Shown one piece after another: positions 1 to 64,000 of a stretch of 64,000 bases of DNA (the stretch's first letter is position 1; each line of letters begins with the position of its first letter). Source of the stretch: Candidatus Thermokryptus mobilis (GTDB lineage: Bacteria > Bacteroidota > Ignavibacteria > Kryptoniales > Kryptoniaceae); contig NZ_FAOO01000004.1 in the NCBI RefSeq assembly GCF_900070205.1, positions 115,454 to 179,453 on the forward strand, in the 5' to 3' direction. The translations under genes and the position numbers were made by a program. The notes below the pieces were generated by a model that saw nothing but the letters and a program-made list of their open reading frames with translations, searched no databases and was not told the origin of the DNA.

Positions 1-726
1 AAGGTTTGGATAAAAAATTGAATATAAAAGCCACATCGTCGCTCCAATGCTGACTGGAATTGAAAGGTTGTCATCAACTTTTAGGTTCGTTGAAGCTGCT
101 TCAACGATTCCACCAACTACGGCTGAAACCATCGTTATGATATATTCCCCGGGGAGTTCTTGAACTTTGGGTGCTATAAGGACAACTGGGATAGATGCCA
201 CTATAAAGGCAAAAGTTCCTTCAAGCGATTTTTTGAAGAATCTATGTTTTCCAAATTTTCTTCCAAATATAGCTGCGCTTGCGTCGGATAAGATTAGGAT
301 TGCGAAGGCATTTATAACTATAAACTTTGGAAATATGACAACACAAACAAGGGCAGAGATGAAAACCCAAGTTGCACCATTTAAATTTTTCATCTTATGG
401 TCTCGCTCGTGTTGACGGAGTATAGAGCCAAAGAGCTTGTAAAATAGCTTTTGAACCGTTGGACTGTAGTATCTCATAATGTCAACAGTTACGAAACCGA
501 GTGTCAAGAGGATCAAAATTTTTATCGCTGTATCCCTTGGCGTGAAATAATAAATAACTGGAATTAGCATTGAGAACTGATGGATTGCCTTGCGAATATA
601 TTCGGCTTTGTAATTTCTGTCAATGTTCTTGCTGAAGTCAATTAAGACCTCGGAGTAGTCCGGGGCTTCAAATCTCCCGTTAAGCTTTTGATTCAGGATT
701 TGGAGATACTCTTGGAGATGTTTCAT
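1..726 (-). CDS. Dolichol/phytol/diacylglycerol kinase-family membrane protein (C-terminus outside window)
   Basis: The frame is open from an ATG at 726 to the window edge (242 residues visible). It carries the signature of the CTP-dependent polyprenol/diacylglycerol kinase family (Sec59, Dgk1, VTE5): RKAIH near residue 45, SDASAAIFGR at 147-156, KSLEGT at 166-171, a conserved Glu at 209 and DDNLSIP at 218-224. Several hydrophobic membrane segments lie between these. The family phosphorylates a lipid alcohol at the membrane; the substrate here (dolichol-like polyprenol, phytol or diacylglycerol) cannot be told from sequence. The start lies 47 bp inside the end of ftsH, which suggests translational coupling to it. 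A second member of the family is the N-terminal half of the fusion at 53476-54969. Confidence 0.8.
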   Translation of the reverse strand, partial: MKHLQEYLQILNQKLNGRFEAPDYSEVLIDFSKNIDRNYKAEYIRKAIHQFSMLIPVIYYFTPRDTAIKILILLTLGFVTVDIMRYYSPTVQKLFYKLFGSILRQHERDHKMKNLNGATWVFISALVCVVIFPKFIVINAFAILILSDASAAIFGRKFGKHRFFKKSLEGTFAFIVASIPVVLIAPKVQELPGEYIITMVSAVVGGIVEAASTNLKVDDNLSIPVSIGATMWLLYSIFYPNL

Positions 727-2704
727 TTTGACCGTTGTCTTTCTTTTGGAGGGCGGGGAGTTCTTCGCCTTTTATTATTTTATCTATCTCATCACCAGTG
801 AGAGTTTCTCTTTCAAGCAAAGCCCTCGCAAGGCGATGTAAAGCATCAATGTTCTCAAGTAAAATTTTCTCCGCTCTTTCCATACAAGTTATTACGATCC
901 TTTTCACTTCCTCGTCAATTAAAATTGCTGTTTGTTCGCTATAATTTTGGTGTCTTGTTATTTCTTTGCCAAGGAAAATTTCTTCTTCTTTAGTTCCGTA
1001 TGTCAGGGGACCGAGTCGTTCGCTCATGCCCCATTCACAGACCATTTTACGAGCGATTGTCGTTGCCTTTTCAAGATCATCAGCTGCGCCGGTTGTTAAG
1101 GAGTTGAAAATTATCTTTTCAGCTGCCCTTCCGCCAAGTGCATATGTTATCAGGGCTTCAAGATATTCTTTTGAATAAGTGTGCCTTTCATCTATTGGCA
1201 GATAAGTTGTTACTCCAAGAGCTCTTCCACGCGGGATTATAGTTACCTTGTGCACTGGGTCTGCTTCGGGCAACATTTTCGCAACAAGGACATGCCCTGA
1301 TTCGTGGTATGCTGTTATCCTTTTTTCTTTTTCGGAGATGGCGACATTTTTTCTTTGGATTCCCATCATCACCTTATCTTTTGCCTCTTCAAAATCTTGC
1401 ATCGTAACGAGGTTATGGTTTTTCCTTGCTGCTAAAAGAGCTGCCTCATTTACAAGATTTGCAAGATCAGCACCTGAAAAACCCGGCGTTGATCTAGCTA
1501 TTATCTCAAGGTTGACATCAGGGGCAAGTGGTAACCTTCTGGTGTGAACCTTTAAAATTTCAAGGCGTCCTTTGACATCGGGTCTATCAACGACAATTTG
1601 TCGGTCAAATCTACCAGGTCTTAAAAGTGCCGGATCAAGAATGTCGGGTCTATTTGTTGCTGCGATTACAATTATACCGCTGTTCTCTTCAAAGCCGTCC
1701 ATTTCAACTAAAAGCTGGTTGAGTGTTTGTTCCCTCTCATCATGTCCTCCGCCAAGCCCAGCTCCACGATGTCTTCCAACAGCATCAATCTCATCAATGA
1801 AAACAATGCAAGGTGCAAGTTTCTTCGCTTGTTCAAACAAATCCCTAACCCTACTTGCACCAACCCCAACGAACATCTCAACAAATTCCGCACCGCTTAT
1901 TGACAGGAATGGAACTCCTGCCTCTCCAGCTACCGCCTTCGCAAGCAATGTTTTCCCAGTTCCGGGGGGACCTAAAAGCAAAACACCTTTTGGAATTTTC
2001 CCACCAAGACGCTGAAATTTCCCAGGGTCTTTTAGAAATTCTATTATTTCCTTCAATTCCTCTTTCGCCTCATCAACTCCAGCAACATCATTGAATGTGA
2101 CCTTTGGGATATTATTCGTTAAAATTCTTGCTCTGCTCTTCCCAAATGTGAAAATATTCCTCGTCGCATTTCCCTGCATCCTTCTCATTATAAGAAACCA
2201 GATAAATATCAAGAGAATCCACGGTATTATGCTCAATAAAGCGTTTAACCATTGGTCACTTTCCTTAACAAAGTTAAATTTAATCCCCCGGCGTGTCCAT
2301 TCATCTATAACTTTTGAATCAGAGGCGTTCGGAAGAAAGACAACAAACTTGTCACCTCTGACCTTTTTCCCATCAACGGTTATCATTTCCTCCGGTTCTT
2401 TCAAAACACCGTGGAAATCAAAATTATTAACATCGGTTTTCTTGACTATCGCCTCTTTGATCTTGCCAGCTTTTAAAAATTGCTGATACTGGTCAAAGGT
2501 TATCTCATACTCAAGCTTTTGATTCCCTTTGAACCACACCATCAGCGCAAAAACAGCGGATATGATTATCAGCCAACTTAAAATTACACGCATAGCTCTT
2601 CCCCAATTGAAATCATCATCATCGTTATTTTCAAATTTAGGTCTTCTCATATTTCTGTCGTTTTTTCTAAATTTATCACTTGAATTTAAAAATTGCCTGA
2701 ACAT
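680..2704 (-). CDS. ftsH: ATP-dependent zinc metalloprotease FtsH
   Basis: This 674-residue protein is the membrane-bound AAA+ protease that degrades misfolded membrane proteins and short-lived regulators. Visible parts, in order, are a charged N-terminus, TM1 at about 38-57, an extracytoplasmic domain, TM2 at about 152-175, Walker A GPPGTGKT (245-252), Walker B VFIDEID (301-307) and the second region of homology with RPGRFDR (362-368). The zinc site is HESGH (467-471), with D543 the likely third ligand. HESGH replaces the commoner HEAGH, and both fit HExxH. The start is set by GGAGG seven bases upstream. The gene follows hpt by 24 bp, so tilS-hpt-ftsH is an operon, a common bacterial arrangement. 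Confidence 0.97.
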
Positions 2705-2728
2705 TTTCCAACCTCCAAATATTGAAAT

Positions 2729-3283
2729 TTATTTTTGTGAATCAATCACATAAATTGACTTCAAATTTCTTCCTTTCTGAGCGTAGTCAAGCCCATAGCC
2801 GATGACGAACTCGTCTCCTATCTCAAATCCAATATAATCAATTTTAAAATCAATTTGAACTCTATTCTTCTTATATAACAATGTCACAACCCTTAAAGAT
2901 TTCGGATTTTTAAGCAAGATCAAGTTCTTGATGAATTTGATTGAAAGCCCGGAATCAATTATGTCTTCAACCACAATTATGTCCCTTCCTGTCACTTGGC
3001 AATCTAGGTCTTTTAGAAGTTTTACATGTCCTGATGAAATTTTTTCGTCGCCATAGCTTGAAAGTTTGAGGAAGTCAACCTCACAATCAATTTTCACCTC
3101 CCTTATCAAATCGGCGAAAAATATGACCGAGCCGTTTAAAACTCCAATGAAAATAGGAATACTCCCAGCATAATCCTTGCTGATTTGTTCGCCGAGCTCT
3201 TTGACTCTCTTTTTTATTTCTTGCTCCGGTATCAAAACCTTAAACCTTTCTCCATTAATATAAACGACTTGGTCATTCATCAT
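2729..3283 (-). CDS. hpt: Hypoxanthine phosphoribosyltransferase
   Basis: At 184 residues this is the usual size for bacterial HPRT, which makes IMP or GMP from hypoxanthine or guanine and PRPP in purine salvage. The PRPP-binding loop VVEDIIDSG is at residues 104-112. The early segment around GVLNGS (48-52) matches the family pyrophosphate loop. The ATG overlaps the tilS stop in an ATGA arrangement, and a second ATG follows directly, so either may be used. Placement between tilS and ftsH is the classic order. PRPP would come from prs at 43120 in the same window. Confidence 0.95.
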   Translation of the reverse strand: MMNDQVVYINGERFKVLIPEQEIKKRVKELGEQISKDYAGSIPIFIGVLNGSVIFFADLIREVKIDCEVDFLKLSSYGDEKISSGHVKLLKDLDCQVTGRDIIVVEDIIDSGLSIKFIKNLILLKNPKSLRVVTLLYKKNRVQIDFKIDYIGFEIGDEFVIGYGLDYAQKGRNLKSIYVIDSQK

Positions 3284-4674
3284 GTTTGCGTTTTTTGTTT
3301 TGGATGAAATTCAATTTTTAAAATTTTTTTCGTTGAATCAGTTATTTTGAACCTGTCGTCAAGACGCAAACCGCAAACCCAAACGATTTTTCCCTCGGAT
3401 TCAAGAACGAGGATTTTCCCTTTCTCGTAAATCGGTATTTTCAGGTCAATCAGAAAATCACTCACCTTTTTTCTTCCCTTCATCCCAAGTGGGATAAACC
3501 AATCACCAGGTTGCCAATTTCTCAGAATGAATTCATCACCTATCAAATCCGCATCAATATACTCAACCTGTGAGTCGCGATGAAATTGAACCTCGTCTCT
3601 GTCCACAAATTTAGACATAAAGATGAAATTGTCAGTTTCATATTTTTCCCCGGGGTGAATGTAGACGAATACCTCTTCCTTTGCGAACTCCGGCTTCTTG
3701 AGGAAGACAAGATGAGTTCTATCGCGATAAACAAATAAATCACCGGTTAACATAACCGAGTTGCCAGGAGTTGAATCAATGAGGTTTAAAACTGAAAGAA
3801 CTCTAGCGTAATCAACCCTTTCATTGAAATATGTCTCAACTATAGAAAGTATCACGCTTTCCTGTATGAAGTATAGATAATTTTTCAGTTTTTGGATGTC
3901 AACAAGGACTTTGTCCGGGTTTTCCTCTATGGCTATAAATTTCACAATTTTTGAAACTTCGTGTTTGATGAAGTTACTTAACTCCGAGAATATCTGGGCT
4001 GTTCGGTTTAAGGTTTCAATTATTCCTGGATTTATATTTTCACTTATCATGGGCAAAATTTTTAGGCGTATGTAGTTTCTTCTATATGAGGTTTTCAAGT
4101 TTGAGGAATCAATCCTAAATGATAATCCTTTTGCCTCAGCATATCTTTCAATTTCATCGCGGGTTGCAAAAAGCAGTGGTCTGATTATGCTTCCTCTTTT
4201 AACTTGTATTCCAGCGAGACCATTTACCCCGGAGCCACGGAATAAATTCAACAGCACTGTCTCAGCGTTGTCATTGGCATTATGTGCAGTTGCAATTTTA
4301 TCAAATCCTTTTAACAGTCTTAGAGTTTCAAAGAAATTATATCTTAACTCACGTGCCCCTTCTTGGATTGAGATTTTTTTTGACTTGCAATATTCCCTGG
4401 TATCCTCGCCCCTGACATAGCATTCAATTCCGAGATTTGAACAGTATCTTCTGACAAATTCTTCATCCTCGTCTGATTCGGCTCCCCTGAGCTTATGGTT
4501 GAAATGAGCTGCTATAAGTTCAATTTTAAGTTGCTCTTTGATTTCGTTTAGAACATCAAGTAAAACCACGGAGTCAACTCCACCGCTTATAGCTACGATG
4601 ATTTTATCTCCCGGGGAAATGAGTTGATTTTTCTGTGTGAATTCTCGGAAGCGATTTATAAATTCTTTTATCAT
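3280..4674 (-). CDS. tilS: tRNA(Ile)-lysidine synthetase TilS
   Basis: TilS converts C34 of tRNA-Ile(CAU) to lysidine, so that the tRNA reads AUA and is charged with isoleucine. The N-type ATP pyrophosphatase P-loop SGGVDS is at residues 30-35. The C-terminal TilS domain starts near a RNWQPGDWFIPLGMKG stretch. The open frame extends further upstream to 4800, but those codons run through a terminator and a tRNA. The ATG at 4674 gives 464 residues beginning in the way typical of the family; no strong ribosome binding site precedes it. The gene lies just downstream of a tRNA with anticodon CAT, which may be its own substrate. The stop overlaps hpt. Confidence 0.95.
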   Translation of the reverse strand: MIKEFINRFREFTQKNQLISPGDKIIVAISGGVDSVVLLDVLNEIKEQLKIELIAAHFNHKLRGAESDEDEEFVRRYCSNLGIECYVRGEDTREYCKSKKISIQEGARELRYNFFETLRLLKGFDKIATAHNANDNAETVLLNLFRGSGVNGLAGIQVKRGSIIRPLLFATRDEIERYAEAKGLSFRIDSSNLKTSYRRNYIRLKILPMISENINPGIIETLNRTAQIFSELSNFIKHEVSKIVKFIAIEENPDKVLVDIQKLKNYLYFIQESVILSIVETYFNERVDYARVLSVLNLIDSTPGNSVMLTGDLFVYRDRTHLVFLKKPEFAKEEVFVYIHPGEKYETDNFIFMSKFVDRDEVQFHRDSQVEYIDADLIGDEFILRNWQPGDWFIPLGMKGRKKVSDFLIDLKIPIYEKGKILVLESEGKIVWVCGLRLDDRFKITDSTKKILKIEFHPKQKTQT

Positions 4675-4693
4675 GGTTGTTTTTGCTTCTGAT

Positions 4694-4730
4694 ATAAAAA
4701 AACCTTCCAGCCCTTTGGGACTGAAAGGTT
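4694..4730 (-). terminator. Rho-independent terminator after tRNA(CAT)
   Basis: On the minus strand a GC-containing stem (arms at 4717-4730 and 4701-4714, loop AAA) is followed by a run of seven to eight T. It lies 13 bases after the tRNA 3' end and before tilS, so it should end the tRNA transcript. tilS would then need readthrough or its own promoter. Confidence 0.85.
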
Positions 4731-4742
4731 TCGCAAGTTTTG

Positions 4743-4815
4743 TAGCGGGTGAGGGACTCGAACCCCCGACACGCGGATTATGATTCCGCTGCTCTACCAC
4801 CTGAGCTAACCCGCC
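4743..4815 (-). tRNA. tRNA with anticodon CAT (Met elongator or Ile2)
   Basis: The 73-nt cloverleaf folds completely: acceptor GGCGGGT/ACCCGCT (with a G-U pair at 1-72), D arm GCTC/GAGC, anticodon stem GCGGA/TCCGC, loop ATCATAA and T arm with TTCGAGT. The discriminator is A and CCA is not encoded. Anticodon CAT leaves three choices. The initiator is unlikely, because the anticodon stem lacks the three consecutive G-C pairs of initiators. Elongator Met and the lysidine-modified Ile2 remain. Direct linkage to tilS favours a look at Ile2, but sequence alone does not decide. Confidence 0.93.
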
Positions 4816-4835
4816 ACGATGATTTTTTCATAAAA

Positions 4836-4864
4836 AATATACAAAGTTCAAACAAAAAAGTCAA
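4836..4864 (-). promoter_or_regulatory. Sigma70-type promoter for tRNA(CAT)
   Basis: On the minus strand TTGACT (4864-4859), a 17-nt spacer and TATATT (4841-4836) form a near-consensus promoter. The -10 ends 20 bases before the tRNA. It is divergent from an identical-consensus promoter at 4885 that drives the sulfur island. Confidence 0.8.
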
Positions 4865-4884
4865 ACTTTCTAAATGCCGGTGAC

Positions 4885-4913
4885 TTGACTTTTGGGGAAA
4901 TTTTTATTATATT
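4885..4913 (+). promoter_or_regulatory. Sigma70-type promoter of the sulfur/thiol island
   Basis: TTGACT (4885-4890), a 17-nt spacer and TATATT (4908-4913) match consensus closely. Transcription would start around 4920, about 30 bases before the first arsR-type gene. The boxes are identical to those of the divergent tRNA promoter. Confidence 0.8.
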
Positions 4914-4914
4914 T

Positions 4915-4938
4915 ATATTGCAATATCAAAATATTTGA
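4915..4938 (+). promoter_or_regulatory. Candidate ArsR operator, two inverted repeats
   Basis: A perfect 12-bp palindrome ATATTGCAATAT (4915-4926) is followed directly by TCAAA-ATA-TTTGA (4926-4938). Both overlap the expected transcription start of the promoter at 4885. AT-rich dyads in this position are typical of ArsR-family operators, and two ArsR genes follow, so autorepression is the natural reading. This is inference from position and symmetry. Confidence 0.55.
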
Positions 4939-4948
4939 ATATAGTGAT

Positions 4949-5248
4949 ATGGAGTTGGAAAAACTCAAACAAGTTGGATTTGAAGAGGAGGCGGAAATTT
5001 TAAGGATACTCGGTCATCCGACCAGGTTGAAGATAGTGTGCGGATTGATGGAACGGGAACTATGCGTAAGTGATATTGAGAACTGTCTGGGTGAGCCACA
5101 ACCGAAGATATCTCAGCATCTGTCTCTTCTTAGGGCGAAGGGTATCGTTAGAGCCGAAAGGGAAGGTTTAAATATAAGGTACAGGATCGTTCATCCGCTC
5201 GTGATTAAAATTGTAAAAATTCTTGAAAGAGAAAAATTAAAGGAATAA
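4949..5248 (+). CDS. ArsR-family winged-helix repressor (first of two)
   Basis: With the ATG at 4949 this is a 99-residue ArsR-type regulator. It has the opening ILGHPTRLKIV (19-30), a recognition helix around QPKISQHLSLL (51-61) and a beta wing after it. Cysteines sit at 31, 39 and 46; C39 falls where metal-binding ArsR proteins carry their first Cys, but the full CxC metal motif is absent. Persulfide-sensing ArsR proteins (SqrR, BigR, YgaV) control sulfur genes through cysteine pairs, so thiol or persulfide sensing is possible but unproven. An upstream extension of the frame to 4892 runs through the promoter and is rejected. The gene is first in the sulfur island, just behind an operator-like dyad. 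Confidence 0.85.
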   Translation: MELEKLKQVGFEEEAEILRILGHPTRLKIVCGLMERELCVSDIENCLGEPQPKISQHLSLLRAKGIVRAEREGLNIRYRIVHPLVIKIVKILEREKLKE

Positions 5249-5256
5249 GCACCAAA

Positions 5257-5559
5257 GTGGGAAAAACAATTGATCTAAATAATTTCGTTGATATGTTTAA
5301 GGCACTTGGACATCCCATAAGGTTACGCATAATTTTTGAGCTTATGGAATCCGAAAGGAGTGTCTCTGAGTTATGGCACCTTTTAGGTGTATCTCAGACG
5401 CTTGTATCGCAGCATCTTGCGGTTTTGAGACATAGTGGGATAATAAAGAGTTTTCGCCGTGGGAACACGGTTTATTATTCCATCCTAAACCCAATTGTGG
5501 TTGAAATTTTCAAACTAATTCAAAAAAAATTAAAAGGAGGGAAAAAGTATGTTTCTTGA
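5257..5559 (+). CDS. ArsR-family winged-helix regulator (second of two)
   Basis: A 100-residue ArsR-like protein with MFKALGHPIRLRII (13-26), a SQTLVSQHLAVLRHSG recognition helix near 47-62 and a wing. It contains no cysteine, so it cannot sense thiols or persulfides by itself; it may bind another ligand or heterodimerise with the first repressor. The start is GTG at 5257, nine bases after the previous stop; an AAGGA lies 13 bases upstream. An internal ATG at 5293 would remove the first helix. The end overlaps the next gene by 11 bp. Confidence 0.85.
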   Translation: MGKTIDLNNFVDMFKALGHPIRLRIIFELMESERSVSELWHLLGVSQTLVSQHLAVLRHSGIIKSFRRGNTVYYSILNPIVVEIFKLIQKKLKGGKKYVS

Positions 5560-6223
5560 TGCTGATGATAAGGAAGAATTGAGAAAGAGATTTGAAGAAA
5601 ACCTTGTGAATAAGGTTCGCCTTATACATTTCACGCGCGAGCTTGATTGCCAATATTGTAGGGAGACGAAACAACTTTTAACAGAGCTTGCTGAGCTTTC
5701 GGATAAAATACAGCTTGAGGTATATAATTTTTACACTGATACGGATAAAGTTGCGGAGTTTAAAATAGATAAAGTTCCCGCAACGGTGATAGCTAGCGAG
5801 AACAAAGATTACGGAATAAGATATTTCGGTATTCCATCTGGCTATGAATTTGCGTCATTACTTTCGGATATAGAGATGGTTTCAAGGGGAACTTCTGGAT
5901 TGAGTCAACGAAGCATGGAGAAAATAAAGGCGATTGATGTTCCGATACATATACAAGTTTTTGTAACGCCGACTTGTCCATATTGTCCAAGCGCTGTTCA
6001 TTTGGCACATCAAATTGCGATGGAGAACGATTTGATAACCGCTGATATGATTGAAGCGATTGAATTTCCTGAACTTGCAGAAAAATATATGGTTATGGGA
6101 GTTCCTAAAGTTGTTATGAATGATATTTACTATTTTGAGGGAGCTTTGCCGGAGAGATATTACATTGACAAAGTTGTTGAAGCAGCAAGGAAGACAAAAG
6201 AGATCAAAGAACAACAAAATTAA
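5549..6223 (+). CDS. Protein disulfide oxidoreductase, two thioredoxin folds (PDO)
   Basis: The 224 residues form two glutaredoxin/thioredoxin folds in tandem: site 1 CQYC (34-37) with cis-Pro near 77, and site 2 CPYC (143-146) with a GVPK cis-Pro loop. This is the layout of PDO from thermophiles such as Pyrococcus and Aquifex, where it forms or isomerises disulfides in cytoplasmic proteins. No signal peptide is present. The start has AAAAGGAGGG upstream. The flavoprotein that could reduce or oxidise it follows 9 bp later. In sulfur-dependent thermophiles PDO also takes part in sulfur-responsive redox with a CoA-dependent NAD(P)H oxidoreductase, which fits this pairing. Confidence 0.9.
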   Translation: MFLDADDKEELRKRFEENLVNKVRLIHFTRELDCQYCRETKQLLTELAELSDKIQLEVYNFYTDTDKVAEFKIDKVPATVIASENKDYGIRYFGIPSGYEFASLLSDIEMVSRGTSGLSQRSMEKIKAIDVPIHIQVFVTPTCPYCPSAVHLAHQIAMENDLITADMIEAIEFPELAEKYMVMGVPKVVMNDIYYFEGALPERYYIDKVVEAARKTKEIKEQQN

Positions 6224-6232
6224 TTTTTTAAA

Positions 6233-7591
6233 ATGGCGGAGCGACTTGTTGTTATTGGTGGAGTTGCTGCTGGAATGAGTGCCGCAAGTAGGGCAAGAAG
6301 ATTAAACCCGAAAATTGAAATTATGGTTTTTGAGAAAAGCGGTTTTGTTTCATATGGGTCTTGTGGCTTGCCATATTTTGTCTCTGATGTGATCAAAGCA
6401 CCTGAAAATCTTGTCGTTTACGATGCTAAATTTTTTAAAGAGAAAAGGAACATTGATGTTTATCTTCATCACGAAGTTTTAAAAATCTTCCCCGCCAAGA
6501 GAAGCGTCTTGGTTAAGGACCTTGAAAGGGATAAAGAGTTTGAGATTGGATATGACAAGCTCGTGATAGCTACTGGAGCTCGGGCTGTTAAACCGAATAT
6601 AAAAGGGGTTGATTTAAAAGGGATCTTTACGATAAGGTTTCTTGAGGATGGTATAGCGATAAAAAATTTTATAAAGGAGAATTCACCAAAGAGGGCTTTA
6701 ATAGTTGGTGCTGGATATATAGGTATGGAAATGGCTGAAGCGCTTGTTTCTCTTGGGATTGATGTGACAGTCGTTGAGATGATGCCAAATATACTTGGTT
6801 CAATGGATGATGAGATAAATGAGATTGTTGAGGGTGAGCTTCAAAGAAATGGTGTTAAATTGTTGAAATCAACTTCAGTCGTTGAATTTGTTGGTGATGG
6901 TTTTGTTAAGGGAGCGATTTTAAATAACGGTGTTTCTCTTGATGTTGATCTTGTTATAGTTGGAGCAGGTATAAAGCCAAACTCAGAAATTGCAAGAGAT
7001 GCTGGAATTGAGATGGGTCGTACAGGAGCGATAGCGGTGAATCAAAGAATGGAGACGAATATACTGGGAATTTTCGCTGCTGGTGATTGCGCTGAGGCGT
7101 TTCATTTGGTGCTTGGTCGTCCGGTTTATGTTCCTCTTGGGACGACTGCAAATAAACAGGGAAAAGTCGCTGGAGAAAATGCTGTTGGTGGAAATGCAGT
7201 TTTCAAAGGTATAGTTGGGACAGCTGTTTTTAAAGTTTTTGATCTTGAAGTTGCCCGCACAGGTATTTCTGAAAAACAAGCGAGAGAAGAAGGGATTGAT
7301 TATGTCTCAACCGTGATTGAACATGGCTCAAGGGCACATTATTATCCCGGTGGGAGTAAAATAAGGGTTAAGTTGATAGCCGAAAGAAAAACAGGACGTT
7401 TGCTCGGAGCTGAAATGGTTGGAAGGGATGGTGTTGCAAAAAGAATTGATGTGTTTGCTACCGCATTGCATGCAAGGATGAGCATTGATGAACTTACGCA
7501 ACTTGATCTAAGCTATGCCCCACCGTTTGCCCCGGTGTGGGATCCAATTTTGATCGCTGCAAATGATATTGAAAAGAAATTGAAAAGTTAA
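6233..7591 (+). CDS. CoA-disulfide reductase / NADH oxidase-type flavoprotein
   Basis: This 452-residue pyridine nucleotide-disulfide oxidoreductase has an FAD motif VVIGGVAAGMSAA at the N-terminus, the single-cysteine site SYGSCGLPYF (C44), an NAD(P)H motif VGAGYIGMEMAEAL near 158 and a C-terminal dimer domain. C44 in this context is the hallmark of CoA-disulfide reductase and of NADH oxidases from Pyrococcus that reduce sulfur or CoA (per)sulfides. Lacking a CxxC, it is not an ordinary thioredoxin reductase. It sits between PDO and a glutaredoxin and probably supplies or drains electrons for them. There is no rhodanese fusion at its C-terminus; a separate rhodanese lies at 13428. The exact substrate is inferred. 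Confidence 0.88.
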   Translation: MAERLVVIGGVAAGMSAASRARRLNPKIEIMVFEKSGFVSYGSCGLPYFVSDVIKAPENLVVYDAKFFKEKRNIDVYLHHEVLKIFPAKRSVLVKDLERDKEFEIGYDKLVIATGARAVKPNIKGVDLKGIFTIRFLEDGIAIKNFIKENSPKRALIVGAGYIGMEMAEALVSLGIDVTVVEMMPNILGSMDDEINEIVEGELQRNGVKLLKSTSVVEFVGDGFVKGAILNNGVSLDVDLVIVGAGIKPNSEIARDAGIEMGRTGAIAVNQRMETNILGIFAAGDCAEAFHLVLGRPVYVPLGTTANKQGKVAGENAVGGNAVFKGIVGTAVFKVFDLEVARTGISEKQAREEGIDYVSTVIEHGSRAHYYPGGSKIRVKLIAERKTGRLLGAEMVGRDGVAKRIDVFATALHARMSIDELTQLDLSYAPPFAPVWDPILIAANDIEKKLKS

Positions 7592-7594
7592 ACG

Positions 7595-7843
7595 ATGAAT
7601 CAAAAACAGCATAAAGTTATAATTTTTACAACGCCAACATGTCCTTGGTGTAGAGCAGCCAAACAATACTTTATGCAAAAAAAAGTGAAGTTTACGGAGG
7701 TTGATGTCACAAAAAATCAAAGTGCTGTTAAAGATTTGATTAGATTAACAGGTCAAACTGGGGTGCCAGTTATTTTAATTGATAATAGACCCGTTGTTGG
7801 GTTTGATAAGGCAAAGATTGATAAACTACTTGGTTTGAAATAA
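7595..7843 (+). CDS. Glutaredoxin-like protein (CPWC)
   Basis: An 82-residue single-domain glutaredoxin/NrdH-like redoxin with CPWC at 16-19, a TGVPV cis-Pro loop near 52-56 and a C-terminal GFD segment. It is cytoplasmic, with no leader. The stop of the flavoprotein is only 3 bp upstream, so the two are co-translated and may be partners. NrdH (ribonucleotide reductase donor) is an alternative, but no nrd genes are nearby. Confidence 0.88.
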   Translation: MNQKQHKVIIFTTPTCPWCRAAKQYFMQKKVKFTEVDVTKNQSAVKDLIRLTGQTGVPVILIDNRPVVGFDKAKIDKLLGLK

Positions 7844-7867
7844 AAACAAAAATCGGAGAAAGTAGAT

Positions 7868-8143
7868 ATGAAGATCAGACCTCTTGATGACAGAGTTCTT
7901 GTTCAACCACTTGAAGAAATTGAATCAAAAACAAGTTCAGGGATTATAATTCCTGATACCGCAAAGGAGAAACCAAGAATCGGTGTCGTTATAGCGGTTG
8001 GAACAGATGAGGACTTACGCGAGAAGGTTAAAGAGGGTGATAAAATTTTATTTGCAAAATACGGTGGCGAAGAGGTTGAAATTGATGGGAAAGAGTATAG
8101 GATAATTTCAAGGAGTGATATACTTGCCGTAATTGAGGATTAG
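7868..8143 (+). CDS. groES: Co-chaperonin GroES
   Basis: The 91-residue sequence is full-length Cpn10: IRPLDDRVLVQP opening, the mobile loop around TSSGIIIPDTAKEKP (22-36) and a closing DILAVIED. It caps GroEL during folding. The odd point is the setting: groEL is not beside it, and it lies between a glutaredoxin and sulfide:quinone oxidoreductase. groEL would have to be elsewhere. Its placement suggests that it is co-induced with the redox genes. Confidence 0.95.
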   Translation: MKIRPLDDRVLVQPLEEIESKTSSGIIIPDTAKEKPRIGVVIAVGTDEDLREKVKEGDKILFAKYGGEEVEIDGKEYRIISRSDILAVIED

Positions 8144-8200
8144 TTAAGCAAAGTGATGGGCGATGGGTGATATTCTTTGGCAAATAAAGGAGGATTTAAT

Positions 8201-9403
8201 ATGGCAAAAATAGTCATCCTTGGTGGTTCTTTTGCTGGTTTGACAGCGGCTTTTGACCTTAAGAGAAAGCTTAAAGATAAAGCCGAAGTTATAGTTATAT
8301 CAAAGACCAAAAACTTTGTTTTCATTCCATCACTTATTTGGGTCCCGTTTAAGTGGCGCAAACCGGAGGATATATCTTTTGAGCTTAGGCCGGTTCTCGA
8401 GAAAAAAGGGATAAAATTTGTTCACGCCGAAGCAACAAGGATTTTACCTGAATCAAACAGGGTTGAGACGACATCAGGCGTTTATGATTATGATTTTCTT
8501 TTGATAGCTACTGGACCTGATTTGAACTTTTCAGAAGTTGAAGGGCTTGGACCACAAGATGGATACACGACCTCAATTTGTAATGTTGAGCATGCTCTTC
8601 ACGCTGGGGAGAGGTGGGAGGAATTCGTTAAGAGCCCTGGACCAATTGTTATAGGTGCGACACAAAAGGCAAGTTGTTTTGGTGCAGCCTATGAATATGT
8701 TTTTAACATTGAGTATGCAGCAAGAAAAGCGGGTATAAGAGATAAAGTTGAGATCACTTTCATCACATCAGAGCCATTTCTTGGAAACTTCGGTATAGGT
8801 GGGGTTGGAAGCTCTCAGAAGATGACCGAGTATTTCTTTAAAAAGCTTGGAATTCGTGGGATTACAAATGTAGCTATTGAGAAGATAACCGAGGATAAGC
8901 TTTTTCTTTCAAATGGTCAAGTTTTGCCATTCAAATATGCGATGATAATCCCGCCGTTTCTCGGCGTTAAGGCAATTCGTGATTCTGGGCTTGGTAATGA
9001 AGCAGGTTTTATACCCGTTGATAGCACCTATCGGCATTTAAATTACGATAACATCTATGCTGCTGGTGTAGCTGTTGCGGTTAAATATCCAGAGCCAACG
9101 CCGATCCCGATTGGTGTTCCAAAGACAGGTTATATGTCCGAGGTGATGGCGAGGGTTGCTGCTGAAAATATCGCTTCAAAAGTTCTCGGTAAAAATCACG
9201 AGTCAAAATTGTCCTTTGAAGATATAGCACCCCTTTGTGTAATGGACGCTGGCAATATGGGTGTTTTATTGGTTGCAAGTAGAGTGTTTAAACCGAGAAA
9301 GTACCATATACTCTTCCCTGGTCCCTGGTCACATTGGGTTAAAGTTTGGTTTGAGAAGTATTACCTTTGGAAGATGAGGAATGGATATACGCAATTGCCA
9401 TAA
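8201..9403 (+). CDS. sqr: Sulfide:quinone oxidoreductase
   Basis: This 400-residue flavoprotein oxidises sulfide to polysulfide or persulfide and passes electrons to membrane quinone. The FAD motif VILGGSFAGLTAAFDL opens the protein. All three cysteines used by well-studied SQRs are present in their usual contexts: C127 (SICNVEHA), C159 (SCFGAAYEY) and C346 (LCVMDAGN). The C-terminus is amphipathic and aromatic, as in membrane-docking tails. AAAGGAGG seven bases before the ATG at 8201 fixes the start; the longer frame from 8177 is rejected. It is the key enzyme for reading the surrounding island as sulfide/sulfane-sulfur metabolism. Confidence 0.93.
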   Translation: MAKIVILGGSFAGLTAAFDLKRKLKDKAEVIVISKTKNFVFIPSLIWVPFKWRKPEDISFELRPVLEKKGIKFVHAEATRILPESNRVETTSGVYDYDFLLIATGPDLNFSEVEGLGPQDGYTTSICNVEHALHAGERWEEFVKSPGPIVIGATQKASCFGAAYEYVFNIEYAARKAGIRDKVEITFITSEPFLGNFGIGGVGSSQKMTEYFFKKLGIRGITNVAIEKITEDKLFLSNGQVLPFKYAMIIPPFLGVKAIRDSGLGNEAGFIPVDSTYRHLNYDNIYAAGVAVAVKYPEPTPIPIGVPKTGYMSEVMARVAAENIASKVLGKNHESKLSFEDIAPLCVMDAGNMGVLLVASRVFKPRKYHILFPGPWSHWVKVWFEKYYLWKMRNGYTQLP

Positions 9404-9530
9404 AAAGTTATTGAAAATCAATAATTGAGTCGGTTAGAAAGTTTTAATCCCATTTCTGAAACATTTGAATTGGTTTGATTGTTATATGAAATTGAACGGT
9501 TTTTTGTAAAACTTAAAGGCGGAGGTAAAA

Positions 9531-9779
9531 TTGGTTACGACACCTGTCAACAAGCAAAAGGCGAAGGTAATCGGGATGGTCATAACAGACTGTCCGAATT
9601 GTAAGAATCAAATTTTTCTTGAGAAGCAAAGTGTTAAACTTTGCCCGTATTGTGAGGCTGAGGTACACATTGACCTTGAAAACATTGATGTTCGTGTTTG
9701 GGCGGTTGTCCCTGAAAGACCTGCACGTCGCAGGCGTAGAAGAAAAAGCACTGAAGATATTGATCTTTTAGCGAACTAA
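9531..9779 (+). CDS. Small zinc-ribbon protein
   Basis: An 82-residue protein starting at TTG with GGAGG six bases upstream. Two pairs, CPNC (21-24) and CPYC (38-41), should bind one zinc (or an iron/thiol site). A strongly basic tract of consecutive Arg/Lys residues follows near 65-73. No known enzyme domain is visible; nucleic-acid or protein binding is possible. A 12-base motif also seen before ssb and rplI lies just before its ribosome binding site. A 127-bp gap before it suggests a sub-operon start. Confidence 0.75.
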   Translation: MVTTPVNKQKAKVIGMVITDCPNCKNQIFLEKQSVKLCPYCEAEVHIDLENIDVRVWAVVPERPARRRRRRKSTEDIDLLAN

Positions 9780-9802
9780 AAACTATTAAGGAGGAAGTAA
9801 CA

Positions 9803-10009
9803 ATGAAGGTAAACGAGGCAACCTGGGATAGGGTCTTGAGGGTAATCGTTGGTTTGTTTCTTCTCTCGCTTCTTTTTTGGGTTGAAGGAAACGGGAAGTA
9901 TTGGGGGTTGCTCGGTCTAATACCACTTATAACTGGACTTGTTGGATATTGTCCTGCATATTCACTTTTTAAGTTTTCTACCCGTAAGGAGACAAGCTCG
10001 GGGAGTTAA
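9803..10009 (+). CDS. DUF2892 (YgaP-type) membrane protein
   Basis: The 68 residues start with the typical VNEATWDRVLRVIVGL helix and contain a second hydrophobic helix ending in a G-x-CPAY stretch (C50), which is the DUF2892 pattern. In E. coli YgaP this two-helix domain anchors a rhodanese to the inner membrane. Here it stands alone and the rhodanese is a separate lipoprotein 3.4 kb downstream. AAGGAGG precedes the ATG. A terminator follows directly. Confidence 0.85.
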   Translation: MKVNEATWDRVLRVIVGLFLLSLLFWVEGNGKYWGLLGLIPLITGLVGYCPAYSLFKFSTRKETSSGS

Positions 10010-10017
10010 TTTTTCAT

Positions 10018-10053
10018 AGACGCCACCTTTAAAATTCCGGGGTGGCGTTTTTA
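10018..10053 (+). terminator. Rho-independent terminator within the sulfur island
   Basis: ACGCCACC (10020-10027) pairs with GGTGGCGT (10041-10048) and is followed by a T run. It splits the island into a 5' part (arsR to DUF2892) and a 3' part (thioredoxin to the thiamine-binding-like gene), or attenuates passage between them. Confidence 0.85.
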
Positions 10054-10081
10054 ATTAAAATAAATCGCGTTAAAATTTTTT

Positions 10082-10474
10082 ATGTTGCTTCTTTATTTTA
10101 TACTCGCTCTTATAGTTTTTGTCCTTGTGATGAATTTTAGTGTTGTGTTAAGAGCTAGGTTCAAAAAGGGTAAATCTGTAAGAGATATAGGTGGGGAAAT
10201 TGGTGAGGCGATAAAAAGAGGTGAAAAGGTTATGCTTTACTTTTATAGCCCAACTTGTTCTGCCTGCAGGGTTCAAACACCGATAATTGATAGCTTGATC
10301 AATCTGTCCAATGGGAGGACAAGGATATTTAAAGTTGATGTTAGTAGTGATCCGAATACGGCGCTTAAGTTCGGTGTTATGGGGACACCCTCAATTGTCA
10401 TAGTTGAGAACGGTAAAATAAAGGAGTTTTTTGTCGGTGTTAAGTCGGAAAATATATTAAGGAGGTATATATGA
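10082..10474 (+). CDS. Membrane-anchored thioredoxin-like protein (CSAC)
   Basis: Residues 1-22 form one hydrophobic helix, followed by a basic linker and a thioredoxin fold with CSAC at 59-62 and a GTPS cis-Pro loop near 102-105. Total length is 130 residues. CSAC is a variant of the usual CGPC. Positive residues right after the helix suggest the thioredoxin domain faces the cytoplasm, but topology is uncertain. It overlaps the DUF302 gene by 4 bp (ATGA), so the two are coupled. Confidence 0.85.
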   Translation: MLLLYFILALIVFVLVMNFSVVLRARFKKGKSVRDIGGEIGEAIKRGEKVMLYFYSPTCSACRVQTPIIDSLINLSNGRTRIFKVDVSSDPNTALKFGVMGTPSIVIVENGKIKEFFVGVKSENILRRYI

Positions 10475-10854
10475 ACTACGGGATTTCAAAAGTCGTCAAT
10501 TTATCCTATGAGGAAGCTATAGACAAGGTGACAGAGGAATTGAGAAAGGAAGGTTTTGGCGTTTTGACTACGATTGATGTCAAGGAAACATTAAAGAAAA
10601 AGCTTGGCGTTGATTTTGACAAATATATAATTCTGGGCGCTTGTAATCCTCCGTTCGCTTATAAAGCGCTACAGGCAGAGTATGACCTTGGTTTGTTGCT
10701 CCCTTGTAATGTGGTGGTTTATGAGAGAGATGGGAAAGTCTTTGTTTCAGCTTTTGATCCGATGACGATGACGCAAATAATAGATAATCCCGCATTGAAA
10801 GAGATCGCTCAAGAGGTTCGTAAGAAGCTTGAAAAGGTAATTCAAAATGTTTGA
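10471..10854 (+). CDS. DUF302 domain protein
   Basis: A 127-residue cytoplasmic protein matching DUF302: opening with LSYEEAIDKVTEELRKEGFG, a central LGACNPPFAYKAL segment with C58, a LLLPCNVVVYE strand with C79, and a D-P-M-T-M loop. The function of DUF302 is not settled, although it is frequently encoded near sulfur-oxidation and redox genes. TAAGGAGG precedes the ATG, which overlaps the upstream stop. The two conserved cysteines are consistent with a thiol role, which is inference. Confidence 0.88.
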   Translation: MNYGISKVVNLSYEEAIDKVTEELRKEGFGVLTTIDVKETLKKKLGVDFDKYIILGACNPPFAYKALQAEYDLGLLLPCNVVVYERDGKVFVSAFDPMTMTQIIDNPALKEIAQEVRKKLEKVIQNV

Positions 10855-11464
10855 AAACAAAACTTTAAAGGTTATGGTGAAGAAGGAACAAAAAAAGAGA
10901 GCAAATTATCTGCCGATCATTGGTTTTTTGCTTTTAATACTTGCCGTTGGTTATTTCGGGTATATGACAAAAAAAGCTGAAAATTCAAGTGGTGATGAAA
11001 GTTATACGGCTATTTCAAAAGCATTTGCGGGTGTTCCATCAGATATAAGACCCGCACCTGATTTTGAACTTCCAGATGTCAATGGAAAGAAGGTCAAACT
11101 TTCTGATTTTAAGGGGAAAATTATAATTCTTGATTTTTGGGCGACTTGGTGTCCGCCTTGTAGAGCTGAGATACCCGGTTTTATTGAACTTTACAAAAAA
11201 TATAAAGACAAAGGCGTTGAAATAATTGGCATATCGCTTGATGAGGGTGGGGTTAGGGATGTTGTGCCCTTTATGAAGGAGTTCGGGATAAATTATCATA
11301 TCTTGATAGGGAATTATAAAGTCACGCAAGATTACGGCGGGATAAGAGGGATACCAACGACATTTGTAATTGATAGAAAAGGGAATATCAGAGCAAAATA
11401 TGTTGGCTATCGTCCGAAAGAGGTTTTTGAAAGAGATATAATTATGCTTTTGAATGAAAAATGA
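10847..11464 (+). CDS. TlpA/ResA-type membrane-anchored thiol oxidoreductase
   Basis: A 205-residue protein with an uncleaved membrane helix at about 21-40 and a C-terminal thioredoxin fold, WCPPC at 101-105 and a GIPTTF cis-Pro loop. WCPPC is typical of extracytoplasmic TlpA/ResA proteins that keep thiols reduced, for example apocytochrome c haem-binding cysteines. A c-type haem protein lies two genes further on (12295) and a CcdA-type electron supplier at 47117. The start overlaps DUF302 by 8 bp. Confidence 0.92.
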   Translation: MFENKTLKVMVKKEQKKRANYLPIIGFLLLILAVGYFGYMTKKAENSSGDESYTAISKAFAGVPSDIRPAPDFELPDVNGKKVKLSDFKGKIIILDFWATWCPPCRAEIPGFIELYKKYKDKGVEIIGISLDEGGVRDVVPFMKEFGINYHILIGNYKVTQDYGGIRGIPTTFVIDRKGNIRAKYVGYRPKEVFERDIIMLLNEK

Positions 11465-11660
11465 AGTGGTAAAAAAATCAGTCGTTTTAAATTTTAACGA
11501 AGTGAAGTTTGAAGTCAAGAAATGTCCTGTTTGTGGGGAGGAAATGCTTCACCTAAGGAGATGCTGTGGAGATAATGAGGTATGGAGATGTGAGAGTTGC
11601 AATTATGTTGAAAGGGAAGTTGATGAAAAAATTTGGTATTATTACATTTGGGCAAAATAA
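11454..11660 (+). CDS. Cys-rich zinc-ribbon protein
   Basis: A 68-residue protein with CPVC (24-27), CC (37-38) and CESC (46-49), six cysteines in all. Four are enough for a zinc ribbon; the CC pair is extra and may be redox active or help bind a cluster. It overlaps tlpA by 11 bp. I do not recognise a named family. Confidence 0.75.
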   Translation: MKNEVVKKSVVLNFNEVKFEVKKCPVCGEEMLHLRRCCGDNEVWRCESCNYVEREVDEKIWYYYIWAK

Positions 11661-11672
11661 AAAAGTTGAGAT

Positions 11673-11837
11673 ATGTTTGCAGGTGTAATTGGTGCAGTTG
11701 TTGGTGGTGTTTTTGGTTTCTTCATCGGTAGATATTTCTCAAAAATAGGGGGAATGTGCCCTCTTCTTTGTAACCCGAAGATAAGCACGATTTATTTTGC
11801 TTTGGTTGGATTTCTTTTATCTTATGGAAAATTTTAA
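11673..11837 (+). CDS. 54-residue membrane protein, DUF6132-like
   Basis: A short frame from ATG 11673 to TAA 11837. It has a glycine-rich membrane helix (3-20), then G-G-M-CPLLCNP-x-x-ST and a second helix. The same pattern (IG...G-CP-x-x-NP-x-x-ST-x-Y) occurs in the DUF6132-type protein at 14063, so the two are probably paralogues. This copy has a CxxxC (C29, C33) where the other has a single C. A GTTGAG element lies a few bases before the ATG, and tight spacing on both sides (12 and 18 bp) supports a real gene. Confidence 0.7.
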   Translation: MFAGVIGAVVGGVFGFFIGRYFSKIGGMCPLLCNPKISTIYFALVGFLLSYGKF

Positions 11838-11855
11838 AACAAAACCGGAGTCAAA

Positions 11856-12302
11856 ATGGCAAAGGTTGAAGTTAAATTCGTTGATGGTATGACCTTCATT
11901 GGAAGGGGTGAGTCAAATCATTGGGTTGTGATGGATGGAGCTGAAAGCGTTGGTGGAAATAATGCAGGGACAAGACCAATGGAACTTGTCTTGGTGGCTC
12001 TTGGCGGTTGCACAGGTATGGATGTGGTGAGCATATTGAGAAAGAAAAGGGTTAAGTTTGACAAGTTTGAGATGAGAATCACCGGCGAAAGAGCTGAAGA
12101 ACATCCGAGAGTATATACGAAAGTCAATGTTGAATATCTGATTTACGGTAAAGATGTAAGGGAAAAGGATGTTGAACAGGCAATAGAGTTATCGCAGGCT
12201 AAATATTGTTCTGTTTCTGCTATTTTGAGAAAGTCGGGCGCTGAGGTTACCTATAGTTATAAAATAATTCAACCAGAAAATGAGGTGGTTAAAAATGAAT
12301 AA
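11856..12302 (+). CDS. OsmC/Ohr-family protein
   Basis: At 148 residues this is the standard OsmC fold. The two family cysteines are present: C52 in LGGCTGMDVVSIL and C118 in AKYCSVSAIL. OsmC/Ohr proteins reduce organic peroxides through these thiols, and several act on or sense persulfides. CGGAG precedes the ATG. Between a membrane redox peptide and a haem protein, handling of reactive sulfur is an alternative to peroxide reduction. Confidence 0.92.
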   Translation: MAKVEVKFVDGMTFIGRGESNHWVVMDGAESVGGNNAGTRPMELVLVALGGCTGMDVVSILRKKRVKFDKFEMRITGERAEEHPRVYTKVNVEYLIYGKDVREKDVEQAIELSQAKYCSVSAILRKSGAEVTYSYKIIQPENEVVKNE

Positions 12303-12861
12303 GGGCATAGTCGCAATCTTATTCATTTTTCTTTTACAGAGTCAAGGGGATCAAAAAGTGCAGAAGGCGATTGACCTTGCAAGGAAAGTTTCTGATAATG
12401 TTGTTGATTCGGTGAAAGCGACATTGTTTAAAGAACTTGGTAAAGGCGGTTATCTTAACGCTATTTCTGCATGCTCAAACCTTGCGCAAGATATAATCAA
12501 GGCGCACCAGAGCAAATATGGGATTTATGTCCGAAGGGTGAGCGAAAAATATAGAAACAAGCTTGATAAGCCGGATGATTATGAACTTGTCATCTTAAGA
12601 AAGCTTGATGAACTTAACAAAACGGGAGATTTACCTCAGGAATATTATGAAGTAGTCAATGAGAAAGATGGAAGATATTTGCGATATTTTAAACCGCTTA
12701 TCGTTCAGCCGATGTGTTTAAATTGTCACGGGACTGACGAGTTTTTGAATAAGAGCATAAAGGATTTTTTGAAGGAGAAATATCCTGAAGATAAAGCTGT
12801 TGGATATAAGGCGGGTGATTTTAGAGGTGCTGTGAGCGTTAAAATCAAATTAAGTGACTAA
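12295..12861 (+). CDS. Exported DUF3365 (Tll0287-like) c-type haem protein
   Basis: The ATG at 12295 (with GAGGTGG upstream) gives 188 residues, starting with a signal peptide (about 1-17). The DUF3365 sensor-like fold follows, with a CLNCHG haem c motif at 141-146. Family members bind one haem outside the cytoplasm and are thought to sense redox state or small ligands. Here it could accept electrons from sulfur chemistry or act as a sensor. It needs a cytochrome c maturation system, to which the TlpA protein in this cluster and CcdA may contribute. It overlaps osmC by 8 bp. Confidence 0.88.
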   Translation: MNKGIVAILFIFLLQSQGDQKVQKAIDLARKVSDNVVDSVKATLFKELGKGGYLNAISACSNLAQDIIKAHQSKYGIYVRRVSEKYRNKLDKPDDYELVILRKLDELNKTGDLPQEYYEVVNEKDGRYLRYFKPLIVQPMCLNCHGTDEFLNKSIKDFLKEKYPEDKAVGYKAGDFRGAVSVKIKLSD

Positions 12862-12864
12862 ACC

Positions 12865-13431
12865 ATGCACAAGTTTCATCATGAAAACGCTCACCGACTT
12901 CACAGCGAGGAGAGGATGAAAATTCTTCCACCGGAGGAAGTTTTGAAATCGTGCGGTCTTTCAGAAGGTATGACGATGGTTGACCTTGGTTGCGGAAGCG
13001 GTTATTTCACGATCCCGGCTTCAAGAATTGTTGGGGAAAAAGGGAAAATTTACGCTATTGATATTCAGGAGGAGATGCTTGACAAGTTGAAGGAAAATGG
13101 ATTACCTTCAAATGTGATACCGCTTCTTGCAAGAAGCGATTATGATTTTCCACTTGATGAGGGTATTAGCGATTTTACTTTTATTGCCTTCGTAACGCAC
13201 GAAAACGAAGATCTTGAAAAATTTTTTAATGAGATCAAAAGAATAACGAAAGATGATGGCAGGGTGGTTATTCTTGAGTGGAAAAAGCAATATGAGGAAT
13301 CGGGTCCGCCATATGAGGAGAGGATAGGGATGGATGAAATTTTAGATAAGTTAGAGGGATTTGGATTTAAAGTTATTGAATTTGGGGAATTGAACCAGTC
13401 ACATTATAAAGTTATTTGCACCAAAAGATGA
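12865..13431 (+). CDS. Class I SAM-dependent methyltransferase
   Basis: A 188-residue Rossmann methyltransferase with motif I VDLGCGSGYFT near 38-48 and an acidic post-I loop AIDIQEEML. The N-terminus is histidine-rich (HKFHHENAHRLH). The substrate is unknown. UbiE-like quinone, thiol or metalloid methylation are all possible; its position in a sulfur cluster makes thiol or sulfide methylation tempting but unsupported. It ends in an ATGA overlap with the rhodanese gene. Confidence 0.85.
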   Translation: MHKFHHENAHRLHSEERMKILPPEEVLKSCGLSEGMTMVDLGCGSGYFTIPASRIVGEKGKIYAIDIQEEMLDKLKENGLPSNVIPLLARSDYDFPLDEGISDFTFIAFVTHENEDLEKFFNEIKRITKDDGRVVILEWKKQYEESGPPYEERIGMDEILDKLEGFGFKVIEFGELNQSHYKVICTKR

Positions 13432-13868
13432 AAAAGCGTTTGGGGTTTTATACTTTATTTTATTTGCTTCTTTTTTATTTGGTTGGATGCAGTGCATTGT
13501 CACCTGATAGTTCAAGTGCATCCTTTGTAGATATAAGTCCAATTGAGGCAAAGAGGAAAATTGAAATGAAGAGGGATGTGTTGATACTTGATGTGAGGAC
13601 GCAGGAAGAATTTTCACAGGGACATATAGAAGGGGCGATAAATATCCCTGTTCAGGAGATTGAGAAGATGATTGGAGAGTTGAGAAAATATAAAAAATAT
13701 GAGATTATAGTTTATTGTAGGAGTGGGAATAGAAGCAGAAGGGCGAGTGAAATTCTTGTTAGATATGGATTTAAAAATGTTTATAACCTCAAAGGTGGAT
13801 TTATTGAATGGAGCAAAACAATAATGGAGGGTGAGGATGAAAAAGATCACAAAAGATATAACAATTGA
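13428..13868 (+). CDS. Lipoprotein rhodanese
   Basis: Signal peptide with lipobox LVGC (C21), a short Ser-rich linker and a single rhodanese domain with catalytic C97 in YCRSGNRS. At 146 residues it is a one-domain sulfurtransferase tethered to the outside of the inner membrane, or to the outer membrane. CRSGNRS is the active-site loop typical of sulfane-sulfur carriers. It could take sulfane sulfur formed at the membrane after SQR and pass it on. The ATG at 13428 overlaps the methyltransferase stop; a longer frame from 13416 is unlikely. Confidence 0.9.
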   Translation: MKKRLGFYTLFYLLLFYLVGCSALSPDSSSASFVDISPIEAKRKIEMKRDVLILDVRTQEEFSQGHIEGAINIPVQEIEKMIGELRKYKKYEIIVYCRSGNRSRRASEILVRYGFKNVYNLKGGFIEWSKTIMEGEDEKDHKRYNN

Positions 13869-14076
13869 GGACCTTGTGACTGAATTTCCTGAATCAGTTG
13901 GTTTTCTTATGAAAAAGGGGATTAAATGTATTGTTTGTGGCGAGCCGATATGGGGGACGCTTGAGCAAGCGATAAAGGAAAAGGGCAAAGAGGACGAGAT
14001 GGAAGAGATCATTGACGAATTAAATGAGGTTCTTGGATTGAAAGAAAAAGGGGAAGAGTCAAGTGAAAAGATTTAA
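13837..14076 (+). CDS. DUF1858 domain protein
   Basis: A 79-residue protein with the DUF1858 pattern: ITIEDLVTEFPESVGFLMKKG followed by CIVCGEP (C31, C34). This small domain also occurs at the N-terminus of larger redox and sensor proteins and has been proposed to bind a cluster or persulfide through the CxxC. A GGAGGGTGAGG lies directly before the ATG at 13837, inside the end of the rhodanese gene, which implies coupled translation of the two. Confidence 0.88.
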   Translation: MKKITKDITIEDLVTEFPESVGFLMKKGIKCIVCGEPIWGTLEQAIKEKGKEDEMEEIIDELNEVLGLKEKGEESSEKI

Positions 14077-14254
14077 AATGTTAATTTTTCTCGTTGTTGG
14101 AGCTTTGGCTGGTTACTTTTATTATCTTTTTATCGGGTGTAAATACGGGACATGTCCTATCACGAATAATCCGTATACCTCAACTTTTTATGGTTTGTTG
14201 TTGGGACTTGGATTTTATTGGGCATTTTTTACTGATGAAAAGAAAAAGGAATAG
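14063..14254 (+). CDS. DUF6132-type small membrane protein
   Basis: A 63-residue protein with a membrane helix, the signature IGCKYGTCPITNNPYTST and a second hydrophobic segment ending in a charged tail. It matches what I know as DUF6132 (YtxH-like small proteins with a G-x-CPIT-x-NP motif). Two cysteines, C26 and C31, lie at a membrane boundary. The likely start is GTG 14063, inside the DUF1858 gene; ATG 14078 is an alternative. Function is unknown. It is paralogous to the 54-residue gene at 11673. Confidence 0.8.
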   Translation: MKRFKMLIFLVVGALAGYFYYLFIGCKYGTCPITNNPYTSTFYGLLLGLGFYWAFFTDEKKKE

Positions 14255-14257
14255 TGG

Positions 14258-14521
14258 ATGGCTGTTGCACTTCAAATAAGTTTGTATCCTTTAAGACAGA
14301 TGGACATAGTAGAACCAATTAATACTGTGATTGAAATTTTTAAAAGGCATGGTCTTGAAACGCAAGTTGGTTCAATGAGCACACTTGTATATGGGGAAGA
14401 AGAGAAAGTTTTTGAGGCTCTAAGCGAGGCATACAAAAAAGCAACGGAATTTGGCGAGGTTGTGCTTGTTGCGACCTTTTCAAATGCATGCCCGATGCCC
14501 CTGCGCTTTGATATAAGATGA
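14258..14521 (+). CDS. MTH1187/YkoF-type thiamine-binding-like protein
   Basis: An 87-residue ferredoxin-like fold protein with QISLYPLRQMD at the N-terminus, the IEIFKRHGLETQVGSMSTLVYGE core and a closing NACPMP segment. The family (MTH1187, YkoF-related) binds thiamine or hydroxymethylpyrimidine in some members. It is the last gene of the sulfur island. The stop abuts the stop of the convergent gene with no gap, so no terminator hairpin fits between them. Confidence 0.82.
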   Translation: MAVALQISLYPLRQMDIVEPINTVIEIFKRHGLETQVGSMSTLVYGEEEKVFEALSEAYKKATEFGEVVLVATFSNACPMPLRFDIR

Positions 14522-14956
14522 TTACTTCTCCCTGAATGATTGAAGGAGCTGTTGCATAATCTGGTCGGACATTGACAGCCCTTGGATATTTAAAACGACA
14601 AGCGTCATTGCATCGCTAATGTTTATCGTTTCATTTTGAATGTCGGAGTATAAATTGTCAATTCTGCCAACGATATCACCAACTGTCGTTGAGCCGATGT
14701 TTGTGTATGAAGTCCACTTTTTCATAACTGCGTTTGCAATGTCTCCATTTATAACATTGTTCTTTTCAAGATTTGATAAAGCATCTGCAAGGACATCATC
14801 TCCCCAGGTCACACCATTCCAAAACCCTGCAACAAAGTAAATCTTCGCATTCTGGTCAAGTTTCTTCCACCATTTACCATCCCTTTGAGGTTGGGCATTT
14901 GAGAAAACGGGGAGTAAGAAAAAAATCGTTAGAACCGCTATGGAAAGCTTACGCAT
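14522..14956 (-). CDS. Exported protein of unknown function
   Basis: A 144-residue protein with a clear signal peptide (about 1-21, ending near SNAQP). The mature part is acidic to neutral with GFWNGVTWGDD and regular Asn/Asp-containing helices. There are no cysteines and no domain I recognise. It is preceded by an imperfect hairpin region (14992-15035) and probably has its own promoter. Convergence with the sulfur island may be incidental. Confidence 0.8.
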   Translation of the reverse strand: MRKLSIAVLTIFFLLPVFSNAQPQRDGKWWKKLDQNAKIYFVAGFWNGVTWGDDVLADALSNLEKNNVINGDIANAVMKKWTSYTNIGSTTVGDIVGRIDNLYSDIQNETINISDAMTLVVLNIQGLSMSDQIMQQLLQSFREK

Positions 14957-14991
14957 GATAAATCTCCAAAAATTAGTTTTACGTATAATTT

Positions 14992-15035
14992 GCGTTAATC
15001 CCCCAGTGGATATATAAAAATGGGGTGATAAACGC
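14992..15035. other. Imperfect inverted repeat in the 121-bp gap 14957-15077
   Basis: GCGTTAATCCCC (14992-15003) can pair with GGGGTGATAAACGC (15022-15035), with two extra bases and a loop of 18. It lies between two minus-strand genes. No U run follows on either strand, so it is not a standard terminator; it could be an mRNA 3' end or leader structure. The rest of the gap shows nothing clear. Confidence 0.4.
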
Positions 15036-15077
15036 TACTCCAAACTAAGCTTTTTACCGATCAAAAGCAAATTAAAC

Positions 15078-16073
15078 CTACCATATAGCTATTCCGTCGG
15101 GTTCCTTTCCGGTTTTTATGGTTTTTATAATTTTCCCGTTTTCAATGTCAATTATACTTATTATATCGGCGTTTGAGTTAGCTACATAAACCAGATTTTT
15201 ATCGGCGAATGCGATTCCAATTGGCACTGGGCTATCACCGAATGTTGAGCCGAACAACCGCCCGGAAGTTTCAATATCGGACTTTTCTGCAGTTTTAATC
15301 CGTTTTATGAGAGTTTTACTTTTTGCGTCAATGATTGCGATTTCCCCAGCCCTTGCACAGGATACAACGGCAAATTTTCCATCGCTTGAAATTTTAACCC
15401 TGATTGGGAAGCCATCAACTTTTATTTTCTTTTTAACTTTAAAATTTTTTGCATCAACGACAGCAACACTGTCCTCAGCCCTGTTCGTGACCCAAATTTC
15501 ATTGCCATCTGGTGTTATGTCAATCCCTTCGCTCCCCTTTCCAGTGGGTATGTTTGTTAAAAGTTTTGAATCTTTTAAGTCAATTACACTTACGCTCCCG
15601 GATGCGATGTTCGCAACGAAACATTTTTTCACATCTTTTGAAAGCACAAGCATATGCGAGATATCTTGTTCGGTTTGAATTGATTTTAGGGTCTCGCCGG
15701 TTTTTACATCAACGATGACTATTGATTTGTTCGCTTCAGCTGTTATGATTACTTTATCGTTGTCAATCCAAGCGACGCCATGCGGTCTGCGGTAGTTTTC
15801 AAGGTTTATCGTTTTTTCAACTGTTAATCTCTCAAGGTTAATTAATGTAAGTGTGTTTCCGGGGTTTTCCCGTGTTCCATAGTTTGTTATAATGGCAAAT
15901 TTTTTATCGGGTGAGATGGCAACCTCGTGGGGGGCTTCACCAGTTGGAATCTTTGCAAGGAGTTTATCAGAGCGAAGATCAAAAATCATTGCGTTATTTT
16001 CTGACTTGTTCAGAACGATCAGATTTTGAGCAAAAATAGATGTGGTAAAGATTAACATTAAAATTATGGTCAT
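15078..16073 (-). CDS. Exported YVTN-type beta-propeller protein
   Basis: A 331-residue protein with a signal peptide (cleavage near FAQN, residue 16) and about seven degenerate blades of roughly 40 residues containing motifs such as VANSNADIISIIDIENGKI. This is the YVTN/cytochrome-cd1-like propeller family. Such proteins often act as extracytoplasmic binding scaffolds, but the ligand is unknown. It is the last gene of the seven-gene minus-strand operon, 15 bp after the Crp-type regulator. Confidence 0.9.
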   Translation of the reverse strand: MTIILMLIFTTSIFAQNLIVLNKSENNAMIFDLRSDKLLAKIPTGEAPHEVAISPDKKFAIITNYGTRENPGNTLTLINLERLTVEKTINLENYRRPHGVAWIDNDKVIITAEANKSIVIVDVKTGETLKSIQTEQDISHMLVLSKDVKKCFVANIASGSVSVIDLKDSKLLTNIPTGKGSEGIDITPDGNEIWVTNRAEDSVAVVDAKNFKVKKKIKVDGFPIRVKISSDGKFAVVSCARAGEIAIIDAKSKTLIKRIKTAEKSDIETSGRLFGSTFGDSPVPIGIAFADKNLVYVANSNADIISIIDIENGKIIKTIKTGKEPDGIAIW

Positions 16074-16088
16074 GGCTTTACATGATTT

Positions 16089-16775
16089 TTATTTTTGTTG
16101 TGCAAGTTTTTTTAACTTTTCCAAATTTAAAATTTTTATCTTCCTTCCCTTTACTTCAATCAGACCATCGTCTTGGAGCTTTCTTAAAGCCCTTGACAAT
16201 GTTTCAATCACAGTCCCAAGGTAAGAGGCAAGGGTCGTTCTTGAGATATTTAAAATTATTTCGTCTTTATTTTTGTCTTGGCATTGCTTTGCGTATTCAT
16301 CTACAAGGTATGTTGCGAGTCGCTGTGGGACATCTTTTGATGTCAAGGTTTCAATCTGTTGTGTCAATTGTTTCAATCTTTTTGCGAAACCCTGAAGAAT
16401 TTTAAGAGAGATTTTGGGATTTTTGATAAAAAGGTTTAAAAATTTTTCCTTAGGTATGAAGAGAAGTAATGTCTCCTCAATGGCTTCACAATTTGAATCG
16501 TATGTTTTTCCATCAAACAAGGGAATTTCAGCTACGAGGTTAAACGGTTCAACGATTTGCAAAGTTATATCTCTACCATCTGGGGTAAGTTTAAAAATTC
16601 TCACCGCACCTTTCAATATGATATAAAATCCAAGGTATGGGGCACCTTCTAAAAAAATCGTCTCCTTTTTTGAAAATCTTTTCAATTGCGATATTTGGAC
16701 GAATTTGCGGAGCTCTTCTGTTGTTAATTCCGAGAAAAGAGGTATTTGTCTTATAGTATCTTGGTCTGGTTGCAT
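16089..16775 (-). CDS. Crp/Fnr-family transcription regulator
   Basis: A 228-residue regulator: cyclic-nucleotide-binding beta-roll (about 15-125), long dimer helix and C-terminal winged helix with recognition segment SRTTLASYLGTVIETLSRALR (quoted in part). The Fnr-type N-terminal cysteine cluster is missing, so it is unlikely to sense oxygen through an Fe-S cluster. The phosphate-binding cassette is also not the canonical cAMP form, so the effector is unknown. It sits within an operon, 9 bp after the glycosidase gene, and may control sugar-related genes around it. Confidence 0.92.
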   Translation of the reverse strand: MQPDQDTIRQIPLFSELTTEELRKFVQISQLKRFSKKETIFLEGAPYLGFYIILKGAVRIFKLTPDGRDITLQIVEPFNLVAEIPLFDGKTYDSNCEAIEETLLLFIPKEKFLNLFIKNPKISLKILQGFAKRLKQLTQQIETLTSKDVPQRLATYLVDEYAKQCQDKNKDEIILNISRTTLASYLGTVIETLSRALRKLQDDGLIEVKGRKIKILNLEKLKKLAQQK

Positions 16776-16784
16776 TTTAAGTTT

Positions 16785-19079
16785 CTACTTTATTTCAATA
16801 AGAGCAAGGATATACGCCCCTGCGCCGAAACCAACCATCGGATATTGCCCTTGATAATCGGAATTTAATTCATCATAAAGTTCGGCTATTAAATTGAAGT
16901 TCAAATTTGATTGTTCGGTTATCCATTTCAAAATTTTCTGTGCTTCTTTTTTAAGTCCAACTTTGTTCATCGCGACCGTAACCCTTAGATCAATGAACAC
17001 CCACTCCTGTCTATCGTACCAATCGCCGTTGTTAACTCTGAAGAAACCGAAACGATTTTTTATTTTCAAATTTTTCTTTATCGCTTCAATTGTATTTATA
17101 GCAATTTTATCGTTTGGCGGGATGATCCCGAAGTTTATAGCTTCCACAACGCTTGCGTCAAAGTATTCGTGGTCGGTTTCTGATCTTGCTTCAAGCGTTC
17201 CTTTTATGACATAGTTTTCATCAACGAAGTGTTTCAAGAATGCGGAGAGCATTGAATCGGCAAAAGAGTTATAGAACTTTTCTGCGGTTTTGTCCTTCAA
17301 AATCCCAGCAAGTTTTGCAATGGATTTTAAGCCCTTTATTCCAGCTATCGTCGTGTATGCATAATGTTTCCCGGGTAGATGTCTTTCCCAAGGTCCCGAT
17401 TCAGCTCTTATCACACCGAGTTCATCTCTTGAAGCTATGATTACATCTGCGATTTTCGTCGTCAATGTATCCCAGTAGGTTACTGCAAAGTCAACATCTC
17501 CTGATTTCTCAACATAATTTGCGAAAGCTTGAAGGAAGAGTCCAAATCCATCAAGTTCAATGTTTGGTCCATCTTCGTTATGGTCTGATTCTTCAACCCC
17601 ATCGCCGTAGTATTTGCAAACAGTTATCTTGTAATCTCTTTTAACGCCATAATCTTTGCCATCTTTATGTATAAACTTTTTATAAAAGCCCGTTTTTGCC
17701 TTGAGCATGAATTCAAGTGCTGATTTAGCTTCATTAAAATAACCAAGTTCAATTAATGCATTAATTGCATAAAATCCATCTCTTACCCAAGTATAAGTCC
17801 ACTCACCGGGGGGAAGTGAAGCAAGAATTTGACCATATGGGTTTCCAATCTCACGGCATTGAGCCATTTTCAAAATCGCGATTGATTGATTGAAAAGTTC
17901 TTTTTCTTTCTTCGTTAATTTAAAGGGATGCTCTCGTTTAAATTTCTCCCAAAATTTTATCTCATCGTTTAAAATGTTCTCGTTTTCCATCAACTTGCGG
18001 AATTCCTCATTTTGCCCATCAATTGGTGTGGAAATAAATACGCGCTTTTCAATCTCCCCACCGCTTCCATCGCTTCTCTTGACGGATTTCGTCCGTATGG
18101 CTCTTTTGAGTTTCATCTGTTGAAAGTCAATGACATTGCTTATCTGGTCTTCCGATGAAATCGGTCCGTAGAGTGTATTGGCTCTGAAATAGATTTTGCT
18201 TTGTTTGTATTTTTTATTCACCCTACAAATTGCAACCATGACAGGGGCGTTAGCTTGATATGTCATAAAGTAGAAAACTTGAACGCCGAGTTTTTTATAA
18301 CTTGCTGAAATTATCCCCGTTCCGTTTATGTAGCCGATTTCATCTTCAGGAATTTCGGACAAATCATATTTTTGACCGTTAAGTTCAACTATGAAGTTTG
18401 CATCGTAAATTAAATTCTGCGTTGTTTTTTTATCAGATGTTATTTTGTAGATGTGCTCGTAAAATGCAACGAGTTGATGTTTTTCAGCACTGTAAATTAT
18501 AGCACCAAAGCCATTGCTTGAGACGAGCGAGTTTATTGAGCGATGTGGTTTGATGTTTTCCTTCATGACGAGTTTAAAATCTTTCTTCAAAATTATTCCA
18601 ATTGGTCCTTTGTGAATCCCACCGTCAAATCCAAAATCGCAGACTCTAACCGCGAGGACATTATTTTTTGTTTTTAGCAAGCCCTTCGGAATTTCATATG
18701 CTCTTAAAGTTGTCCATTCGGTTTTTCTCTCGGGTGGGAATTTACCCGTCTCACCAATTTTAACACCATTTAAATATGTTTCATCTGCATCGTCTATTTT
18801 GCCAAGCAGGAGTATTAACTCTTGTGTCATTAAGTTAGAAGGGACATCAAAATGTAATCTATACCAAACAAAGCCATCATAATTTTCAAATCCCTGGCTT
18901 TCAAAAGTTGCTGGAACTTTTAACTTCGTCCATTTTGAATCGTCAATCTCTGGAGATGCCCATTTCAAGTCGTCCCCAGTTTTAAAGAGCCATTCACCAG
19001 CAAGGTTTATCTGTAGTTTTAAGTTCTGAGTGAACGAAGTTGTAAATGCCAGAAAAAGCAACAGAAAAAGTTTTCTCAT
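16785..19079 (-). CDS. Exported GH15-like glycoside hydrolase with N-terminal jelly-roll domain
   Basis: From ATG 19079 the product has 764 residues: signal peptide (about 1-17), a GH2-type galactose-binding jelly roll (about 22-180), a long beta-rich linker region and a C-terminal (alpha/alpha)6 domain. The catalytic-domain signatures resemble glucoamylase-like GH15: YTWVRDGFYAINAL near 428, ESGPWERHLPG near 559-569 and AELYDE near 738, the last two supplying the expected acidic pair. It probably hydrolyses alpha-glucans or related oligosaccharides outside the cytoplasm. A longer frame to 19172 lies inside the upstream gene and is rejected. The ATG overlaps the esterase stop (ATGA). The upstream protein carries the same jelly roll. 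Confidence 0.85.
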   Translation of the reverse strand: MRKLFLLLFLAFTTSFTQNLKLQINLAGEWLFKTGDDLKWASPEIDDSKWTKLKVPATFESQGFENYDGFVWYRLHFDVPSNLMTQELILLLGKIDDADETYLNGVKIGETGKFPPERKTEWTTLRAYEIPKGLLKTKNNVLAVRVCDFGFDGGIHKGPIGIILKKDFKLVMKENIKPHRSINSLVSSNGFGAIIYSAEKHQLVAFYEHIYKITSDKKTTQNLIYDANFIVELNGQKYDLSEIPEDEIGYINGTGIISASYKKLGVQVFYFMTYQANAPVMVAICRVNKKYKQSKIYFRANTLYGPISSEDQISNVIDFQQMKLKRAIRTKSVKRSDGSGGEIEKRVFISTPIDGQNEEFRKLMENENILNDEIKFWEKFKREHPFKLTKKEKELFNQSIAILKMAQCREIGNPYGQILASLPPGEWTYTWVRDGFYAINALIELGYFNEAKSALEFMLKAKTGFYKKFIHKDGKDYGVKRDYKITVCKYYGDGVEESDHNEDGPNIELDGFGLFLQAFANYVEKSGDVDFAVTYWDTLTTKIADVIIASRDELGVIRAESGPWERHLPGKHYAYTTIAGIKGLKSIAKLAGILKDKTAEKFYNSFADSMLSAFLKHFVDENYVIKGTLEARSETDHEYFDASVVEAINFGIIPPNDKIAINTIEAIKKNLKIKNRFGFFRVNNGDWYDRQEWVFIDLRVTVAMNKVGLKKEAQKILKWITEQSNLNFNLIAELYDELNSDYQGQYPMVGFGAGAYILALIEIK

Positions 19080-20773
19080 TGTGTTTTCAGTTTTTCTTTT
19101 ATTCTGACATATTTGCTCTTGTAGAATGAATTTGAGTGAAACACAAGGTTTTCCGCAAAGTGCGAGAACCAAAAGTCGCGATTATGTTCCCCAGGATAAA
19201 TTTTAAAAGTGTGTGGAATTCCTTTGCTTTTTAGTATCTCGTGCATTTTTATGTTTGCATCCTTAAGCCAATCTTTATCTCCAACATAGAAAAATATGTT
19301 CAAGCTGTCAAAATGTTCTTTCGCTAATCCCTGTGCTATCGTTGTCGGTTGTATTGATTTCCAGTAAAGCGAGTCACCGCCGTGGATATCTTTTCTTTCT
19401 TTGACTCTTTCAAAGGGAACTTCCAGTGCGCCCATCATGCTTCCTATGCTGATGAATTTATCAAAGTATTTGAAGCCAAGTGACATTGCACCGAATCCGC
19501 CCATTGACACACCATCTATCCCGCGTGTCTCACGATGCGGAATTGTCCTAAATGTTGCATCAACATAATTTATCAAATCATCTGTGATGTATTGTTCATA
19601 CATTTTTTTCCTGTCGTATGTGTTTGCATAGAATGAAGTGTCACCGTCAGGCATTATTATGATCATCTCAACGATTTTCCCAATTTTTATCAAGCTATCA
19701 ACGACTGTGTTTATATTGTCGTATTTCCAGGACTCATCACTTCCGCCATAGCCATGGAGGAGATAAAGTGTCGGGTATCTTTTGCTGATGTCAATGTCAT
19801 AGCTTGGGGGCAGATAGACGAAAAATGTTCTTTCTTCCTTTAACCAATCGGAATAAAATTTCGCCCTGAAAAATCTACTTCTATTTCCAATTTCAAGGAG
19901 CGAACCATTTTCATATTTGAAATACTTTATTTGTTCATCGCTGAATTTTAAGTTTCCGGTAGCATCTTTTATCAAACGAACATAATCAGCTACAAGAACA
20001 CTGTCATTTTCAGGCGAGTGATAAACCTTGAAATCAACATAGTCAATTGAGTATCTGTTTTGTGTTAAAAAGTCGCTGATCTGTCCGAGGTCTCTTTTCC
20101 AAAGCGTGTATGTCTTTTCATTTTCTCTGTACTTCGGACTTAGGAAAGCAAGGTATGATGTCAAGCGTCCCGTTGTCAAAAGTGAATCCATTATTTTAAC
20201 CGTGAGGAATACGGAGTTAAATTCTTTCTCGGAAGCCAATCTTTTCGTTTCATTTTTAAACTTCCAAAGTTCATCTCTTGAAATTATCATAACCGGACCG
20301 TCGTAGATTCCACCACTGAGACCCTTGTCCTCAACTCTGACTGCAATCACATTATCGGAGTCATATTTTATCAAGTCGTTCGGGATAAAATAAATTCTCT
20401 CCTGTGTCCATCCGTTTGTCAACCCAATGAGTTCCCCATTGAAATAGACCCTGTCGTTATCGTCTATTTTCCCAAGGTAGAGGTAAATTTTTTTCGTTTT
20501 GAAATACCCGGGGATTTGGATGTGTTTTCTATACCAAGCGATGCCATCAAAGTTATAACCTTGTTTCTCCCATTGAGATGGGACTTTGATTTCAACCCAG
20601 CCGAATTCGTCAAGTTTGAACTCGCTGTATTTTTCATCATCACCTATTCTAAATAACCATTTCCCAGAAAGGTCAATTGTTTCCGATTTTTCCAAGCCGT
20701 TTAATTTTTGGTTTTGATAAGTGCTACAACCAACAAGTAAAACTGCAAAGAGCAACACCGCATAAATTTTCAT
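19076..20773 (-). CDS. Lipoprotein esterase with N-terminal jelly-roll domain
   Basis: A 565-residue lipoprotein (lipobox LLVGC, C16). Residues about 30-170 form a GH2-type jelly roll very like that of the next gene (LSGKWLF, GIAWYRKH and KIDDNDRVYFNG motifs). A linker domain follows, then an esterase-D/Fes-type alpha/beta hydrolase: YLLHGYGGSDESW oxyanion region, GVSMGGFG nucleophile elbow near 423 and a terminal GEHNRDFW His. Likely a carbohydrate or acyl esterase acting with the neighbouring glycosidase. It begins one base after PNP ends. Confidence 0.87.
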   Translation of the reverse strand: MKIYAVLLFAVLLVGCSTYQNQKLNGLEKSETIDLSGKWLFRIGDDEKYSEFKLDEFGWVEIKVPSQWEKQGYNFDGIAWYRKHIQIPGYFKTKKIYLYLGKIDDNDRVYFNGELIGLTNGWTQERIYFIPNDLIKYDSDNVIAVRVEDKGLSGGIYDGPVMIISRDELWKFKNETKRLASEKEFNSVFLTVKIMDSLLTTGRLTSYLAFLSPKYRENEKTYTLWKRDLGQISDFLTQNRYSIDYVDFKVYHSPENDSVLVADYVRLIKDATGNLKFSDEQIKYFKYENGSLLEIGNRSRFFRAKFYSDWLKEERTFFVYLPPSYDIDISKRYPTLYLLHGYGGSDESWKYDNINTVVDSLIKIGKIVEMIIIMPDGDTSFYANTYDRKKMYEQYITDDLINYVDATFRTIPHRETRGIDGVSMGGFGAMSLGFKYFDKFISIGSMMGALEVPFERVKERKDIHGGDSLYWKSIQPTTIAQGLAKEHFDSLNIFFYVGDKDWLKDANIKMHEILKSKGIPHTFKIYPGEHNRDFWFSHFAENLVFHSNSFYKSKYVRIKEKLKTQ

Positions 20774-20774
20774 C

Positions 20775-21593
20775 TCAAATGCCGATTTGTTTTATTTTTT
20801 TGATTACTTCTTTGATTAAAAGCGAGAATTCGTTTTTGACCTTGCTTGCTACAGCTGTGACTTCCTCGTGAGAGAGTTTGTTTTTGCTTATGCCAGCTGC
20901 ATAGTTTGTGATGCAGGATATTCCAAGGACTCTCATCCCAAGGAAATTTGCGGTTATGACTTCGGGGACGGTTGACATGCCAACAGCGTCGCAACCGATT
21001 TTTCTTAACATTTCAACTTCGGCTGGTGTTTCATAATTTGGACCTCTGACTCCGCAGTAAATCCCCTCGCGAATTGATATCCCAAGTTCAATCCCAGTTT
21101 CAATTGCGATTTTTTTCAATCTATCGTCGTATGCCGGGTGATTCATCCTTTTTAAATTTTGTGGAAAGATTAGGAGTGGATTTAGGAACATAAAGTTTAT
21201 GTGATCAGCTATGACCATAAGGTCGCCGGGTTTAAAGTTCTTGTTCAATCCGCCGGCTGCGTTTGTCACAATTAGAATTTTCACGCCAAGTTCATTTGCG
21301 ACGAGCACAGGGTAGATTACATTTTCTATCTCACCGGACTCGTAAAAGTGAATCCTCCCTTGAAACCCCAAAACACGAACATCGTTCAATTCCCCGAAGA
21401 CGAGATTTCCAGCATGACCTTCAACAGTTGGTTGGGGGTAGTTTGGGATTTTTTCGGTTTTGATTTTTGTCTTATTTTTAAATTCTTCCGCAAGTTCACC
21501 AAGCCCTGAACCAAGGATTATCGCTATTTCCGGATTAAAATCGCCGATCAGATTCCTTATGTAGGAAATGCTTTCTTCAACTTTTGCTTTCAT
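20775..21593 (-). CDS. Purine nucleoside phosphorylase (PNP-I type)
   Basis: A trimeric-type PNP of about 272 residues splitting inosine or guanosine with phosphate. Motifs: GSGLG phosphate loop near 28-32, EGHAGNLVFG, NAAGGLN near 110, YETPAEVEMLR and MSTVPEV, and a base-recognition C-terminus with ITNYAAG. The ATG at 21593 is preferred; a TTG five codons further upstream (21608) is possible. It overlaps the flippase-like gene by 17 bp. It fits purine salvage with hpt at 2729. Confidence 0.93.
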   Translation of the reverse strand: MKAKVEESISYIRNLIGDFNPEIAIILGSGLGELAEEFKNKTKIKTEKIPNYPQPTVEGHAGNLVFGELNDVRVLGFQGRIHFYESGEIENVIYPVLVANELGVKILIVTNAAGGLNKNFKPGDLMVIADHINFMFLNPLLIFPQNLKRMNHPAYDDRLKKIAIETGIELGISIREGIYCGVRGPNYETPAEVEMLRKIGCDAVGMSTVPEVITANFLGMRVLGISCITNYAAGISKNKLSHEEVTAVASKVKNEFSLLIKEVIKKIKQIGI

Positions 21594-22530
21594 TTTTAAA
21601 CTTTTCAAATCTTTTTTGAAAGATGTAGAGCGCTATTAACCCAAGACCAACGGCGAACCAAAGCGTCGCAAATCTTATTATGATGGTTATGGCTACGGCT
21701 GTTTCTTTTTGAACTTTATTTATGATGAGTAATCCCGTCATGCTACCCTCCGTAAGTCCAAGACCACCAGGGAGCATTGATACAGCGCCAGCGATTGTTG
21801 AAAACGAATAAATGAATGTGGCAAGATTTAGCGAAAAAGCGCCAAGATATGCCTTTACCGTTAGGTAAAATCCGACACACTCAGAAAACCATGACAGTGT
21901 TGAAATAAGAACGGTTGGGATCAAAGTTTTAATTTTTAGAAGTTCAGCTATGCTGTCGTAAGCTGTGTTAATTTTTTGGGAGAGATTGTCACTGGTTAGT
22001 TTTTTTGTCCAATTCAAAATAAAGTTGAAAAATTCCCTCTTACTTACAGCGAGTGTCCCGGCGATTAGTGTAATTCCGACACCGGCGATTACCCCCTTGC
22101 CGTAGTTGAAGTAAAAAGCGCCAAAGAGCGCAAGTAGAAGAAGCGCTAAAAAGTCAGTTAATCTTTCAGCTATTACGATCGGGGCAGAGCGTGATATTTG
22201 AACATTATCCGTCAACTTCAACAAGTATGATTTTAACGCTTCCCCAATTTTTCCCGGGGTAACGGACATAGTTAAACCGCTTATGAAGACAATTAAACTT
22301 TTGAAGGTTGAAATTTTTATTCCGAGTTTCTTCAGATAAAATTCCCATCTAGCAAAGCGGATTAAATAATTCAGAATTGAAAGCAATAAAATTGGAGCGA
22401 TGAGGAGCCAATTGAAGCTTTTAATTGCGTTGATTAATTCAGCGACATTGGCATAGAAAGATAAGATGGCAAGTATCAGTATGCCGACGAAGATTGATGC
22501 AAGTATTTTTTTGTGGAGGTTTTCAATCAT
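21577..22530 (-). CDS. Lysylphosphatidylglycerol synthase-TM/AglD-type flippase-like membrane protein
   Basis: A 317-residue polytopic protein with about eight membrane helices, the conserved RFARWEFYLKKLG and SVTPGKIGEALKSYLL segments and a PGGLGLTEGS motif. These define the UPF0104/LPG-synthase-TM family, which includes AglD, MprF-flippase domains and glycosyl-carrier membrane proteins. The substrate is unknown; a lipid-linked sugar or lipid is likely. It overlaps maf by 8 bp. Confidence 0.9.
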   Translation of the reverse strand: MIENLHKKILASIFVGILILAILSFYANVAELINAIKSFNWLLIAPILLLSILNYLIRFARWEFYLKKLGIKISTFKSLIVFISGLTMSVTPGKIGEALKSYLLKLTDNVQISRSAPIVIAERLTDFLALLLLALFGAFYFNYGKGVIAGVGITLIAGTLAVSKREFFNFILNWTKKLTSDNLSQKINTAYDSIAELLKIKTLIPTVLISTLSWFSECVGFYLTVKAYLGAFSLNLATFIYSFSTIAGAVSMLPGGLGLTEGSMTGLLIINKVQKETAVAITIIIRFATLWFAVGLGLIALYIFQKRFEKFKNESKS

Positions 22531-23110
22531 CGGAGAGAAATTCTTTCATTCTAAGGTAAAACTTCGTCAGTGGGAAACCCACGACATTGTAGAAGCACCC
22601 GTTTATTTTCTCAACGAAGACAGCACCGTAATCATCTTGAATGCCATATGCCCCAGCTTTGTCAAGCGGTGAGCCAGTTGCAACATATTCATCTATCTCC
22701 TCATCGCTTAATTCTCTAAACTTGACATCCGTGACTTCAAAATCGGAGATAAATCTTCCAGTTTTGGTGTCAAGTATTGTGAAGCCAGTATATACCTGAT
22801 GTGTTTTTCCTGAAAGTTTTCTTAACATTTGTTTTGCTTCGTTTGGGTCTTTCGGTTTATTTATTATTTCGCCTTCAAGGACAACTATCGTGTCAGCTGA
22901 TATTATAATTGCGTCATCGTATTTTTTTGCGACCTCCGTTGCTTTTTTCTTTGAAAGGTTTAGGACATGGTCTGCGGGAGAAATTGATTGAATTGAGTCC
23001 TCGTCAATACCGCTTGGGTGAACTGTGAATTTGAGCCCGATCTGTTTTAAAAGCACTTGTCTTCTTGGTGAAGCGGATGCAAGAACTATCGGTTTATTTA
23101 TTTTAAGCAT
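22523..23110 (-). CDS. maf: Maf-family nucleotide pyrophosphatase
   Basis: A 195-residue Maf/YhdE-type protein with LASASPRRQVLLKQIG at the N-terminus, SADTIVVLEGEIINKP in the middle and GAYGIQDDYG near the C-terminus. The family hydrolyses dTTP, UTP or modified nucleotides to the monophosphate and is a housecleaning enzyme. It is first in the seven-gene minus-strand operon. A terminator for the preceding gene lies just upstream. Confidence 0.95.
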   Translation of the reverse strand: MLKINKPIVLASASPRRQVLLKQIGLKFTVHPSGIDEDSIQSISPADHVLNLSKKKATEVAKKYDDAIIISADTIVVLEGEIINKPKDPNEAKQMLRKLSGKTHQVYTGFTILDTKTGRFISDFEVTDVKFRELSDEEIDEYVATGSPLDKAGAYGIQDDYGAVFVEKINGCFYNVVGFPLTKFYLRMKEFLSDD

Positions 23111-23131
23111 TTTTCAAATTCGTTTATTAAC

Positions 23132-23159
23132 AAAAAATCCCGACACGAGGTCGGGATTA
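23132..23159 (-). terminator. Rho-independent terminator
   Basis: On the minus strand AATCCCGA (from 23158) pairs with TCGGGATT (to 23136), followed by six T. It ends the transcript of the small exported protein at 23204-23596 before maf. Confidence 0.88.
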
Positions 23160-23203
23160 AATTAAGAAATGAAAATTTTAAATTCAAAAGAATCGGGGGA
23201 AAA

Positions 23204-23596
23204 TTATCTGAACATCGCCTTGATGCTTCCCCAGGTCCTTTTGACGCTTGAGACCTTGTGAAGCACCGTTATCGGACCGACATAAAAAGAACCGTTGTTC
23301 GTTACGACTTGGAGTCGGTAAAAGTAGATGTTATCTGTCTGTTTAAAGGCGGATGCGTCAATATATTCGTAGATTGAGTTGCTACCCTTTGGTGAAATTT
23401 CAGCAAGTTTTGCGAATTCACTTGATTGATTTACGCCTCTTTCAAGGACGAATTTTTGAACCCCTGTCTCATCGGATGTTTTCCAACGAATTATGACATT
23501 ATCATTTTGGCTTTGTGCTGTGAAATATTCAACTACAGTTCCAGCTATTGAAATAGCGAAGGTAAGTGCGAGAATTAAAAAAAGTGCTTTCTTCAT
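23204..23596 (-). CDS. Small exported protein with fibronectin-III-like fold
   Basis: A 130-residue protein with a signal peptide (about 1-19) and one beta-sandwich-like domain containing IIRWKTSDETGVQKFVLER, a pattern seen in Fn3 and T9SS-associated surface modules. There is no sorting domain at the end; the C-terminus is basic (KRTWGSIKAMFR). It has its own promoter-like sequence and terminator, so it is monocistronic. The function is unknown. Confidence 0.8.
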   Translation of the reverse strand: MKKALFLILALTFAISIAGTVVEYFTAQSQNDNVIIRWKTSDETGVQKFVLERGVNQSSEFAKLAEISPKGSNSIYEYIDASAFKQTDNIYFYRLQVVTNNGSFYVGPITVLHKVSSVKRTWGSIKAMFR

Positions 23597-23624
23597 CGTG
23601 TTTAACCTTTTTATTTTCAGTTCA

Positions 23625-23653
23625 AAGTTAATACAATTTTAGGTAAAAGTCAA
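23625..23653 (-). promoter_or_regulatory. Possible promoter of the Fn3-like gene
   Basis: On the minus strand TTGACT (23653-23648), a 17-nt spacer and TAACTT (23630-23625), about 30 bases before the ATG. The -35 is consensus and the -10 is weak. Confidence 0.5.
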
Positions 23654-23680
23654 GAATTTGGGAAGTGGCGCAGAGCACAC

Positions 23681-23709
23681 TTGACATAGTGATTTTTTTG
23701 AGTTATATT
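23681..23709 (+). promoter_or_regulatory. Sigma70-type promoter of the biotin carrier gene
   Basis: TTGACA (23681-23686), a 17-nt spacer and TATATT (23704-23709), 29 bases before the ATG. This is one of the closest matches to consensus in the window and is divergent from the Fn3-like gene. Confidence 0.8.
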
Positions 23710-23738
23710 TAAATCGTAAAATACAGGTTGAGAGACGA

Positions 23739-24248
23739 ATGAAGGTAATTGTTAACGATTTAAGTTTTGATGTTGATTTACAGAAAAAGGAACACGGGAA
23801 GTTTGAGGCGGAAATAGGGGGGGAAAAGTTTAAGGTTGAAATTTTAAACCTCTCAAAAAATGAGATAACCCTTTCAATAGATGGCAAAGTATTTAATTTC
23901 AGTTTTAGTTTTAATGGGGAAACGATCAATTTGGTTGATTCAATTTCCGATTATGAGTGTAGGGTCTTGAACAAATTTCAGGAGTTAATAGATTCCTACC
24001 GAAGCACCTACCTTGATAAAGAGAAAAGTGAGAAAATCTTAAAATCACCTATGCCTGGGCTTATAACCAAGATTCTTGTCAAGCCCGGGATGAAAATTAA
24101 AATTGGGGACAAGCTCTTAATTCTTGAAGCCATGAAGATGGAAAACGAGATCAGGAGCGATGTTGAAGGGACGATTGAAGCAATACTTGTCAATGAGGGT
24201 GATGCGGTTGAAAAGGGAGCAGAACTGTTGAAAATTTCTTCAAACTAA
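23739..24248 (+). CDS. Biotin carboxyl carrier protein
   Basis: A 169-residue protein: an N-terminal domain of about 85 residues, a linker and a C-terminal biotinyl domain with LEAMKMENEI (the biotinylated Lys near 133) and SPMPGLITKILVKPG. No carboxylase or decarboxylase subunit lies beside it, so the partner (acyl-CoA or pyruvate/oxaloacetate-type) is encoded elsewhere. The FadL-type porin gene follows 18 bp later in the same transcript, which hints at fatty-acid or propionyl metabolism but proves nothing. Confidence 0.92.
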   Translation: MKVIVNDLSFDVDLQKKEHGKFEAEIGGEKFKVEILNLSKNEITLSIDGKVFNFSFSFNGETINLVDSISDYECRVLNKFQELIDSYRSTYLDKEKSEKILKSPMPGLITKILVKPGMKIKIGDKLLILEAMKMENEIRSDVEGTIEAILVNEGDAVEKGAELLKISSN

Positions 24249-24266
24249 ACAAAAAGTGGAGGAAAT

Positions 24267-25475
24267 ATGCGCTTTATTTTAACCCTTGCAGTTTTATTTT
24301 TAGTTTCAACGACTTCGTTATTTTCCAGTGGCTTTCAAATCAATGAACACGGCGCAAGAGCCACTGGTATGGCTGGGGCATTTGTCACATCATATGCTCC
24401 AATAAGTATCTTTTACAATCCAGCTGGTTTAGCTTATTTGAAAGGAACGAATCTCTCGCTTGGGACAACGCTTATCTTCCCTTCAGCCAGATTTCGCGGT
24501 CCTTATCAACTTAACACGACACAGGAACACAAGATGGTTAAGCAGGTTTTTTATCCGAGTAATCTTTATTTAACACACACTATGGAAAGTGGGCTTGCCT
24601 TCGGAATCGGTGTTTTTAACCCCTATGGGCTTGGTTCAAAATGGCCCGAGGACTGGGTCGGGCGTGCGATAACGGTTCAATCAGACCTTAAAACATTTTA
24701 CATCAATCCAACCATTGCTTACACCTTTGCAGATGAGCTTTCTCTCGGTTTTGGGTTTGATTATGTTTATTCAACTGTTACTTTGACAAGAAAAATCACA
24801 AGTTTTAATCCCGAGGTGGATGTTAAGTTAGAAGGGAGTGGATCTGGCGTTGGTTATAATGTTGGCGCTTTGTTAAAGTTTGGCCTCGTATCACTTGGTT
24901 TTTCGTATCGTTCCCAAGTTAAAGTTAATTATTCAGGGACGGCTGAGTTTAAAAAGCCAGCTGTTCTTGACCCATTGCTTCCGGGCGGGAATATAAAGAC
25001 AAGCGTTAAAATGCCAGATATAATCATGGCTGGCGTTGGATTTTCAGGGGAGGATTTAACGGTTGAATTTGGCTATCAATTTACAAGGTGGTCATCTTAT
25101 GATGTGGTTGAAATTGATTTTGAAAATGAGACGGCAGCTCAAAGGGACCAGACACTTGAGAGATATTATCGCGATGTATCAATTTACAAGGCGGGGCTTG
25201 AGTATCGTTTTGGAAACTTTGCGTTAAGAGGTGGTATCGCTTATGATCAAAATCCAATTGATGACAAATATGTTGAGCCATCGCTCCCGGATTCCGACCG
25301 ATGGGAGTTTACAGTTGGGGCTGGATATACGATGGGCAACTTAACAATTGATCTTGCTTATATGTTTGTTAGATTTAAACAGAGGGAGGTTATCGGCACC
25401 GTTGTCGGATTTGATGGTGTTTACAATGCAAGTGCTCACCTCTTTGGGATAAACATCTCGTATAAACTTTTTTAA
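24267..25475 (+). CDS. FadL/OmpP1-family outer membrane transporter
   Basis: A 402-residue beta-barrel with a signal peptide (about 1-20). The mature N-terminus SGFQINEHGARATGMAGAF is the hatch signature of the FadL family, which lets hydrophobic compounds such as long-chain fatty acids or aromatics cross the outer membrane. An NPAGLAYL segment and alternating amphipathic strands follow; the protein ends in a C-terminal F (ISYKLF), as outer membrane barrels do. GTGGAGG precedes the ATG. Confidence 0.92.
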   Translation: MRFILTLAVLFLVSTTSLFSSGFQINEHGARATGMAGAFVTSYAPISIFYNPAGLAYLKGTNLSLGTTLIFPSARFRGPYQLNTTQEHKMVKQVFYPSNLYLTHTMESGLAFGIGVFNPYGLGSKWPEDWVGRAITVQSDLKTFYINPTIAYTFADELSLGFGFDYVYSTVTLTRKITSFNPEVDVKLEGSGSGVGYNVGALLKFGLVSLGFSYRSQVKVNYSGTAEFKKPAVLDPLLPGGNIKTSVKMPDIIMAGVGFSGEDLTVEFGYQFTRWSSYDVVEIDFENETAAQRDQTLERYYRDVSIYKAGLEYRFGNFALRGGIAYDQNPIDDKYVEPSLPDSDRWEFTVGAGYTMGNLTIDLAYMFVRFKQREVIGTVVGFDGVYNASAHLFGINISYKLF

Positions 25476-25501
25476 TTCAAAACTAAACCGGGTTTTGTGC
25501 C

Positions 25502-26923
25502 ATGAGGAAGAAAATTCAAATTCTCAATTTTTTACCAGTTCTTTTTGTTTTTCTACTTGCTTTTGTTTTTTATGCGTGTGAAGAATTTTCGGAGGTTGGG
25601 AATCCGCCATCGCTTGGGAAAGTTGATTTTTCAAGGGTCGTTGCGATTGGGAATTCGTTGACAGCTGGTTTTCAGGATGGTGCATTGTTTGAAGGTGCTC
25701 AACAGTATTCATATGCAAATTTGATAGTTCAGCAGATCAATTCAATTGGTGGGAATGTAAATTTCGTTCAACCATTGATAAGCGAACCAGGAATAGGGAC
25801 GAGGTTATATTTGAGGTCGCTTTCACCACTTACACTTCAACAGCAAACGGTGACGGGTGCTCCGAAAAACTTAACTCATCCTGCACCATTTAACAATCTT
25901 GCCGTTCCTGGCGCGATATTATATGATGTTTTTGACACGACCGATTTTGCAGCGAAATCATCTGCCCGTCAGAATCCATTTTTCCAGATTGTTTTAAGAA
26001 GCAAAGCGTTTGGTCCGACGATGTTTCATCAGGCGAAGGCATTAAATCCGACTTTTGTCATCTTTTGGATGGGAAACAATGATGTCTTAGGTTATGCTGC
26101 AAGTGGTGGAACAAGAGGAACTGATCCAACTGGAAAATTACCTACGCCGGATGTCATCTTTCAACTTCTTTTCCGACAGGCTATTGATTCACTCCTTAAG
26201 ATTAACACTACTGTTAAAGTAGCTGTTGCCAATATCCCCGATGTCACTGTGATACCTTTCTTTACGACAATACCTTGGTTTATTGTTGATCCTACAACTG
26301 GCAGTCCAGTTCTTGATCAACAGGGCAGACCAATTCCGCTCATTGGAATAAAGGGAGGACAGCCAGCGCAACTTGGTCCAGGTGACCTTGTTTTGCTTAC
26401 AGCGAGCTCATTGATAGCAACTGGTTACGGATTGCCGAATGTTCCACCATTTAATCAATTGCCCAATGCTGGGAAACCACTTCCTGATGAATATGTTCTT
26501 GACGCAAGTGAAGTTGCAATTGCAAGAGCTGCGATTCAAAAGTTTAATTTGATAATTGATACTGTCGTAACAAACCCGACCCGTGCGGGTAGAGTTGTCA
26601 GGGTTGATATTTATTCAAAGTTAAAAGATGTCAAAGAGCATGGGCTTGAAATCGCTGGGTTTAAATTTACGACCGATTATATAACTGGTGGGCTTTTCAG
26701 TTTGGATGGGGTTCATCCTTCATCACGGGGACACGGTATAGTTGCGAATGAATTTATAAAGGCGATAAATACAAAGTTTGGCACAAATATACCTTATGTT
26801 GATGTTATGTCTTTGCCTGGGATTCAGTTGCCAACAACCGCAGTTGCTCAAGGGAAATATCAAATTCCAAAAGTTCCAGCTGAGGCGCTTAAAAGGGTGG
26901 TTGATTTGATGGTTGGTAGATGA
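25502..26923 (+). CDS. SGNH/GDSL-family lipoprotein hydrolase
   Basis: A 473-residue protein with a signal peptide and a lipobox ending in C26 (FVFYAC). SGNH blocks: [12 protein letters not shown] (block I Ser), a GA region, [10 protein letters not shown] (block III Asn) and [13 protein letters not shown] (block V Asp/His). It is probably an outer-membrane-associated esterase or lipase. It follows fadL by 26 bp, so fatty-acyl ester cleavage plus uptake is a reasonable pairing. A terminator follows. Confidence 0.9.
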
Positions 26924-26939
26924 TTTTTCTTTAGGATTA

Positions 26940-26970
26940 GAGGGGCGACATTTAGTCGCCCCTTTTTATT
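26940..26970 (+). terminator. Rho-independent terminator
   Basis: AGGGGCGAC (26941-26949) pairs with GTCGCCCCT (26955-26963) and a T-rich tail follows. It ends the biotin carrier-fadL-SGNH transcript. Confidence 0.92.
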
Positions 26971-27041
26971 TTAAAGGGAACAACTCTACTTTCGTTATCG
27001 TCATTTTAGATGAAAAACAAAAAACAAAATTAGGTTAAACT

Positions 27042-30000
27042 ATGCGCAGATATTTACCCACCTTGATTATTTCCATTATCGTATTCACCTCTTTAATTTT
27101 TGCTCAAGATGAAGCTCGTCTTTTCAGATTTCCTGCGATTTATGATTCACAGATTGTTTTCACTTATGCGGGCGATCTTTACATTGTTTCTGCAAATGGT
27201 GGGATTGCTCGGAAGTTGACAAGTCATAAGGGTTATGAAATGTTTGCTCGTTTTTCTCCTGATGGTAAATATATCGCTTTTACAGCTCAATATGATGGAA
27301 ATACGGAAGTTTATGTGATGCCATCTGAAGGTGGTGTTCCTCGCAGATTGACCTACACCGCAACGCTTGAGCGCGATGATGTTTCAGATAGGATGGGTCC
27401 AAATAACATCGTGATGGGTTGGACTCCAGATGGTAAGTATGTCATTTTCCGCTCAAGGATGAAAAGTTGGAATGCTTTTCAGGGGAAATTATATAAAGTT
27501 TCACTTGATGGAGATATCCCAGAGGAGTTACCATTGCCGAGAGGTGGTTTCTGCTCTTTCTCACCAGATGGAAAGAAGCTTGCTTACAACAGGGTCTTTC
27601 GCGAGTTTAGAACTTGGAAAAGATACAGAGGTGGGATGGCTGATGATATTTGGATTTATGACTTTGAGACGAAAAAGACGGAAAATATAACAAATAACCC
27701 CGCATCAGATATTATTCCGATGTGGTATGGCGATAAAATTTATTTCATCTCGGACAGGGATGAGAATAAAAGAATGAATCTTTATGTCTATGACTTGAAA
27801 ACGAAACAGACGAGGAAGCTGACGAATTTCAAGGACTATGACATTAAGTTTCCGTCAATTGGGAAAAATGCGATCGTCTTTGAATATGCCGGGTATATTT
27901 ACAAGTTTGATCTTAAGACGGAAAAGGTTGAGAAAGTTCCAATCATAATTGCAGATGACATGTTGAATGGTCGTGGTGGAATAATAAAGGTTAGCGATTT
28001 TATAACCGATTATGATATTTCACCTGATGGAAAAAGGGCTTTGTTTGTTGCTCGTGGTGATATCTTTACAGTTCCAGCTAAAGAGGGACAGACGAGAAAT
28101 TTGACTGCGACATCTGGGGTTCACGAGCGTGATGCGGTTTGGTCTCCAGATGGTAGATATATCGCTTATATTTCAGATGCGACTGGGGAAGATGAAATTT
28201 ACATCATCCCTCAGGATGGCAGTGGGAAGCCAATTCAAATAACATCTGGGGAAGATACTTATAAATATCAACCTGTTTGGTCACCAGACGGGAAGAAAAT
28301 AATGTGGTCGGATAGAAAATTGAGATTACGCTATGTTGATATTCAAACCAAAAAAATAAAGGATGTCGCGCAGTCAAAAGTTTGGGAGATAAGACAATAT
28401 GCGTGGTCACCTGACGGGAAATGGATTGCTTATGTTAAGCCGGAAGAGGAAGGACTTTCAAAAATTTACCTTTATTCACTTGAAAAAGATGAATCATATG
28501 AAGTCACGGATGGATGGTATGCATCTTACAGTCCGATTTTCAGCTCTGACGGGAAGTATTTAATTTTTGTCTCGGATAGGGATTTTAATCCGATTTACGG
28601 CAGAACCGAGTTCAATCATGTTTATCAAGATATGGCAAGGGTTTATCTTGTTTTGCTTTCAAAGAGCGTTGAGTCGCCGTTTAAGCCAACAAGCGATGAA
28701 GTTAAAGTAAGCGAAGGGAAACAGGAACAGCAAAAAGAAGAAGCAAAGAAAGGTCCTGTCAGTGTAGTGATTGACCTTGATGGGATAAAAGAAAGAATAG
28801 TTGGTTTGCCGATAACACCATCAAATTATACGCGTCTTGGTTATGTTCAGGACAAAGTTTACTACATAAGGAGAGGGTTGAAGGATAATAAACCGACGCT
28901 TTTTATGTATGATTTGAAGGAGAAAAAGGAGACGGAGATTGGTCAATTTGATAATTTTGTTATTTCGTTTGATGGGAAGAAGATGCTTGTTGTCAGGGAA
29001 AAGGCATACGCAATTGTTGATTTGCCGAAGGCGAAGCTTGAGTTGAAAGACCAGCTTGACCTTTCTGGACTTGAAGTTAATCTTGACAGGCGGGCGGAGT
29101 GGAAACAAATTTTTGATGAATGTTGGAGACAGATGCGTGAATTTTTCTATGATCCGAACCTCCATGGTGTTGATTGGGAGGCAGTCAAAAAGAAGTATGA
29201 GGTTTTGTTACCTTATGTCAATCATCGTGCGGATTTGACTTATATAATTGGTGAGATGATCGGAGAGTTAAACGCTGGTCACACTTATGTTGGCGGGGGC
29301 GACCTCCCGAAAATAGATAAGACGCGGGTCGGTTTGCTTGGCGCTGACCTTGAAAGGGACAAGTCATCGGGTTATTACAGGATAAAGAAAATTTTGAAGG
29401 GTCAAAATTGGGATAAAAATCTAAGGTCACCTTTGACAGAACCCGGAGTTAATGTGAAAGAAGGTTATTACATACTCGCTGTAAATGGTAAGTCGGTTAA
29501 GGAGATGAAAAATATCTACGAGTCGCTTGTAAATACGGTTGGGAAGCAGGTGAAGCTTCGTGTTAATTCTCAGCCAAAGGAGGAAGGAAGCTGGGAGGTT
29601 ACAGTTGTTCCGATAGGTGATGAGACACGGCTTTACTATTACAATTGGGTTCAAAGCAATATAGAGAAAGTTAATAAAGCAACGGATGGGAAGGTTGGAT
29701 ATATTCATATCCCTGATATGGGAGTTATGGGGTTAAACGAGTTCGTTAAGCATTTTTATCCTCAACTTAACAAGAAGGCACTGATCATTGATGTTAGAGG
29801 CAATGGTGGCGGGAATGTCTCACCGATGATAATTGAGCGTTTACGCAGGGAGATTGCTATGGTAAGCATTTCAAGATATACGATACCGACTCCAAACCCG
29901 AGGGATATGCATTATGGTCCGAAGATTTGTATAATTGATGAATTTTCCGCTTCGGATGGTGATATATTCCCGTATAGGTTCAAGAAGTATGGGCTTGGAA

Positions 30001-30290
30001 AGCTTGTTGGTAAGAGAACTTGGGGAGGTGTGATAGGCATCAGGGGGACATTGCCCCTTGTTGATGGTGGATATTTGAATAAGCCTGAGTTTGCAGTCTA
30101 TGGCGCTGAGGGGGAGGGATGGATAATTGAAGGTTACGGGGTTGAGCCGGATGTTTATGTTGACAATGACCCGGCAAAGGAATATGCCGGTATTGATGAA
30201 CAGCTTAACAAGGCGATTGAATTGATACTTGAGGAGTTGAAGATGAAGGAGAAGAAGCTTCCACCTGTGCCACCTTATCCGAAGAAGTAA
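27042..30290 (+). CDS. Exported tricorn-type serine protease
   Basis: A 1082-residue protein with a signal peptide (about 1-21). Two beta-propellers follow, with recurrent SPDGKYIA-type blades (about 25-550), then a Lys/Gln/Glu-rich linker, an N-terminal helical C1 domain, a PDZ-like segment and a C-terminal S41 catalytic domain. The tricorn catalytic residues align: H747 in NAGHTYVGGGD, S971 in SASDGD and a late Glu in the GWIIEGYGVEPDV region. Archaeal tricorn is cytosolic, whereas this one is exported and probably digests peptides in the periplasm. Flanked by terminators on both sides, it is monocistronic. Confidence 0.93.
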   Translation: MRRYLPTLIISIIVFTSLIFAQDEARLFRFPAIYDSQIVFTYAGDLYIVSANGGIARKLTSHKGYEMFARFSPDGKYIAFTAQYDGNTEVYVMPSEGGVPRRLTYTATLERDDVSDRMGPNNIVMGWTPDGKYVIFRSRMKSWNAFQGKLYKVSLDGDIPEELPLPRGGFCSFSPDGKKLAYNRVFREFRTWKRYRGGMADDIWIYDFETKKTENITNNPASDIIPMWYGDKIYFISDRDENKRMNLYVYDLKTKQTRKLTNFKDYDIKFPSIGKNAIVFEYAGYIYKFDLKTEKVEKVPIIIADDMLNGRGGIIKVSDFITDYDISPDGKRALFVARGDIFTVPAKEGQTRNLTATSGVHERDAVWSPDGRYIAYISDATGEDEIYIIPQDGSGKPIQITSGEDTYKYQPVWSPDGKKIMWSDRKLRLRYVDIQTKKIKDVAQSKVWEIRQYAWSPDGKWIAYVKPEEEGLSKIYLYSLEKDESYEVTDGWYASYSPIFSSDGKYLIFVSDRDFNPIYGRTEFNHVYQDMARVYLVLLSKSVESPFKPTSDEVKVSEGKQEQQKEEAKKGPVSVVIDLDGIKERIVGLPITPSNYTRLGYVQDKVYYIRRGLKDNKPTLFMYDLKEKKETEIGQFDNFVISFDGKKMLVVREKAYAIVDLPKAKLELKDQLDLSGLEVNLDRRAEWKQIFDECWRQMREFFYDPNLHGVDWEAVKKKYEVLLPYVNHRADLTYIIGEMIGELNAGHTYVGGGDLPKIDKTRVGLLGADLERDKSSGYYRIKKILKGQNWDKNLRSPLTEPGVNVKEGYYILAVNGKSVKEMKNIYESLVNTVGKQVKLRVNSQPKEEGSWEVTVVPIGDETRLYYYNWVQSNIEKVNKATDGKVGYIHIPDMGVMGLNEFVKHFYPQLNKKALIIDVRGNGGGNVSPMIIERLRREIAMVSISRYTIPTPNPRDMHYGPKICIIDEFSASDGDIFPYRFKKYGLGKLVGKRTWGGVIGIRGTLPLVDGGYLNKPEFAVYGAEGEGWIIEGYGVEPDVYVDNDPAKEYAGIDEQLNKAIELILEELKMKEKKLPPVPPYPKK

Positions 30291-30298
30291 TGTTGAAG

Positions 30299-30325
30299 GG
30301 GCGAGCTTTGGCTCGCCTTTTTTAT
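30299..30325 (+). terminator. Rho-independent terminator
   Basis: GGCGAGC (30300-30306), loop TTTG, GCTCGCC (30311-30317) and a T6 run. It ends the tricorn transcript. Confidence 0.92.
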
Positions 30326-30393
30326 TTTTGATGGCAAATTTTTATTTTTATCTTGAAGAAAGTAGCTGATTAAAAATTTCATTCCGTAAAGAT

Positions 30394-31464
30394 ATGTCCG
30401 TCAATGTTAAAGGTGAAACAGGGTTAATTTTAATTGATGGTGCAATTGGTGAAGGTGGAGGGCAAGTTTTGAGAACTTCGCTTGCGCTTTCCATTTTGCT
30501 CTTGAAACCATTTGAGATGATAAACATCCGAGCCAATAGACCAAACCCCGGGATTCAACCGCAACATTTAAAGGCGATTGAGTCATCTGCTGTTATTTCT
30601 GACGCTGTCGTTGAAGGTGCTTACTTGAAGTCAAATCGCATCAGATTTTATCCATCGCGTATAAAGTTTGGAAATTTCAGATTTGATATCGGAACAGCTG
30701 GCTCAACATCTCTTGTTTTGCAAACGCTTTATCTTCCTTTGTCTTTTTCCAATGGAACTTCAACACTTGTGATAATTGGTGGAACGCATGTGGCTTGGAG
30801 TCCGACATTTGACTATATCAAAAATTGTTGGATCTATTTTATGGAAAGGATCGGATTGAAGATAAAAGTAGAGATGAAAAGAGCCGGCTTTTATCCACAC
30901 GGTGGGGGTGAGATAAAAGCAGTGATAAGTCCAACACAGGGAGTAAAACCAATTAAACTCATTGAGCGAGGGAAACTTTCAAAGATTCAAATTTATTCGG
31001 CGCATACAAATCTAACGGATGAGGTTGCGCAAAGGCAGGCTAAAGCTGCTGAAAAAGTTTTAAAAGGATATAGTGAAGTTGAAGTCATAGTTGATGAACT
31101 CAAGTCACACTCAAAAAATACTACAATAGCGATAACGGGGATTTTTGAAAATACGGTTTGTTGTTATACGAACCTCGGTGAGAGAGGCAAAAGAGCTGAA
31201 ATTGTTGCAGAGGAGGCGTGCGAAAAGTTTATTAGGTTTATCTCCTCTGGCGCCGTCGTTGATGAACATATGGCTGACCAGATTTTGCTTCCACTTTCAA
31301 TTGCTGATGGTGTTTCAGAGTTCACGACACCAAGGATTACAAATCATCTTCTCACAAACATTGAGACGATAAAAAAGTTCCTTGAGGTTGATTTTGAAAT
31401 AGAAGAACTTGGAAATTCGTTCAAAGTGAAAATAAAACCTGGTGAATTTAAGCATGAGGGTTAG
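30394..31464 (+). CDS. rtcA: RNA 3'-terminal phosphate cyclase
   Basis: A 356-residue RtcA-type cyclase that converts RNA 3'-phosphate ends to 2',3'-cyclic phosphates using ATP. Motifs: IDGAIGEGGGQVLRTSLALS near the start, the RxNPGIQPQHL segment, AGSTSLVLQ, and the catalytic His at 292 in VVDEHMADQ, which is adenylylated in the E. coli enzyme. RtcB is not in the window, but archease, a cofactor of RtcB, is encoded at 53040. It is first in a compact run with folP and cdaA. Confidence 0.94.
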   Translation: MSVNVKGETGLILIDGAIGEGGGQVLRTSLALSILLLKPFEMINIRANRPNPGIQPQHLKAIESSAVISDAVVEGAYLKSNRIRFYPSRIKFGNFRFDIGTAGSTSLVLQTLYLPLSFSNGTSTLVIIGGTHVAWSPTFDYIKNCWIYFMERIGLKIKVEMKRAGFYPHGGGEIKAVISPTQGVKPIKLIERGKLSKIQIYSAHTNLTDEVAQRQAKAAEKVLKGYSEVEVIVDELKSHSKNTTIAITGIFENTVCCYTNLGERGKRAEIVAEEACEKFIRFISSGAVVDEHMADQILLPLSIADGVSEFTTPRITNHLLTNIETIKKFLEVDFEIEELGNSFKVKIKPGEFKHEG

Positions 31465-32662
31465 GATACTTGATTTGAAAAATGAGATTGAAGTCGCAGA
31501 GGAGATTTTAAGGTTCGGAGAAATTGATAGAAATTTTTCTTCGGAAGTTGTGCTTGAGAAGTTGTTGGATGTAAGTTTTAAAATTGAAGGCGTAAGCGAT
31601 GAGATTTCAAGTTTTGTTTCAAGTGAAGTTGCAAGGCGTTTAAATGTGGATGTTTTTGTGTCAACGGCAAGGGAAAACGGAAAAAGGGATTTGATAGCGT
31701 CAATGAAGCGGGAAAATTTGAGATACTTTTTGAATATTTTGAGCAATTTTTCCGATGAAGGGAAAGAGCTTGCGGGGAAATTGTCCCGGGCGATTGATGG
31801 ATTTTCCGGGGATGATTTGATTTATAAGTTCGGTGATGTTGAGTTTGATTTTTCAAAGAGGACTTATGTGATGGGGATTTTGAATGTGACGCCTGATTCA
31901 TTTTCGGATGGCGGGAGGTATTTCACGCTTGATTTGGCGCTTGAACACGCTTTGAAGATGATTGAAGAGGGCGCAGATATAATTGATGTGGGTGGCGAAT
32001 CAACTCGTCCGGGCTCAGACCCAGTTCCAATTGAAGAGGAATTAAGAAGGGTTATACCTGTTATAAAGGAACTTGCGAAGCGGACAAAAGTTCCGATTTC
32101 AATTGATACTTATAAGTCGGAAGTTGCAAGGCAAGCGCTTGACAATGGTGCTATGATTGTAAATGATATAAGTGGGTTAAGATTTGATGAGAAGATGGTT
32201 GAAGTTGTTGCGGAATATAAAGCGAGCGTTGTTTTGATGCATATAAAGGGGACGCCGAAGACAATGCAACAAAACCCCGAGTATAAAGATGTGATATCCG
32301 AGATTTATTCCTACCTTTCTGAAAGAGTTGATTTAGCCGTTAGCGTTGGGATAAAACAAATAATCGTTGACCCTGGGATTGGTTTTGGGAAGAGGTTGAG
32401 TGATAATCTTGAGATAATAAGACGTCTTCGTGAGTTTAAGTCGCTTGGCTATCCAATTTTGATAGGCGTATCAAGGAAGTCATTCATTGGCAATGTTTTA
32501 AATTTGCCCGTTGATCAACGACTTGAAGGGACAGCTGGGGCGGTTGCGATTTCTGTTTGGAATGGTGCGAATATAGTTAGAGTTCACGATGTCAAGGAGA
32601 TGGTTCGTGTCGTTAGGATAGTTGATGCGATAAAGAAAACAGCATTAAAGCAAGAGCAATGA
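31454..32662 (+). CDS. folP: Dihydropteroate synthase with N-terminal extension
   Basis: DHPS joins p-aminobenzoate to a pterin diphosphate in folate synthesis. The catalytic TIM barrel begins at MGILNVTPDSFSDGG (140) and includes DVGGESTRPGS (178), NDISGL, VDPGIGFGK and GVSRKSF. Total length is 402 residues; the first ~138 form an extra domain absent from the short E. coli enzyme but known in other bacterial DHPS proteins. The start at ATG 31454 overlaps the rtcA end; GTG 31442 is an alternative. It overlaps cdaA by 4 bp. Confidence 0.93.
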   Translation: MRVRILDLKNEIEVAEEILRFGEIDRNFSSEVVLEKLLDVSFKIEGVSDEISSFVSSEVARRLNVDVFVSTARENGKRDLIASMKRENLRYFLNILSNFSDEGKELAGKLSRAIDGFSGDDLIYKFGDVEFDFSKRTYVMGILNVTPDSFSDGGRYFTLDLALEHALKMIEEGADIIDVGGESTRPGSDPVPIEEELRRVIPVIKELAKRTKVPISIDTYKSEVARQALDNGAMIVNDISGLRFDEKMVEVVAEYKASVVLMHIKGTPKTMQQNPEYKDVISEIYSYLSERVDLAVSVGIKQIIVDPGIGFGKRLSDNLEIIRRLREFKSLGYPILIGVSRKSFIGNVLNLPVDQRLEGTAGAVAISVWNGANIVRVHDVKEMVRVVRIVDAIKKTALKQEQ

Positions 32663-33474
32663 TTGAGCTTGTGAAAATAGGTTTTTTGCGTTTGACATTG
32701 ATTGATGTCATTGACATTATGATTGTGGGACTTTTGATCCGTCAGCTTTATATTTGGATGAAGGGAACGATAGCAGCACAGATTTTCATAGGGCTTTTGT
32801 TTTTAGTGTTTCTTTCGTTTCTTTCCGAGTTAATAAATTTGAAGGTTTTGAATTGGCTTTTAAGGTTTATAGGTGATGTTTGGGTTCTTGCTTTTATAAT
32901 TTTGTTTCAGCCCGAGTTAAGACGACTTTTGATGCTTGTTGCTAATAATCCATTGTTTCGCCTTATTTTTAAGCCGAGCGTTACAGCTGTGGTTGATGAA
33001 ATAGTTGAAGCCGTTGCTGAGATGTCGCAAAAGCAAATCGGGGCTTTGATTGTGATACCGAGGCAAACTGGGATAAAGTCAATAGTTGAGACGGGGGTTC
33101 CGATTCAGGCGAAGGTGACAAAGGAACTTCTTTTAACGATTTTTTTCCCGAGGTCTCCTCTTCACGATGGCGCCGTTGTAATCTCAGGGGATAGGGTTGA
33201 AGCTGCAGCTTGTACATTGCCTTTGAGCGCACAATCAAAGATTGGTAATTTTTTGCTCGGGACAAGGCACAGAGCTGCACTTGGGCTCAGTGAGATTTCA
33301 GACGCAATTGTCGTTATAGTAAGTGAAGAAACAGGGACTATATCCCTTGCCGAGGGTGGCAAATTGACACGTGGTCTTTCACCTGAAGGTTTGAAGAAGA
33401 AGTTACTTGCGGAGTTACAAGCAACGGACAAATCGCCGAAAGAAATTTTTGAAGAGGTCTCACAAGGTGAATAA
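32659..33474 (+). CDS. cdaA: Diadenylate cyclase CdaA (c-di-AMP synthase)
   Basis: A 271-residue protein with three N-terminal membrane helices (within about 15-90) and a DisA_N cyclase domain. Active-site motifs DGA (170-172) and RHR (203-205) are intact, so it should make c-di-AMP from two ATP. c-di-AMP usually controls potassium and osmolyte transport and wall homeostasis. In Firmicutes cdaA sits with glmM; here it is coupled to folP by an ATGA overlap. Confidence 0.95.
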   Translation: MIELVKIGFLRLTLIDVIDIMIVGLLIRQLYIWMKGTIAAQIFIGLLFLVFLSFLSELINLKVLNWLLRFIGDVWVLAFIILFQPELRRLLMLVANNPLFRLIFKPSVTAVVDEIVEAVAEMSQKQIGALIVIPRQTGIKSIVETGVPIQAKVTKELLLTIFFPRSPLHDGAVVISGDRVEAAACTLPLSAQSKIGNFLLGTRHRAALGLSEISDAIVVIVSEETGTISLAEGGKLTRGLSPEGLKKKLLAELQATDKSPKEIFEEVSQGE

Positions 33475-34150
33475 TATCTGCGCCATAATACCAGCATATA
33501 ATTCCGAAAAAACAATCGGAACATTGCTTGAGAAAGTTTTGAAATTTGTCAATGATGTCGTTGTGATTGATGATGGTTCCGTTGATAGAACTGTTGATAT
33601 CGCTTCCGAATTCGGTGTTTATGTCATCAGGCACGAAAGAAACTTTGGGAAGGGAAGGGCATTGAAAACGGGGTTTGAATTTGCAAAGTTAAAAAATTAT
33701 GATGCTGTGCTCACGCTTGATTCAGATTTGCAACACAATCCTGAGGAAATACCGAAGTTTTTTAAAAAGTACGCAGATGGGTTTGACATCGTCATCGGGA
33801 ACAGGATGAAAAATTTGAAGGGGATGCCGATTGAGAGAATTTTTTCAAATAAGACGACATCGCTTTTGATTTCGCTTAGAACAGGAGTAAAAGTTCCTGA
33901 TAGTCAGTGTGGTTTTAGGTTGATCGGGATTGAAGTTATAAAAAATGTTGATGCGAAAAGCGATGGGTTTGCTTTTGAGAGTGAATTCTTGATAAAGGCG
34001 TTGCTTTGTGGTTTCAATGTTGGTTTTGTTGATATTGAGACGATTTACAACGGGGAGAGAAGTTATATAAAACATGTGAGGGATACTTTCAAGTTCGTTT
34101 CAATTTATCTTCAAAGTTTTTTTTGGGAAAATAAACGAGGTAAAGTTTAG
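33467..34150 (+). CDS. Family 2 glycosyltransferase (polyprenyl-phosphate sugar transferase-like)
   Basis: A 228-residue GT2 enzyme: IIPAYNSEKTIG, VIDDGSVDRT, a DSDLQHNPEEIP catalytic aspartate motif and SQCGFRLI. It resembles dolichol-phosphate-mannose synthase-like enzymes without a membrane domain, so the acceptor may be a lipid-linked intermediate. The start at GTG 33467, inside cdaA, begins right at the fold; the frame upstream of it (to 33407) lies fully in cdaA. Confidence 0.88.
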   Translation: MNNICAIIPAYNSEKTIGTLLEKVLKFVNDVVVIDDGSVDRTVDIASEFGVYVIRHERNFGKGRALKTGFEFAKLKNYDAVLTLDSDLQHNPEEIPKFFKKYADGFDIVIGNRMKNLKGMPIERIFSNKTTSLLISLRTGVKVPDSQCGFRLIGIEVIKNVDAKSDGFAFESEFLIKALLCGFNVGFVDIETIYNGERSYIKHVRDTFKFVSIYLQSFFWENKRGKV

Positions 34151-34152
34151 AG

Positions 34153-34818
34153 TTGGGAAAGTTTGAAGATGAGCGTAAAGCAATGGTTGAGTTACTTAGG
34201 AAGCGTGGCATAAAGGATGAAAATGTTTTGAGGGCGATGGAAAAAATACCGAGGCATCTTTTTGTTCCTGAGGCGTTGATTAATTACGCTTATGAAGATT
34301 CGGCTTTGCCGATAGGGTGTTCGCAGACGATATCACAGCCGTATACGGTTGCTTTTATGACAGAAGCATTGAAAGTTAAGCCGGGTGATAAGATACTTGA
34401 GGTGGGAACAGGTTCAGGGTATCAAGCAGCGATACTTGCGGAGATGGGAGCTCAGGTTTTCACGATTGAGAGATTTGAGGAACTTTTAAAAACGGCACTT
34501 GAAAAGCTTTCAAAACTTGGGTATAATGTCATAGGAATGGTTGGGGATGGTTCAATTGGTTGGAGCGAGTTTGCCCCTTATGATGGTATAATTGTCACTG
34601 CTGCAGCTCCGAGGATACCCCAATCGCTTGTCAAACAACTTAAAATTGGTGGACGACTTGTAATACCCATTGGCGATCTTGATATTCAGGAGCTTTACAT
34701 AATTAAAAAAGTAAGCGAGACCAAGCTTGATATAAAAAAGAAGTTCGGTTTCAAATTTGTCCCTCTTATCGGAAAGGAAGGTTGGGGAGAGGATAGTTTC
34801 AGGAACAACGGAAGGTGA
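34153..34818 (+). CDS. pcm: Protein-L-isoaspartate O-methyltransferase
   Basis: A 221-residue PCMT that methylates L-isoaspartyl residues to repair aged proteins, particularly useful at high temperature. Motifs: IPRHLFVPE, a SQPYTVAFM loop, motif I LEVGTGSGYQAAIL (82-95) and IGDLDIQEL near the end. The start is TTG at 34153, two bases after the previous stop, with GAGGT about 12 bases upstream. It overlaps the reading region of miaA slightly. Confidence 0.93.
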   Translation: MGKFEDERKAMVELLRKRGIKDENVLRAMEKIPRHLFVPEALINYAYEDSALPIGCSQTISQPYTVAFMTEALKVKPGDKILEVGTGSGYQAAILAEMGAQVFTIERFEELLKTALEKLSKLGYNVIGMVGDGSIGWSEFAPYDGIIVTAAAPRIPQSLVKQLKIGGRLVIPIGDLDIQELYIIKKVSETKLDIKKKFGFKFVPLIGKEGWGEDSFRNNGR

Positions 34819-34826
34819 AATTTATT

Positions 34827-35756
34827 ATGAAAAAAAAGGTCCTTGCTATTGTTGGTCCAACTGCATCGGGGAAGACAAAATTATCAATTATAGTTGCTGA
34901 GAAAATCGGTGGTGAAATAATTTCAGCTGATTCAAGGCAAGTTTACAGATATATGGACATTGGGACAGCAAAGCCATCAAAGGAAGAAAGAGAGAGGGTG
35001 AAACATTATTTTATTGACGAGCTGAATCCAGACGAGGAATTTAACGCAGGTGTTTTTGGAGAGAGGGGACGTGAGATAATTGAAGATATATTCTCAAGAG
35101 GTAAAGTTCCAATCATAGTTGGTGGTTCAGGTCTTTATGTTAAGTCGCTTATAGATGGTTTCTTTGAGGGTCCGGCTGGGGATTGGGAATTGAGGGAAAC
35201 ACTTTACAGAAAAGCTAAACAACTTGGTAAAGAAGCGGTTTACGAGGAGTTGAAAAGGGTTGACCCGGCATCGGCTGAAAAAATTCATCCGAACAATCTC
35301 AAAAGGGTTATAAGGGCGCTTGAGGTTTATTATTTGACTGGCAAGCCGATTTCACAACTTCAAGTTGAAATGAAACCAGAGATAAACTTTGAGACCGTTC
35401 AGGTTGGGCTTAATTGGGATAGGAAAAAACTTTATAGGAGAATTGAAAAAAGAGTTGATGAAATGATAGAACGGGGTTTGATTGATGAGGTTAGGAAATT
35501 GAGGGAGCTCGGTTATGATAAGAATCTTAACTCACTTCAAACGGTTGGGTATAAAGAGGTCTTTGATTATCTTGATGGGCTTATCTCTTATGATGAAATG
35601 GTTTACTTGATAAAGAGAAATTCAAGAAGGTATGCCAAAAGGCAGTTGACTTGGTTTAGGCAGGATAGGAGAATAATTTGGGTTGATGTTGATGATGGAA
35701 CTGATTTTAACGAACTTGCTGATAAGGTGATAGAGATTTACAGTAGGGGGAATTAA
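34827..35756 (+). CDS. miaA: tRNA dimethylallyltransferase MiaA
   Basis: A 309-residue enzyme that transfers a dimethylallyl group to A37 of tRNAs reading UNN codons. P-loop GPTASGKT (10-17), SADSRQVYRYMDIGTAKP, IIVGGSGLYVKSL and LKRVIRALEVY motifs are present. ATG 34827 is chosen because GGAAGGTGA lies at a good distance upstream; the frame could also start at GTG 34815. tRNA-Ser(GCT) in this window reads AGY codons and is not expected to be a substrate. Confidence 0.95.
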   Translation: MKKKVLAIVGPTASGKTKLSIIVAEKIGGEIISADSRQVYRYMDIGTAKPSKEERERVKHYFIDELNPDEEFNAGVFGERGREIIEDIFSRGKVPIIVGGSGLYVKSLIDGFFEGPAGDWELRETLYRKAKQLGKEAVYEELKRVDPASAEKIHPNNLKRVIRALEVYYLTGKPISQLQVEMKPEINFETVQVGLNWDRKKLYRRIEKRVDEMIERGLIDEVRKLRELGYDKNLNSLQTVGYKEVFDYLDGLISYDEMVYLIKRNSRRYAKRQLTWFRQDRRIIWVDVDDGTDFNELADKVIEIYSRGN

Positions 35757-35812
35757 ATTTTTGCTTGTTTTGGTCTTTTGTTTTTAAATTTTTTCAAAAA
35801 GCGTTTTGAAAA

Positions 35813-36130
35813 ATGCTTTACATTGAGCGTGAAAAATGGATTGGAAAAGGGAAAGAAGAAATTGAAAGGGATTGGGCGGAAAGGGGTTTCACCTGTGATG
35901 TTTGGGTTGATCCACCCTGGCAAAGTTGGGAGGATTTTGTCCATGATACGGATGAGCTCGTAACTCCTTTGAATGCGACGCTTGAAATTGAATGTGAAGG
36001 TGAGATTGCAGAACTTAAACCAGGGGATGAGTGGTTCATACCTCGTGGGGCGGTTCACTCCGTAAGAAATAAAAACAATGTGGTTGCATATTGGCTTTAC
36101 GGCTACAATATATCAAAAACAAAAGCTTAA
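35813..36130 (+). CDS. Cupin-domain protein
   Basis: A 105-residue single cupin barrel. The core LKPGDEWFIPRGAVHSVRN gives one conserved His and an acidic residue, and a TLEIECEGE strand precedes it. With an incomplete His set it may bind a metal weakly or only a small molecule. It is closely followed (8 bp) by an aldo/keto reductase, suggesting a shared pathway that I cannot name. Confidence 0.8.
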   Translation: MLYIEREKWIGKGKEEIERDWAERGFTCDVWVDPPWQSWEDFVHDTDELVTPLNATLEIECEGEIAELKPGDEWFIPRGAVHSVRNKNNVVAYWLYGYNISKTKA

Positions 36131-36138
36131 AAAGCGAG

Positions 36139-37119
36139 ATGGAATATAGGCAATTTGGTCAAACTGACATTAAAATCCCCGTTGTAACATTTGGCGGTTG
36201 GGCTATAGGAGGATGGTTTTGGGGAGGAACAGACGAAGAACTTGCAATTAAAGCAATTCACAGGGCGATTGAACTTGGGATGAATTGCATTGATACTGCA
36301 CCAGTTTATGGGTTTGGGCTTGGTGAGGAAATCGTCGGTAAAGCAATTAAAGGGAAAAGAAATGAAGTTATAATTGCCACGAAATGCGGACTCCGATGGG
36401 ATAAAGAAGAAGGTGAGTTTTTCTTTGATACATATTTCAACGGTAGAAGATATTATGTTTATAAAAATTTGAGGAAAGATTCAATAATTGAGGAGTGCGA
36501 AAGAAGTTTAAAACGGCTCGGGGTTGATTACATTGATATTTATCAGATTCATTGGCCTGATAGAACAACACCTGTTGATGAATCGCTTGAGGCGTTGGTG
36601 AAACTTCAGGAACAGGGCAAGATAAGGTTTTTTGGTGTTAGCAATTTTGATGTGAATTTAATGAAGGAAGTAGTTAAATATGCTCGGGTTGAAAGTGACC
36701 AAGTGAAATATAATTTGCTTGAGCGTTCAATTGAAAATGATTTAACATCGTTTTGCATTGAAAATAAAATCTCAATCCTTGCTTATAGCCCTCTTGAACA
36801 GGGACTTCTTACCGGTAAGATAACTATGGAGACGGAATTTAAGAGTGGCGATTTGAGGAAAAGACAATTTTGGTTTCAGCCTGAAAATAGGAGGAAAGTT
36901 CTTGAGGCGCTTGAGAAGATAAAGCCAATAGCAAAGGAGAAAGGAGTGACATTGGCTCAACTTGTGATCAATTGGACTTTTTCACAGCCAGGGATTACGA
37001 CGGCTATAGTTGGCGCAAGAAATCCGCAGCAAGTTGAAGAAAATGCAGGCGCCGTTGAGTTCAAGCTGACGGAAGAGGAGATTAAAAAGATAAAGGAGGC
37101 ATTTACATGGGAAGGATAA
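36139..37119 (+). CDS. Aldo/keto reductase
   Basis: A 326-residue NADPH-dependent TIM-barrel oxidoreductase. The catalytic tetrad is visible: Asp and Tyr in CIDTAPVYGFG, Lys in IIATKCG and His in YQIHWPDR. The cofactor-binding C-terminal SPLEQGLLTGK and IVGARNPQQVEENA segments are typical of AKR families 11-13. ATG 36139 is the likely start; the longer frame from 36091 covers the end of the cupin gene. It overlaps the following M1 peptidase by 13 bp. Confidence 0.9.
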   Translation: MEYRQFGQTDIKIPVVTFGGWAIGGWFWGGTDEELAIKAIHRAIELGMNCIDTAPVYGFGLGEEIVGKAIKGKRNEVIIATKCGLRWDKEEGEFFFDTYFNGRRYYVYKNLRKDSIIEECERSLKRLGVDYIDIYQIHWPDRTTPVDESLEALVKLQEQGKIRFFGVSNFDVNLMKEVVKYARVESDQVKYNLLERSIENDLTSFCIENKISILAYSPLEQGLLTGKITMETEFKSGDLRKRQFWFQPENRRKVLEALEKIKPIAKEKGVTLAQLVINWTFSQPGITTAIVGARNPQQVEENAGAVEFKLTEEEIKKIKEAFTWEG

Positions 37120-40073
37120 CCTTTCTTTCTATTTTGTTGATAAGTTTCTCACTTGCTCAAAGACCTGAATATTTTCAACAGAGGGTTGATTATTTCATTG
37201 ATGTAACGCTTGATGTTAAATCGCATTTGATGAGCGGGAAACAAACGGCAGTGTATTATAACAATTCTCCTGATACGCTTTATGAAATTTATTACCATCT
37301 TTATTTGAATGCTTTCAAACCTAGCAGCTCAATGCAAGTTCGGGGTGATGTTATAAGAAATGCTCTTGGTGAAAGGATAAGAAGGATGAAGCCAGATGAA
37401 TATGGTTGGACGAAGGTGAGATATCTAAGGGCGGACGATGAGGACATTGAGTTTGAAATTTTTGATACGATTTTAAGGGCTAAACTTAAAAAAGCACTTT
37501 TGCCAGGTCAAAGTGTTAAACTTGAGATGGAATTTGAATCTCAAATTCCAAAACAAACAAGGAGAAATGGGCGGGACAATCGCGAGGGGATTGATTATAG
37601 CATGGCTCAATGGTATCCGAAGATATGTGAATATGATTTTGAGGGTTGGCACGCGGATCAATATATTGAACGCGAGTTTTACGGTGTTTGGGGAAATTTT
37701 GATGTTAAGATAACTTTGCCATCGGATTATCTAGTTGGGGCAACGGGCGTAATTCAAAATCCAGATGAAGTTATGTGCGGTTATGAGCTTGGCGCTGTTG
37801 ATACAGTCATATTTCCACAGGAGTGGAAAAGGAATTTAAAACCAGGGTTGAAGACATGGCATTTTAAAGCTGAAAATGTCCACGATTTTGCCTGGGTCGC
37901 TGACCGGGATTATATTCACGAGATAACATGGGTTTCACTTGACGAGGATACGGTTGTGGTTCATTTGCTTTATCAGCCCGATGTTTATAATCTTTGGAGG
38001 GAAACGGGGAAATTCACGAAGGAGATAATAAAACTTTACAGTGATTGGTTTTTCAAGTATCCATACAAAAGTTTCACCGTAGCTCAAGCAGGTGATGGCG
38101 GGATGGAATATCCGATGTTGATAATGATAACGGGGAGAAGGTCAAGGACAAGCATGATCGGAATACTTGCACATGAGATTGGGCATATTTGGTTTTATGG
38201 CTTGATTGGAAATAATGAGTCAAAAGAAGCTTGGATTGATGAAGGTGGGGCAAGTTTTGTCACACCGCGCGTGTTCAAGGAATTTCTTGGCAAGGAATGG
38301 AAAGATTTCTCAGGGATTGAAGCGATTTTAAGACCTGAATCGGATATTTACGGTGGATATAGAAGCTATGTGCGTTTTTCACATCTTGGCTTTGAAGAGC
38401 CAGTTCTTTTACATTCAGATTTTTTCAGGGAGTCGGTGACTTATACAAACGCTGTTTATGGCAAGGGTGCTTCTATCTTTGAGATGCTTGAGTATGTCCT
38501 TGGAGATAGCGTTTTTAATCAGGTTATGAAGGAGTTCTTCAACAGGTGGGCTTTCAAGCATCCTACGACAAAAGATTTTGAAAGGGTTGCTGAAAATGTA
38601 AGTGGTATGGAACTTGATTGGTTCTTTGATCAATGGCTTAAAACGACAAGAAAATGCGATTATGGGATTGAAAGTTTTAATGGGGAATGGAAATTTGAAA
38701 ATGGCATTAGGAAGTATATCGCAAGGGTGAGATTGCGAAATTACGGTGAGATAGTTATGCCAATAGATCTCTACTTTTATTTTAAAGACGGAACTTATCA
38801 AAAGGTTATTATACCGCTTGACCTTCAACTTAAACCCAAAAAGGAGCCAGGGGCTATAGTTCTTCCTCCTTGGTTTTGGGTAAATCCAATTTATGAATTT
38901 GAAATCGCATTTGATAAAGAAGTTAAAATGGTTGAGATTGACAGTGATTTTAAGTTAAGGGACATCAATAGATTGAACAACAGGGTTGGGCTTTTGAACA
39001 AAGTCCAGTTGAAGTTTCTTGAACAGACGAATTTGAATCCGCCGATTGATAAGTATTGGTTGACATTTAGACCTTCACTTTGGTTCTCTCAAGTTGATGG
39101 GATAAGGTTGGGATTGATTTTTAACGGTGCTTATCTTTTCAATTTTTATGAGACGAAGTTTGGGGCATGGTATAATGCGAGGACTAAAAACTTTGATTAT
39201 TTTGGGGATTATAAAAACAATACGCTTCAAGTTTTGGGGAGATTAAGCGAGTTTGAAATTGAGGTCTTTAAGCTTCACGGGTTGAGGAGAATTTATTTTG
39301 ATATCGCAAAAGATGTGAGAAAATATCTGACGATACCGCCATTTTATCGTTTTACTTTTTTCTTTGAGCATACATCTCTTGTTGAGAATAAGCTGCCGTT
39401 TTTGAGGATAAATTGGGAAACGGGAAACTTTAACTCCGTCGGTTTAAAAGTTGATGCATTTCATCAGTTACGTAGATTGAATTTATACGGCGTTTTGAAT
39501 TTCAAGGCGACAACAGCAAACAGTGCGAAAAATTTTACTAACATATCACTTGAGTTGAAGCAATCAAGCGCTTTTAAATGGGGTGAATTTTCAACGCGAC
39601 TTTATCTTGTAAGGTCATACGGTCAGGTGCCAGTTCAAGAAAAATTTTATCTTGTCGCAAATCCGTATGAAACTTTCTTTAATCAGCAATTTAGAATGTT
39701 ATACCTAGTAGACAGAAGATTTTCCGAGAAGGCGAATTTATTCTTGAAGGGCGGTTTGAATTTGCGCGGATATTTTGATAGGGACAGCATAACGATAATA
39801 AGAGGTGGAAGTTTGAATTTTGATTTGACATTTTTAAGATTTAAAAACTTTGCGATCTCGTGGTTTGGAGATGTTGGGGTTTTTGAGGGAAGCGAGAACG
39901 CAAATTTGTATGATTCGGGCTTTGAGGTGAAACTTAAACCATTTATGTTTATCCCACCGATAGTTGAAAATTTGATAAATGGTTTCAATAGGTTAAATTT
40001 AAATGTTGTTTTTCCGCTCTTTCTTAAAGAAGGAGTCAAGTTTAAATGGGCTGTTGAAATAAAAGTTGAGTAA
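37107..40073 (+). CDS. M1-family metallopeptidase with C-terminal beta-barrel-like domain
   Basis: A 988-residue protein with a signal peptide (about 1-17). The N-terminal two thirds are an M1 gluzincin: GGMEYP (331-336, replacing the GAMEN exopeptidase motif), HEIGH (356-360) and E379 as third zinc ligand. From about 660 onward the sequence turns into alternating aromatic and polar strands (repeated short beta segments, for example LGLIFNGAYLFNF) with a C-terminal IKVE, as in outer membrane barrels of the surface-antigen type. It may be a peptidase tethered to, or fused with, an outer membrane barrel. AAAGGAGG precedes the ATG. Confidence 0.85.
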   Translation: MGRITFLSILLISFSLAQRPEYFQQRVDYFIDVTLDVKSHLMSGKQTAVYYNNSPDTLYEIYYHLYLNAFKPSSSMQVRGDVIRNALGERIRRMKPDEYGWTKVRYLRADDEDIEFEIFDTILRAKLKKALLPGQSVKLEMEFESQIPKQTRRNGRDNREGIDYSMAQWYPKICEYDFEGWHADQYIEREFYGVWGNFDVKITLPSDYLVGATGVIQNPDEVMCGYELGAVDTVIFPQEWKRNLKPGLKTWHFKAENVHDFAWVADRDYIHEITWVSLDEDTVVVHLLYQPDVYNLWRETGKFTKEIIKLYSDWFFKYPYKSFTVAQAGDGGMEYPMLIMITGRRSRTSMIGILAHEIGHIWFYGLIGNNESKEAWIDEGGASFVTPRVFKEFLGKEWKDFSGIEAILRPESDIYGGYRSYVRFSHLGFEEPVLLHSDFFRESVTYTNAVYGKGASIFEMLEYVLGDSVFNQVMKEFFNRWAFKHPTTKDFERVAENVSGMELDWFFDQWLKTTRKCDYGIESFNGEWKFENGIRKYIARVRLRNYGEIVMPIDLYFYFKDGTYQKVIIPLDLQLKPKKEPGAIVLPPWFWVNPIYEFEIAFDKEVKMVEIDSDFKLRDINRLNNRVGLLNKVQLKFLEQTNLNPPIDKYWLTFRPSLWFSQVDGIRLGLIFNGAYLFNFYETKFGAWYNARTKNFDYFGDYKNNTLQVLGRLSEFEIEVFKLHGLRRIYFDIAKDVRKYLTIPPFYRFTFFFEHTSLVENKLPFLRINWETGNFNSVGLKVDAFHQLRRLNLYGVLNFKATTANSAKNFTNISLELKQSSAFKWGEFSTRLYLVRSYGQVPVQEKFYLVANPYETFFNQQFRMLYLVDRRFSEKANLFLKGGLNLRGYFDRDSITIIRGGSLNFDLTFLRFKNFAISWFGDVGVFEGSENANLYDSGFEVKLKPFMFIPPIVENLINGFNRLNLNVVFPLFLKEGVKFKWAVEIKVE

Positions 40074-40076
40074 GGT

Positions 40077-40847
40077 ATGAAATTTCAGTTTTTTTTGACC
40101 GTGCTTTTATTTTTGAGCATTGGTGTGATTTCTTCGTCAAAAGGTGGCTTCAAAGTTGAAGATGAATATCTTGAATATCACGCTTTCTGGGGGTTTATAA
40201 ACCTTGGAAGCATAAAAATTTGGACGGAGACGGATGGCGAATATGTTAAGTCGCGTTTTCAAATTGATTCAAATCCATGGCTTTTTTTCATAAGCATTCA
40301 TTATGGGTTTGAGAGTGAATTTAGGATTGATTCACTTCTTGATGCGAAGTTTTTGATTTATGAGATGAAAAAGGGCAGAAAAATTGTAACTGTATTTGAG
40401 CGCAAGGGAGATAAAATCGTCGCTGCTCAGAAGGATTTAGAAACAGGTGAGGTTATAGAAGTGACCGAAAAAGAGACGAGAAGTTTTTACAATGGTATCA
40501 CCGCATTTTATCTGACTAGGAAACTTTCAGGGTCAAATCAAAAATTGACTTTGTCAATTTTGATTCAGCTTGATGTTAAGGATGTAGAGGTGAATTTTCA
40601 TAATGAGAATTCAGATTTAAAATTTTCCGGTTCACTTATAAGGACTAAAAAGATTTCTGGTTTTATTCCATTTGTTGCAGAGGACATAGCGGGTGTGACG
40701 GGTGATTTTGTGGCTTATTATTCCGATGATTCAGCGCGGATTCCGATAAGGGCATATTTTAAGACATCCCTTGGGAATGTGAAAGTGGAGCTTGTCAAAT
40801 GGTCAAGGAGCGATTGGCAACCCCCGCAGGTTGCAGATAAAAAATAA
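40077..40847 (+). CDS. DUF3108 exported protein
   Basis: A 256-residue protein with a signal peptide (about 1-20) and the DUF3108 pattern: EYLEYHAFWGFINLGSIKI, then YEMKKGRKIVTVFER and FYNGITAFYLTR. It is a periplasmic or outer-membrane-associated beta-rich protein of unknown role. It starts 3 bp after the M1 gene, so the two are probably co-produced. Confidence 0.82.
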   Translation: MKFQFFLTVLLFLSIGVISSSKGGFKVEDEYLEYHAFWGFINLGSIKIWTETDGEYVKSRFQIDSNPWLFFISIHYGFESEFRIDSLLDAKFLIYEMKKGRKIVTVFERKGDKIVAAQKDLETGEVIEVTEKETRSFYNGITAFYLTRKLSGSNQKLTLSILIQLDVKDVEVNFHNENSDLKFSGSLIRTKKISGFIPFVAEDIAGVTGDFVAYYSDDSARIPIRAYFKTSLGNVKVELVKWSRSDWQPPQVADKK

Positions 40848-40860
40848 AAAATCTTCCAAA

Positions 40861-41838
40861 ATGAAAGCGCTTGTAACGGGAGGAACTGGATTTATTGGAA
40901 GTCATCTCGTTGATGAACTTTTAAAGCGTGGTTATGATGTCAAATGTATCGTCAGGGATACAAGTAATCTGAAATGGCTTGAGGGGAAAGATGTTGAAAT
41001 TGTGAGAGGGAGTTTGTTTGATGTTGACTTTCTTAAAACGGTGGTTAAAGATATTGATTATGTCTATCATATTGCTGGTGTGACGAAGGGACGAAATTAT
41101 CGGGATTACTATCGCGGAAATGTTGAGACGACGAAGAATTTGCTTGAGGCGAGTTTATATAGCTCAAATTTGAAAAAATTTATCCTTGCAAGCAGTTTGT
41201 CAGCCGTTGGTCCTGGCTATGATAAAGTTCCTGTTGACGAGAGCACACCGTATCATCCAATTACTTCGTATGGTAAAAGCAAAGCAGAGGCGGAGAAAGT
41301 CGCGCTTTCTTTCAAAGACAAGCTTCCAATCGTTATAGTACGACCGCCGTCGGTATATGGTCCACGCGATACTTACACTTACGAGATTTTTAGATACATA
41401 AAACTCGGCATTCTTCCAGTTGTTTTGCCATCGGATCAGATTTTAAGTTTGGTTTATGTTTCTGACCTCGTTGACGGTTTTATACTTGCGGGTGAGAGTG
41501 AGAGATCAACGGGGAAAATTTATTTTATCTCAAGCGATGAAATCTACACTTGGAAGGATATAGAGGTGGCGATATTGAGAGCGCTTGATAAAAAAGTTTT
41601 GAGAGTTAAAATCCCAGCACCAATTTTATATTCGGTTTCATTTGTTTCGGAAACGATATGTAAAGTTTTCGGGAAAGCATCACCGCTAAATTCTGAAAAG
41701 ATAAAAGATATCAGACAGAAGAACTGGGCTTGCTCTGTTGAAAAAGCTAAAAGGGAACTTGGATATAGACACAAAGTTCCCCTTGAAGAGGGGATGGAAA
41801 AGACAATTAATTGGTATATTCAAAACGGATGGCTTTGA
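40861..41838 (+). CDS. NAD-dependent epimerase/dehydratase (extended SDR)
   Basis: A 325-residue SDR. Motifs: VTGGTGFIGSHLVDEL (nucleotide binding), HIAGVTKG, the ASSLSAVG serine strand, catalytic YGKSK and RPPSVYGPRD. It resembles nucleoside-diphosphate-sugar epimerases and dihydroflavonol-reductase-like enzymes. ATG 40861 is the start; the frame back to 40792 runs into the previous gene. Confidence 0.88.
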   Translation: MKALVTGGTGFIGSHLVDELLKRGYDVKCIVRDTSNLKWLEGKDVEIVRGSLFDVDFLKTVVKDIDYVYHIAGVTKGRNYRDYYRGNVETTKNLLEASLYSSNLKKFILASSLSAVGPGYDKVPVDESTPYHPITSYGKSKAEAEKVALSFKDKLPIVIVRPPSVYGPRDTYTYEIFRYIKLGILPVVLPSDQILSLVYVSDLVDGFILAGESERSTGKIYFISSDEIYTWKDIEVAILRALDKKVLRVKIPAPILYSVSFVSETICKVFGKASPLNSEKIKDIRQKNWACSVEKAKRELGYRHKVPLEEGMEKTINWYIQNGWL

Positions 41839-42431
41839 AAGATTTCAGCGGTAAAATTTTCGCTTTCGGTTACGATGTCTTTATGTTTCCAATTGAAAAA
41901 TTCGCTTTGGAAAAATTAAGGGCGAAAGCATTAAGCTTTATTGAAGGGAAGAGAATACTTGAGGTTGGAGTTGGAACTGGATTAAATTTTCAATTTTATC
42001 CAGATGGGGTTAATGTTATAGCGGTTGAGCCAAAATTTGAAATGCTGAAAAGGGCGATTAAAAGGGCAAAGAATTTTAACGGTCAAATTTACTTTGTTTC
42101 TGCAAGGGTTGAGTTCTTGCCATTCAAGGATGATTTTTTTGATTCGGTTTTAGCGACATTTGTTTTTTGCGAGGTTGAAAATCCTGCAAATGGTTTCAGG
42201 GAATTGCTCAGAGTTTTGAAACCAGGTGGAAGATTGATTTTGCTTGAACATGTGAGACCAGGGGGTAAATTCCTTTCAAAAGTTTTTGATCTGGTGAACA
42301 ACTTCACCTCAATTTTGGGGGAGAATATAAACAGGGAAACATTAAAAATTGCACTTGAAGCTGGTGTTGTAATTGAGAAAGTTATAAATGTTTATGGTGA
42401 TTTTGTCAAATTAATAATCGCTCGGAAATAG
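41829..42431 (+). CDS. UbiE-like class I SAM methyltransferase
   Basis: A 200-residue methyltransferase: ILEVGVGTGLNFQFYP (motif I), a post-I AVEPKFEML, LPFKDDFFDSVLATFVF and LRVLKPGGRLILLEHVRPG. The last segments are typical of UbiE/PmtA-like enzymes acting on quinones or lipids. The ATG at 41829 overlaps the epimerase stop. A frameshifted MFS remnant follows directly. Confidence 0.87.
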   Translation: MALKDFSGKIFAFGYDVFMFPIEKFALEKLRAKALSFIEGKRILEVGVGTGLNFQFYPDGVNVIAVEPKFEMLKRAIKRAKNFNGQIYFVSARVEFLPFKDDFFDSVLATFVFCEVENPANGFRELLRVLKPGGRLILLEHVRPGGKFLSKVFDLVNNFTSILGENINRETLKIALEAGVVIEKVINVYGDFVKLIIARK

Positions 42432-42910
42432 TTGGATATTAATTTCAATTCAATTCGCAAGGGGAGGAAATACTCAATAATTGAGGGAAGCTTTGCATTG
42501 GTTTTCATCGCTTTGTCAACTGATGTGTTTTTGACGGGGTATGCTTTGATACTTGGTGCGAATGAGTTTGTAATCGGTATAATCGGGGCTATCCCATTTA
42601 TATCACAGATGATACAATTTCTCGGGACTTTACCTTTTGAAAAAGTATAAAAGTCCGAAAAAGCTCGCAGTAGCAGCAAGCATTTTTAATCGTTGGATTT
42701 GGTTTGTTTTGATATTTTCTTCCGTTTATTGATGTAAAAGCGAGGTTAAAATTTTAATTTTCGTTGTCGTTTTTTTTCATTTCGTCGTCAGCTGGGATGG
42801 TTTTAGCAAACATCTGGACCACATGGATAAGTGAGATTGCAGCGAGGCGAGTTTGGGGAAAATACTTTGGAAGTGAGAAGCGTTTAATAATAGGGGATAA
42901 AACAAGTTGA
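42432..42910 (+). pseudogene. Decayed MFS transporter
   Basis: The first 72 codons (TTG 42432 to a stop at 42650) match the N-terminus of an MFS permease, including a TM1 around SFALVFIALSTDVFLTGYAL (residue block near 20-39). After one base is skipped the sequence continues as a KKYKSPKKLAVAASIFNRW loop and TM. At least two further shifts later it ends in NIWTTWISEIAARRVWGKYFG, the usual cytoplasmic loop-2 region of the family, and a stop at 42908. So only about the first 160 residues of a 400-residue transporter remain, with several frameshifts. Confidence 0.85.
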
Positions 42911-42935
42911 AAAATTCCGTTTTCTTTATTAAATT
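42907..42935 (+). promoter_or_regulatory. Probable promoter of tRNA-Gln
   Basis: TTGAAA (42907-42912), 17 bases and TAAATT (42930-42935), 28 bases before the tRNA. It overlaps the last codons of the MFS remnant. Confidence 0.6.
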
Positions 42936-42963
42936 AATAATGCCGTTGGAGAGGTTCTTTCAC

Positions 42964-43035
42964 TGGGGCGTCGCCAAGCGGTAAGGCAGCGGTCTTTGGA
43001 GCCGCCATTCGGAGGTTCGAATCCTCCCGCCCCAG
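42964..43035 (+). tRNA. tRNA-Gln (anticodon TTG)
   Basis: A 72-nt cloverleaf: acceptor TGGGGCG/CGCCCCA, D stem CGCC-type arm, anticodon loop CTTTGGA giving TTG, T arm GGAGG TTCGAAT CCTCC and discriminator G. A 3' CCA is not encoded. The T1-A72 pair is the weak U1-A72 favoured by glutaminyl-tRNA synthetase. Confidence 0.95.
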
Positions 43036-43119
43036 CAAGTTTGCGTTTGGTTAATTTATAAGTTTTTTTTATCTTTGTCATTGACCGCTTGAAACGATGG
43101 AAAAGTAACAAATAGAGTG

Positions 43120-44058
43120 ATGAGTCATATAAAGATTTTCTCTGGAAGGTCAAGTAGAGAGCTTGCTGAGAAAATAGCTGAGGAGATCGGAGAACCGCTT
43201 GGAAGTTGTGAGATACGTAATTTTAGTGATGGTGAGATTTGGGTTAAGTATCTTGAGAACATTCGTGGTAATGATGTGTTCATAATCCAATCAACTTTCC
43301 CACCCTCGGATAATTTGATGGAGCTTTTAATTATGATTGACGCTGCGAAAAGGGCTTCAGCTCGTCGTATTACAGCTGTTATACCTTATTTCGGCTATGC
43401 GAGACAGGACAGAAAAGATCAGCCGAGGGTACCGATAACATCAAAACTTGTCGCAAATTTGATCACCGTTGCAGGTGCAGATAGGGTTTTGACAATGGAC
43501 TTACACGCTCCCCAAATTCAAGGTTTTTTTGATATACCTTTTGATCATCTTTATTCCGCTGTCGTTTTAGTTCCAGCAATAAGGGAGATGGTTGGTGATT
43601 TGGATTTTGTGGTGGTCTCACCAGATATAGGTGGTGTGAAATTTGCCCGCGGGTATGCGAAAAGGTTAAATGCTGAACTTGTGCTCATAGATAAAAGAAG
43701 ATTGAAACCGAACGAATCGGAAGTGGTGAATGTGGTCGGTGATGTTAAAGGGAAGGTGGTCGTCATCGTTGATGATATAATTGACACCGCTGGGACATTT
43801 GTAAACGCAGCTTTGGCTCTTATAGATAGAGGAGCGAAAGCGATTTATGGGGCTTGCACCCATCCGATTTTATCTGGAAATGCGATTGAAAAGATAGAAA
43901 ACATACCTGTTGAAAAGATTCTTGTAACCGATACCATCCCGCTTAGGAAACAGAGTCCAAAAATTGAGGTAAAATCGGTTGCGAGGATATTTGCCGAGGC
44001 AATAAAACGAATACACTGCAATGAATCGTTGAGTGTTTTATTTGAAATTGAAAATTAA
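43120..44058 (+). CDS. prs: Ribose-phosphate pyrophosphokinase
   Basis: A 312-residue PRPP synthetase: FSGRSSRELAEKIAEEIG opening, the flexible GYARQDRKDQPR loop, DLHAPQIQGFF (metal binding) and the PRPP loop VIVDDIIDTAGTF. PRPP feeds purine, pyrimidine, His, Trp and NAD synthesis and hpt in this window. ATG 43120 directly follows a GTG codon, and either could start translation. It leads the prs-rplY-pth run, a common order. Confidence 0.96.
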   Translation: MSHIKIFSGRSSRELAEKIAEEIGEPLGSCEIRNFSDGEIWVKYLENIRGNDVFIIQSTFPPSDNLMELLIMIDAAKRASARRITAVIPYFGYARQDRKDQPRVPITSKLVANLITVAGADRVLTMDLHAPQIQGFFDIPFDHLYSAVVLVPAIREMVGDLDFVVVSPDIGGVKFARGYAKRLNAELVLIDKRRLKPNESEVVNVVGDVKGKVVVIVDDIIDTAGTFVNAALALIDRGAKAIYGACTHPILSGNAIEKIENIPVEKILVTDTIPLRKQSPKIEVKSVARIFAEAIKRIHCNESLSVLFEIEN

Positions 44059-44073
44059 TTTTATTTAAGGAAG

Positions 44074-44697
44074 ATGACGGAAATAGTTCTAAATGCGGAG
44101 GTAAGAAAGACAGGCAAAAGCGCTTCAAATCAATTAAGGCGTTCTGGGAAAATCCCCGGGATTTATTATGCCCCTGGAGATGAGCCATTGCCAATAGCTG
44201 TTAGAGAGACTGATCTTAAGAAGTTGATTTATACAACGGAGGCGCATGTAGTTAGATTAAAACTTGGAGATGGGAAAGAGTTTCAGTGTATTTTAAAAGA
44301 AGTTGAATTTGACCCCGTTACTAATAAACCAATTCATTTTGACCTTTATGGCTTAAAGGCTGGAGCTACTGTGACGCTTGAAATCCCGGTTGTCCTTGTA
44401 GGGAGAGCGCCCGGAGTTGAGAAGGGCGGTGTAATTGAACACCTGCTTCACACTGTTGAGGTTGAATGCCCAGCAAGTGCGATACCTGAACATATTGAGG
44501 TTGATATAAGCGCCCTTGACATTGGTGATGCAATTCATGTTAAGGATTTGAAGATACCGAATGTTAGAATTCTTGAGAATGAACTTGCTGTTGTGGTGGC
44601 GGTTGTTCCGCCAAGAGGTGGTGAGGTTGAAGAAGCTAAACCAGCTGAGGAGGCACAGCCAACCGCACCATCTCAACAAGAGAAACAAGCTCAGTGA
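44074..44697 (+). CDS. rplY: 50S ribosomal protein L25 (CTC type)
   Basis: A 207-residue long-form L25 with an N-terminal 5S-rRNA-binding domain (up to about 95, with GKIPGIYYAPGD) and a C-terminal TL5/CTC beta domain. An Ala/Gln/Pro/Glu-rich low-complexity tail ends the protein. It follows prs by 15 bp with AAGGAAG upstream. Longer CTC forms are common in thermophiles such as Thermus. Confidence 0.95.
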   Translation: MTEIVLNAEVRKTGKSASNQLRRSGKIPGIYYAPGDEPLPIAVRETDLKKLIYTTEAHVVRLKLGDGKEFQCILKEVEFDPVTNKPIHFDLYGLKAGATVTLEIPVVLVGRAPGVEKGGVIEHLLHTVEVECPASAIPEHIEVDISALDIGDAIHVKDLKIPNVRILENELAVVVAVVPPRGGEVEEAKPAEEAQPTAPSQQEKQAQ

Positions 44698-44718
44698 AAT
44701 TAGTTCTTTTTAAAATTT

Positions 44719-45306
44719 ATGATTGCTATATTTGGACTTGGAAACCCCGGGAAAGAATACGAGATGACGAGGCATAATGTTGGTTTTATGGTTGTTGACG
44801 CCTTAGCGGATAAGTTGGGGATAGCGCTTAAGCCAGGAAAAGGTGATTATTTAATCGGTCCGGGTAAATATGAAGGTAAAGAATTGGTGTTGATCAAACC
44901 GCTAACTTATATGAACAACAGTGGGATTGCGGTTAAGGATGTTGTTGAGCGCTATAGAGTTGATGTGCGCGATGTCTTTGTGATATGTGATGATTTGAAT
45001 TTACCACTTGGGATGATAAGAATAAAACAAAAGGGAAGCGATGGTGGACATAATGGGCTTTATTCAATAATCTATCATCTCGGGACTATTGAATTCCCTA
45101 GGTTGAGATGTGGGATAGGCAATCCCGACAAGATGAAGAATATGGTTGACTTTGTTCTGTCAAAGTTTGATGAGGATGAGATTGGTATTGTCAATGATAT
45201 GATCGGACTTGCGGTTGAAGCGACATTGTGCTTTATTTCCGAGGGCGTTTTAAAAGCAATGAATAAGTTTAATAGAAAAGTTAAGTTAAAATTTGATACT
45301 CCTTAA
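44719..45306 (+). CDS. pth: Peptidyl-tRNA hydrolase
   Basis: A 195-residue Pth that frees tRNAs from prematurely released peptidyl-tRNA. GLGNPGKEYEMTRHNVGF contains the catalytic H19 and N20; YMNNSG, KGSDGGHNGL and RCGIGNP complete the signature. It is co-directional with rplY, 21 bp after it. Confidence 0.97.
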   Translation: MIAIFGLGNPGKEYEMTRHNVGFMVVDALADKLGIALKPGKGDYLIGPGKYEGKELVLIKPLTYMNNSGIAVKDVVERYRVDVRDVFVICDDLNLPLGMIRIKQKGSDGGHNGLYSIIYHLGTIEFPRLRCGIGNPDKMKNMVDFVLSKFDEDEIGIVNDMIGLAVEATLCFISEGVLKAMNKFNRKVKLKFDTP

Positions 45307-45337
45307 AAACAAAAAATGACCATATGGAGGCAATTTA

Positions 45338-45787
45338 ATGGCGAGAAAAATTCCAAAAAATATGCTTTCAAGGCGCTGGTATGAGACAACATTTTTGATC
45401 AATGCTTCGCTTGACGATCCGATAATTGAGCAGATAATAAAAAAGTATGAGAATTTTATAAAGGAGCGAGGCGGAGAGATAATTTTATTGGAGCGTTGGG
45501 GTAGGAGAAGATTGGCATATCCGATAAATAAGAAGAACAGCGCTTTCTATGTATATATTGAATACTTTGCGCCACCGACAATTGTGAGTGAGCTTGAGAG
45601 GGCTTTTCAACTTGATGAGAATATCATGAGATATTTGACTGTCGTTGTAACGAAGAAAGCTCTTAAGGCGAAGGAACAGGAGAAAAGGCGTGGTAGAATA
45701 ACGATTGAACATCTTGGTCTTGGAAATGTTGAATCCGTTGCTCAAGCTGAAACGGAGGAAGATGAATTTGAAGATGAAGAAGAATAG
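45338..45787 (+). CDS. rpsF: 30S ribosomal protein S6
   Basis: 149 residues: the ferredoxin-like S6 fold (about 10-105) with YETTFLIN and RYLTVVVTKKA, then a charged tail ending in an acidic cluster (EEDEFEDEEE). The tail is longer than in E. coli. ATATGGAGG precedes the ATG. It heads the rpsF-ssb-rpsR-rplI run, the standard bacterial order. Confidence 0.96.
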   Translation: MARKIPKNMLSRRWYETTFLINASLDDPIIEQIIKKYENFIKERGGEIILLERWGRRRLAYPINKKNSAFYVYIEYFAPPTIVSELERAFQLDENIMRYLTVVVTKKALKAKEQEKRRGRITIEHLGLGNVESVAQAETEEDEFEDEEE

Positions 45788-45840
45788 AGTTTTCGTTTGA
45801 AAAATCTTTATGTAAAACTTAACGATGGAGGGAGCAATCT

Positions 45841-46290
45841 ATGGCGAAGGAACTCAAAATGCCTGAGCTTAATAGCGTTGTCATAGTTGGGAATTTAACA
45901 AAGGACCCGGTGTTTCGCCAGACGACGAAGGGGACACCGGTTGTCAATTTCACAATCGCCTCAAACAGGAGATTCAGGGATAGTAAGAGGCAGTGGAAAG
46001 AGGATGTTTGTTTTGTTGGAGTTGTTGCTTGGAATAAGCTTGCCGAATCTTGTAGAGGGAGATTGAAAAAATCAAGTGCTGTCCTTGTTGAAGGTGAGCT
46101 ACAAAGCCGGAATTTGAAAACAGCCGATGGTAGAACGAGGACCATTGTTGAAATTAAGGCAAGAAGAATTCAATTTCTTGACAGGAGATCTGCATCATCA
46201 GGTGACAATGAGGGACAGTCACAACAGTCATCAGGACAGCAATCAGATGCTTTGAACAAGTATCTTTCAAACGAAGGTCCAAAAATTTAA
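45841..46290 (+). CDS. ssb: Single-stranded DNA-binding protein
   Basis: 149 residues with an OB fold (about 1-110): NSVVIVGNLTKDPVFRQTTKG, NFTIASNRRF and KKSSAVLVEGEL. A Gln/Ser-rich linker follows. The end, LSNEGPKI, lacks the acidic tip (DDIPF-like) by which most bacterial SSBs recruit partner proteins. GGAGGGAG precedes the ATG. The 12-base motif TGTAAAACTTAA lies just upstream of it. Confidence 0.93.
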   Translation: MAKELKMPELNSVVIVGNLTKDPVFRQTTKGTPVVNFTIASNRRFRDSKRQWKEDVCFVGVVAWNKLAESCRGRLKKSSAVLVEGELQSRNLKTADGRTRTIVEIKARRIQFLDRRSASSGDNEGQSQQSSGQQSDALNKYLSNEGPKI

Positions 46291-46318
46291 TTGAAAAATA
46301 AATTTAACATTTATCGTT

Positions 46319-46567
46319 ATGGTTGAGAATGGCGAAAAAGTATTGCGGTTAAGGAAGAAGAAAATATGCAGGTTCTGCGAAGCCGGTGAGATATACATTG
46401 ATTATAAAGATGAGAAGAAACTGGGCAAATTTTTGACTGAGCAGGGCAAGATAATTCCACGAAGGGTTAGTGGAAATTGTGCTATGCATCAGCGTCAGTT
46501 GACGAGGGCGATTAAACGAGCCAGACATTTAGCTTTGCTTCCGTTCGTTGCCGAAGCTGTGAAGTAA
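46319..46567 (+). CDS. rpsR: 30S ribosomal protein S18
   Basis: 82 residues, the normal S18 size: [19 protein letters not shown], then [33 protein letters not shown] (quoted in part). The CxxC (17-20) plus C54 and H57 are the zinc-binding form of S18. It is the partner of S6 in the 30S platform, and both come from the same run. Confidence 0.96.
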
Positions 46568-46598
46568 TTTTTGTAAAACTTAATGGAGATGTGTAAAG

Positions 46599-47061
46599 AT
46601 GAAAGTCATATTGCGTCAGGATTATGAAAATCTCGGGAAGGATGGGAGATATTGTAGAAGTGAAGGATGGTTATGCGAGGAATTTTTTAATTCCGAGAAA
46701 AATTGCTTTGCCGGCTACACCTGGGAATATAAAAATGGTTGAAACGGAGAAGAAACAAAAGGCATTCAAACTTGAAAGGGAAAAATTGAACGCTCAAAAG
46801 CTCGCTGAAAAGCTAAATGGTCTTGAAATAGTTATTCCAATGAGAGCCGGGGAAAATGAGCGTCTTTTCGGTTCCGTAACGGCTCAGATGATAGCCGATG
46901 AAATTAGTAAGATGGGTATTGAAGTTGATAGGAAGAAAATTTTGCTTGATGAGCCGATAAAAATGCTTGGGTCATATGAGGTGCCGATAAAGCTTCATCC
47001 AGATGTGAGTGTGAAAATTAAGGTCAATGTCGTTCAGTTGGAGGAGCAAAAACAAGAGTAA
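46599..47061 (+). CDS. rplI: 50S ribosomal protein L9, apparent single-base frameshift
   Basis: The natural start is ATG 46599 (GGAG upstream): MKVILRQDYENLGK is a perfect L9 N-terminus. The next codons should read MGDIVEVKDGYARNF, but that segment lies one base on: an extra base around 46640-46641 in GGGAAGGATGGG shifts the frame. From 46624 the rest is intact through the helix to the C-terminal domain. Translation from ATG 46624 would give a protein missing the first beta strand, which contacts rRNA. It may be a sequencing or assembly error or a genuine mutation; L9 is not essential in E. coli. A terminator follows. Confidence 0.88.
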
Positions 47062-47069
47062 TTCAATGT

Positions 47070-47092
47070 CCGCCCGATTGGGCGGTTTTTTT
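47070..47092 (+). terminator. Rho-independent terminator after rplI
   Basis: CCGCCC (47070-47075), loop GATT, GGGCGG (47080-47085) and seven T. It ends the rpsF-rplI transcript. Confidence 0.93.
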
Positions 47093-47116
47093 ATCAAATT
47101 TAGGAGATTTGACGAG

Positions 47117-47851
47117 ATGGAAAATGTTGGCTTATTTACTTCCTTTTTGTTTGGGATTCTTTCTTTCCTTTCCCCCTGTGTTTTACCTCTTGTCCCGGGG
47201 TATATTTCCTTCATTTCCGGTTTATCGTTTGAAGAGCTGAAGGAATCCCAAAGTTCAAAAAGATTTTTTTTGAAAACCTTGTTAAGTTCATTGTTTTTTG
47301 TCCTTGGCTTTTCAATAGTTTTCGTCATGCTCGGGGCTTCTGCCACAGCGGTGGGAAAATTTCTCTCCGAGAATATGAATGTGATTGCAAAAGTTGCAGG
47401 TGTTATAATAGTTATTTTCGGTCTTCACATGACGGGCATTTTTAGGATAAAATTTTTGAATTACGAGGCGAAATTGAAAGTTAGCAGTAAACCACTTGGT
47501 CTTTTAGGGGCTTTTGTGGTCGGGTTTGCCTTTGCTTTCGGATGGACACCTTGCATTGGACCAGTGCTTGCGACGATACTTGTCCTAGCTTCTCAGCAAG
47601 AAACAGTTAAACAAGGTGTTTTGCTTCTTTCGGTTTATTCGCTTGGGCTTGGGATTCCTTTTTTGATCACGAGTTTAAGCATAAATTTCTTTTTCAAGTG
47701 GTTTGCACGCATCAGAAAATATCTCAATGTAGTTGAAATCGTAAGCGGTGTAATTTTAATTATACTTGGAGTTTTGATTTTTACGAACTCTCTTGGCGTT
47801 ATTTCGTCCTACATTATGAAGATGTTTCCTTTTTTGAGTAAATTTTCATAA
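47117..47851 (+). CDS. ccdA: CcdA-type cytochrome c biogenesis / thiol-electron transporter
   Basis: A 244-residue protein with six predicted membrane helices. Conserved SPCVLPLVPGY (near 21) and GWTPCIGPVLA (near 138-148) supply the two transport cysteines of CcdA/DsbD-beta. The protein passes electrons from cytoplasmic thioredoxin to extracytoplasmic thiol proteins, such as the TlpA-like protein at 10847. ATG 47117 is used (GGAG upstream); the frame back to 47027 crosses the terminator. It precedes korA by 23 bp. Confidence 0.92.
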   Translation: MENVGLFTSFLFGILSFLSPCVLPLVPGYISFISGLSFEELKESQSSKRFFLKTLLSSLFFVLGFSIVFVMLGASATAVGKFLSENMNVIAKVAGVIIVIFGLHMTGIFRIKFLNYEAKLKVSSKPLGLLGAFVVGFAFAFGWTPCIGPVLATILVLASQQETVKQGVLLLSVYSLGLGIPFLITSLSINFFFKWFARIRKYLNVVEIVSGVILIILGVLIFTNSLGVISSYIMKMFPFLSKFS

Positions 47852-47874
47852 AAACAAAAGAACATAAAACAAAG

Positions 47875-49611
47875 ATGTCAGAAAATGGGAATCTTAAAGA
47901 TGTTGTAGTCAGAATAGGTGGTGAAGGCGGTGAGGGTGTGATGAGCGCTGGGGAAATTTTGACCTATTCAGCTGCGAGGTCTGCTTATCGTATTTTTACT
48001 TTCAGGACATTCCCAGCTGAGATAAAAGGTGGGCTTGCGATGTATCAATTTCGTGTCAGCCCCTATGATATTTTTTCCATGGGCGATAAGCTTAATATCT
48101 TGATGGCTTTTAATCAGGAAGCATTTGATAATTATTCAAGTGCACTTGCTGAAGATGGCGTTCTGTTTTACGATCCCGCTGAGTGTAAGCCATCGGATAG
48201 CTTCACGAAGAAGAAGTATGAGGTTCCACTTAGGGAGCTTGCGATGGCATCGGGGACGCACCTTGCAAAAAATATGGTTGCAACTGGGTTTTTAACCGCT
48301 ATTCTTGGAATTCCGGTTGAGGAATCAGAAAAACAGATCATTGATAAATTTAAGCGCAAGGGCGAAAAACTGCTTCAGCAAAATTTGACTGCTTTTAGAA
48401 GTGGTATTGAATATGCCCAAAAGTATCTTGATGAGCTTGAAAGATTTCGCCTTGGGAAGCCAGAGGGGAAAGACAAAAGGATTATATTGTCGGGTAATCA
48501 AGCAATCGGCTTTGGAGCAATAGCTGCTGGTTGTAAAGTTGCGGTTGGTTACCCTATAACTCCTGCCTCCCCGATACTTGAATTTCTTGCAAGGCATCTT
48601 CCAAAGTTTGGTGGTAAAGTGATCCAAAATGAGGATGAGATATCAGCGCTTGCAACTTGTATCGGTGCTTCATTCGCTGGGGCAAAGGTTATAACTCCTA
48701 CATCTGGACCAGGGCTTGCGCTTATGACCGAACTTATAACTTACGCCTCAATGGCTGAGCTTCCTGTCGTGATAGTTGATGTTCAACGAGCTGGACCATC
48801 AACAGGGATGCCGAGTAAAACAGAGCAAACGGACCTATATCATGTTGTTTTTGGTGGACCTGGCGAAGCCCCGAGAATTGTCATTGCACCAGCTCATGTA
48901 AGCGACTGCTTCTATCAAACGGTCAGGGCTTTTAATCTTGCTGAGGAATATCAAATGCCAGTTATAATTCTTTCAGATCAGGTCTTGGCATATCAAACGG
49001 AGGCAATTCCAAAGCCAGATATTGAATCAGTGAAGATTATAAACCGTCTTGAGCCAGATTATGAGAGCTTAAATTCATATCTTCGCTATAAAATAACCGA
49101 GTCGGGTCTTGCACCGATTGCTGTTCCTGGGCATCCAGGGTTTGAATACATCGCTCCCGGGCTTGAGCATAACGAGCGTGGAGCTCCAAATTATACGCCA
49201 AAGGTTCATACCGAGATGCAAAAGAAGAGGTTCAGAAAGCTTGAGGTTTTAGCTGAAAAGCTTGAAAATGAAAATGACGATTATTACGAGGTTATGGGAG
49301 CAGAAATTTTAATCATTGCTTGGGGTTCAACCTATGGCGCTGTGAGAGAAGCGATAAAAAAAGCGGAGATGAACGGAATAAAAGTAAGTCATTACCATCC
49401 AAGAATTCTTAATCCTTTGCCGAAACGAAAAATTAAAAATATCATTGGAAGTTACGATAAGGTCATCGTTGTTGAGCAAAATTACAATGGACAATTTGCA
49501 AATATATTGCGGACATTCGTTGATTATAACCCGATAAAACTTAACAATTACGGTGGAATACCCTTCACATCCGAGGAAATCTACAACAAAATAATTGAGG
49601 TGGCAAGATGA
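47875..49611 (+). CDS. korA: 2-oxoacid:ferredoxin oxidoreductase, gamma-alpha fusion subunit
   Basis: A 578-residue KorA-type subunit: N-terminal gamma domain with GGEGGEGVMSAGEIL (about 15-29, up to 190) fused to the alpha (pyrimidine-binding) domain with VGYPITPASPI near 224 and a TSGPGLALM loop. With korB it oxidises or forms 2-oxoglutarate (or another 2-oxoacid) using ferredoxin. The gamma-alpha/beta two-subunit form is common in FCB bacteria. It supports a TCA or reverse TCA route with low-potential electrons. Confidence 0.93.
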   Translation: MSENGNLKDVVVRIGGEGGEGVMSAGEILTYSAARSAYRIFTFRTFPAEIKGGLAMYQFRVSPYDIFSMGDKLNILMAFNQEAFDNYSSALAEDGVLFYDPAECKPSDSFTKKKYEVPLRELAMASGTHLAKNMVATGFLTAILGIPVEESEKQIIDKFKRKGEKLLQQNLTAFRSGIEYAQKYLDELERFRLGKPEGKDKRIILSGNQAIGFGAIAAGCKVAVGYPITPASPILEFLARHLPKFGGKVIQNEDEISALATCIGASFAGAKVITPTSGPGLALMTELITYASMAELPVVIVDVQRAGPSTGMPSKTEQTDLYHVVFGGPGEAPRIVIAPAHVSDCFYQTVRAFNLAEEYQMPVIILSDQVLAYQTEAIPKPDIESVKIINRLEPDYESLNSYLRYKITESGLAPIAVPGHPGFEYIAPGLEHNERGAPNYTPKVHTEMQKKRFRKLEVLAEKLENENDDYYEVMGAEILIIAWGSTYGAVREAIKKAEMNGIKVSHYHPRILNPLPKRKIKNIIGSYDKVIVVEQNYNGQFANILRTFVDYNPIKLNNYGGIPFTSEEIYNKIIEVAR

Positions 49612-50489
49612 GCGAGACAATTGAGAAAATAAAGCAAGCAAAACTTGAATATAAAAGTGATGTTAAGCCAACCTGGTGCCCTGGTTGCGGTGATTATGGT
49701 GTTTTGGCATCTTTTATAAGGGCATTAGGTGAGCTGAAAATACCAACGCATAAATTAAGTATTGTCTCCGGAATAGGTTGCTCAAGTCGGTTTCCACACT
49801 TCGTCAGAGGTTACAATCTTCACACTGTTCACGGGAGAGCGCTTCCAGTAGCTCTTGGGGTTAAAATTGCAAACCCAGAGCTTGAGGTTTTCGTCATAGG
49901 TGGAGATGGTGATGGTTTTGCAATAGGTGGTGGTCATATACCGCATATTGCAAGAAGGAATCCAGATATAGTATACATAATCCTTGACAATGCGATATAT
50001 GGTTTAACCAAAGGACAGGTCTCACCGACTTCAACACTTACAATGACGACAACAACTACACCCTATGGAGCGCTTGAACCACCGCTTAATCCGATCATGC
50101 TTTTACTTGCTTACGGCGCAAGCTTTGTCGCTCGTGGTTTCTCGTCAAACACTAAACAATTAACTCAACTTATAGTTGAGGCGACAAAGCACAAGGGATT
50201 CGCAGCGATACAAGTCATTTCTCCTTGTCCCACATTTAATATGGAGATCACGTTTGATTTCGTGCGTGAAAGAGTCGTTGAAATTCCACCAGAGCATGAC
50301 CCGACGAATAAATTGAAAGCGTTTGAGCTTGCGATGGTTCAAGATAAAATTTACACTGGGATTTTCTATCGCGAGGAAAGACCCACATTTGAAGGAAATC
50401 TTGACAAAATTGTTTCAAAGTTTGATGGCAACATTGATGAACTTTTAAAGAAAGAACGACTTGAAAAACTATTTGATCAGTTTGCCTGA
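49608..50489 (+). CDS. korB: 2-oxoacid:ferredoxin oxidoreductase, beta subunit
   Basis: A 293-residue beta subunit with WCPGCGDYGVL (Fe-S ligands near 22-25), the TPP motif GDGDGFAIGGGHIPH and LDNAIYGLTKGQ. It overlaps korA by 4 bp, so the two are made together. The [4Fe-4S] ferredoxin domain found in other family members is not in either subunit; cysteines in the beta subunit hold one cluster. A terminator follows. Confidence 0.94.
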   Translation: MSETIEKIKQAKLEYKSDVKPTWCPGCGDYGVLASFIRALGELKIPTHKLSIVSGIGCSSRFPHFVRGYNLHTVHGRALPVALGVKIANPELEVFVIGGDGDGFAIGGGHIPHIARRNPDIVYIILDNAIYGLTKGQVSPTSTLTMTTTTTPYGALEPPLNPIMLLLAYGASFVARGFSSNTKQLTQLIVEATKHKGFAAIQVISPCPTFNMEITFDFVRERVVEIPPEHDPTNKLKAFELAMVQDKIYTGIFYREERPTFEGNLDKIVSKFDGNIDELLKKERLEKLFDQFA

Positions 50490-50498
50490 GAAATTTTA

Positions 50499-50529
50499 AA
50501 CCCGGGCGAAAATAAGCCCGGGTTTTTTA
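50499..50529. terminator. Terminator between convergent korB and aldo/keto reductase
   Basis: AACCCGGGC (50499-50507) pairs with GCCCGGGTT (50516-50524), followed by TTTTTAT on plus. On minus the A-rich sequence before it gives a U run as well, so it may serve both directions. Confidence 0.9.
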
Positions 50530-50531
50530 TT

Positions 50532-51500
50532 TTAACGGTAAAAATTTCTTACCCACCTATGTTTCCTTAATTCAAGAAGCATTCTATCGGAAAGTTTCCG
50601 TCCATCGGAAACAGAACAGTTTTCCTCAACATGCTCAACCTTTCTCATCCCAGGTATTACAGTTGAGACCGCCTCATGGCTTAGACAAAACCTAAGTGCA
50701 AGCTCGCTCAATGTCTTTGCTTCTTCACCGAGTAATTTTTCAAGTTTTTGCACTCTTTCCCAAACTTGCTGTTTTCTATCGCCCTTGAAATATCTATTTC
50801 TCCAGTCCCCTTCTGGAAATTGTGTCTCAGGTGTTATCTTCCCTGTCAAGCTTCCTTCATCAAACGGGACACGGACTATAACACCTATGTTGTATTCAAT
50901 GCATATTGGGAAAAGCTCGTCCTCGGGTGATTGGTCAAATATGTTGTATATAACTTGAACTGTGTCAACCCGACCAGTTTTGATAAGTTGAATTGCATTC
51001 CAGGGTTCGTGGTCATTTATTGAGACGCCGAAGAATCTTATCTTGCCATCTTCTTTCAATTTTTGAATCGCCTCCCACCATTCATCCATCAAAGCCCACT
51101 CGTCATTCCAAACATGGAACTGTTGGAGGTCTATCGTATCAACCCCGAGATTTTTCAAACTTTTTTCAGTTGAATTTATGATATGCTCGTAAGGAAAAAC
51201 CTCTTTTAATGGTGTTCCCTTTAAAGCTGGCCATACCATGTTCTTTGGGGGTATCTTCGTAGCAACATAAACATTTTCTTTCGTTTCTTTCAAAACCTTA
51301 CCTATCAACCTCTCGCTATGTCCATCTCCATAGACAAGCGCTGTATCAATGAAATTTACTCCAAGTTCAATCGCCCTGTGCAGTGCTTTTATTGATTCAC
51401 GGTCATCCGAATCAGCCCACATTTTCCCCCCAATGCCCCAACTTCCAAAACCAATCTCAGATACAAGAAGCCCAGTTCTACCAAGCAATCTATAGTTCAT
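50532..51500 (-). CDS. Aldo/keto reductase (second)
   Basis: A 322-residue NADPH-linked [14 protein letters not shown] (Asp/Tyr), VATKIPP (Lys), LQQFHVW (His at the substrate end) and a cofactor-binding end [18 protein letters not shown] 51500 begins with the usual [15 protein letters not shown] lies only two bases before it, so an upstream ATG at 51539 (13 codons, inside gcvPB) is an alternative. It is the last gene of a long minus-strand run. Confidence 0.87.
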
Positions 51501-51519
51501 CTCCTCCCTGATTTTCTTT

Positions 51520-52968
51520 TCACTCTTTAAAGCAGACATTTATATTTTTTGAAGCATAGGCATCGTCAAGTCGTTTGACTGGAGTTGTATGAGGAGCTGA
51601 GCGAACGATGTCTGGGTTTGTTTTTATCTCCTCAACAATTTTTATAAGTGCATCTGCAAAAGCATCAAGTGTTTCTTTTGTTTCTGTCTCCGTCGGCTCA
51701 ATCATCAATGCCTCAGATACAATCAAAGGGAAATAAATCGTCGGTGCGTGAAAACCATAGTCAAGAAGTCGCTTGGCAATGTCAAGCGTCCTAACATTAT
51801 ATTCAAGTTTATATCTGCTTCCAGAAACAACGAACTCATGAAGTGGTTTTCCAAGATAAGGTCTGTCAAAATAATCTTTGATCCTACTCAAGAGGTAATT
51901 TGCATTTATAATTGCGCTCTCGCTCACCTCTTTCAATCCCTTGCTCCCAAGCATTCTGATGTATGTGTAAGCCCTGACCATCATGCCGAAGTTTCCGAAA
52001 AAGGTGTGAATCTTCCCTATTGAATCGGGATAATCATAGTTTAAGATGAATTTATCTTCCTTTTTTTCAACCCTCGGGATCGGAAGGAAAGGAATAAGTT
52101 TCTCGCTTACCACTACAGGTCCTGAACCAGGACCACCACCACCGTGTGGTGTTGAAAATGTCTTGTGTAAATTTAAATGAACAACATCAAATCCCATATC
52201 GCCAGGTTTAGTGATACCGACGAGAGCGTTAAGGTTTGCACCATCCATATACATTAAAGCCCCGACTTCATGGATCAATTTTTCAATTTGAAGTATATCC
52301 TTTTCAAAAATTCCAAGTGTATTTGGATTCGTTATCATTATACCTGCAACATCCTCATCAAGTTTTGATTTCAAGTCATCAATATCAATTGTCCCATATT
52401 CATTTGATTTAACGCTCACAGCTGTATAACCTGAAATTGTAACGCTTGCTGGATTGGTCCCATGTGCGGAGTCCGGGACAAGGATTTTCTTTCTTGGATT
52501 TCCAAGTTTTTCGTGATACGCTCTTATCATCAATATGCCTGTTAACTCCCCGTGTGCCCCAGCTGCTGGTTGAAGCGAGACCCCCTTCATCCCAGTTATT
52601 TCTTTTAACATCTCACCAAGTTCATACATTATCTGCAATGCGCCCTGAACAAGCTCATCATCCATATGTGGATGAATATCCCTAAAACCGGGGAAAGATG
52701 CGGTCACCTCGTTTACTTTGGGATTGTATTTCATCGTGCAAGAACCGAGCGGATAAAAACCCTTGTCAACATGGTAGTTTAAAGTTGAAAGGCGGATATA
52801 ATGTCTGACAACCTCATTTTCACTTATCTCTGGTAGAGATGGTGGCGATGAGCGCAGGAATTTCAGCGGTATTAAATCCTCAATGTGTTTCTCCGGGACA
52901 TCAATTTTGGGGAGGGAATATCCCTTTCTTCCGGGACGGCTTAACTCAAAAATTAACTTTGACGCCAT
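51520..52968 (-). CDS. gcvPB: Glycine dehydrogenase (decarboxylating) subunit 2
   Basis: A 482-residue PLP enzyme subunit. Signatures: [34 protein letters not shown] and the PLP lysine in [18 protein letters not shown]. This is the second half of a split P-protein; the GcvPA partner, T and H proteins are not in the window. The stop lies inside the AKR gene region, giving tight coupling. Confidence 0.95.
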
Positions 52969-53039
52969 CTTTTGAGGTTTCTTTATTTGTGAAAAGTGCT
53001 TGTCAAATCAAAGTTAAAAAGAAAAATCAAGATTTCCAA

Positions 53040-53456
53040 TCATATATCAAGAACGAACTCTGCCTTCCAAATCCCGTTTTCCCTTTTAACCTCAAATCTA
53101 TAAAGCGTCACAGCTTTAACATCAGTTCTAAGATGATGTCTCTCTCTATCAATTTTTTCACCCCAAAGTTTTGCCGTCAGATCAAGTTCATTTATCTTAA
53201 CATCAAACCTTGAGAAAAGAAGGGATTCAGCATCCTTTAGATAAATTATCTCGCTTAAAAAATCATAAAGCAACATTTCAATGCTGGTTGAATTAATTGA
53301 AATGTCAAGTTCAATCTTTTGCTCAACCGTCTTAGTGTCAACCATAACTTCGCTCACAGCAAGCCCTGAATCTTGAAATAAACCCTCTATCGTCTCAGCC
53401 CAAACTTCAATTGCCACATCGGCTATGGCGATTTCCTCATTTATCTTAAACGGCAT
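53040..53456 (-). CDS. Archease-like protein
   Basis: A 138-residue protein with the archease pattern: IAIADVAIEVWAETIEGLF (conserved Asp), the VMVDTKTVE loop, LLYDFLSEIIYLKDAE, DRERHHLRTDVKAVT and a final FVLDI aspartate. The usual E-H-T-A-D-V-G has become I-A-I-A-D-V-A, keeping the key Asp. Archease activates the RNA ligase RtcB and sometimes helps RtcA-like chemistry. RtcA is encoded at 30394, but RtcB is not seen here. Confidence 0.87.
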   Translation of the reverse strand: MPFKINEEIAIADVAIEVWAETIEGLFQDSGLAVSEVMVDTKTVEQKIELDISINSTSIEMLLYDFLSEIIYLKDAESLLFSRFDVKINELDLTAKLWGEKIDRERHHLRTDVKAVTLYRFEVKRENGIWKAEFVLDI

Positions 53457-53475
53457 TTGTTTTGCGGTTTTGTTT

Positions 53476-54969
53476 TTAAATTATCATCAAGAAGGCAAGC
53501 CCTGACAGAGCTCCAGTGCTTGTACAAACGAAATTAACAAAGTCATTATTCATCCATCTTTTACCGCGGACTAAACTTGTGAAATTGTCGCAGTGAAATT
53601 TTTTCTCCGTCGTCTTTGAACAAACGTTACATTTATACTGCGCTTGTAGAGTTGCTCCAATGAAGCTGTCAACAAATCCACCGAACAAACCGGAAAGGAC
53701 CACAACAAGTAGTCGCGCGAAATTAAATTTAACCCAAAGCATGGCACTTGAAAAAATTATAATTGAGCCGATAAGCCCACCAACCGAACCTTTAAGTGAA
53801 ACCGCACCGGATGTCCCGGGTTCAACCCGTTTGAAATTTGTAAGCAATCTTGGCTTTGTGGGGAAAAGCGTACCAATCTCCGTCGCCCAGGTGTCAAAGG
53901 TAGCTGCTGAAATTGAGCCAAGATAAGCAAAGTAGAAAATCTCGTTTTGAAGGAATTGATATATAACCGCGGTCAAACCAGCTATCCCGCCATTTGCCAT
54001 AACTTGATAAATATCCCTAGTGCTTGACTTTTCAAAGATAAGATCAAAGTTTTCTTTTTTCTTTTTCCCAATTTTTGAGATTAAACTTGACAGGACAAAG
54101 AAGGCGAGAATCGGCAAAGTCCATTTCCAACCGCCAACACCAAAAATTATAACCGCAAGTATAAAGGTGCCAACAGCACCGTTCAAGGATAAAAACTTTA
54201 ATTTGAAAGATATAGCCGCAATTAAAATCGCAAGGGCAAAAGCGATCAAAAATTGGTTCAACCCATCCACTACGACAAGTGAATAAAGCATAAATGATGA
54301 AGAAATCGGTATGAATAAATTATCAAATCCGTATGAACCAATCGCTTCAAAAACAGTCGTAAACAAAGCAGTTAAAATTGAAATCAAGATTATATCTTCA
54401 CCAGATAACGCAAGGGTTTTCCCCCACCATTGAATTGAATCGCTTGTGAAGTAAAGGAAAATGGCAACTATGAACGCTGTTGTCAAAAACATCGCAACTG
54501 AGCCCTGGATTGACTTTTTATCCCCCGTCAAATTGTATATCTTTGGATTTTTCACGCTCTCCCCAACTATAGCTGCTAAGGCATCGCCGAGCGCAAGAGC
54601 TAACATTGAAATTGAAATTATCGCCGGATGGTTTTTCCAAAAAACCAAGACAAGTATTAAAAAAGCAAGCGGATAATAAACCGTTCCAAAAGTTTGTCTT
54701 TCAACGGAATCCATCCCTTTGAAAAGTCGCATTTTTATGCTCAAGAAGTTAACAACGATGAAAATTAAGGCAATTGCTATCATTGGAAGTGAACTTGAAA
54801 AGATTATCGGCGCTGGAAAAACAGCTACACCAACGGATATATGCACAACTTTCCTTGTAACCTCTGGATCAAGCTTAAAAATTCCCCTGAGAATTTCAGA
54901 TATTGCGATCACCCCGAAGATTGAAATTACAAGAAGGAAAGCCCAAAGCCAGTCCAATTTCCCCTCCAT
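53476..54969 (-). CDS. Phytol/dolichol kinase-DUF92 fusion membrane protein
   Basis: A 497-residue, many-helix protein made of two enzyme-like halves. Half one (1 to about 235) is a VTE5/Sec59-type lipid-alcohol kinase: TRKVVH (38-43), GDALAAIVGE (129-138), KSIQGS (152-157), E208 and DN (216-217). Half two is DUF92 (VTE6/TMEM19-like): GGIAGLTA (328-335), FDTWATEIGT (358-367), EPGTSGAVSLKG (383-394) and GGFVDSFIGATLQAQY (430-445), with a Cys pair at 447/450. In plants VTE5 makes phytyl phosphate and VTE6 makes the diphosphate, so this fusion may do both steps on an isoprenoid alcohol. Confidence 0.88.
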   Translation of the reverse strand: MEGKLDWLWAFLLVISIFGVIAISEILRGIFKLDPEVTRKVVHISVGVAVFPAPIIFSSSLPMIAIALIFIVVNFLSIKMRLFKGMDSVERQTFGTVYYPLAFLILVLVFWKNHPAIISISMLALALGDALAAIVGESVKNPKIYNLTGDKKSIQGSVAMFLTTAFIVAIFLYFTSDSIQWWGKTLALSGEDIILISILTALFTTVFEAIGSYGFDNLFIPISSSFMLYSLVVVDGLNQFLIAFALAILIAAISFKLKFLSLNGAVGTFILAVIIFGVGGWKWTLPILAFFVLSSLISKIGKKKKENFDLIFEKSSTRDIYQVMANGGIAGLTAVIYQFLQNEIFYFAYLGSISAATFDTWATEIGTLFPTKPRLLTNFKRVEPGTSGAVSLKGSVGGLIGSIIIFSSAMLWVKFNFARLLVVVLSGLFGGFVDSFIGATLQAQYKCNVCSKTTEKKFHCDNFTSLVRGKRWMNNDFVNFVCTSTGALSGLAFLMII

Positions 54970-54970
54970 T

Positions 54971-55717
54971 TTATTTTACGGTGAAGATGAAAGTTACAAT
55001 TCCGTTTTGTTTAAATTGCTGGTCAATCGGGTTGAATTTCCAAGTCATCAATGCCTCAAAAGCTGAACGCTCAAATTCCGGGTTTGATTTTTCAATCGGG
55101 AAGACCCTTTCAATACTACCGTCTGGTAAAACCACAACCCTAAACCTCACCATTGCTGTTTCATTTACGCCTTCAGGAAATTTCGGAAGTTCGCCTTTTA
55201 ACTTGGTTCGGTTTATTTTCCCCTCCCATTCAATTCTATATGAAAGCGATTGTTTCAATCCAGTGCCAAAATCTCGTTTGATCTCTCCGATACCTGTTTT
55301 CCCTCTCTCAGAAGAGCCAAGCTCTGGTTTAATCTCTTTACCCAAACTTGCATCTTCAAAAAAACCTTTATGTCCGGTTCCAGCTATTTCCCCGGGTTTT
55401 TCAATATCACTGATTTTTTCAGCGAATTTTTCAGAAGGTATTATTTCCTCACCTGAAATTGTGAATCTCGTCGGGAGATTTATCCTTGGGAGATTTGTCG
55501 TCTTTATGGCGATTGAACTTTTAAGTCCTCTTCCAGTTTTTGATTGATCGGGCGATTCGTCTTGTTTTATCTCTTCAAAGGATTGAGCGAAGATGACCTC
55601 GTTAAATTTGACACTTTCTTTCGGTTCAATTGTAAGTTTGTAAAACAGCATAACTATGAAAATCACAAGACAAACAACAGCGGTGTAAAAAGCGGATTTT
55701 ATTTCAACGTCCTTCAT
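54971..55717 (-). CDS. TonB-family energy transducer
   Basis: A 248-residue protein with one N-terminal membrane helix (about 10-28), a Glu/Lys/Gly-rich periplasmic region and a TonB C-terminal domain (about 155-248) with VVLPDGSIERVFPIEKS and FERSAFEALMTWKFNP. With ExbB/ExbD it uses the proton gradient to energise outer membrane receptors. It is 4 bp from exbD. No TonB-dependent receptor lies in the window, and the FadL-type porin does not need it. Confidence 0.93.
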   Translation of the reverse strand: MKDVEIKSAFYTAVVCLVIFIVMLFYKLTIEPKESVKFNEVIFAQSFEEIKQDESPDQSKTGRGLKSSIAIKTTNLPRINLPTRFTISGEEIIPSEKFAEKISDIEKPGEIAGTGHKGFFEDASLGKEIKPELGSSERGKTGIGEIKRDFGTGLKQSLSYRIEWEGKINRTKLKGELPKFPEGVNETAMVRFRVVVLPDGSIERVFPIEKSNPEFERSAFEALMTWKFNPIDQQFKQNGIVTFIFTVK

Positions 55718-55721
55718 CCTT

Positions 55722-56120
55722 TTATCTCAATTGTGTTGCGACTACAAATCTTGTCAAACCAGTTGCTCTTGCTATATCCATGACATCAATCACTTCCTGT
55801 ATCGCTACGTTTTTATCTGCGCGTAAAACGACAAGTTTATCGGTTTGTTTTTTTGAAACCTCGGTTAATTTCGCCGATAAATCTTCTTTCTTTACTTTTT
55901 CGTTGAAAACATAAATTTCTCCGTTTGATGTCAAAGTGATTATTATGTTTCTATCGCTTATTTGTTCCCTCGTTTCGGCTTTTGGGAGTTGAATTCTTAT
56001 GCCAGATTGAGTTATGAAGGACGATGTGAGAAGAAAGAAAATCAGCAGTAGAAGAACTATGTCGGTCAGGGAAGCAAATGTAAAAATCGTTAATGGTTTA
56101 TTCCTTGTTTCAAATTTCAT
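55722..56120 (-). CDS. ExbD/TolR-family protein
   Basis: A 132-residue protein with one membrane helix (about 10-32) holding the conserved Asp in SLTDIVLLLLIFFLLTSSF (first residues), then a periplasmic domain with LRADKNVAIQEVIDVMDIA. It forms the proton channel with ExbB. It is 1 bp from exbB. Confidence 0.95.
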   Translation of the reverse strand: MKFETRNKPLTIFTFASLTDIVLLLLIFFLLTSSFITQSGIRIQLPKAETREQISDRNIIITLTSNGEIYVFNEKVKKEDLSAKLTEVSKKQTDKLVVLRADKNVAIQEVIDVMDIARATGLTRFVVATQLR

Positions 56121-56121
56121 T

Positions 56122-56760
56122 TCAAGAGCCGAGCTTGTTTTTTATTTCGTCTGAGCCAAGTATATCAATGAATTCAAATGTCGCGTTTTCAATTTCATAA
56201 ACAAGGCGGTTTATCTTCGTGACGAAATAATTGTAAAGTCCATACGCTGGAATCCCAACGATTAGACCGTAAGCAGTTGTCAAAAGTGCTTCCCATATTC
56301 CTCCGGCTAAATCCGAAGGGGAAACAATTCCGCCAAGCGATTGGATTGTCATAAAAGCATTTATCATCCCAGTTACAGTTCCAAGAAAGCCAAGAAGTGG
56401 AGCGATACCGGCAATTGTTGCAAGTATGCTTAATCTTTTCTCAAGCATAAAAACTTCGCTTCTTCCAGCCATTTCAATTGCTTCACGAACCCTTTCATCT
56501 CCTAGACCAATCTTTAAAAGTCCTTGTTTGAATATCCTTGATATAGGCGTGTTATATGAATTGCAGTAATCTATTATTTCAGGAACATTTCCTGACCTTA
56601 TCAAACCTTTAATGCTTGCGATGAAGTCCCTGACATTTGCCCTCGCTCTTTTTAGCACAAGAATTTTTTCAATGGTGACATAAATCATCACTACAAACAA
56701 GATTGAAATCAAATGCATAATTAAACCGCCTTTTAAATAAATGTCAAGCAATCTCATCAT
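56122..56760 (-). CDS. ExbB/TolQ/MotA-family proton channel protein
   Basis: A 212-residue protein with three membrane helices (about 15-30, 110-135 and 155-180). The family loop LSILATIAGIAPLLGFLGTVTGM (first part) and an IWEALLTTAYGL segment are typical. The start codon overlaps the stop of the Rsm22 gene (TAATG); a second ATG follows directly. It forms one block with exbD and tonB. Confidence 0.95.
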   Translation of the reverse strand: MMRLLDIYLKGGLIMHLISILFVVMIYVTIEKILVLKRARANVRDFIASIKGLIRSGNVPEIIDYCNSYNTPISRIFKQGLLKIGLGDERVREAIEMAGRSEVFMLEKRLSILATIAGIAPLLGFLGTVTGMINAFMTIQSLGGIVSPSDLAGGIWEALLTTAYGLIVGIPAYGLYNYFVTKINRLVYEIENATFEFIDILGSDEIKNKLGS

Positions 56761-57878
56761 TACCCTTTGATTTTATTCAAAATTTTTCCTTCGTTGTTTA
56801 AAACCTTTTTTATCTGTGTTTCTGGCGTGATTTTAATTTTGTCTTTTTCTGTTTCAAAATTTGTCATCGTTATTATCTCATAGCGAGAAATTTCATCAAA
56901 AACTTCATTCTGAGGAGAATTTGTTCTGTCAAGCTTAACACAATGCAATCTTCCAAGTTCATTGCAAAGATAACAATGTTTCTTCCCTTTTTCAACTATC
57001 AGCTGACTTACGATCCTGAAGTAGTCCGTGAAGTTTCTTTCACCAGCGATGTAATCTATCAGATTTATGTCTTGTTTTGTTGCAACTATGTACGAGAATT
57101 TCAATGTCCTTCTGTAATTTCCCGAGACGAGATCAATTTGTCTTATGAATTCGGGTCTCTTCCAGTCCACTTCAGTATGGCACCAATCCTTTTGTGTTTC
57201 AAGTGCAGGGCAGTTTGAATTTCTAAGGCATGGGGAATAAATGTGAAATCCAAGTTTCAGCATCTTATCCCTGAAATCAAGCAGGTCTCGCGATGTTATC
57301 ATGAGTGCTGGCTCAATTAAAATTACAAAACCATCATCTTTTACACCGGCATTGATAAGGCGAAGGAGTTTATTTCTTTTTTCATATGCAACCTCATTAA
57401 GCGTATTTGCAACCGTTATCAAATCAAATCTTTTGTGGAACATTTCAAAAGCATGTTCAATGTCAAAGATGGCTGGTTCAACTGTTATCTTTATTGAGCT
57501 GGGATAGTGGTTTTTAAGCTCGGAGAGGAAAATCTCAAGGTTCTCTTGAAATTTGTCTATGTTTTGTTTGACTTTATCAAGGGCGACGAATTTAACCTCG
57601 GTATTTTTAAAGTATTTTATATTCTCATGCATCCAAATTATCGCACCCATCACAACTGTCCCAAGACCTGTTCCGATGTCAAGTATTTCAAGATTTTTCC
57701 TTCCTTTGAAAAATCCCGAGTGGGCGATTTCGTTTAATGGGATATGAACTTTTAAGAGATTTGTCGTTGTAAAGTAAATTAGATACCCTTTTTGAACTTC
57801 GGCGTTGCTGAGGTAGTCGTAGAAGACGAATTCCTTCCGCAAGTTTTTCCTTGTGAAATATTCCGACATCGCAGACAC
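56760..57878 (-). CDS. Rsm22/METTL17-family methyltransferase-like protein with cysteine motif
   Basis: A 372-residue protein. The methyltransferase core has ILDIGTGLGTVVMGA (65-79) and the VANTLNEV segment typical of Rsm22. The C-terminal part holds Cys pairs expected for an iron-sulfur cluster: C217, C223 and C233 (in NCPAL and DWCH contexts), and a second set C302, C305, C313. Rsm22 proteins act in small-subunit ribosome assembly. The start is GTG 57878; ATG 57869 is an alternative. Its stop overlaps exbB. Confidence 0.85.
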   Translation of the reverse strand: MSAMSEYFTRKNLRKEFVFYDYLSNAEVQKGYLIYFTTTNLLKVHIPLNEIAHSGFFKGRKNLEILDIGTGLGTVVMGAIIWMHENIKYFKNTEVKFVALDKVKQNIDKFQENLEIFLSELKNHYPSSIKITVEPAIFDIEHAFEMFHKRFDLITVANTLNEVAYEKRNKLLRLINAGVKDDGFVILIEPALMITSRDLLDFRDKMLKLGFHIYSPCLRNSNCPALETQKDWCHTEVDWKRPEFIRQIDLVSGNYRRTLKFSYIVATKQDINLIDYIAGERNFTDYFRIVSQLIVEKGKKHCYLCNELGRLHCVKLDRTNSPQNEVFDEISRYEIITMTNFETEKDKIKITPETQIKKVLNNEGKILNKIKG

Positions 57879-57985
57879 TATCTCGCCACATTTTTGAGCT
57901 GGCGGGGTGAGTTTAGGTTGATGTTTGATACTCTTGAGAGAAAGCTCTCATAGAATTTCGGTATCTCAAGCACGGCTTTAACTTG

Positions 57986-58516
<531 letters not shown>

Positions 58517-58546
58517 TTTCCCTCCACAATTTTGTTAAAAACTTTG

Positions 58547-58636
58547 CGGAGAGGGAGGGATTCGAACCCTCGGTACCGCTTTTGGCGGTACAACCGCTTA
58601 GCAGGCGGCTCCCTTCGGCCACTCGGGCACCTCTCC
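58547..58636 (-). tRNA. tRNA-Ser (anticodon GCT)
   Basis: A 90-nt class II tRNA: acceptor GGAGAGG/CCTCTCC, D arm with GCCCGAGTGGCC, anticodon loop CTGCTAA (GCT), a long variable arm with TACCGCC/GGCGGTA-like pairing and T arm GAGGG TTCGAAT CCCTC. Discriminator G; CCA is not encoded. It reads AGC/AGU codons. Confidence 0.96.
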
Positions 58637-58690
58637 AATGCTTTTTAAATATACTAAAATTTTTTGAAATCAAAAAGAAAAGGGCTTGGG

Positions 58691-58719
58691 TTGTTTATTA
58701 GCATTTTTTTTGTTAAATT
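58691..58719 (+). promoter_or_regulatory. Possible promoter of glgA
   Basis: TTGTTT (58691-58696), 17 bases and TAAATT (58714-58719), about 50 bases before the ATG. The boxes are imperfect but spacing is right. Confidence 0.45.
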
Positions 58720-58770
58720 TTAATAAAATTTTTGAGGTCTTTGAAGAAAAAATTCATTTAAGGAGTCCTA

Positions 58771-60279
58771 ATGGCTCAATCTTTTAATATCCTCTTCCTC
58801 TCCAGTGAAGTTGTTCCATTCGCGAAGACGGGAGGTCTTGCTGATGTCTCTTTTGCTTTGCCCCAAGCGATAAAGGAACTTGGACACGAGATAAGAGTTA
58901 TGATGCCGAAATATGGATTCATAAGCGAGCGGAAATTTGGCATCCACGAGATTATACGCCTGAAGGAGATGGATATTCCAGTTGGGGATAAACTTCAAAA
59001 GGGAAGCGCTAAAGCATCGTTCATTGTGGGTCAAAAAACGAAGGTTCAAGTTTATTTCCTTGAAAGCGAGGTTTATTACAATAGAAATGGTCTTTATGTT
59101 GACCCAAAGACAAAGAAAGATTATCCCGATAACGATGAAAGATTTATATTCTTTTGTAAAGGAGTCATTGAGACATTGAGGAAGCTTGGATGGCGTCCCG
59201 ATGTAATTCATTGCAATGACTGGCAAACCGCCCTTGTTCCTGTATATTTAAAAACAACCTATAAAGATGACCCACTTTTGAAGGGGATTAAAACCATTTT
59301 AACGATACACAACATCGGTTATCAGGGTGTTTTCCCTAAGGAATCATTTTTAAAGTCGGGTCTTCCAGATGAAATTTTCCCGCAGATACAACACAACGGT
59401 AGTTTTAATTTCTTAAAAGCTGGAATTTTGTATGCCGATTTTATAACGACAGTGAGCCCAACTTACGCCAAGGAGATAATCGCGGATGATGAACTCGGAG
59501 CTGGTCTTTCGGATGTGTTAAGGAAAAGGAAAAGAGATATTTTTGGAATTTTAAATGGTGTTGATTACTCGGTTTGGAGTCCTGAAACCGATAAATTCAT
59601 CCCAGTTCCATACGGAGTTCAAACGATAGAAAGCAAGTATGAGAATAAAAAAGCGCTTCTAAAGCATTTCGGGCTTGAATATAATGAGAATATCCCCGTC
59701 GTTGCTCAGATTTCTCGCTTAGCTGAGCAAAAGGGATTTGATCTGATAGAAGAGATAATTGATAAAATGATGGAACTTGATTTGCAATATATTGTTCTTG
59801 GCACAGGTGAACCAAGGTATGAAGAGATGCTTGAGCGGATCAAGAAGAAATATCCTAAAAAGGTTGGGATACATATTGGGTTCAGCGAAGAGCTTGCACA
59901 TTTAATTGAAGCTGGTGCTGATATTTTTCTTATGCCATCAAGGTATGAACCATGCGGTTTGAATCAGATGTATAGTTTAAGATACGGGACTGTTCCAGTG
60001 GTGAGGAAAACGGGCGGGCTTGCGGATACGGTTGAGGAATTTAACCCGAAAACGGGAAGGGGAACGGGATTCCTTTTTGAAAAATATAACGGTCAGGAGC
60101 TCCTCAAAGCGCTAAAGAAAGCGCTAAATTTTTACAAGAATAAAAAGGTCTGGCTTAAATTGATGAAAAACGGCATGGCGAAAGATTTCTCCTGGAGCGT
60201 TTCGGCGAGAAAATATGTTGAACTTTACGAGAAACTCGTCTCAGTTCAAAAAAAAGCTCGGACCGTCAAAGTCAAATGA
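58771..60279 (+). CDS. glgA: Glycogen/starch synthase (ADP-glucose type, GT5)
   Basis: A 502-residue GT5 enzyme. KTGGLADV (19-26) binds the nucleotide sugar, NDWQTAL follows in the first domain, and the second Rossmann domain has LMPSRYEPCGLNQMYSLRYG. It elongates alpha-1,4-glucan from ADP-glucose. AAGGAG precedes the ATG. It overlaps gmhB by 4 bp. Glycogen turnover might link to the GH15-like enzyme at 16785, but that one is exported. Confidence 0.96.
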   Translation: MAQSFNILFLSSEVVPFAKTGGLADVSFALPQAIKELGHEIRVMMPKYGFISERKFGIHEIIRLKEMDIPVGDKLQKGSAKASFIVGQKTKVQVYFLESEVYYNRNGLYVDPKTKKDYPDNDERFIFFCKGVIETLRKLGWRPDVIHCNDWQTALVPVYLKTTYKDDPLLKGIKTILTIHNIGYQGVFPKESFLKSGLPDEIFPQIQHNGSFNFLKAGILYADFITTVSPTYAKEIIADDELGAGLSDVLRKRKRDIFGILNGVDYSVWSPETDKFIPVPYGVQTIESKYENKKALLKHFGLEYNENIPVVAQISRLAEQKGFDLIEEIIDKMMELDLQYIVLGTGEPRYEEMLERIKKKYPKKVGIHIGFSEELAHLIEAGADIFLMPSRYEPCGLNQMYSLRYGTVPVVRKTGGLADTVEEFNPKTGRGTGFLFEKYNGQELLKALKKALNFYKNKKVWLKLMKNGMAKDFSWSVSARKYVELYEKLVSVQKKARTVKVK

Positions 60280-60878
60280 AAAAGCAACCCCTGGCTATAT
60301 TTCTTGATAGAGATGGAACGATAAATGAAGATGTTAATTTTTTGTCTTCCCCGGAACAGCTCATTTTGATAGATGGCTCAGCTGAAGCGATAAAGGAAGC
60401 AAATGAAATTGGGTTGAAGGTCATCGTCTTCACAAATCAAAGTGGTATAGCAAGGGGATATTTTACTGAGGAGGACTTAAAAAAGATTCACAAACGGCTT
60501 GACGAGTTGCTTTCTGAAAAGGGGGCGAAAATTGACGCTTATTATTATTGTCCGCATCATCCAACCGAAGGGAACGGAGATTACAAAGTTGAATGCGAAT
60601 GCAGAAAACCAAAAGATGGAATGTTAAAAAGAGCATCAAGAGAACAAAACATTGATCTAAGAAATTCATTTGTAATTGGAGATAGATGCATTGACATAGA
60701 AGCGGGGAAAACAGCCGGGGCAACAACTATACTCGTGTTGACTGGTTACGGAATTGAAGAACTTGAAAAGTGCAGAGATAAAAATTTAGAGCCGGATTTT
60801 GTTGCTAAGGATTTGAGGGAAGCAATTGAAATCGTAAAAAAATGTCTAACGGAGAGAAAGGAAAAATGCGAAGCTTGA
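60276..60878 (+). CDS. gmhB: HAD phosphatase, D-glycero-heptose-1,7-bisphosphate 7-phosphatase-like
   Basis: A 200-residue HAD hydrolase: DRDGT with D11 nucleophile and D13 acid/base, FTNQSG (motif II) and GDRCIDIEAG (motif IV). Zinc ligands of the GmhB/HisB-N family are present: C92, H94, C107 and C109. GmhB provides heptose for LPS; a HisB-like histidinol phosphatase is possible but no his genes are near. Confidence 0.9.
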   Translation: MKKQPLAIFLDRDGTINEDVNFLSSPEQLILIDGSAEAIKEANEIGLKVIVFTNQSGIARGYFTEEDLKKIHKRLDELLSEKGAKIDAYYYCPHHPTEGNGDYKVECECRKPKDGMLKRASREQNIDLRNSFVIGDRCIDIEAGKTAGATTILVLTGYGIEELEKCRDKNLEPDFVAKDLREAIEIVKKCLTERKEKCEA

Positions 60879-61945
60879 TTTTATTCTTTTTAACTCTTTT
60901 CATCATCGGTTGCGGTAAAGAACCAAACGATGTCGGTTTCGGTCTTTTACCTGAAAAAGAACTTTTCAATGTCAATTTTTATGAGGACTCAATTGAGGTT
61001 CAATTTGAAAACATAACAAGTTTTATATCTAACTCAGCTTCAAATTATCTTTTGATCGGAAACTATGATAATATCTCGTGTGGGATTTTAATTCGCTTTG
61101 ACATCCCGGATACATTAAGATTTGCTCAAATAAAGTCATCACGGATAAGATTATTTAAGTCAGATTTTGTGATAGGTGATACTACTGTCCCAGCTAAGTT
61201 CACCGCCCACAAAGTTTTATCAAATTACTATGATACGCTTTACGATGCGAAAGTTGTTGGAGAATTTGAAGGGATTCCTGACTCGGTGAATTATTTCCCG
61301 ATAGATACATCTGTTGTGAGAGAGTGGTTTATGGGACGAAATTATGGGCTTTATTTAAAGCCACAAAATAATGGAGTGATATGGGGTTTTAAATCGCTTG
61401 ATGAGATGCTTTTCACACCTGCTTTAGAAGTTGGGATAGGCAAAGCCGATGGTGGCGTTGACACGGTTAGATTTTTTTACGGTAGCGATGGCTATATCGC
61501 AAGGTCAAGTGAAATAGCGGATACGAACAATATCGTTATACAAGCGGGGGTTGGTTTTAGAAGCGTTTTAAAATTTGACATTTCAAAGTTGCCTAAAAAT
61601 ATAATCGTTAATCGTGCGGAAATTTCAATTTATTTGAAGGAGAAAAAAAGATACATAAATGGGACTGACTCCCTGATAGCAAGCTTTATAACTGACCCTG
61701 AGCTTGTGAAAAAGTCGCTAGGTGGGATTGAAGGTAATTACCTTGGTATGAGAAATCCACTTGATACACTTGAATATACAATCCCGGTGACTACACCAGT
61801 TCAGCGTTGGCTAAGTGGCGAGCCAAACAATGGGATTTTAATAAGGTTTTACAATGAACAGGACAACTTTGACCGTTATGTTTTTTATTTCAAAGATAGA
61901 AAGCCGAAGTTAAAAGTTTATTACACAACAAAACCGGGAGTCTAA
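60866..61945 (+). CDS. DUF4270-like outer membrane lipoprotein
   Basis: A 359-residue lipoprotein: signal peptide and lipobox FIIGC (C16). The mature start GKEPNDVGFGLLPEKE and repeated beta segments (LLIGNYDN, SRIRLF) fit DUF4270, surface-exposed beta-rich lipoproteins of the Bacteroidota often encoded next to glgA. GAAAGGAAAA precedes ATG 60866, which is inside the end of gmhB; the longer frame from 60842 is rejected. The function is unknown. Confidence 0.8.
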   Translation: MRSLILFFLTLFIIGCGKEPNDVGFGLLPEKELFNVNFYEDSIEVQFENITSFISNSASNYLLIGNYDNISCGILIRFDIPDTLRFAQIKSSRIRLFKSDFVIGDTTVPAKFTAHKVLSNYYDTLYDAKVVGEFEGIPDSVNYFPIDTSVVREWFMGRNYGLYLKPQNNGVIWGFKSLDEMLFTPALEVGIGKADGGVDTVRFFYGSDGYIARSSEIADTNNIVIQAGVGFRSVLKFDISKLPKNIIVNRAEISIYLKEKKRYINGTDSLIASFITDPELVKKSLGGIEGNYLGMRNPLDTLEYTIPVTTPVQRWLSGEPNNGILIRFYNEQDNFDRYVFYFKDRKPKLKVYYTTKPGV

Positions 61946-61952
61946 ACTGGGT

Positions 61953-63176
61953 ATGAAATCAAAATTTAAAATTTTTGTCCTTTTGATTTCAGTTGCTTCA
62001 GTCGCTTTTGGAGGTGGTTCTATCTATTCAAGGTTTGGACTTGGGATTTTAAGATTTGCAACGGTTGATAAAACAGCAGGGCTTGGCTCTCTTGGAATTG
62101 CTCTTTTTGACCCAATTTACATCAATAGATACAATCCGGCTCTTTGGAGTGAAATTGCAAGAGTGAGGGTCTCAGGTGGTTATCTTTATGAGGGGACATC
62201 GTTGAAAGATAAATTTAAAAACACATTTTTGACAAGCGGAAACTTTGACGGTGTCTTGATGGCAATCCCTGTGTGGAAAAGGTTTGGTTTAACATTTACA
62301 ACCGGGTTTATGCCTTTTAGTAATGTTAATTACATCGTGAGGAAAGATTCAATACTTCAGGATAGATATTTTTCCCAATCGTATAGAGGGGAGGGAGGGA
62401 TTTCAACATTTGTTTTCGGCTTTTCATTCAAACCATCAAGCGAGTTTAGTTTTGGAGCACGGCTTGATTATTTTTTTGGCACTATAACAAACTTTTGGGA
62501 GACAAATTTTGGCAGTAGTGAGTTTTTCTTTTCAACGATGAAAAGGGAAAGAAATTACAGCGGGCTTGGGTTAACCGTGGGACTTGCTTATGGGCTTGGC
62601 GTTAGTAAAAATAGCTTGACATTCGGCTTGACATTTTCAAGCCCTGTGACCTTGAAAGGGACATCAACAATTGAGTATTATCTACCGATCGTTTCTCAAT
62701 CAACAGTATCTGAGATGAGCGAGTTTGATGGTTATCTTCCGTATCGTGTTGGTTTCGGGGTGAGTTATTTTTTGAGGGAGAGAATTCAAGCTTCAGGCGA
62801 CATTTATTATCAGAATTGGAACAGGTTTAAAATAAATGGCGAACATCCAGCTGAGATAAAGGATGCCGTAAGGGTTGGCACAGGAATTGAAATTTTACCA
62901 TCAAGGGAGGTAACTGCTGGTTTCTTTCAAAAGACATCTTACAGATTTGGAATTTTTTATAATGAAACATATCTTAAAGTAGAGGAAACAAAAATAAATG
63001 AGTTGTTCTTTTCCATCGGTTTCGGTTTTCCTGTAAGCTTTGACACGAGATTGAATCTTGCTGTTGAATATGGCTTTAGAGGAAGGGTTGATGTTGTGAG
63101 CGATAGGGTTTTAAGAATTTCGCTCGGAATAAACACAGGTGAAATTTGGTTTGTAAAACAAAAACTTGAGGATTAA
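61953..63176 (+). CDS. Outer membrane beta-barrel protein
   Basis: A 407-residue protein with a signal peptide (about 1-20) and a mature start GGGSIYSRFGLGILRF. Amphipathic strands alternate throughout (FGARLDYFFG, LTVGLAYGLG, SLTFGLTFSSPV), as in porins of the FadL-like and related families seen in Bacteroidota. The ending SLGINTGEIWFVKQKLED lacks a typical terminal Phe. It lies 7 bp from the lipoprotein and 2 bp from the TPR gene, so the three may form one envelope complex. Confidence 0.82.
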   Translation: MKSKFKIFVLLISVASVAFGGGSIYSRFGLGILRFATVDKTAGLGSLGIALFDPIYINRYNPALWSEIARVRVSGGYLYEGTSLKDKFKNTFLTSGNFDGVLMAIPVWKRFGLTFTTGFMPFSNVNYIVRKDSILQDRYFSQSYRGEGGISTFVFGFSFKPSSEFSFGARLDYFFGTITNFWETNFGSSEFFFSTMKRERNYSGLGLTVGLAYGLGVSKNSLTFGLTFSSPVTLKGTSTIEYYLPIVSQSTVSEMSEFDGYLPYRVGFGVSYFLRERIQASGDIYYQNWNRFKINGEHPAEIKDAVRVGTGIEILPSREVTAGFFQKTSYRFGIFYNETYLKVEETKINELFFSIGFGFPVSFDTRLNLAVEYGFRGRVDVVSDRVLRISLGINTGEIWFVKQKLED

Positions 63177-63178
63177 AT

Positions 63179-64000
63179 ATGAAAAAAATTTTTTTGGTGT
63201 TGTTTTTTATTCCGGGTTTCATTTTCGCTCAAGGGACAGCGCAAGATTCAATGGAGGTGTTGAAGAATTGGTCGTTGTTTTTTGAGTATTTTAAAACTGG
63301 GGATTATAACAGCGCAGTGCCTTACGGATGGAAGGTCATGCAGATGCAACCCTCAAGGTTTAAAACGCTGTATAGAGCGATGGAGAAAATTTATTTGAAG
63401 TATTACGAGGATGCACCTCAAGATGAAAAGACAGCTTATGCAGATACTATTTTGATAATTTATGACAACGCAATAAAGTATGATCCCGAAAGGGCTTCTG
63501 AATATTATCTTCGCAAAGGATATGTGCTTGAAAACTATTATACCGGAAGGGATACCGAAGCAATAGCAGCTTACGAAAAGGGGATTGAACTTGATTTTGA
63601 AAACACGGAGTTTTATTACATAGACCGACTTGGGGTTCTTTACATAAAGAATATGGATGAACATCCAGAATATAGAAATAGGGCGATTGATCTTTACAGA
63701 AGGGTGATTGAAAAAGACCCTCAAAATGTCACGGCAAATGACAGGCTAAGAGCTCTTGTGAAGGACATAGGAGAGTTGATTGAGCTAAGCAAGAAACGAC
63801 TTGAGTCGGACCCTGAAAACACTGAACTTATATGGACGATTGCGAATCTTTACATCCGTGCTGAGGATTATAAAAGCGCTATACCTTATCTTGAAAAGTT
63901 AGCGAAGAAATATCCTGATAATGAGATATACTGGAATCGTCTCGGTTATTGTTATCAACGCACAGGTGAGTATAAAAAAGCGATAGATGCGTATAATCGT
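63179..64000 (+). CDS. Exported tetratricopeptide repeat protein (C-terminus outside window)
   Basis: The frame is open from ATG 63179 to the window end (274 residues visible). A signal peptide (about 1-18, ending near IFAQ) precedes helical repeats. TPR units of about 34 residues are recognisable, for example AIAAYEKGIELD, AIDLYRRVIEKDP, and AIPYLEKLAKKYPDNEIYWNRLGY. TPR proteins act as scaffolds. It follows the barrel gene by 2 bp, with which it probably interacts. Confidence 0.9.
   Translation, partial: MKKIFLVLFFIPGFIFAQGTAQDSMEVLKNWSLFFEYFKTGDYNSAVPYGWKVMQMQPSRFKTLYRAMEKIYLKYYEDAPQDEKTAYADTILIIYDNAIKYDPERASEYYLRKGYVLENYYTGRDTEAIAAYEKGIELDFENTEFYYIDRLGVLYIKNMDEHPEYRNRAIDLYRRVIEKDPQNVTANDRLRALVKDIGELIELSKKRLESDPENTELIWTIANLYIRAEDYKSAIPYLEKLAKKYPDNEIYWNRLGYCYQRTGEYKKAIDAYNR

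Follow-up and report, generated by a model that had tools for sequence, protein, structure and literature searches.

A fused prenol-kinase-type and DUF92 protein in Candidatus Thermokryptus mobilis and its company with archaeal-type ether-lipid genes

The window, i.e., the whole stretch of 64,000 nucleotides of Candidatus Thermokryptus mobilis DNA that was analysed, contains on the minus strand a single ATG-initiated open reading frame of 497 amino acids (53476..54969; ORF analysis), in which an N-terminal domain of the prenol-kinase type is followed by a C-terminal DUF92 domain (PF01940). The start codon is separated by 1 bp from the stop codon of a tonB-like gene (54971..55717, minus; PF03544), which is preceded by exbD (55722..56120, minus; PF02472) and exbB (56122..56760, minus; PF01618), and an archease gene lies downstream (53040..53456, minus; PF01951), giving the operon-like order exbB-exbD-tonB-fusion-archease. 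At the other end of this row, a gene for an Rsm22-like protein of the mitochondrial small-subunit methyltransferase family (56760-57878, minus; PF09243, E = 1.5e-21) adjoins exbB. The adjacency of the fusion and archease is lost outside the close relatives; elsewhere, archease and DUF92 lie far apart or on different contigs. No prenyl genes were found in the gene neighbourhood of the window fusion, and in a survey of 81 loci (80 named loci plus the window, drawn from the best 80 of at least 566 relatives) the commonest partners were exbB (15 loci) and exbD (13 loci), followed by TonB/Tol and housekeeping genes, with BacA, in 6 loci, as the only prenyl-specific neighbour. With such partners, the gene neighbourhood proved uninformative as a clue to function.

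The fusion is neither a sequencing or assembly artefact nor a chance product, because the frame is unbroken in same-genus genomes and in dozens of relatives. It is intact in five further genomes of the genus, at 70-93% identity to the window protein, and was not found in one same-genus genome (G003, 93% complete); the own genome contains a single DUF92 gene. Of 61 relatives, a set that includes the own genome, 46 have a match to the fusion protein, as a full-length fusion in 32 cases, as DUF92 alone in 11 and in pieces in 3. A scan of named genomes yielded at least 566 confirmed relatives, the best 80 of which were kept, a choice that favours fused forms; for 78 of the 80, it extends from residue 36 or earlier to residue 479 or later, and the matches of the remaining two are cut by a contig end. 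The best 80 of the at least 566 relatives come from Ignavibacteria, Calditrichota, Marinimicrobia, KSB1, Chlorobiaceae and others, the nearest named record being Candidatus Chrysopegis kryptomonas (71%), which places the window in the Kryptonia group. Plasmid records contributed two partial matches to the fusion protein.

The C-terminal half (residues 246-487; 53509..54234, minus) belongs to the DUF92/COG1836/VTE6-like family, matching PF01940 over positions 2-251 of the 251-position profile (E = 2.3e-66; 224.2 bits vs. a gathering cut-off of 27.5); its TIGR00297 score of 146.1 bits is below the cut-off of 205.85 of that model, which spans part of the DUF92 family. R318, N326, D359, E364, D434, G438 and N475 are present in all 56 fused and all 26 stand-alone DUF92 proteins that were aligned. 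The same full conservation applies to D, E and G of the D359-x4-E364-x-G366 motif (53872..53895, minus) and to D434 at 53668..53670 (minus). D359 and D434 may be the paired aspartates that are meant for the DUF92 family in the published description of an archaeal fusion (PMC5898192). A loop of this half also contains C447-x2-C450-x8-H459-C460 (53590..53631, minus), a possible zinc site; the full motif occurs in 45 of the 56 fused and 17 of the 26 stand-alone proteins. The three Chlorobium-like proteins in the alignment lack it, and therefore this putative site cannot be essential family-wide. In the literature, VTE6 is assigned as phytyl-phosphate kinase (PMC9782597), and for COG1836 a role in phytol-phosphate metabolism has been proposed and essentiality in Synechocystis reported (PMC3223725).

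The N-terminal half (residues 1-240; 54250..54969, minus) was assigned to the lipid-alcohol kinase domains of the VTE5/FolK/PolK type on the basis of a PF01148 match, residues invariant in 18 proteins and the appearance of CdsA in fold searches. When the full-length protein was searched, no Pfam match over this half was obtained at E 0.1; searched alone, it matched PF01148 (CTP_transf_1) with an E value of 0.0031 and 17.8 bits, which is below the 24-bit gathering cut-off, a score that says little about kinship with VTE5. The family motifs are in place: R39-K40-x-x-H43, D129, G136, K152, E208, D216-N217 and P221 are all present, the RKxxH clamp being taken from a study of Plasmodium PolK (PMC10849223) and the other residues being those conserved within the set of proteins examined. 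In the clamp itself (R39-K40-V-V-H43; 54841..54855, minus), R is kept in 52, H in 51 and K40 in 40 of the 56 fused proteins, while each residue of E208...D216-N217...P221 (54307..54348, minus) is kept in 53 of them; taken together, R39, H43, G95, D129, G136, K152, G156, E208, D216, N217 and P221 are conserved in 51-55 of the 56. RKxxH was proposed as a 'charged clamp' for the Plasmodium enzyme, which is needed for the use of farnesol and geranylgeraniol (PMC10849223). Thus, the sequence-only reading, which had described one polypeptide uniting a VTE5-like kinase with a VTE6-like DUF92 domain, both with their family motifs, is borne out by the single 497-residue frame, the PF01940 match, the clamp, the conserved Asp, Lys and Glu residues and the DN..P motif of the N half, together with D359, E364, D434 and N475 of the DUF92 half.

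An AlphaFold2 model of the full-length protein has a pLDDT of 88.7 and a pTM of 0.89. Foldseek against the PDB placed the CDP-diglyceride synthase CdsA first (probability 0.99, E = 0.027), and so did VIA-align, on residues 18-235 of the N half, with a Z score of 8.6 (rmsd 5.5, 176 aligned residues) at which chance level is not excluded. For the DUF92 half modelled alone (pLDDT 89.8), CdsA 4q2e was again first by Foldseek (probability 0.98, E = 0.015), whereas VIA-align ranked a TRIC channel first (Z 7.1, rmsd 4.2, 132 aligned) and CdsA second (Z 5.9, rmsd 3.4, 126 aligned). CdsA is a CTP enzyme that acts on lipids, and its first place in Foldseek for both halves was counted for the kinase reading. 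Profile comparison of the N half with the DUF92 half gave no significant match (probability 2.1%, E = 0.023), so that the published HHpred link between both halves was not reproduced by this method, and a search of solved structures by sequence returned nothing but ribosomal L30e noise.

We infer both activities, the nucleotide, the substrate, the channelling and the physiological sink as follows. The N half would phosphorylate the hydroxyl group of an isoprenoid alcohol, with CTP as the probable donor, and the DUF92 half would add a second phosphate to the monophosphate, yielding the diphosphate that is used by prenyltransferases; with both halves in one chain, the monophosphate might be handed over inside the membrane. 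The known activities of VTE5 and VTE6 prefer CTP (PMC9782597). Family match, motifs and fold ranking support the reading that one polypeptide could lead from prenol via phosphate to diphosphate, as had been suggested at the outset, and the fusion, which is real and intact, is most likely such a two-step prenol kinase.

Among the closest known systems are the phytol kinase VTE5 and the phytyl-phosphate kinase VTE6 of plants and cyanobacteria and the farnesol kinase FOLK (reviewed in PMC9782597), which represent the same domain families and the same two successive steps; the likeness is one of families and not of directly compared sequences. Unlike the fusion, these are separate proteins with phytol or farnesol as substrate. 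Plasmodium falciparum PolK shares the RKxxH clamp and a multi-helix domain of the N-half type and uses farnesol and geranylgeraniol, but it is a stand-alone protein and is described for the first step only (PMC10849223).

The closest architectural precedent is archaeal. It was published in 2015 by Makarova and colleagues. Methanosarcina Mbar_A3310 was described there as a fusion of a Sec59-like domain with arCOG02245/COG1836, with catalytic Asp residues noted for each half and an isoprenoid kinase step proposed (PMC5898192). By that published description, both proteins have an N-terminal dolichol-kinase-like domain followed by DUF92 in one frame and keep the paired Asp residues of each half, but the present host is a bacterium with a GGGP synthase (GGGPS) gene set and an exbBD-tonB context, whereas uppS is the context reported for the archaeal family (PMC5898192). 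No paper on a bacterial fusion or on a link to GGGPS was found by title or by the start of the abstract in the open-licence literature.

Within the phylum, DUF92 is present in 177 of 296 genomes, and among the matches listed (150 rows) 108 frames have 480 amino acids or more, the size here termed fusion-sized, while 42 have fewer than 300. One family, f29, accounts for 64 of the DUF92-bearing genomes and is nearly entirely fusion-sized; it is Chlorobium-like, given that it shares 79-87% identity with a Chlorobaculum record, and for the proteins of two further families, f27 and f42, the nearest record is one of Thermochlorobacteraceae (58-70% identity). The fusion architecture is thus widespread in the phylum, green sulfur bacteria included, and because it is so widespread and already in print for archaea, the fusion is no surprise in itself. 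Its architecture is ordinary in the phylum and foreshadowed in the literature; what is new is its company with archaeal-type ether-lipid genes.

In Ignavibacteria-like genomes, the fused and the stand-alone form occupy the same gene row, matched by gene sizes and order: an ECF sigma factor, proteins of about 200 and about 159 aa, a TPR protein, the respective DUF92 form, and a TPR protein of about 990 aa. As both forms share this row, the N half was probably gained or lost at a single locus. In the DUF92 tree (82 rows), 12 changes of state were counted, only 2 of which are forced by well-supported branches. A split pair, which the sequence-only reading had named as something to look for in relatives, did not turn up: an N-half gene adjoins DUF92 in none of 20 stand-alone loci, the negative being weaker for two of them (G210 and G037), for which the gene list had dropped overlapping frames, including that of DUF92, although the domain is present. 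Furthermore, of 17 same-phylum genomes with stand-alone DUF92, 16 yielded no N-half relative at E 0.01, and therefore DUF92 can work without this partner. Stand-alone DUF92 is divergent in the genomes of families f35, f28, f37 and f41. In two fusion-sized frames (L187 in G101 and L188 in G110), nearly all conserved N-half residues are gone and DUF92 is intact; their N half might be either a decayed kinase or a domain with a new role.

The own genome contains a GGGP synthase/PcrB gene (G000:C10:52309-52968), a UbiA protein (L173) near the DGGGP synthases, which stays under the cut-offs (214.9 vs. 296 bits for NF009521; 241.1 vs. 269 for NF009523), and a geranylgeranyl reductase above the TIGR02032 cut-off, the best NCBIfam match of which is the archaeal digeranylgeranylglycerophospholipid reductase (272 vs. 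a cut-off of 780). It also has heme o synthase as well as MqnP/UbiA-like, MenA-like and decaprenyl-phosphate phosphoribosyltransferase-like UbiA proteins. Among the 61 relatives, GGGPS is present in 32 and CarS (PF01864) in none; with the geranylgeranyl reductase also found in many of them, the Kryptonia group has an archaeal-type ether-lipid gene set. This resembles the ether-lipid pathway of the FCB group, with genes for GGGPS, a DGGGPS-like UbiA and geranylgeranyl reductase and no CarS; the lack of CarS is reported for Cloacimonetes, and bacterial CdsA is reported to be able to make CDP-archaeol (PMC7852524). In three results sections of the same source, no prenol-salvage enzyme is mentioned as belonging to that pathway.

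The presence of the fusion and of these genes was compared in 232 phylum genomes outside f29, a set that is not equal to 'non-phototrophic' in view of f27 and f42, with fusion-sized status taken among the matches listed. PcrB is present in 40 of the 46 fusion-sized genomes vs. 64 of the 186 others (p = 8e-11), and a geranylgeranyl reductase above cut-off in 36/46 vs. 25/186 (p = 4e-17); of the genomes with stand-alone DUF92, only 8 of 40 have PcrB, again among the matches listed. Among the 61 relatives, PcrB occurs in 26 of 32 with the fusion, 1 of 11 with stand-alone DUF92, 2 of 3 with DUF92 in pieces and 3 of 15 without a DUF92 match. Counts by genus (31/35 fused vs. 43/103 others, p = 1e-6) and by family (15/19 vs. 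7/~34, p = 9e-5, the second denominator being approximate and taken from family labels), both among the matches listed, provide a partial guard against kinship. Within family f10, PcrB is found in 6/6 genomes with an intact N half vs. 3/10 without (p = 0.011), and the reductase in 8/8 vs. 1/8 when G101 and G110 are counted as fused.

It should be noted that archease, taken as an unrelated control gene, is associated with the fusion as well (12/46 vs. 19/186, p = 0.008, among the matches listed), and therefore the p values are inflated by shared ancestry. A tree-controlled test of the fusion against PcrB and geranylgeranyl reductase on the 82-row DUF92 tree yielded 2 independent pairs on starred branches and thus had no power, which is why the association is given only as raw counts. 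Several genomes contradict it: PcrB is missing in 6 of the 46 fused genomes outside f29 (among the matches listed), in all of family f6, and in all 64 genomes of f29, all of which have DUF92, while G101 and G110 have kept DUF92, PcrB and the reductase in spite of the lost N-half residues. Gene content thus suggests a link between the fusion and ether lipids, to which shared ancestry may contribute.

Because GGGPS and geranylgeranyl reductase accompany the fusion, and the own genome contains both together with a DGGGP-synthase-like UbiA, a C20 geranylgeranyl-type alcohol destined for archaeal-type ether lipids is the likeliest substrate. Among the substrates considered earlier, a quinone tail or a long polyprenol is less probable by gene content than this C20 alcohol. 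We therefore regard the fusion, with a probability of roughly 60%, as a bifunctional integral membrane enzyme of prenol re-use, which would act on geranylgeraniol or another C20 prenol and return the diphosphate to GGPP-using enzymes, chiefly the GGGP synthase, DGGGP-synthase-like and geranylgeranyl reductase set of its own genome. A wider proposal is tentative and on the whole doubtful, namely that the FCB ether-lipid pathway includes the fusion as a hitherto unrecognised component, a geranylgeraniol-to-GGPP salvage supplying GGGP and DGGGP synthases, which was reused for the chlorophyll alcohols of green sulfur bacteria.

The same chemistry could also serve phytol or farnesol that is scavenged from hot-spring phototrophs or self-released, with no connection to ether lipids. 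The Chlorobium-like genomes, which have the fusion without PcrB, would fit this, as would the life of Kryptonia as motile heterotrophs of geothermal springs with nutritional deficiencies (PMC4737851); nevertheless, the 40 of 46 fused genomes outside f29 with PcrB (among the matches listed) speak against it, and so do f27 and f42, which are nearest to Thermochlorobacteraceae and have PcrB too, so that phototrophy and PcrB cannot be neatly disentangled. On this evidence, such a salvage is unlikely. It is very improbable, in turn, that the DUF92 half, instead of being a kinase, acts as a cytidylyltransferase and activates the ether lipid in place of CDP-archaeol synthase. The lack of CarS in all 61 relatives, though 32 of them have GGGPS, and the first rank of CdsA in the Foldseek search with the DUF92 model could be read in this way, but CDP-archaeol can come from bacterial CdsA (PMC7852524), VTE6 is an assigned kinase (PMC9782597), and PcrB is missing in 32 of 40 genomes with stand-alone DUF92 (among the matches listed) and likewise in f29.

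If the link of the prenol re-use enzyme to GGGP synthase holds, it would connect the salvage of prenols with the 'mixed membrane' question, i.e., with how some bacteria make archaea-like lipids, which could then be tested by deletion or expression of the fusion gene. Proven prenol and prenyl-phosphate kinases are few and come almost only from phototrophs and apicomplexans, according to the accounts in PMC9782597 and PMC10849223. A single bacterial gene with both predicted steps offers a protein well suited to assays and structural studies.

The same window also contains another N-half relative (1-726, minus). It stands alone, comprises 242 aa in the window, the edge of which cuts the gene, and 263 aa as a frame in the genome, has the RKxxH and DDN..IP motifs and adjoins an ftsH-like gene; similar copies also occur in genomes without DUF92. 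In other families, N-half relatives lie beside DUF3419 genes (L180, L181 and L182 in G250, G318 and G300; L183 on contig 6 of G073; L184 in G112; L185 in G203), with the DUF3419 neighbours Pfam-checked in L180, L183, L184 and L185, and a PEP-utilizer gene is also near in L180, L183 and L184. DUF3419 is presumably BtaA-like, and these loci look like a separate lipid operon. They bear on yet another reading of the fusion, in which its N half would phosphorylate a polyprenol (C50-C55) or diacylglycerol and the whole protein would recycle lipid carriers or phospholipids. Besides the DUF3419 neighbours, the proximity of BacA/UppP in 6 of the 81 fusion loci, the decaprenyl-phosphate phosphoribosyltransferase-like UbiA of the own genome and the N-half motif spacing R-K...D...G, which also fits yeast DGK1, argue in its favour. 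However, the stand-alone relative could do such a job, the DUF92 half would be left unexplained, and long-chain recycling does not predict the GGGPS association, which makes this reading distinctly improbable. In the genomes of family f46 and in G073, the C-terminal part that follows the N half in the same protein matches DUF92 poorly and is perhaps a decayed DUF92.
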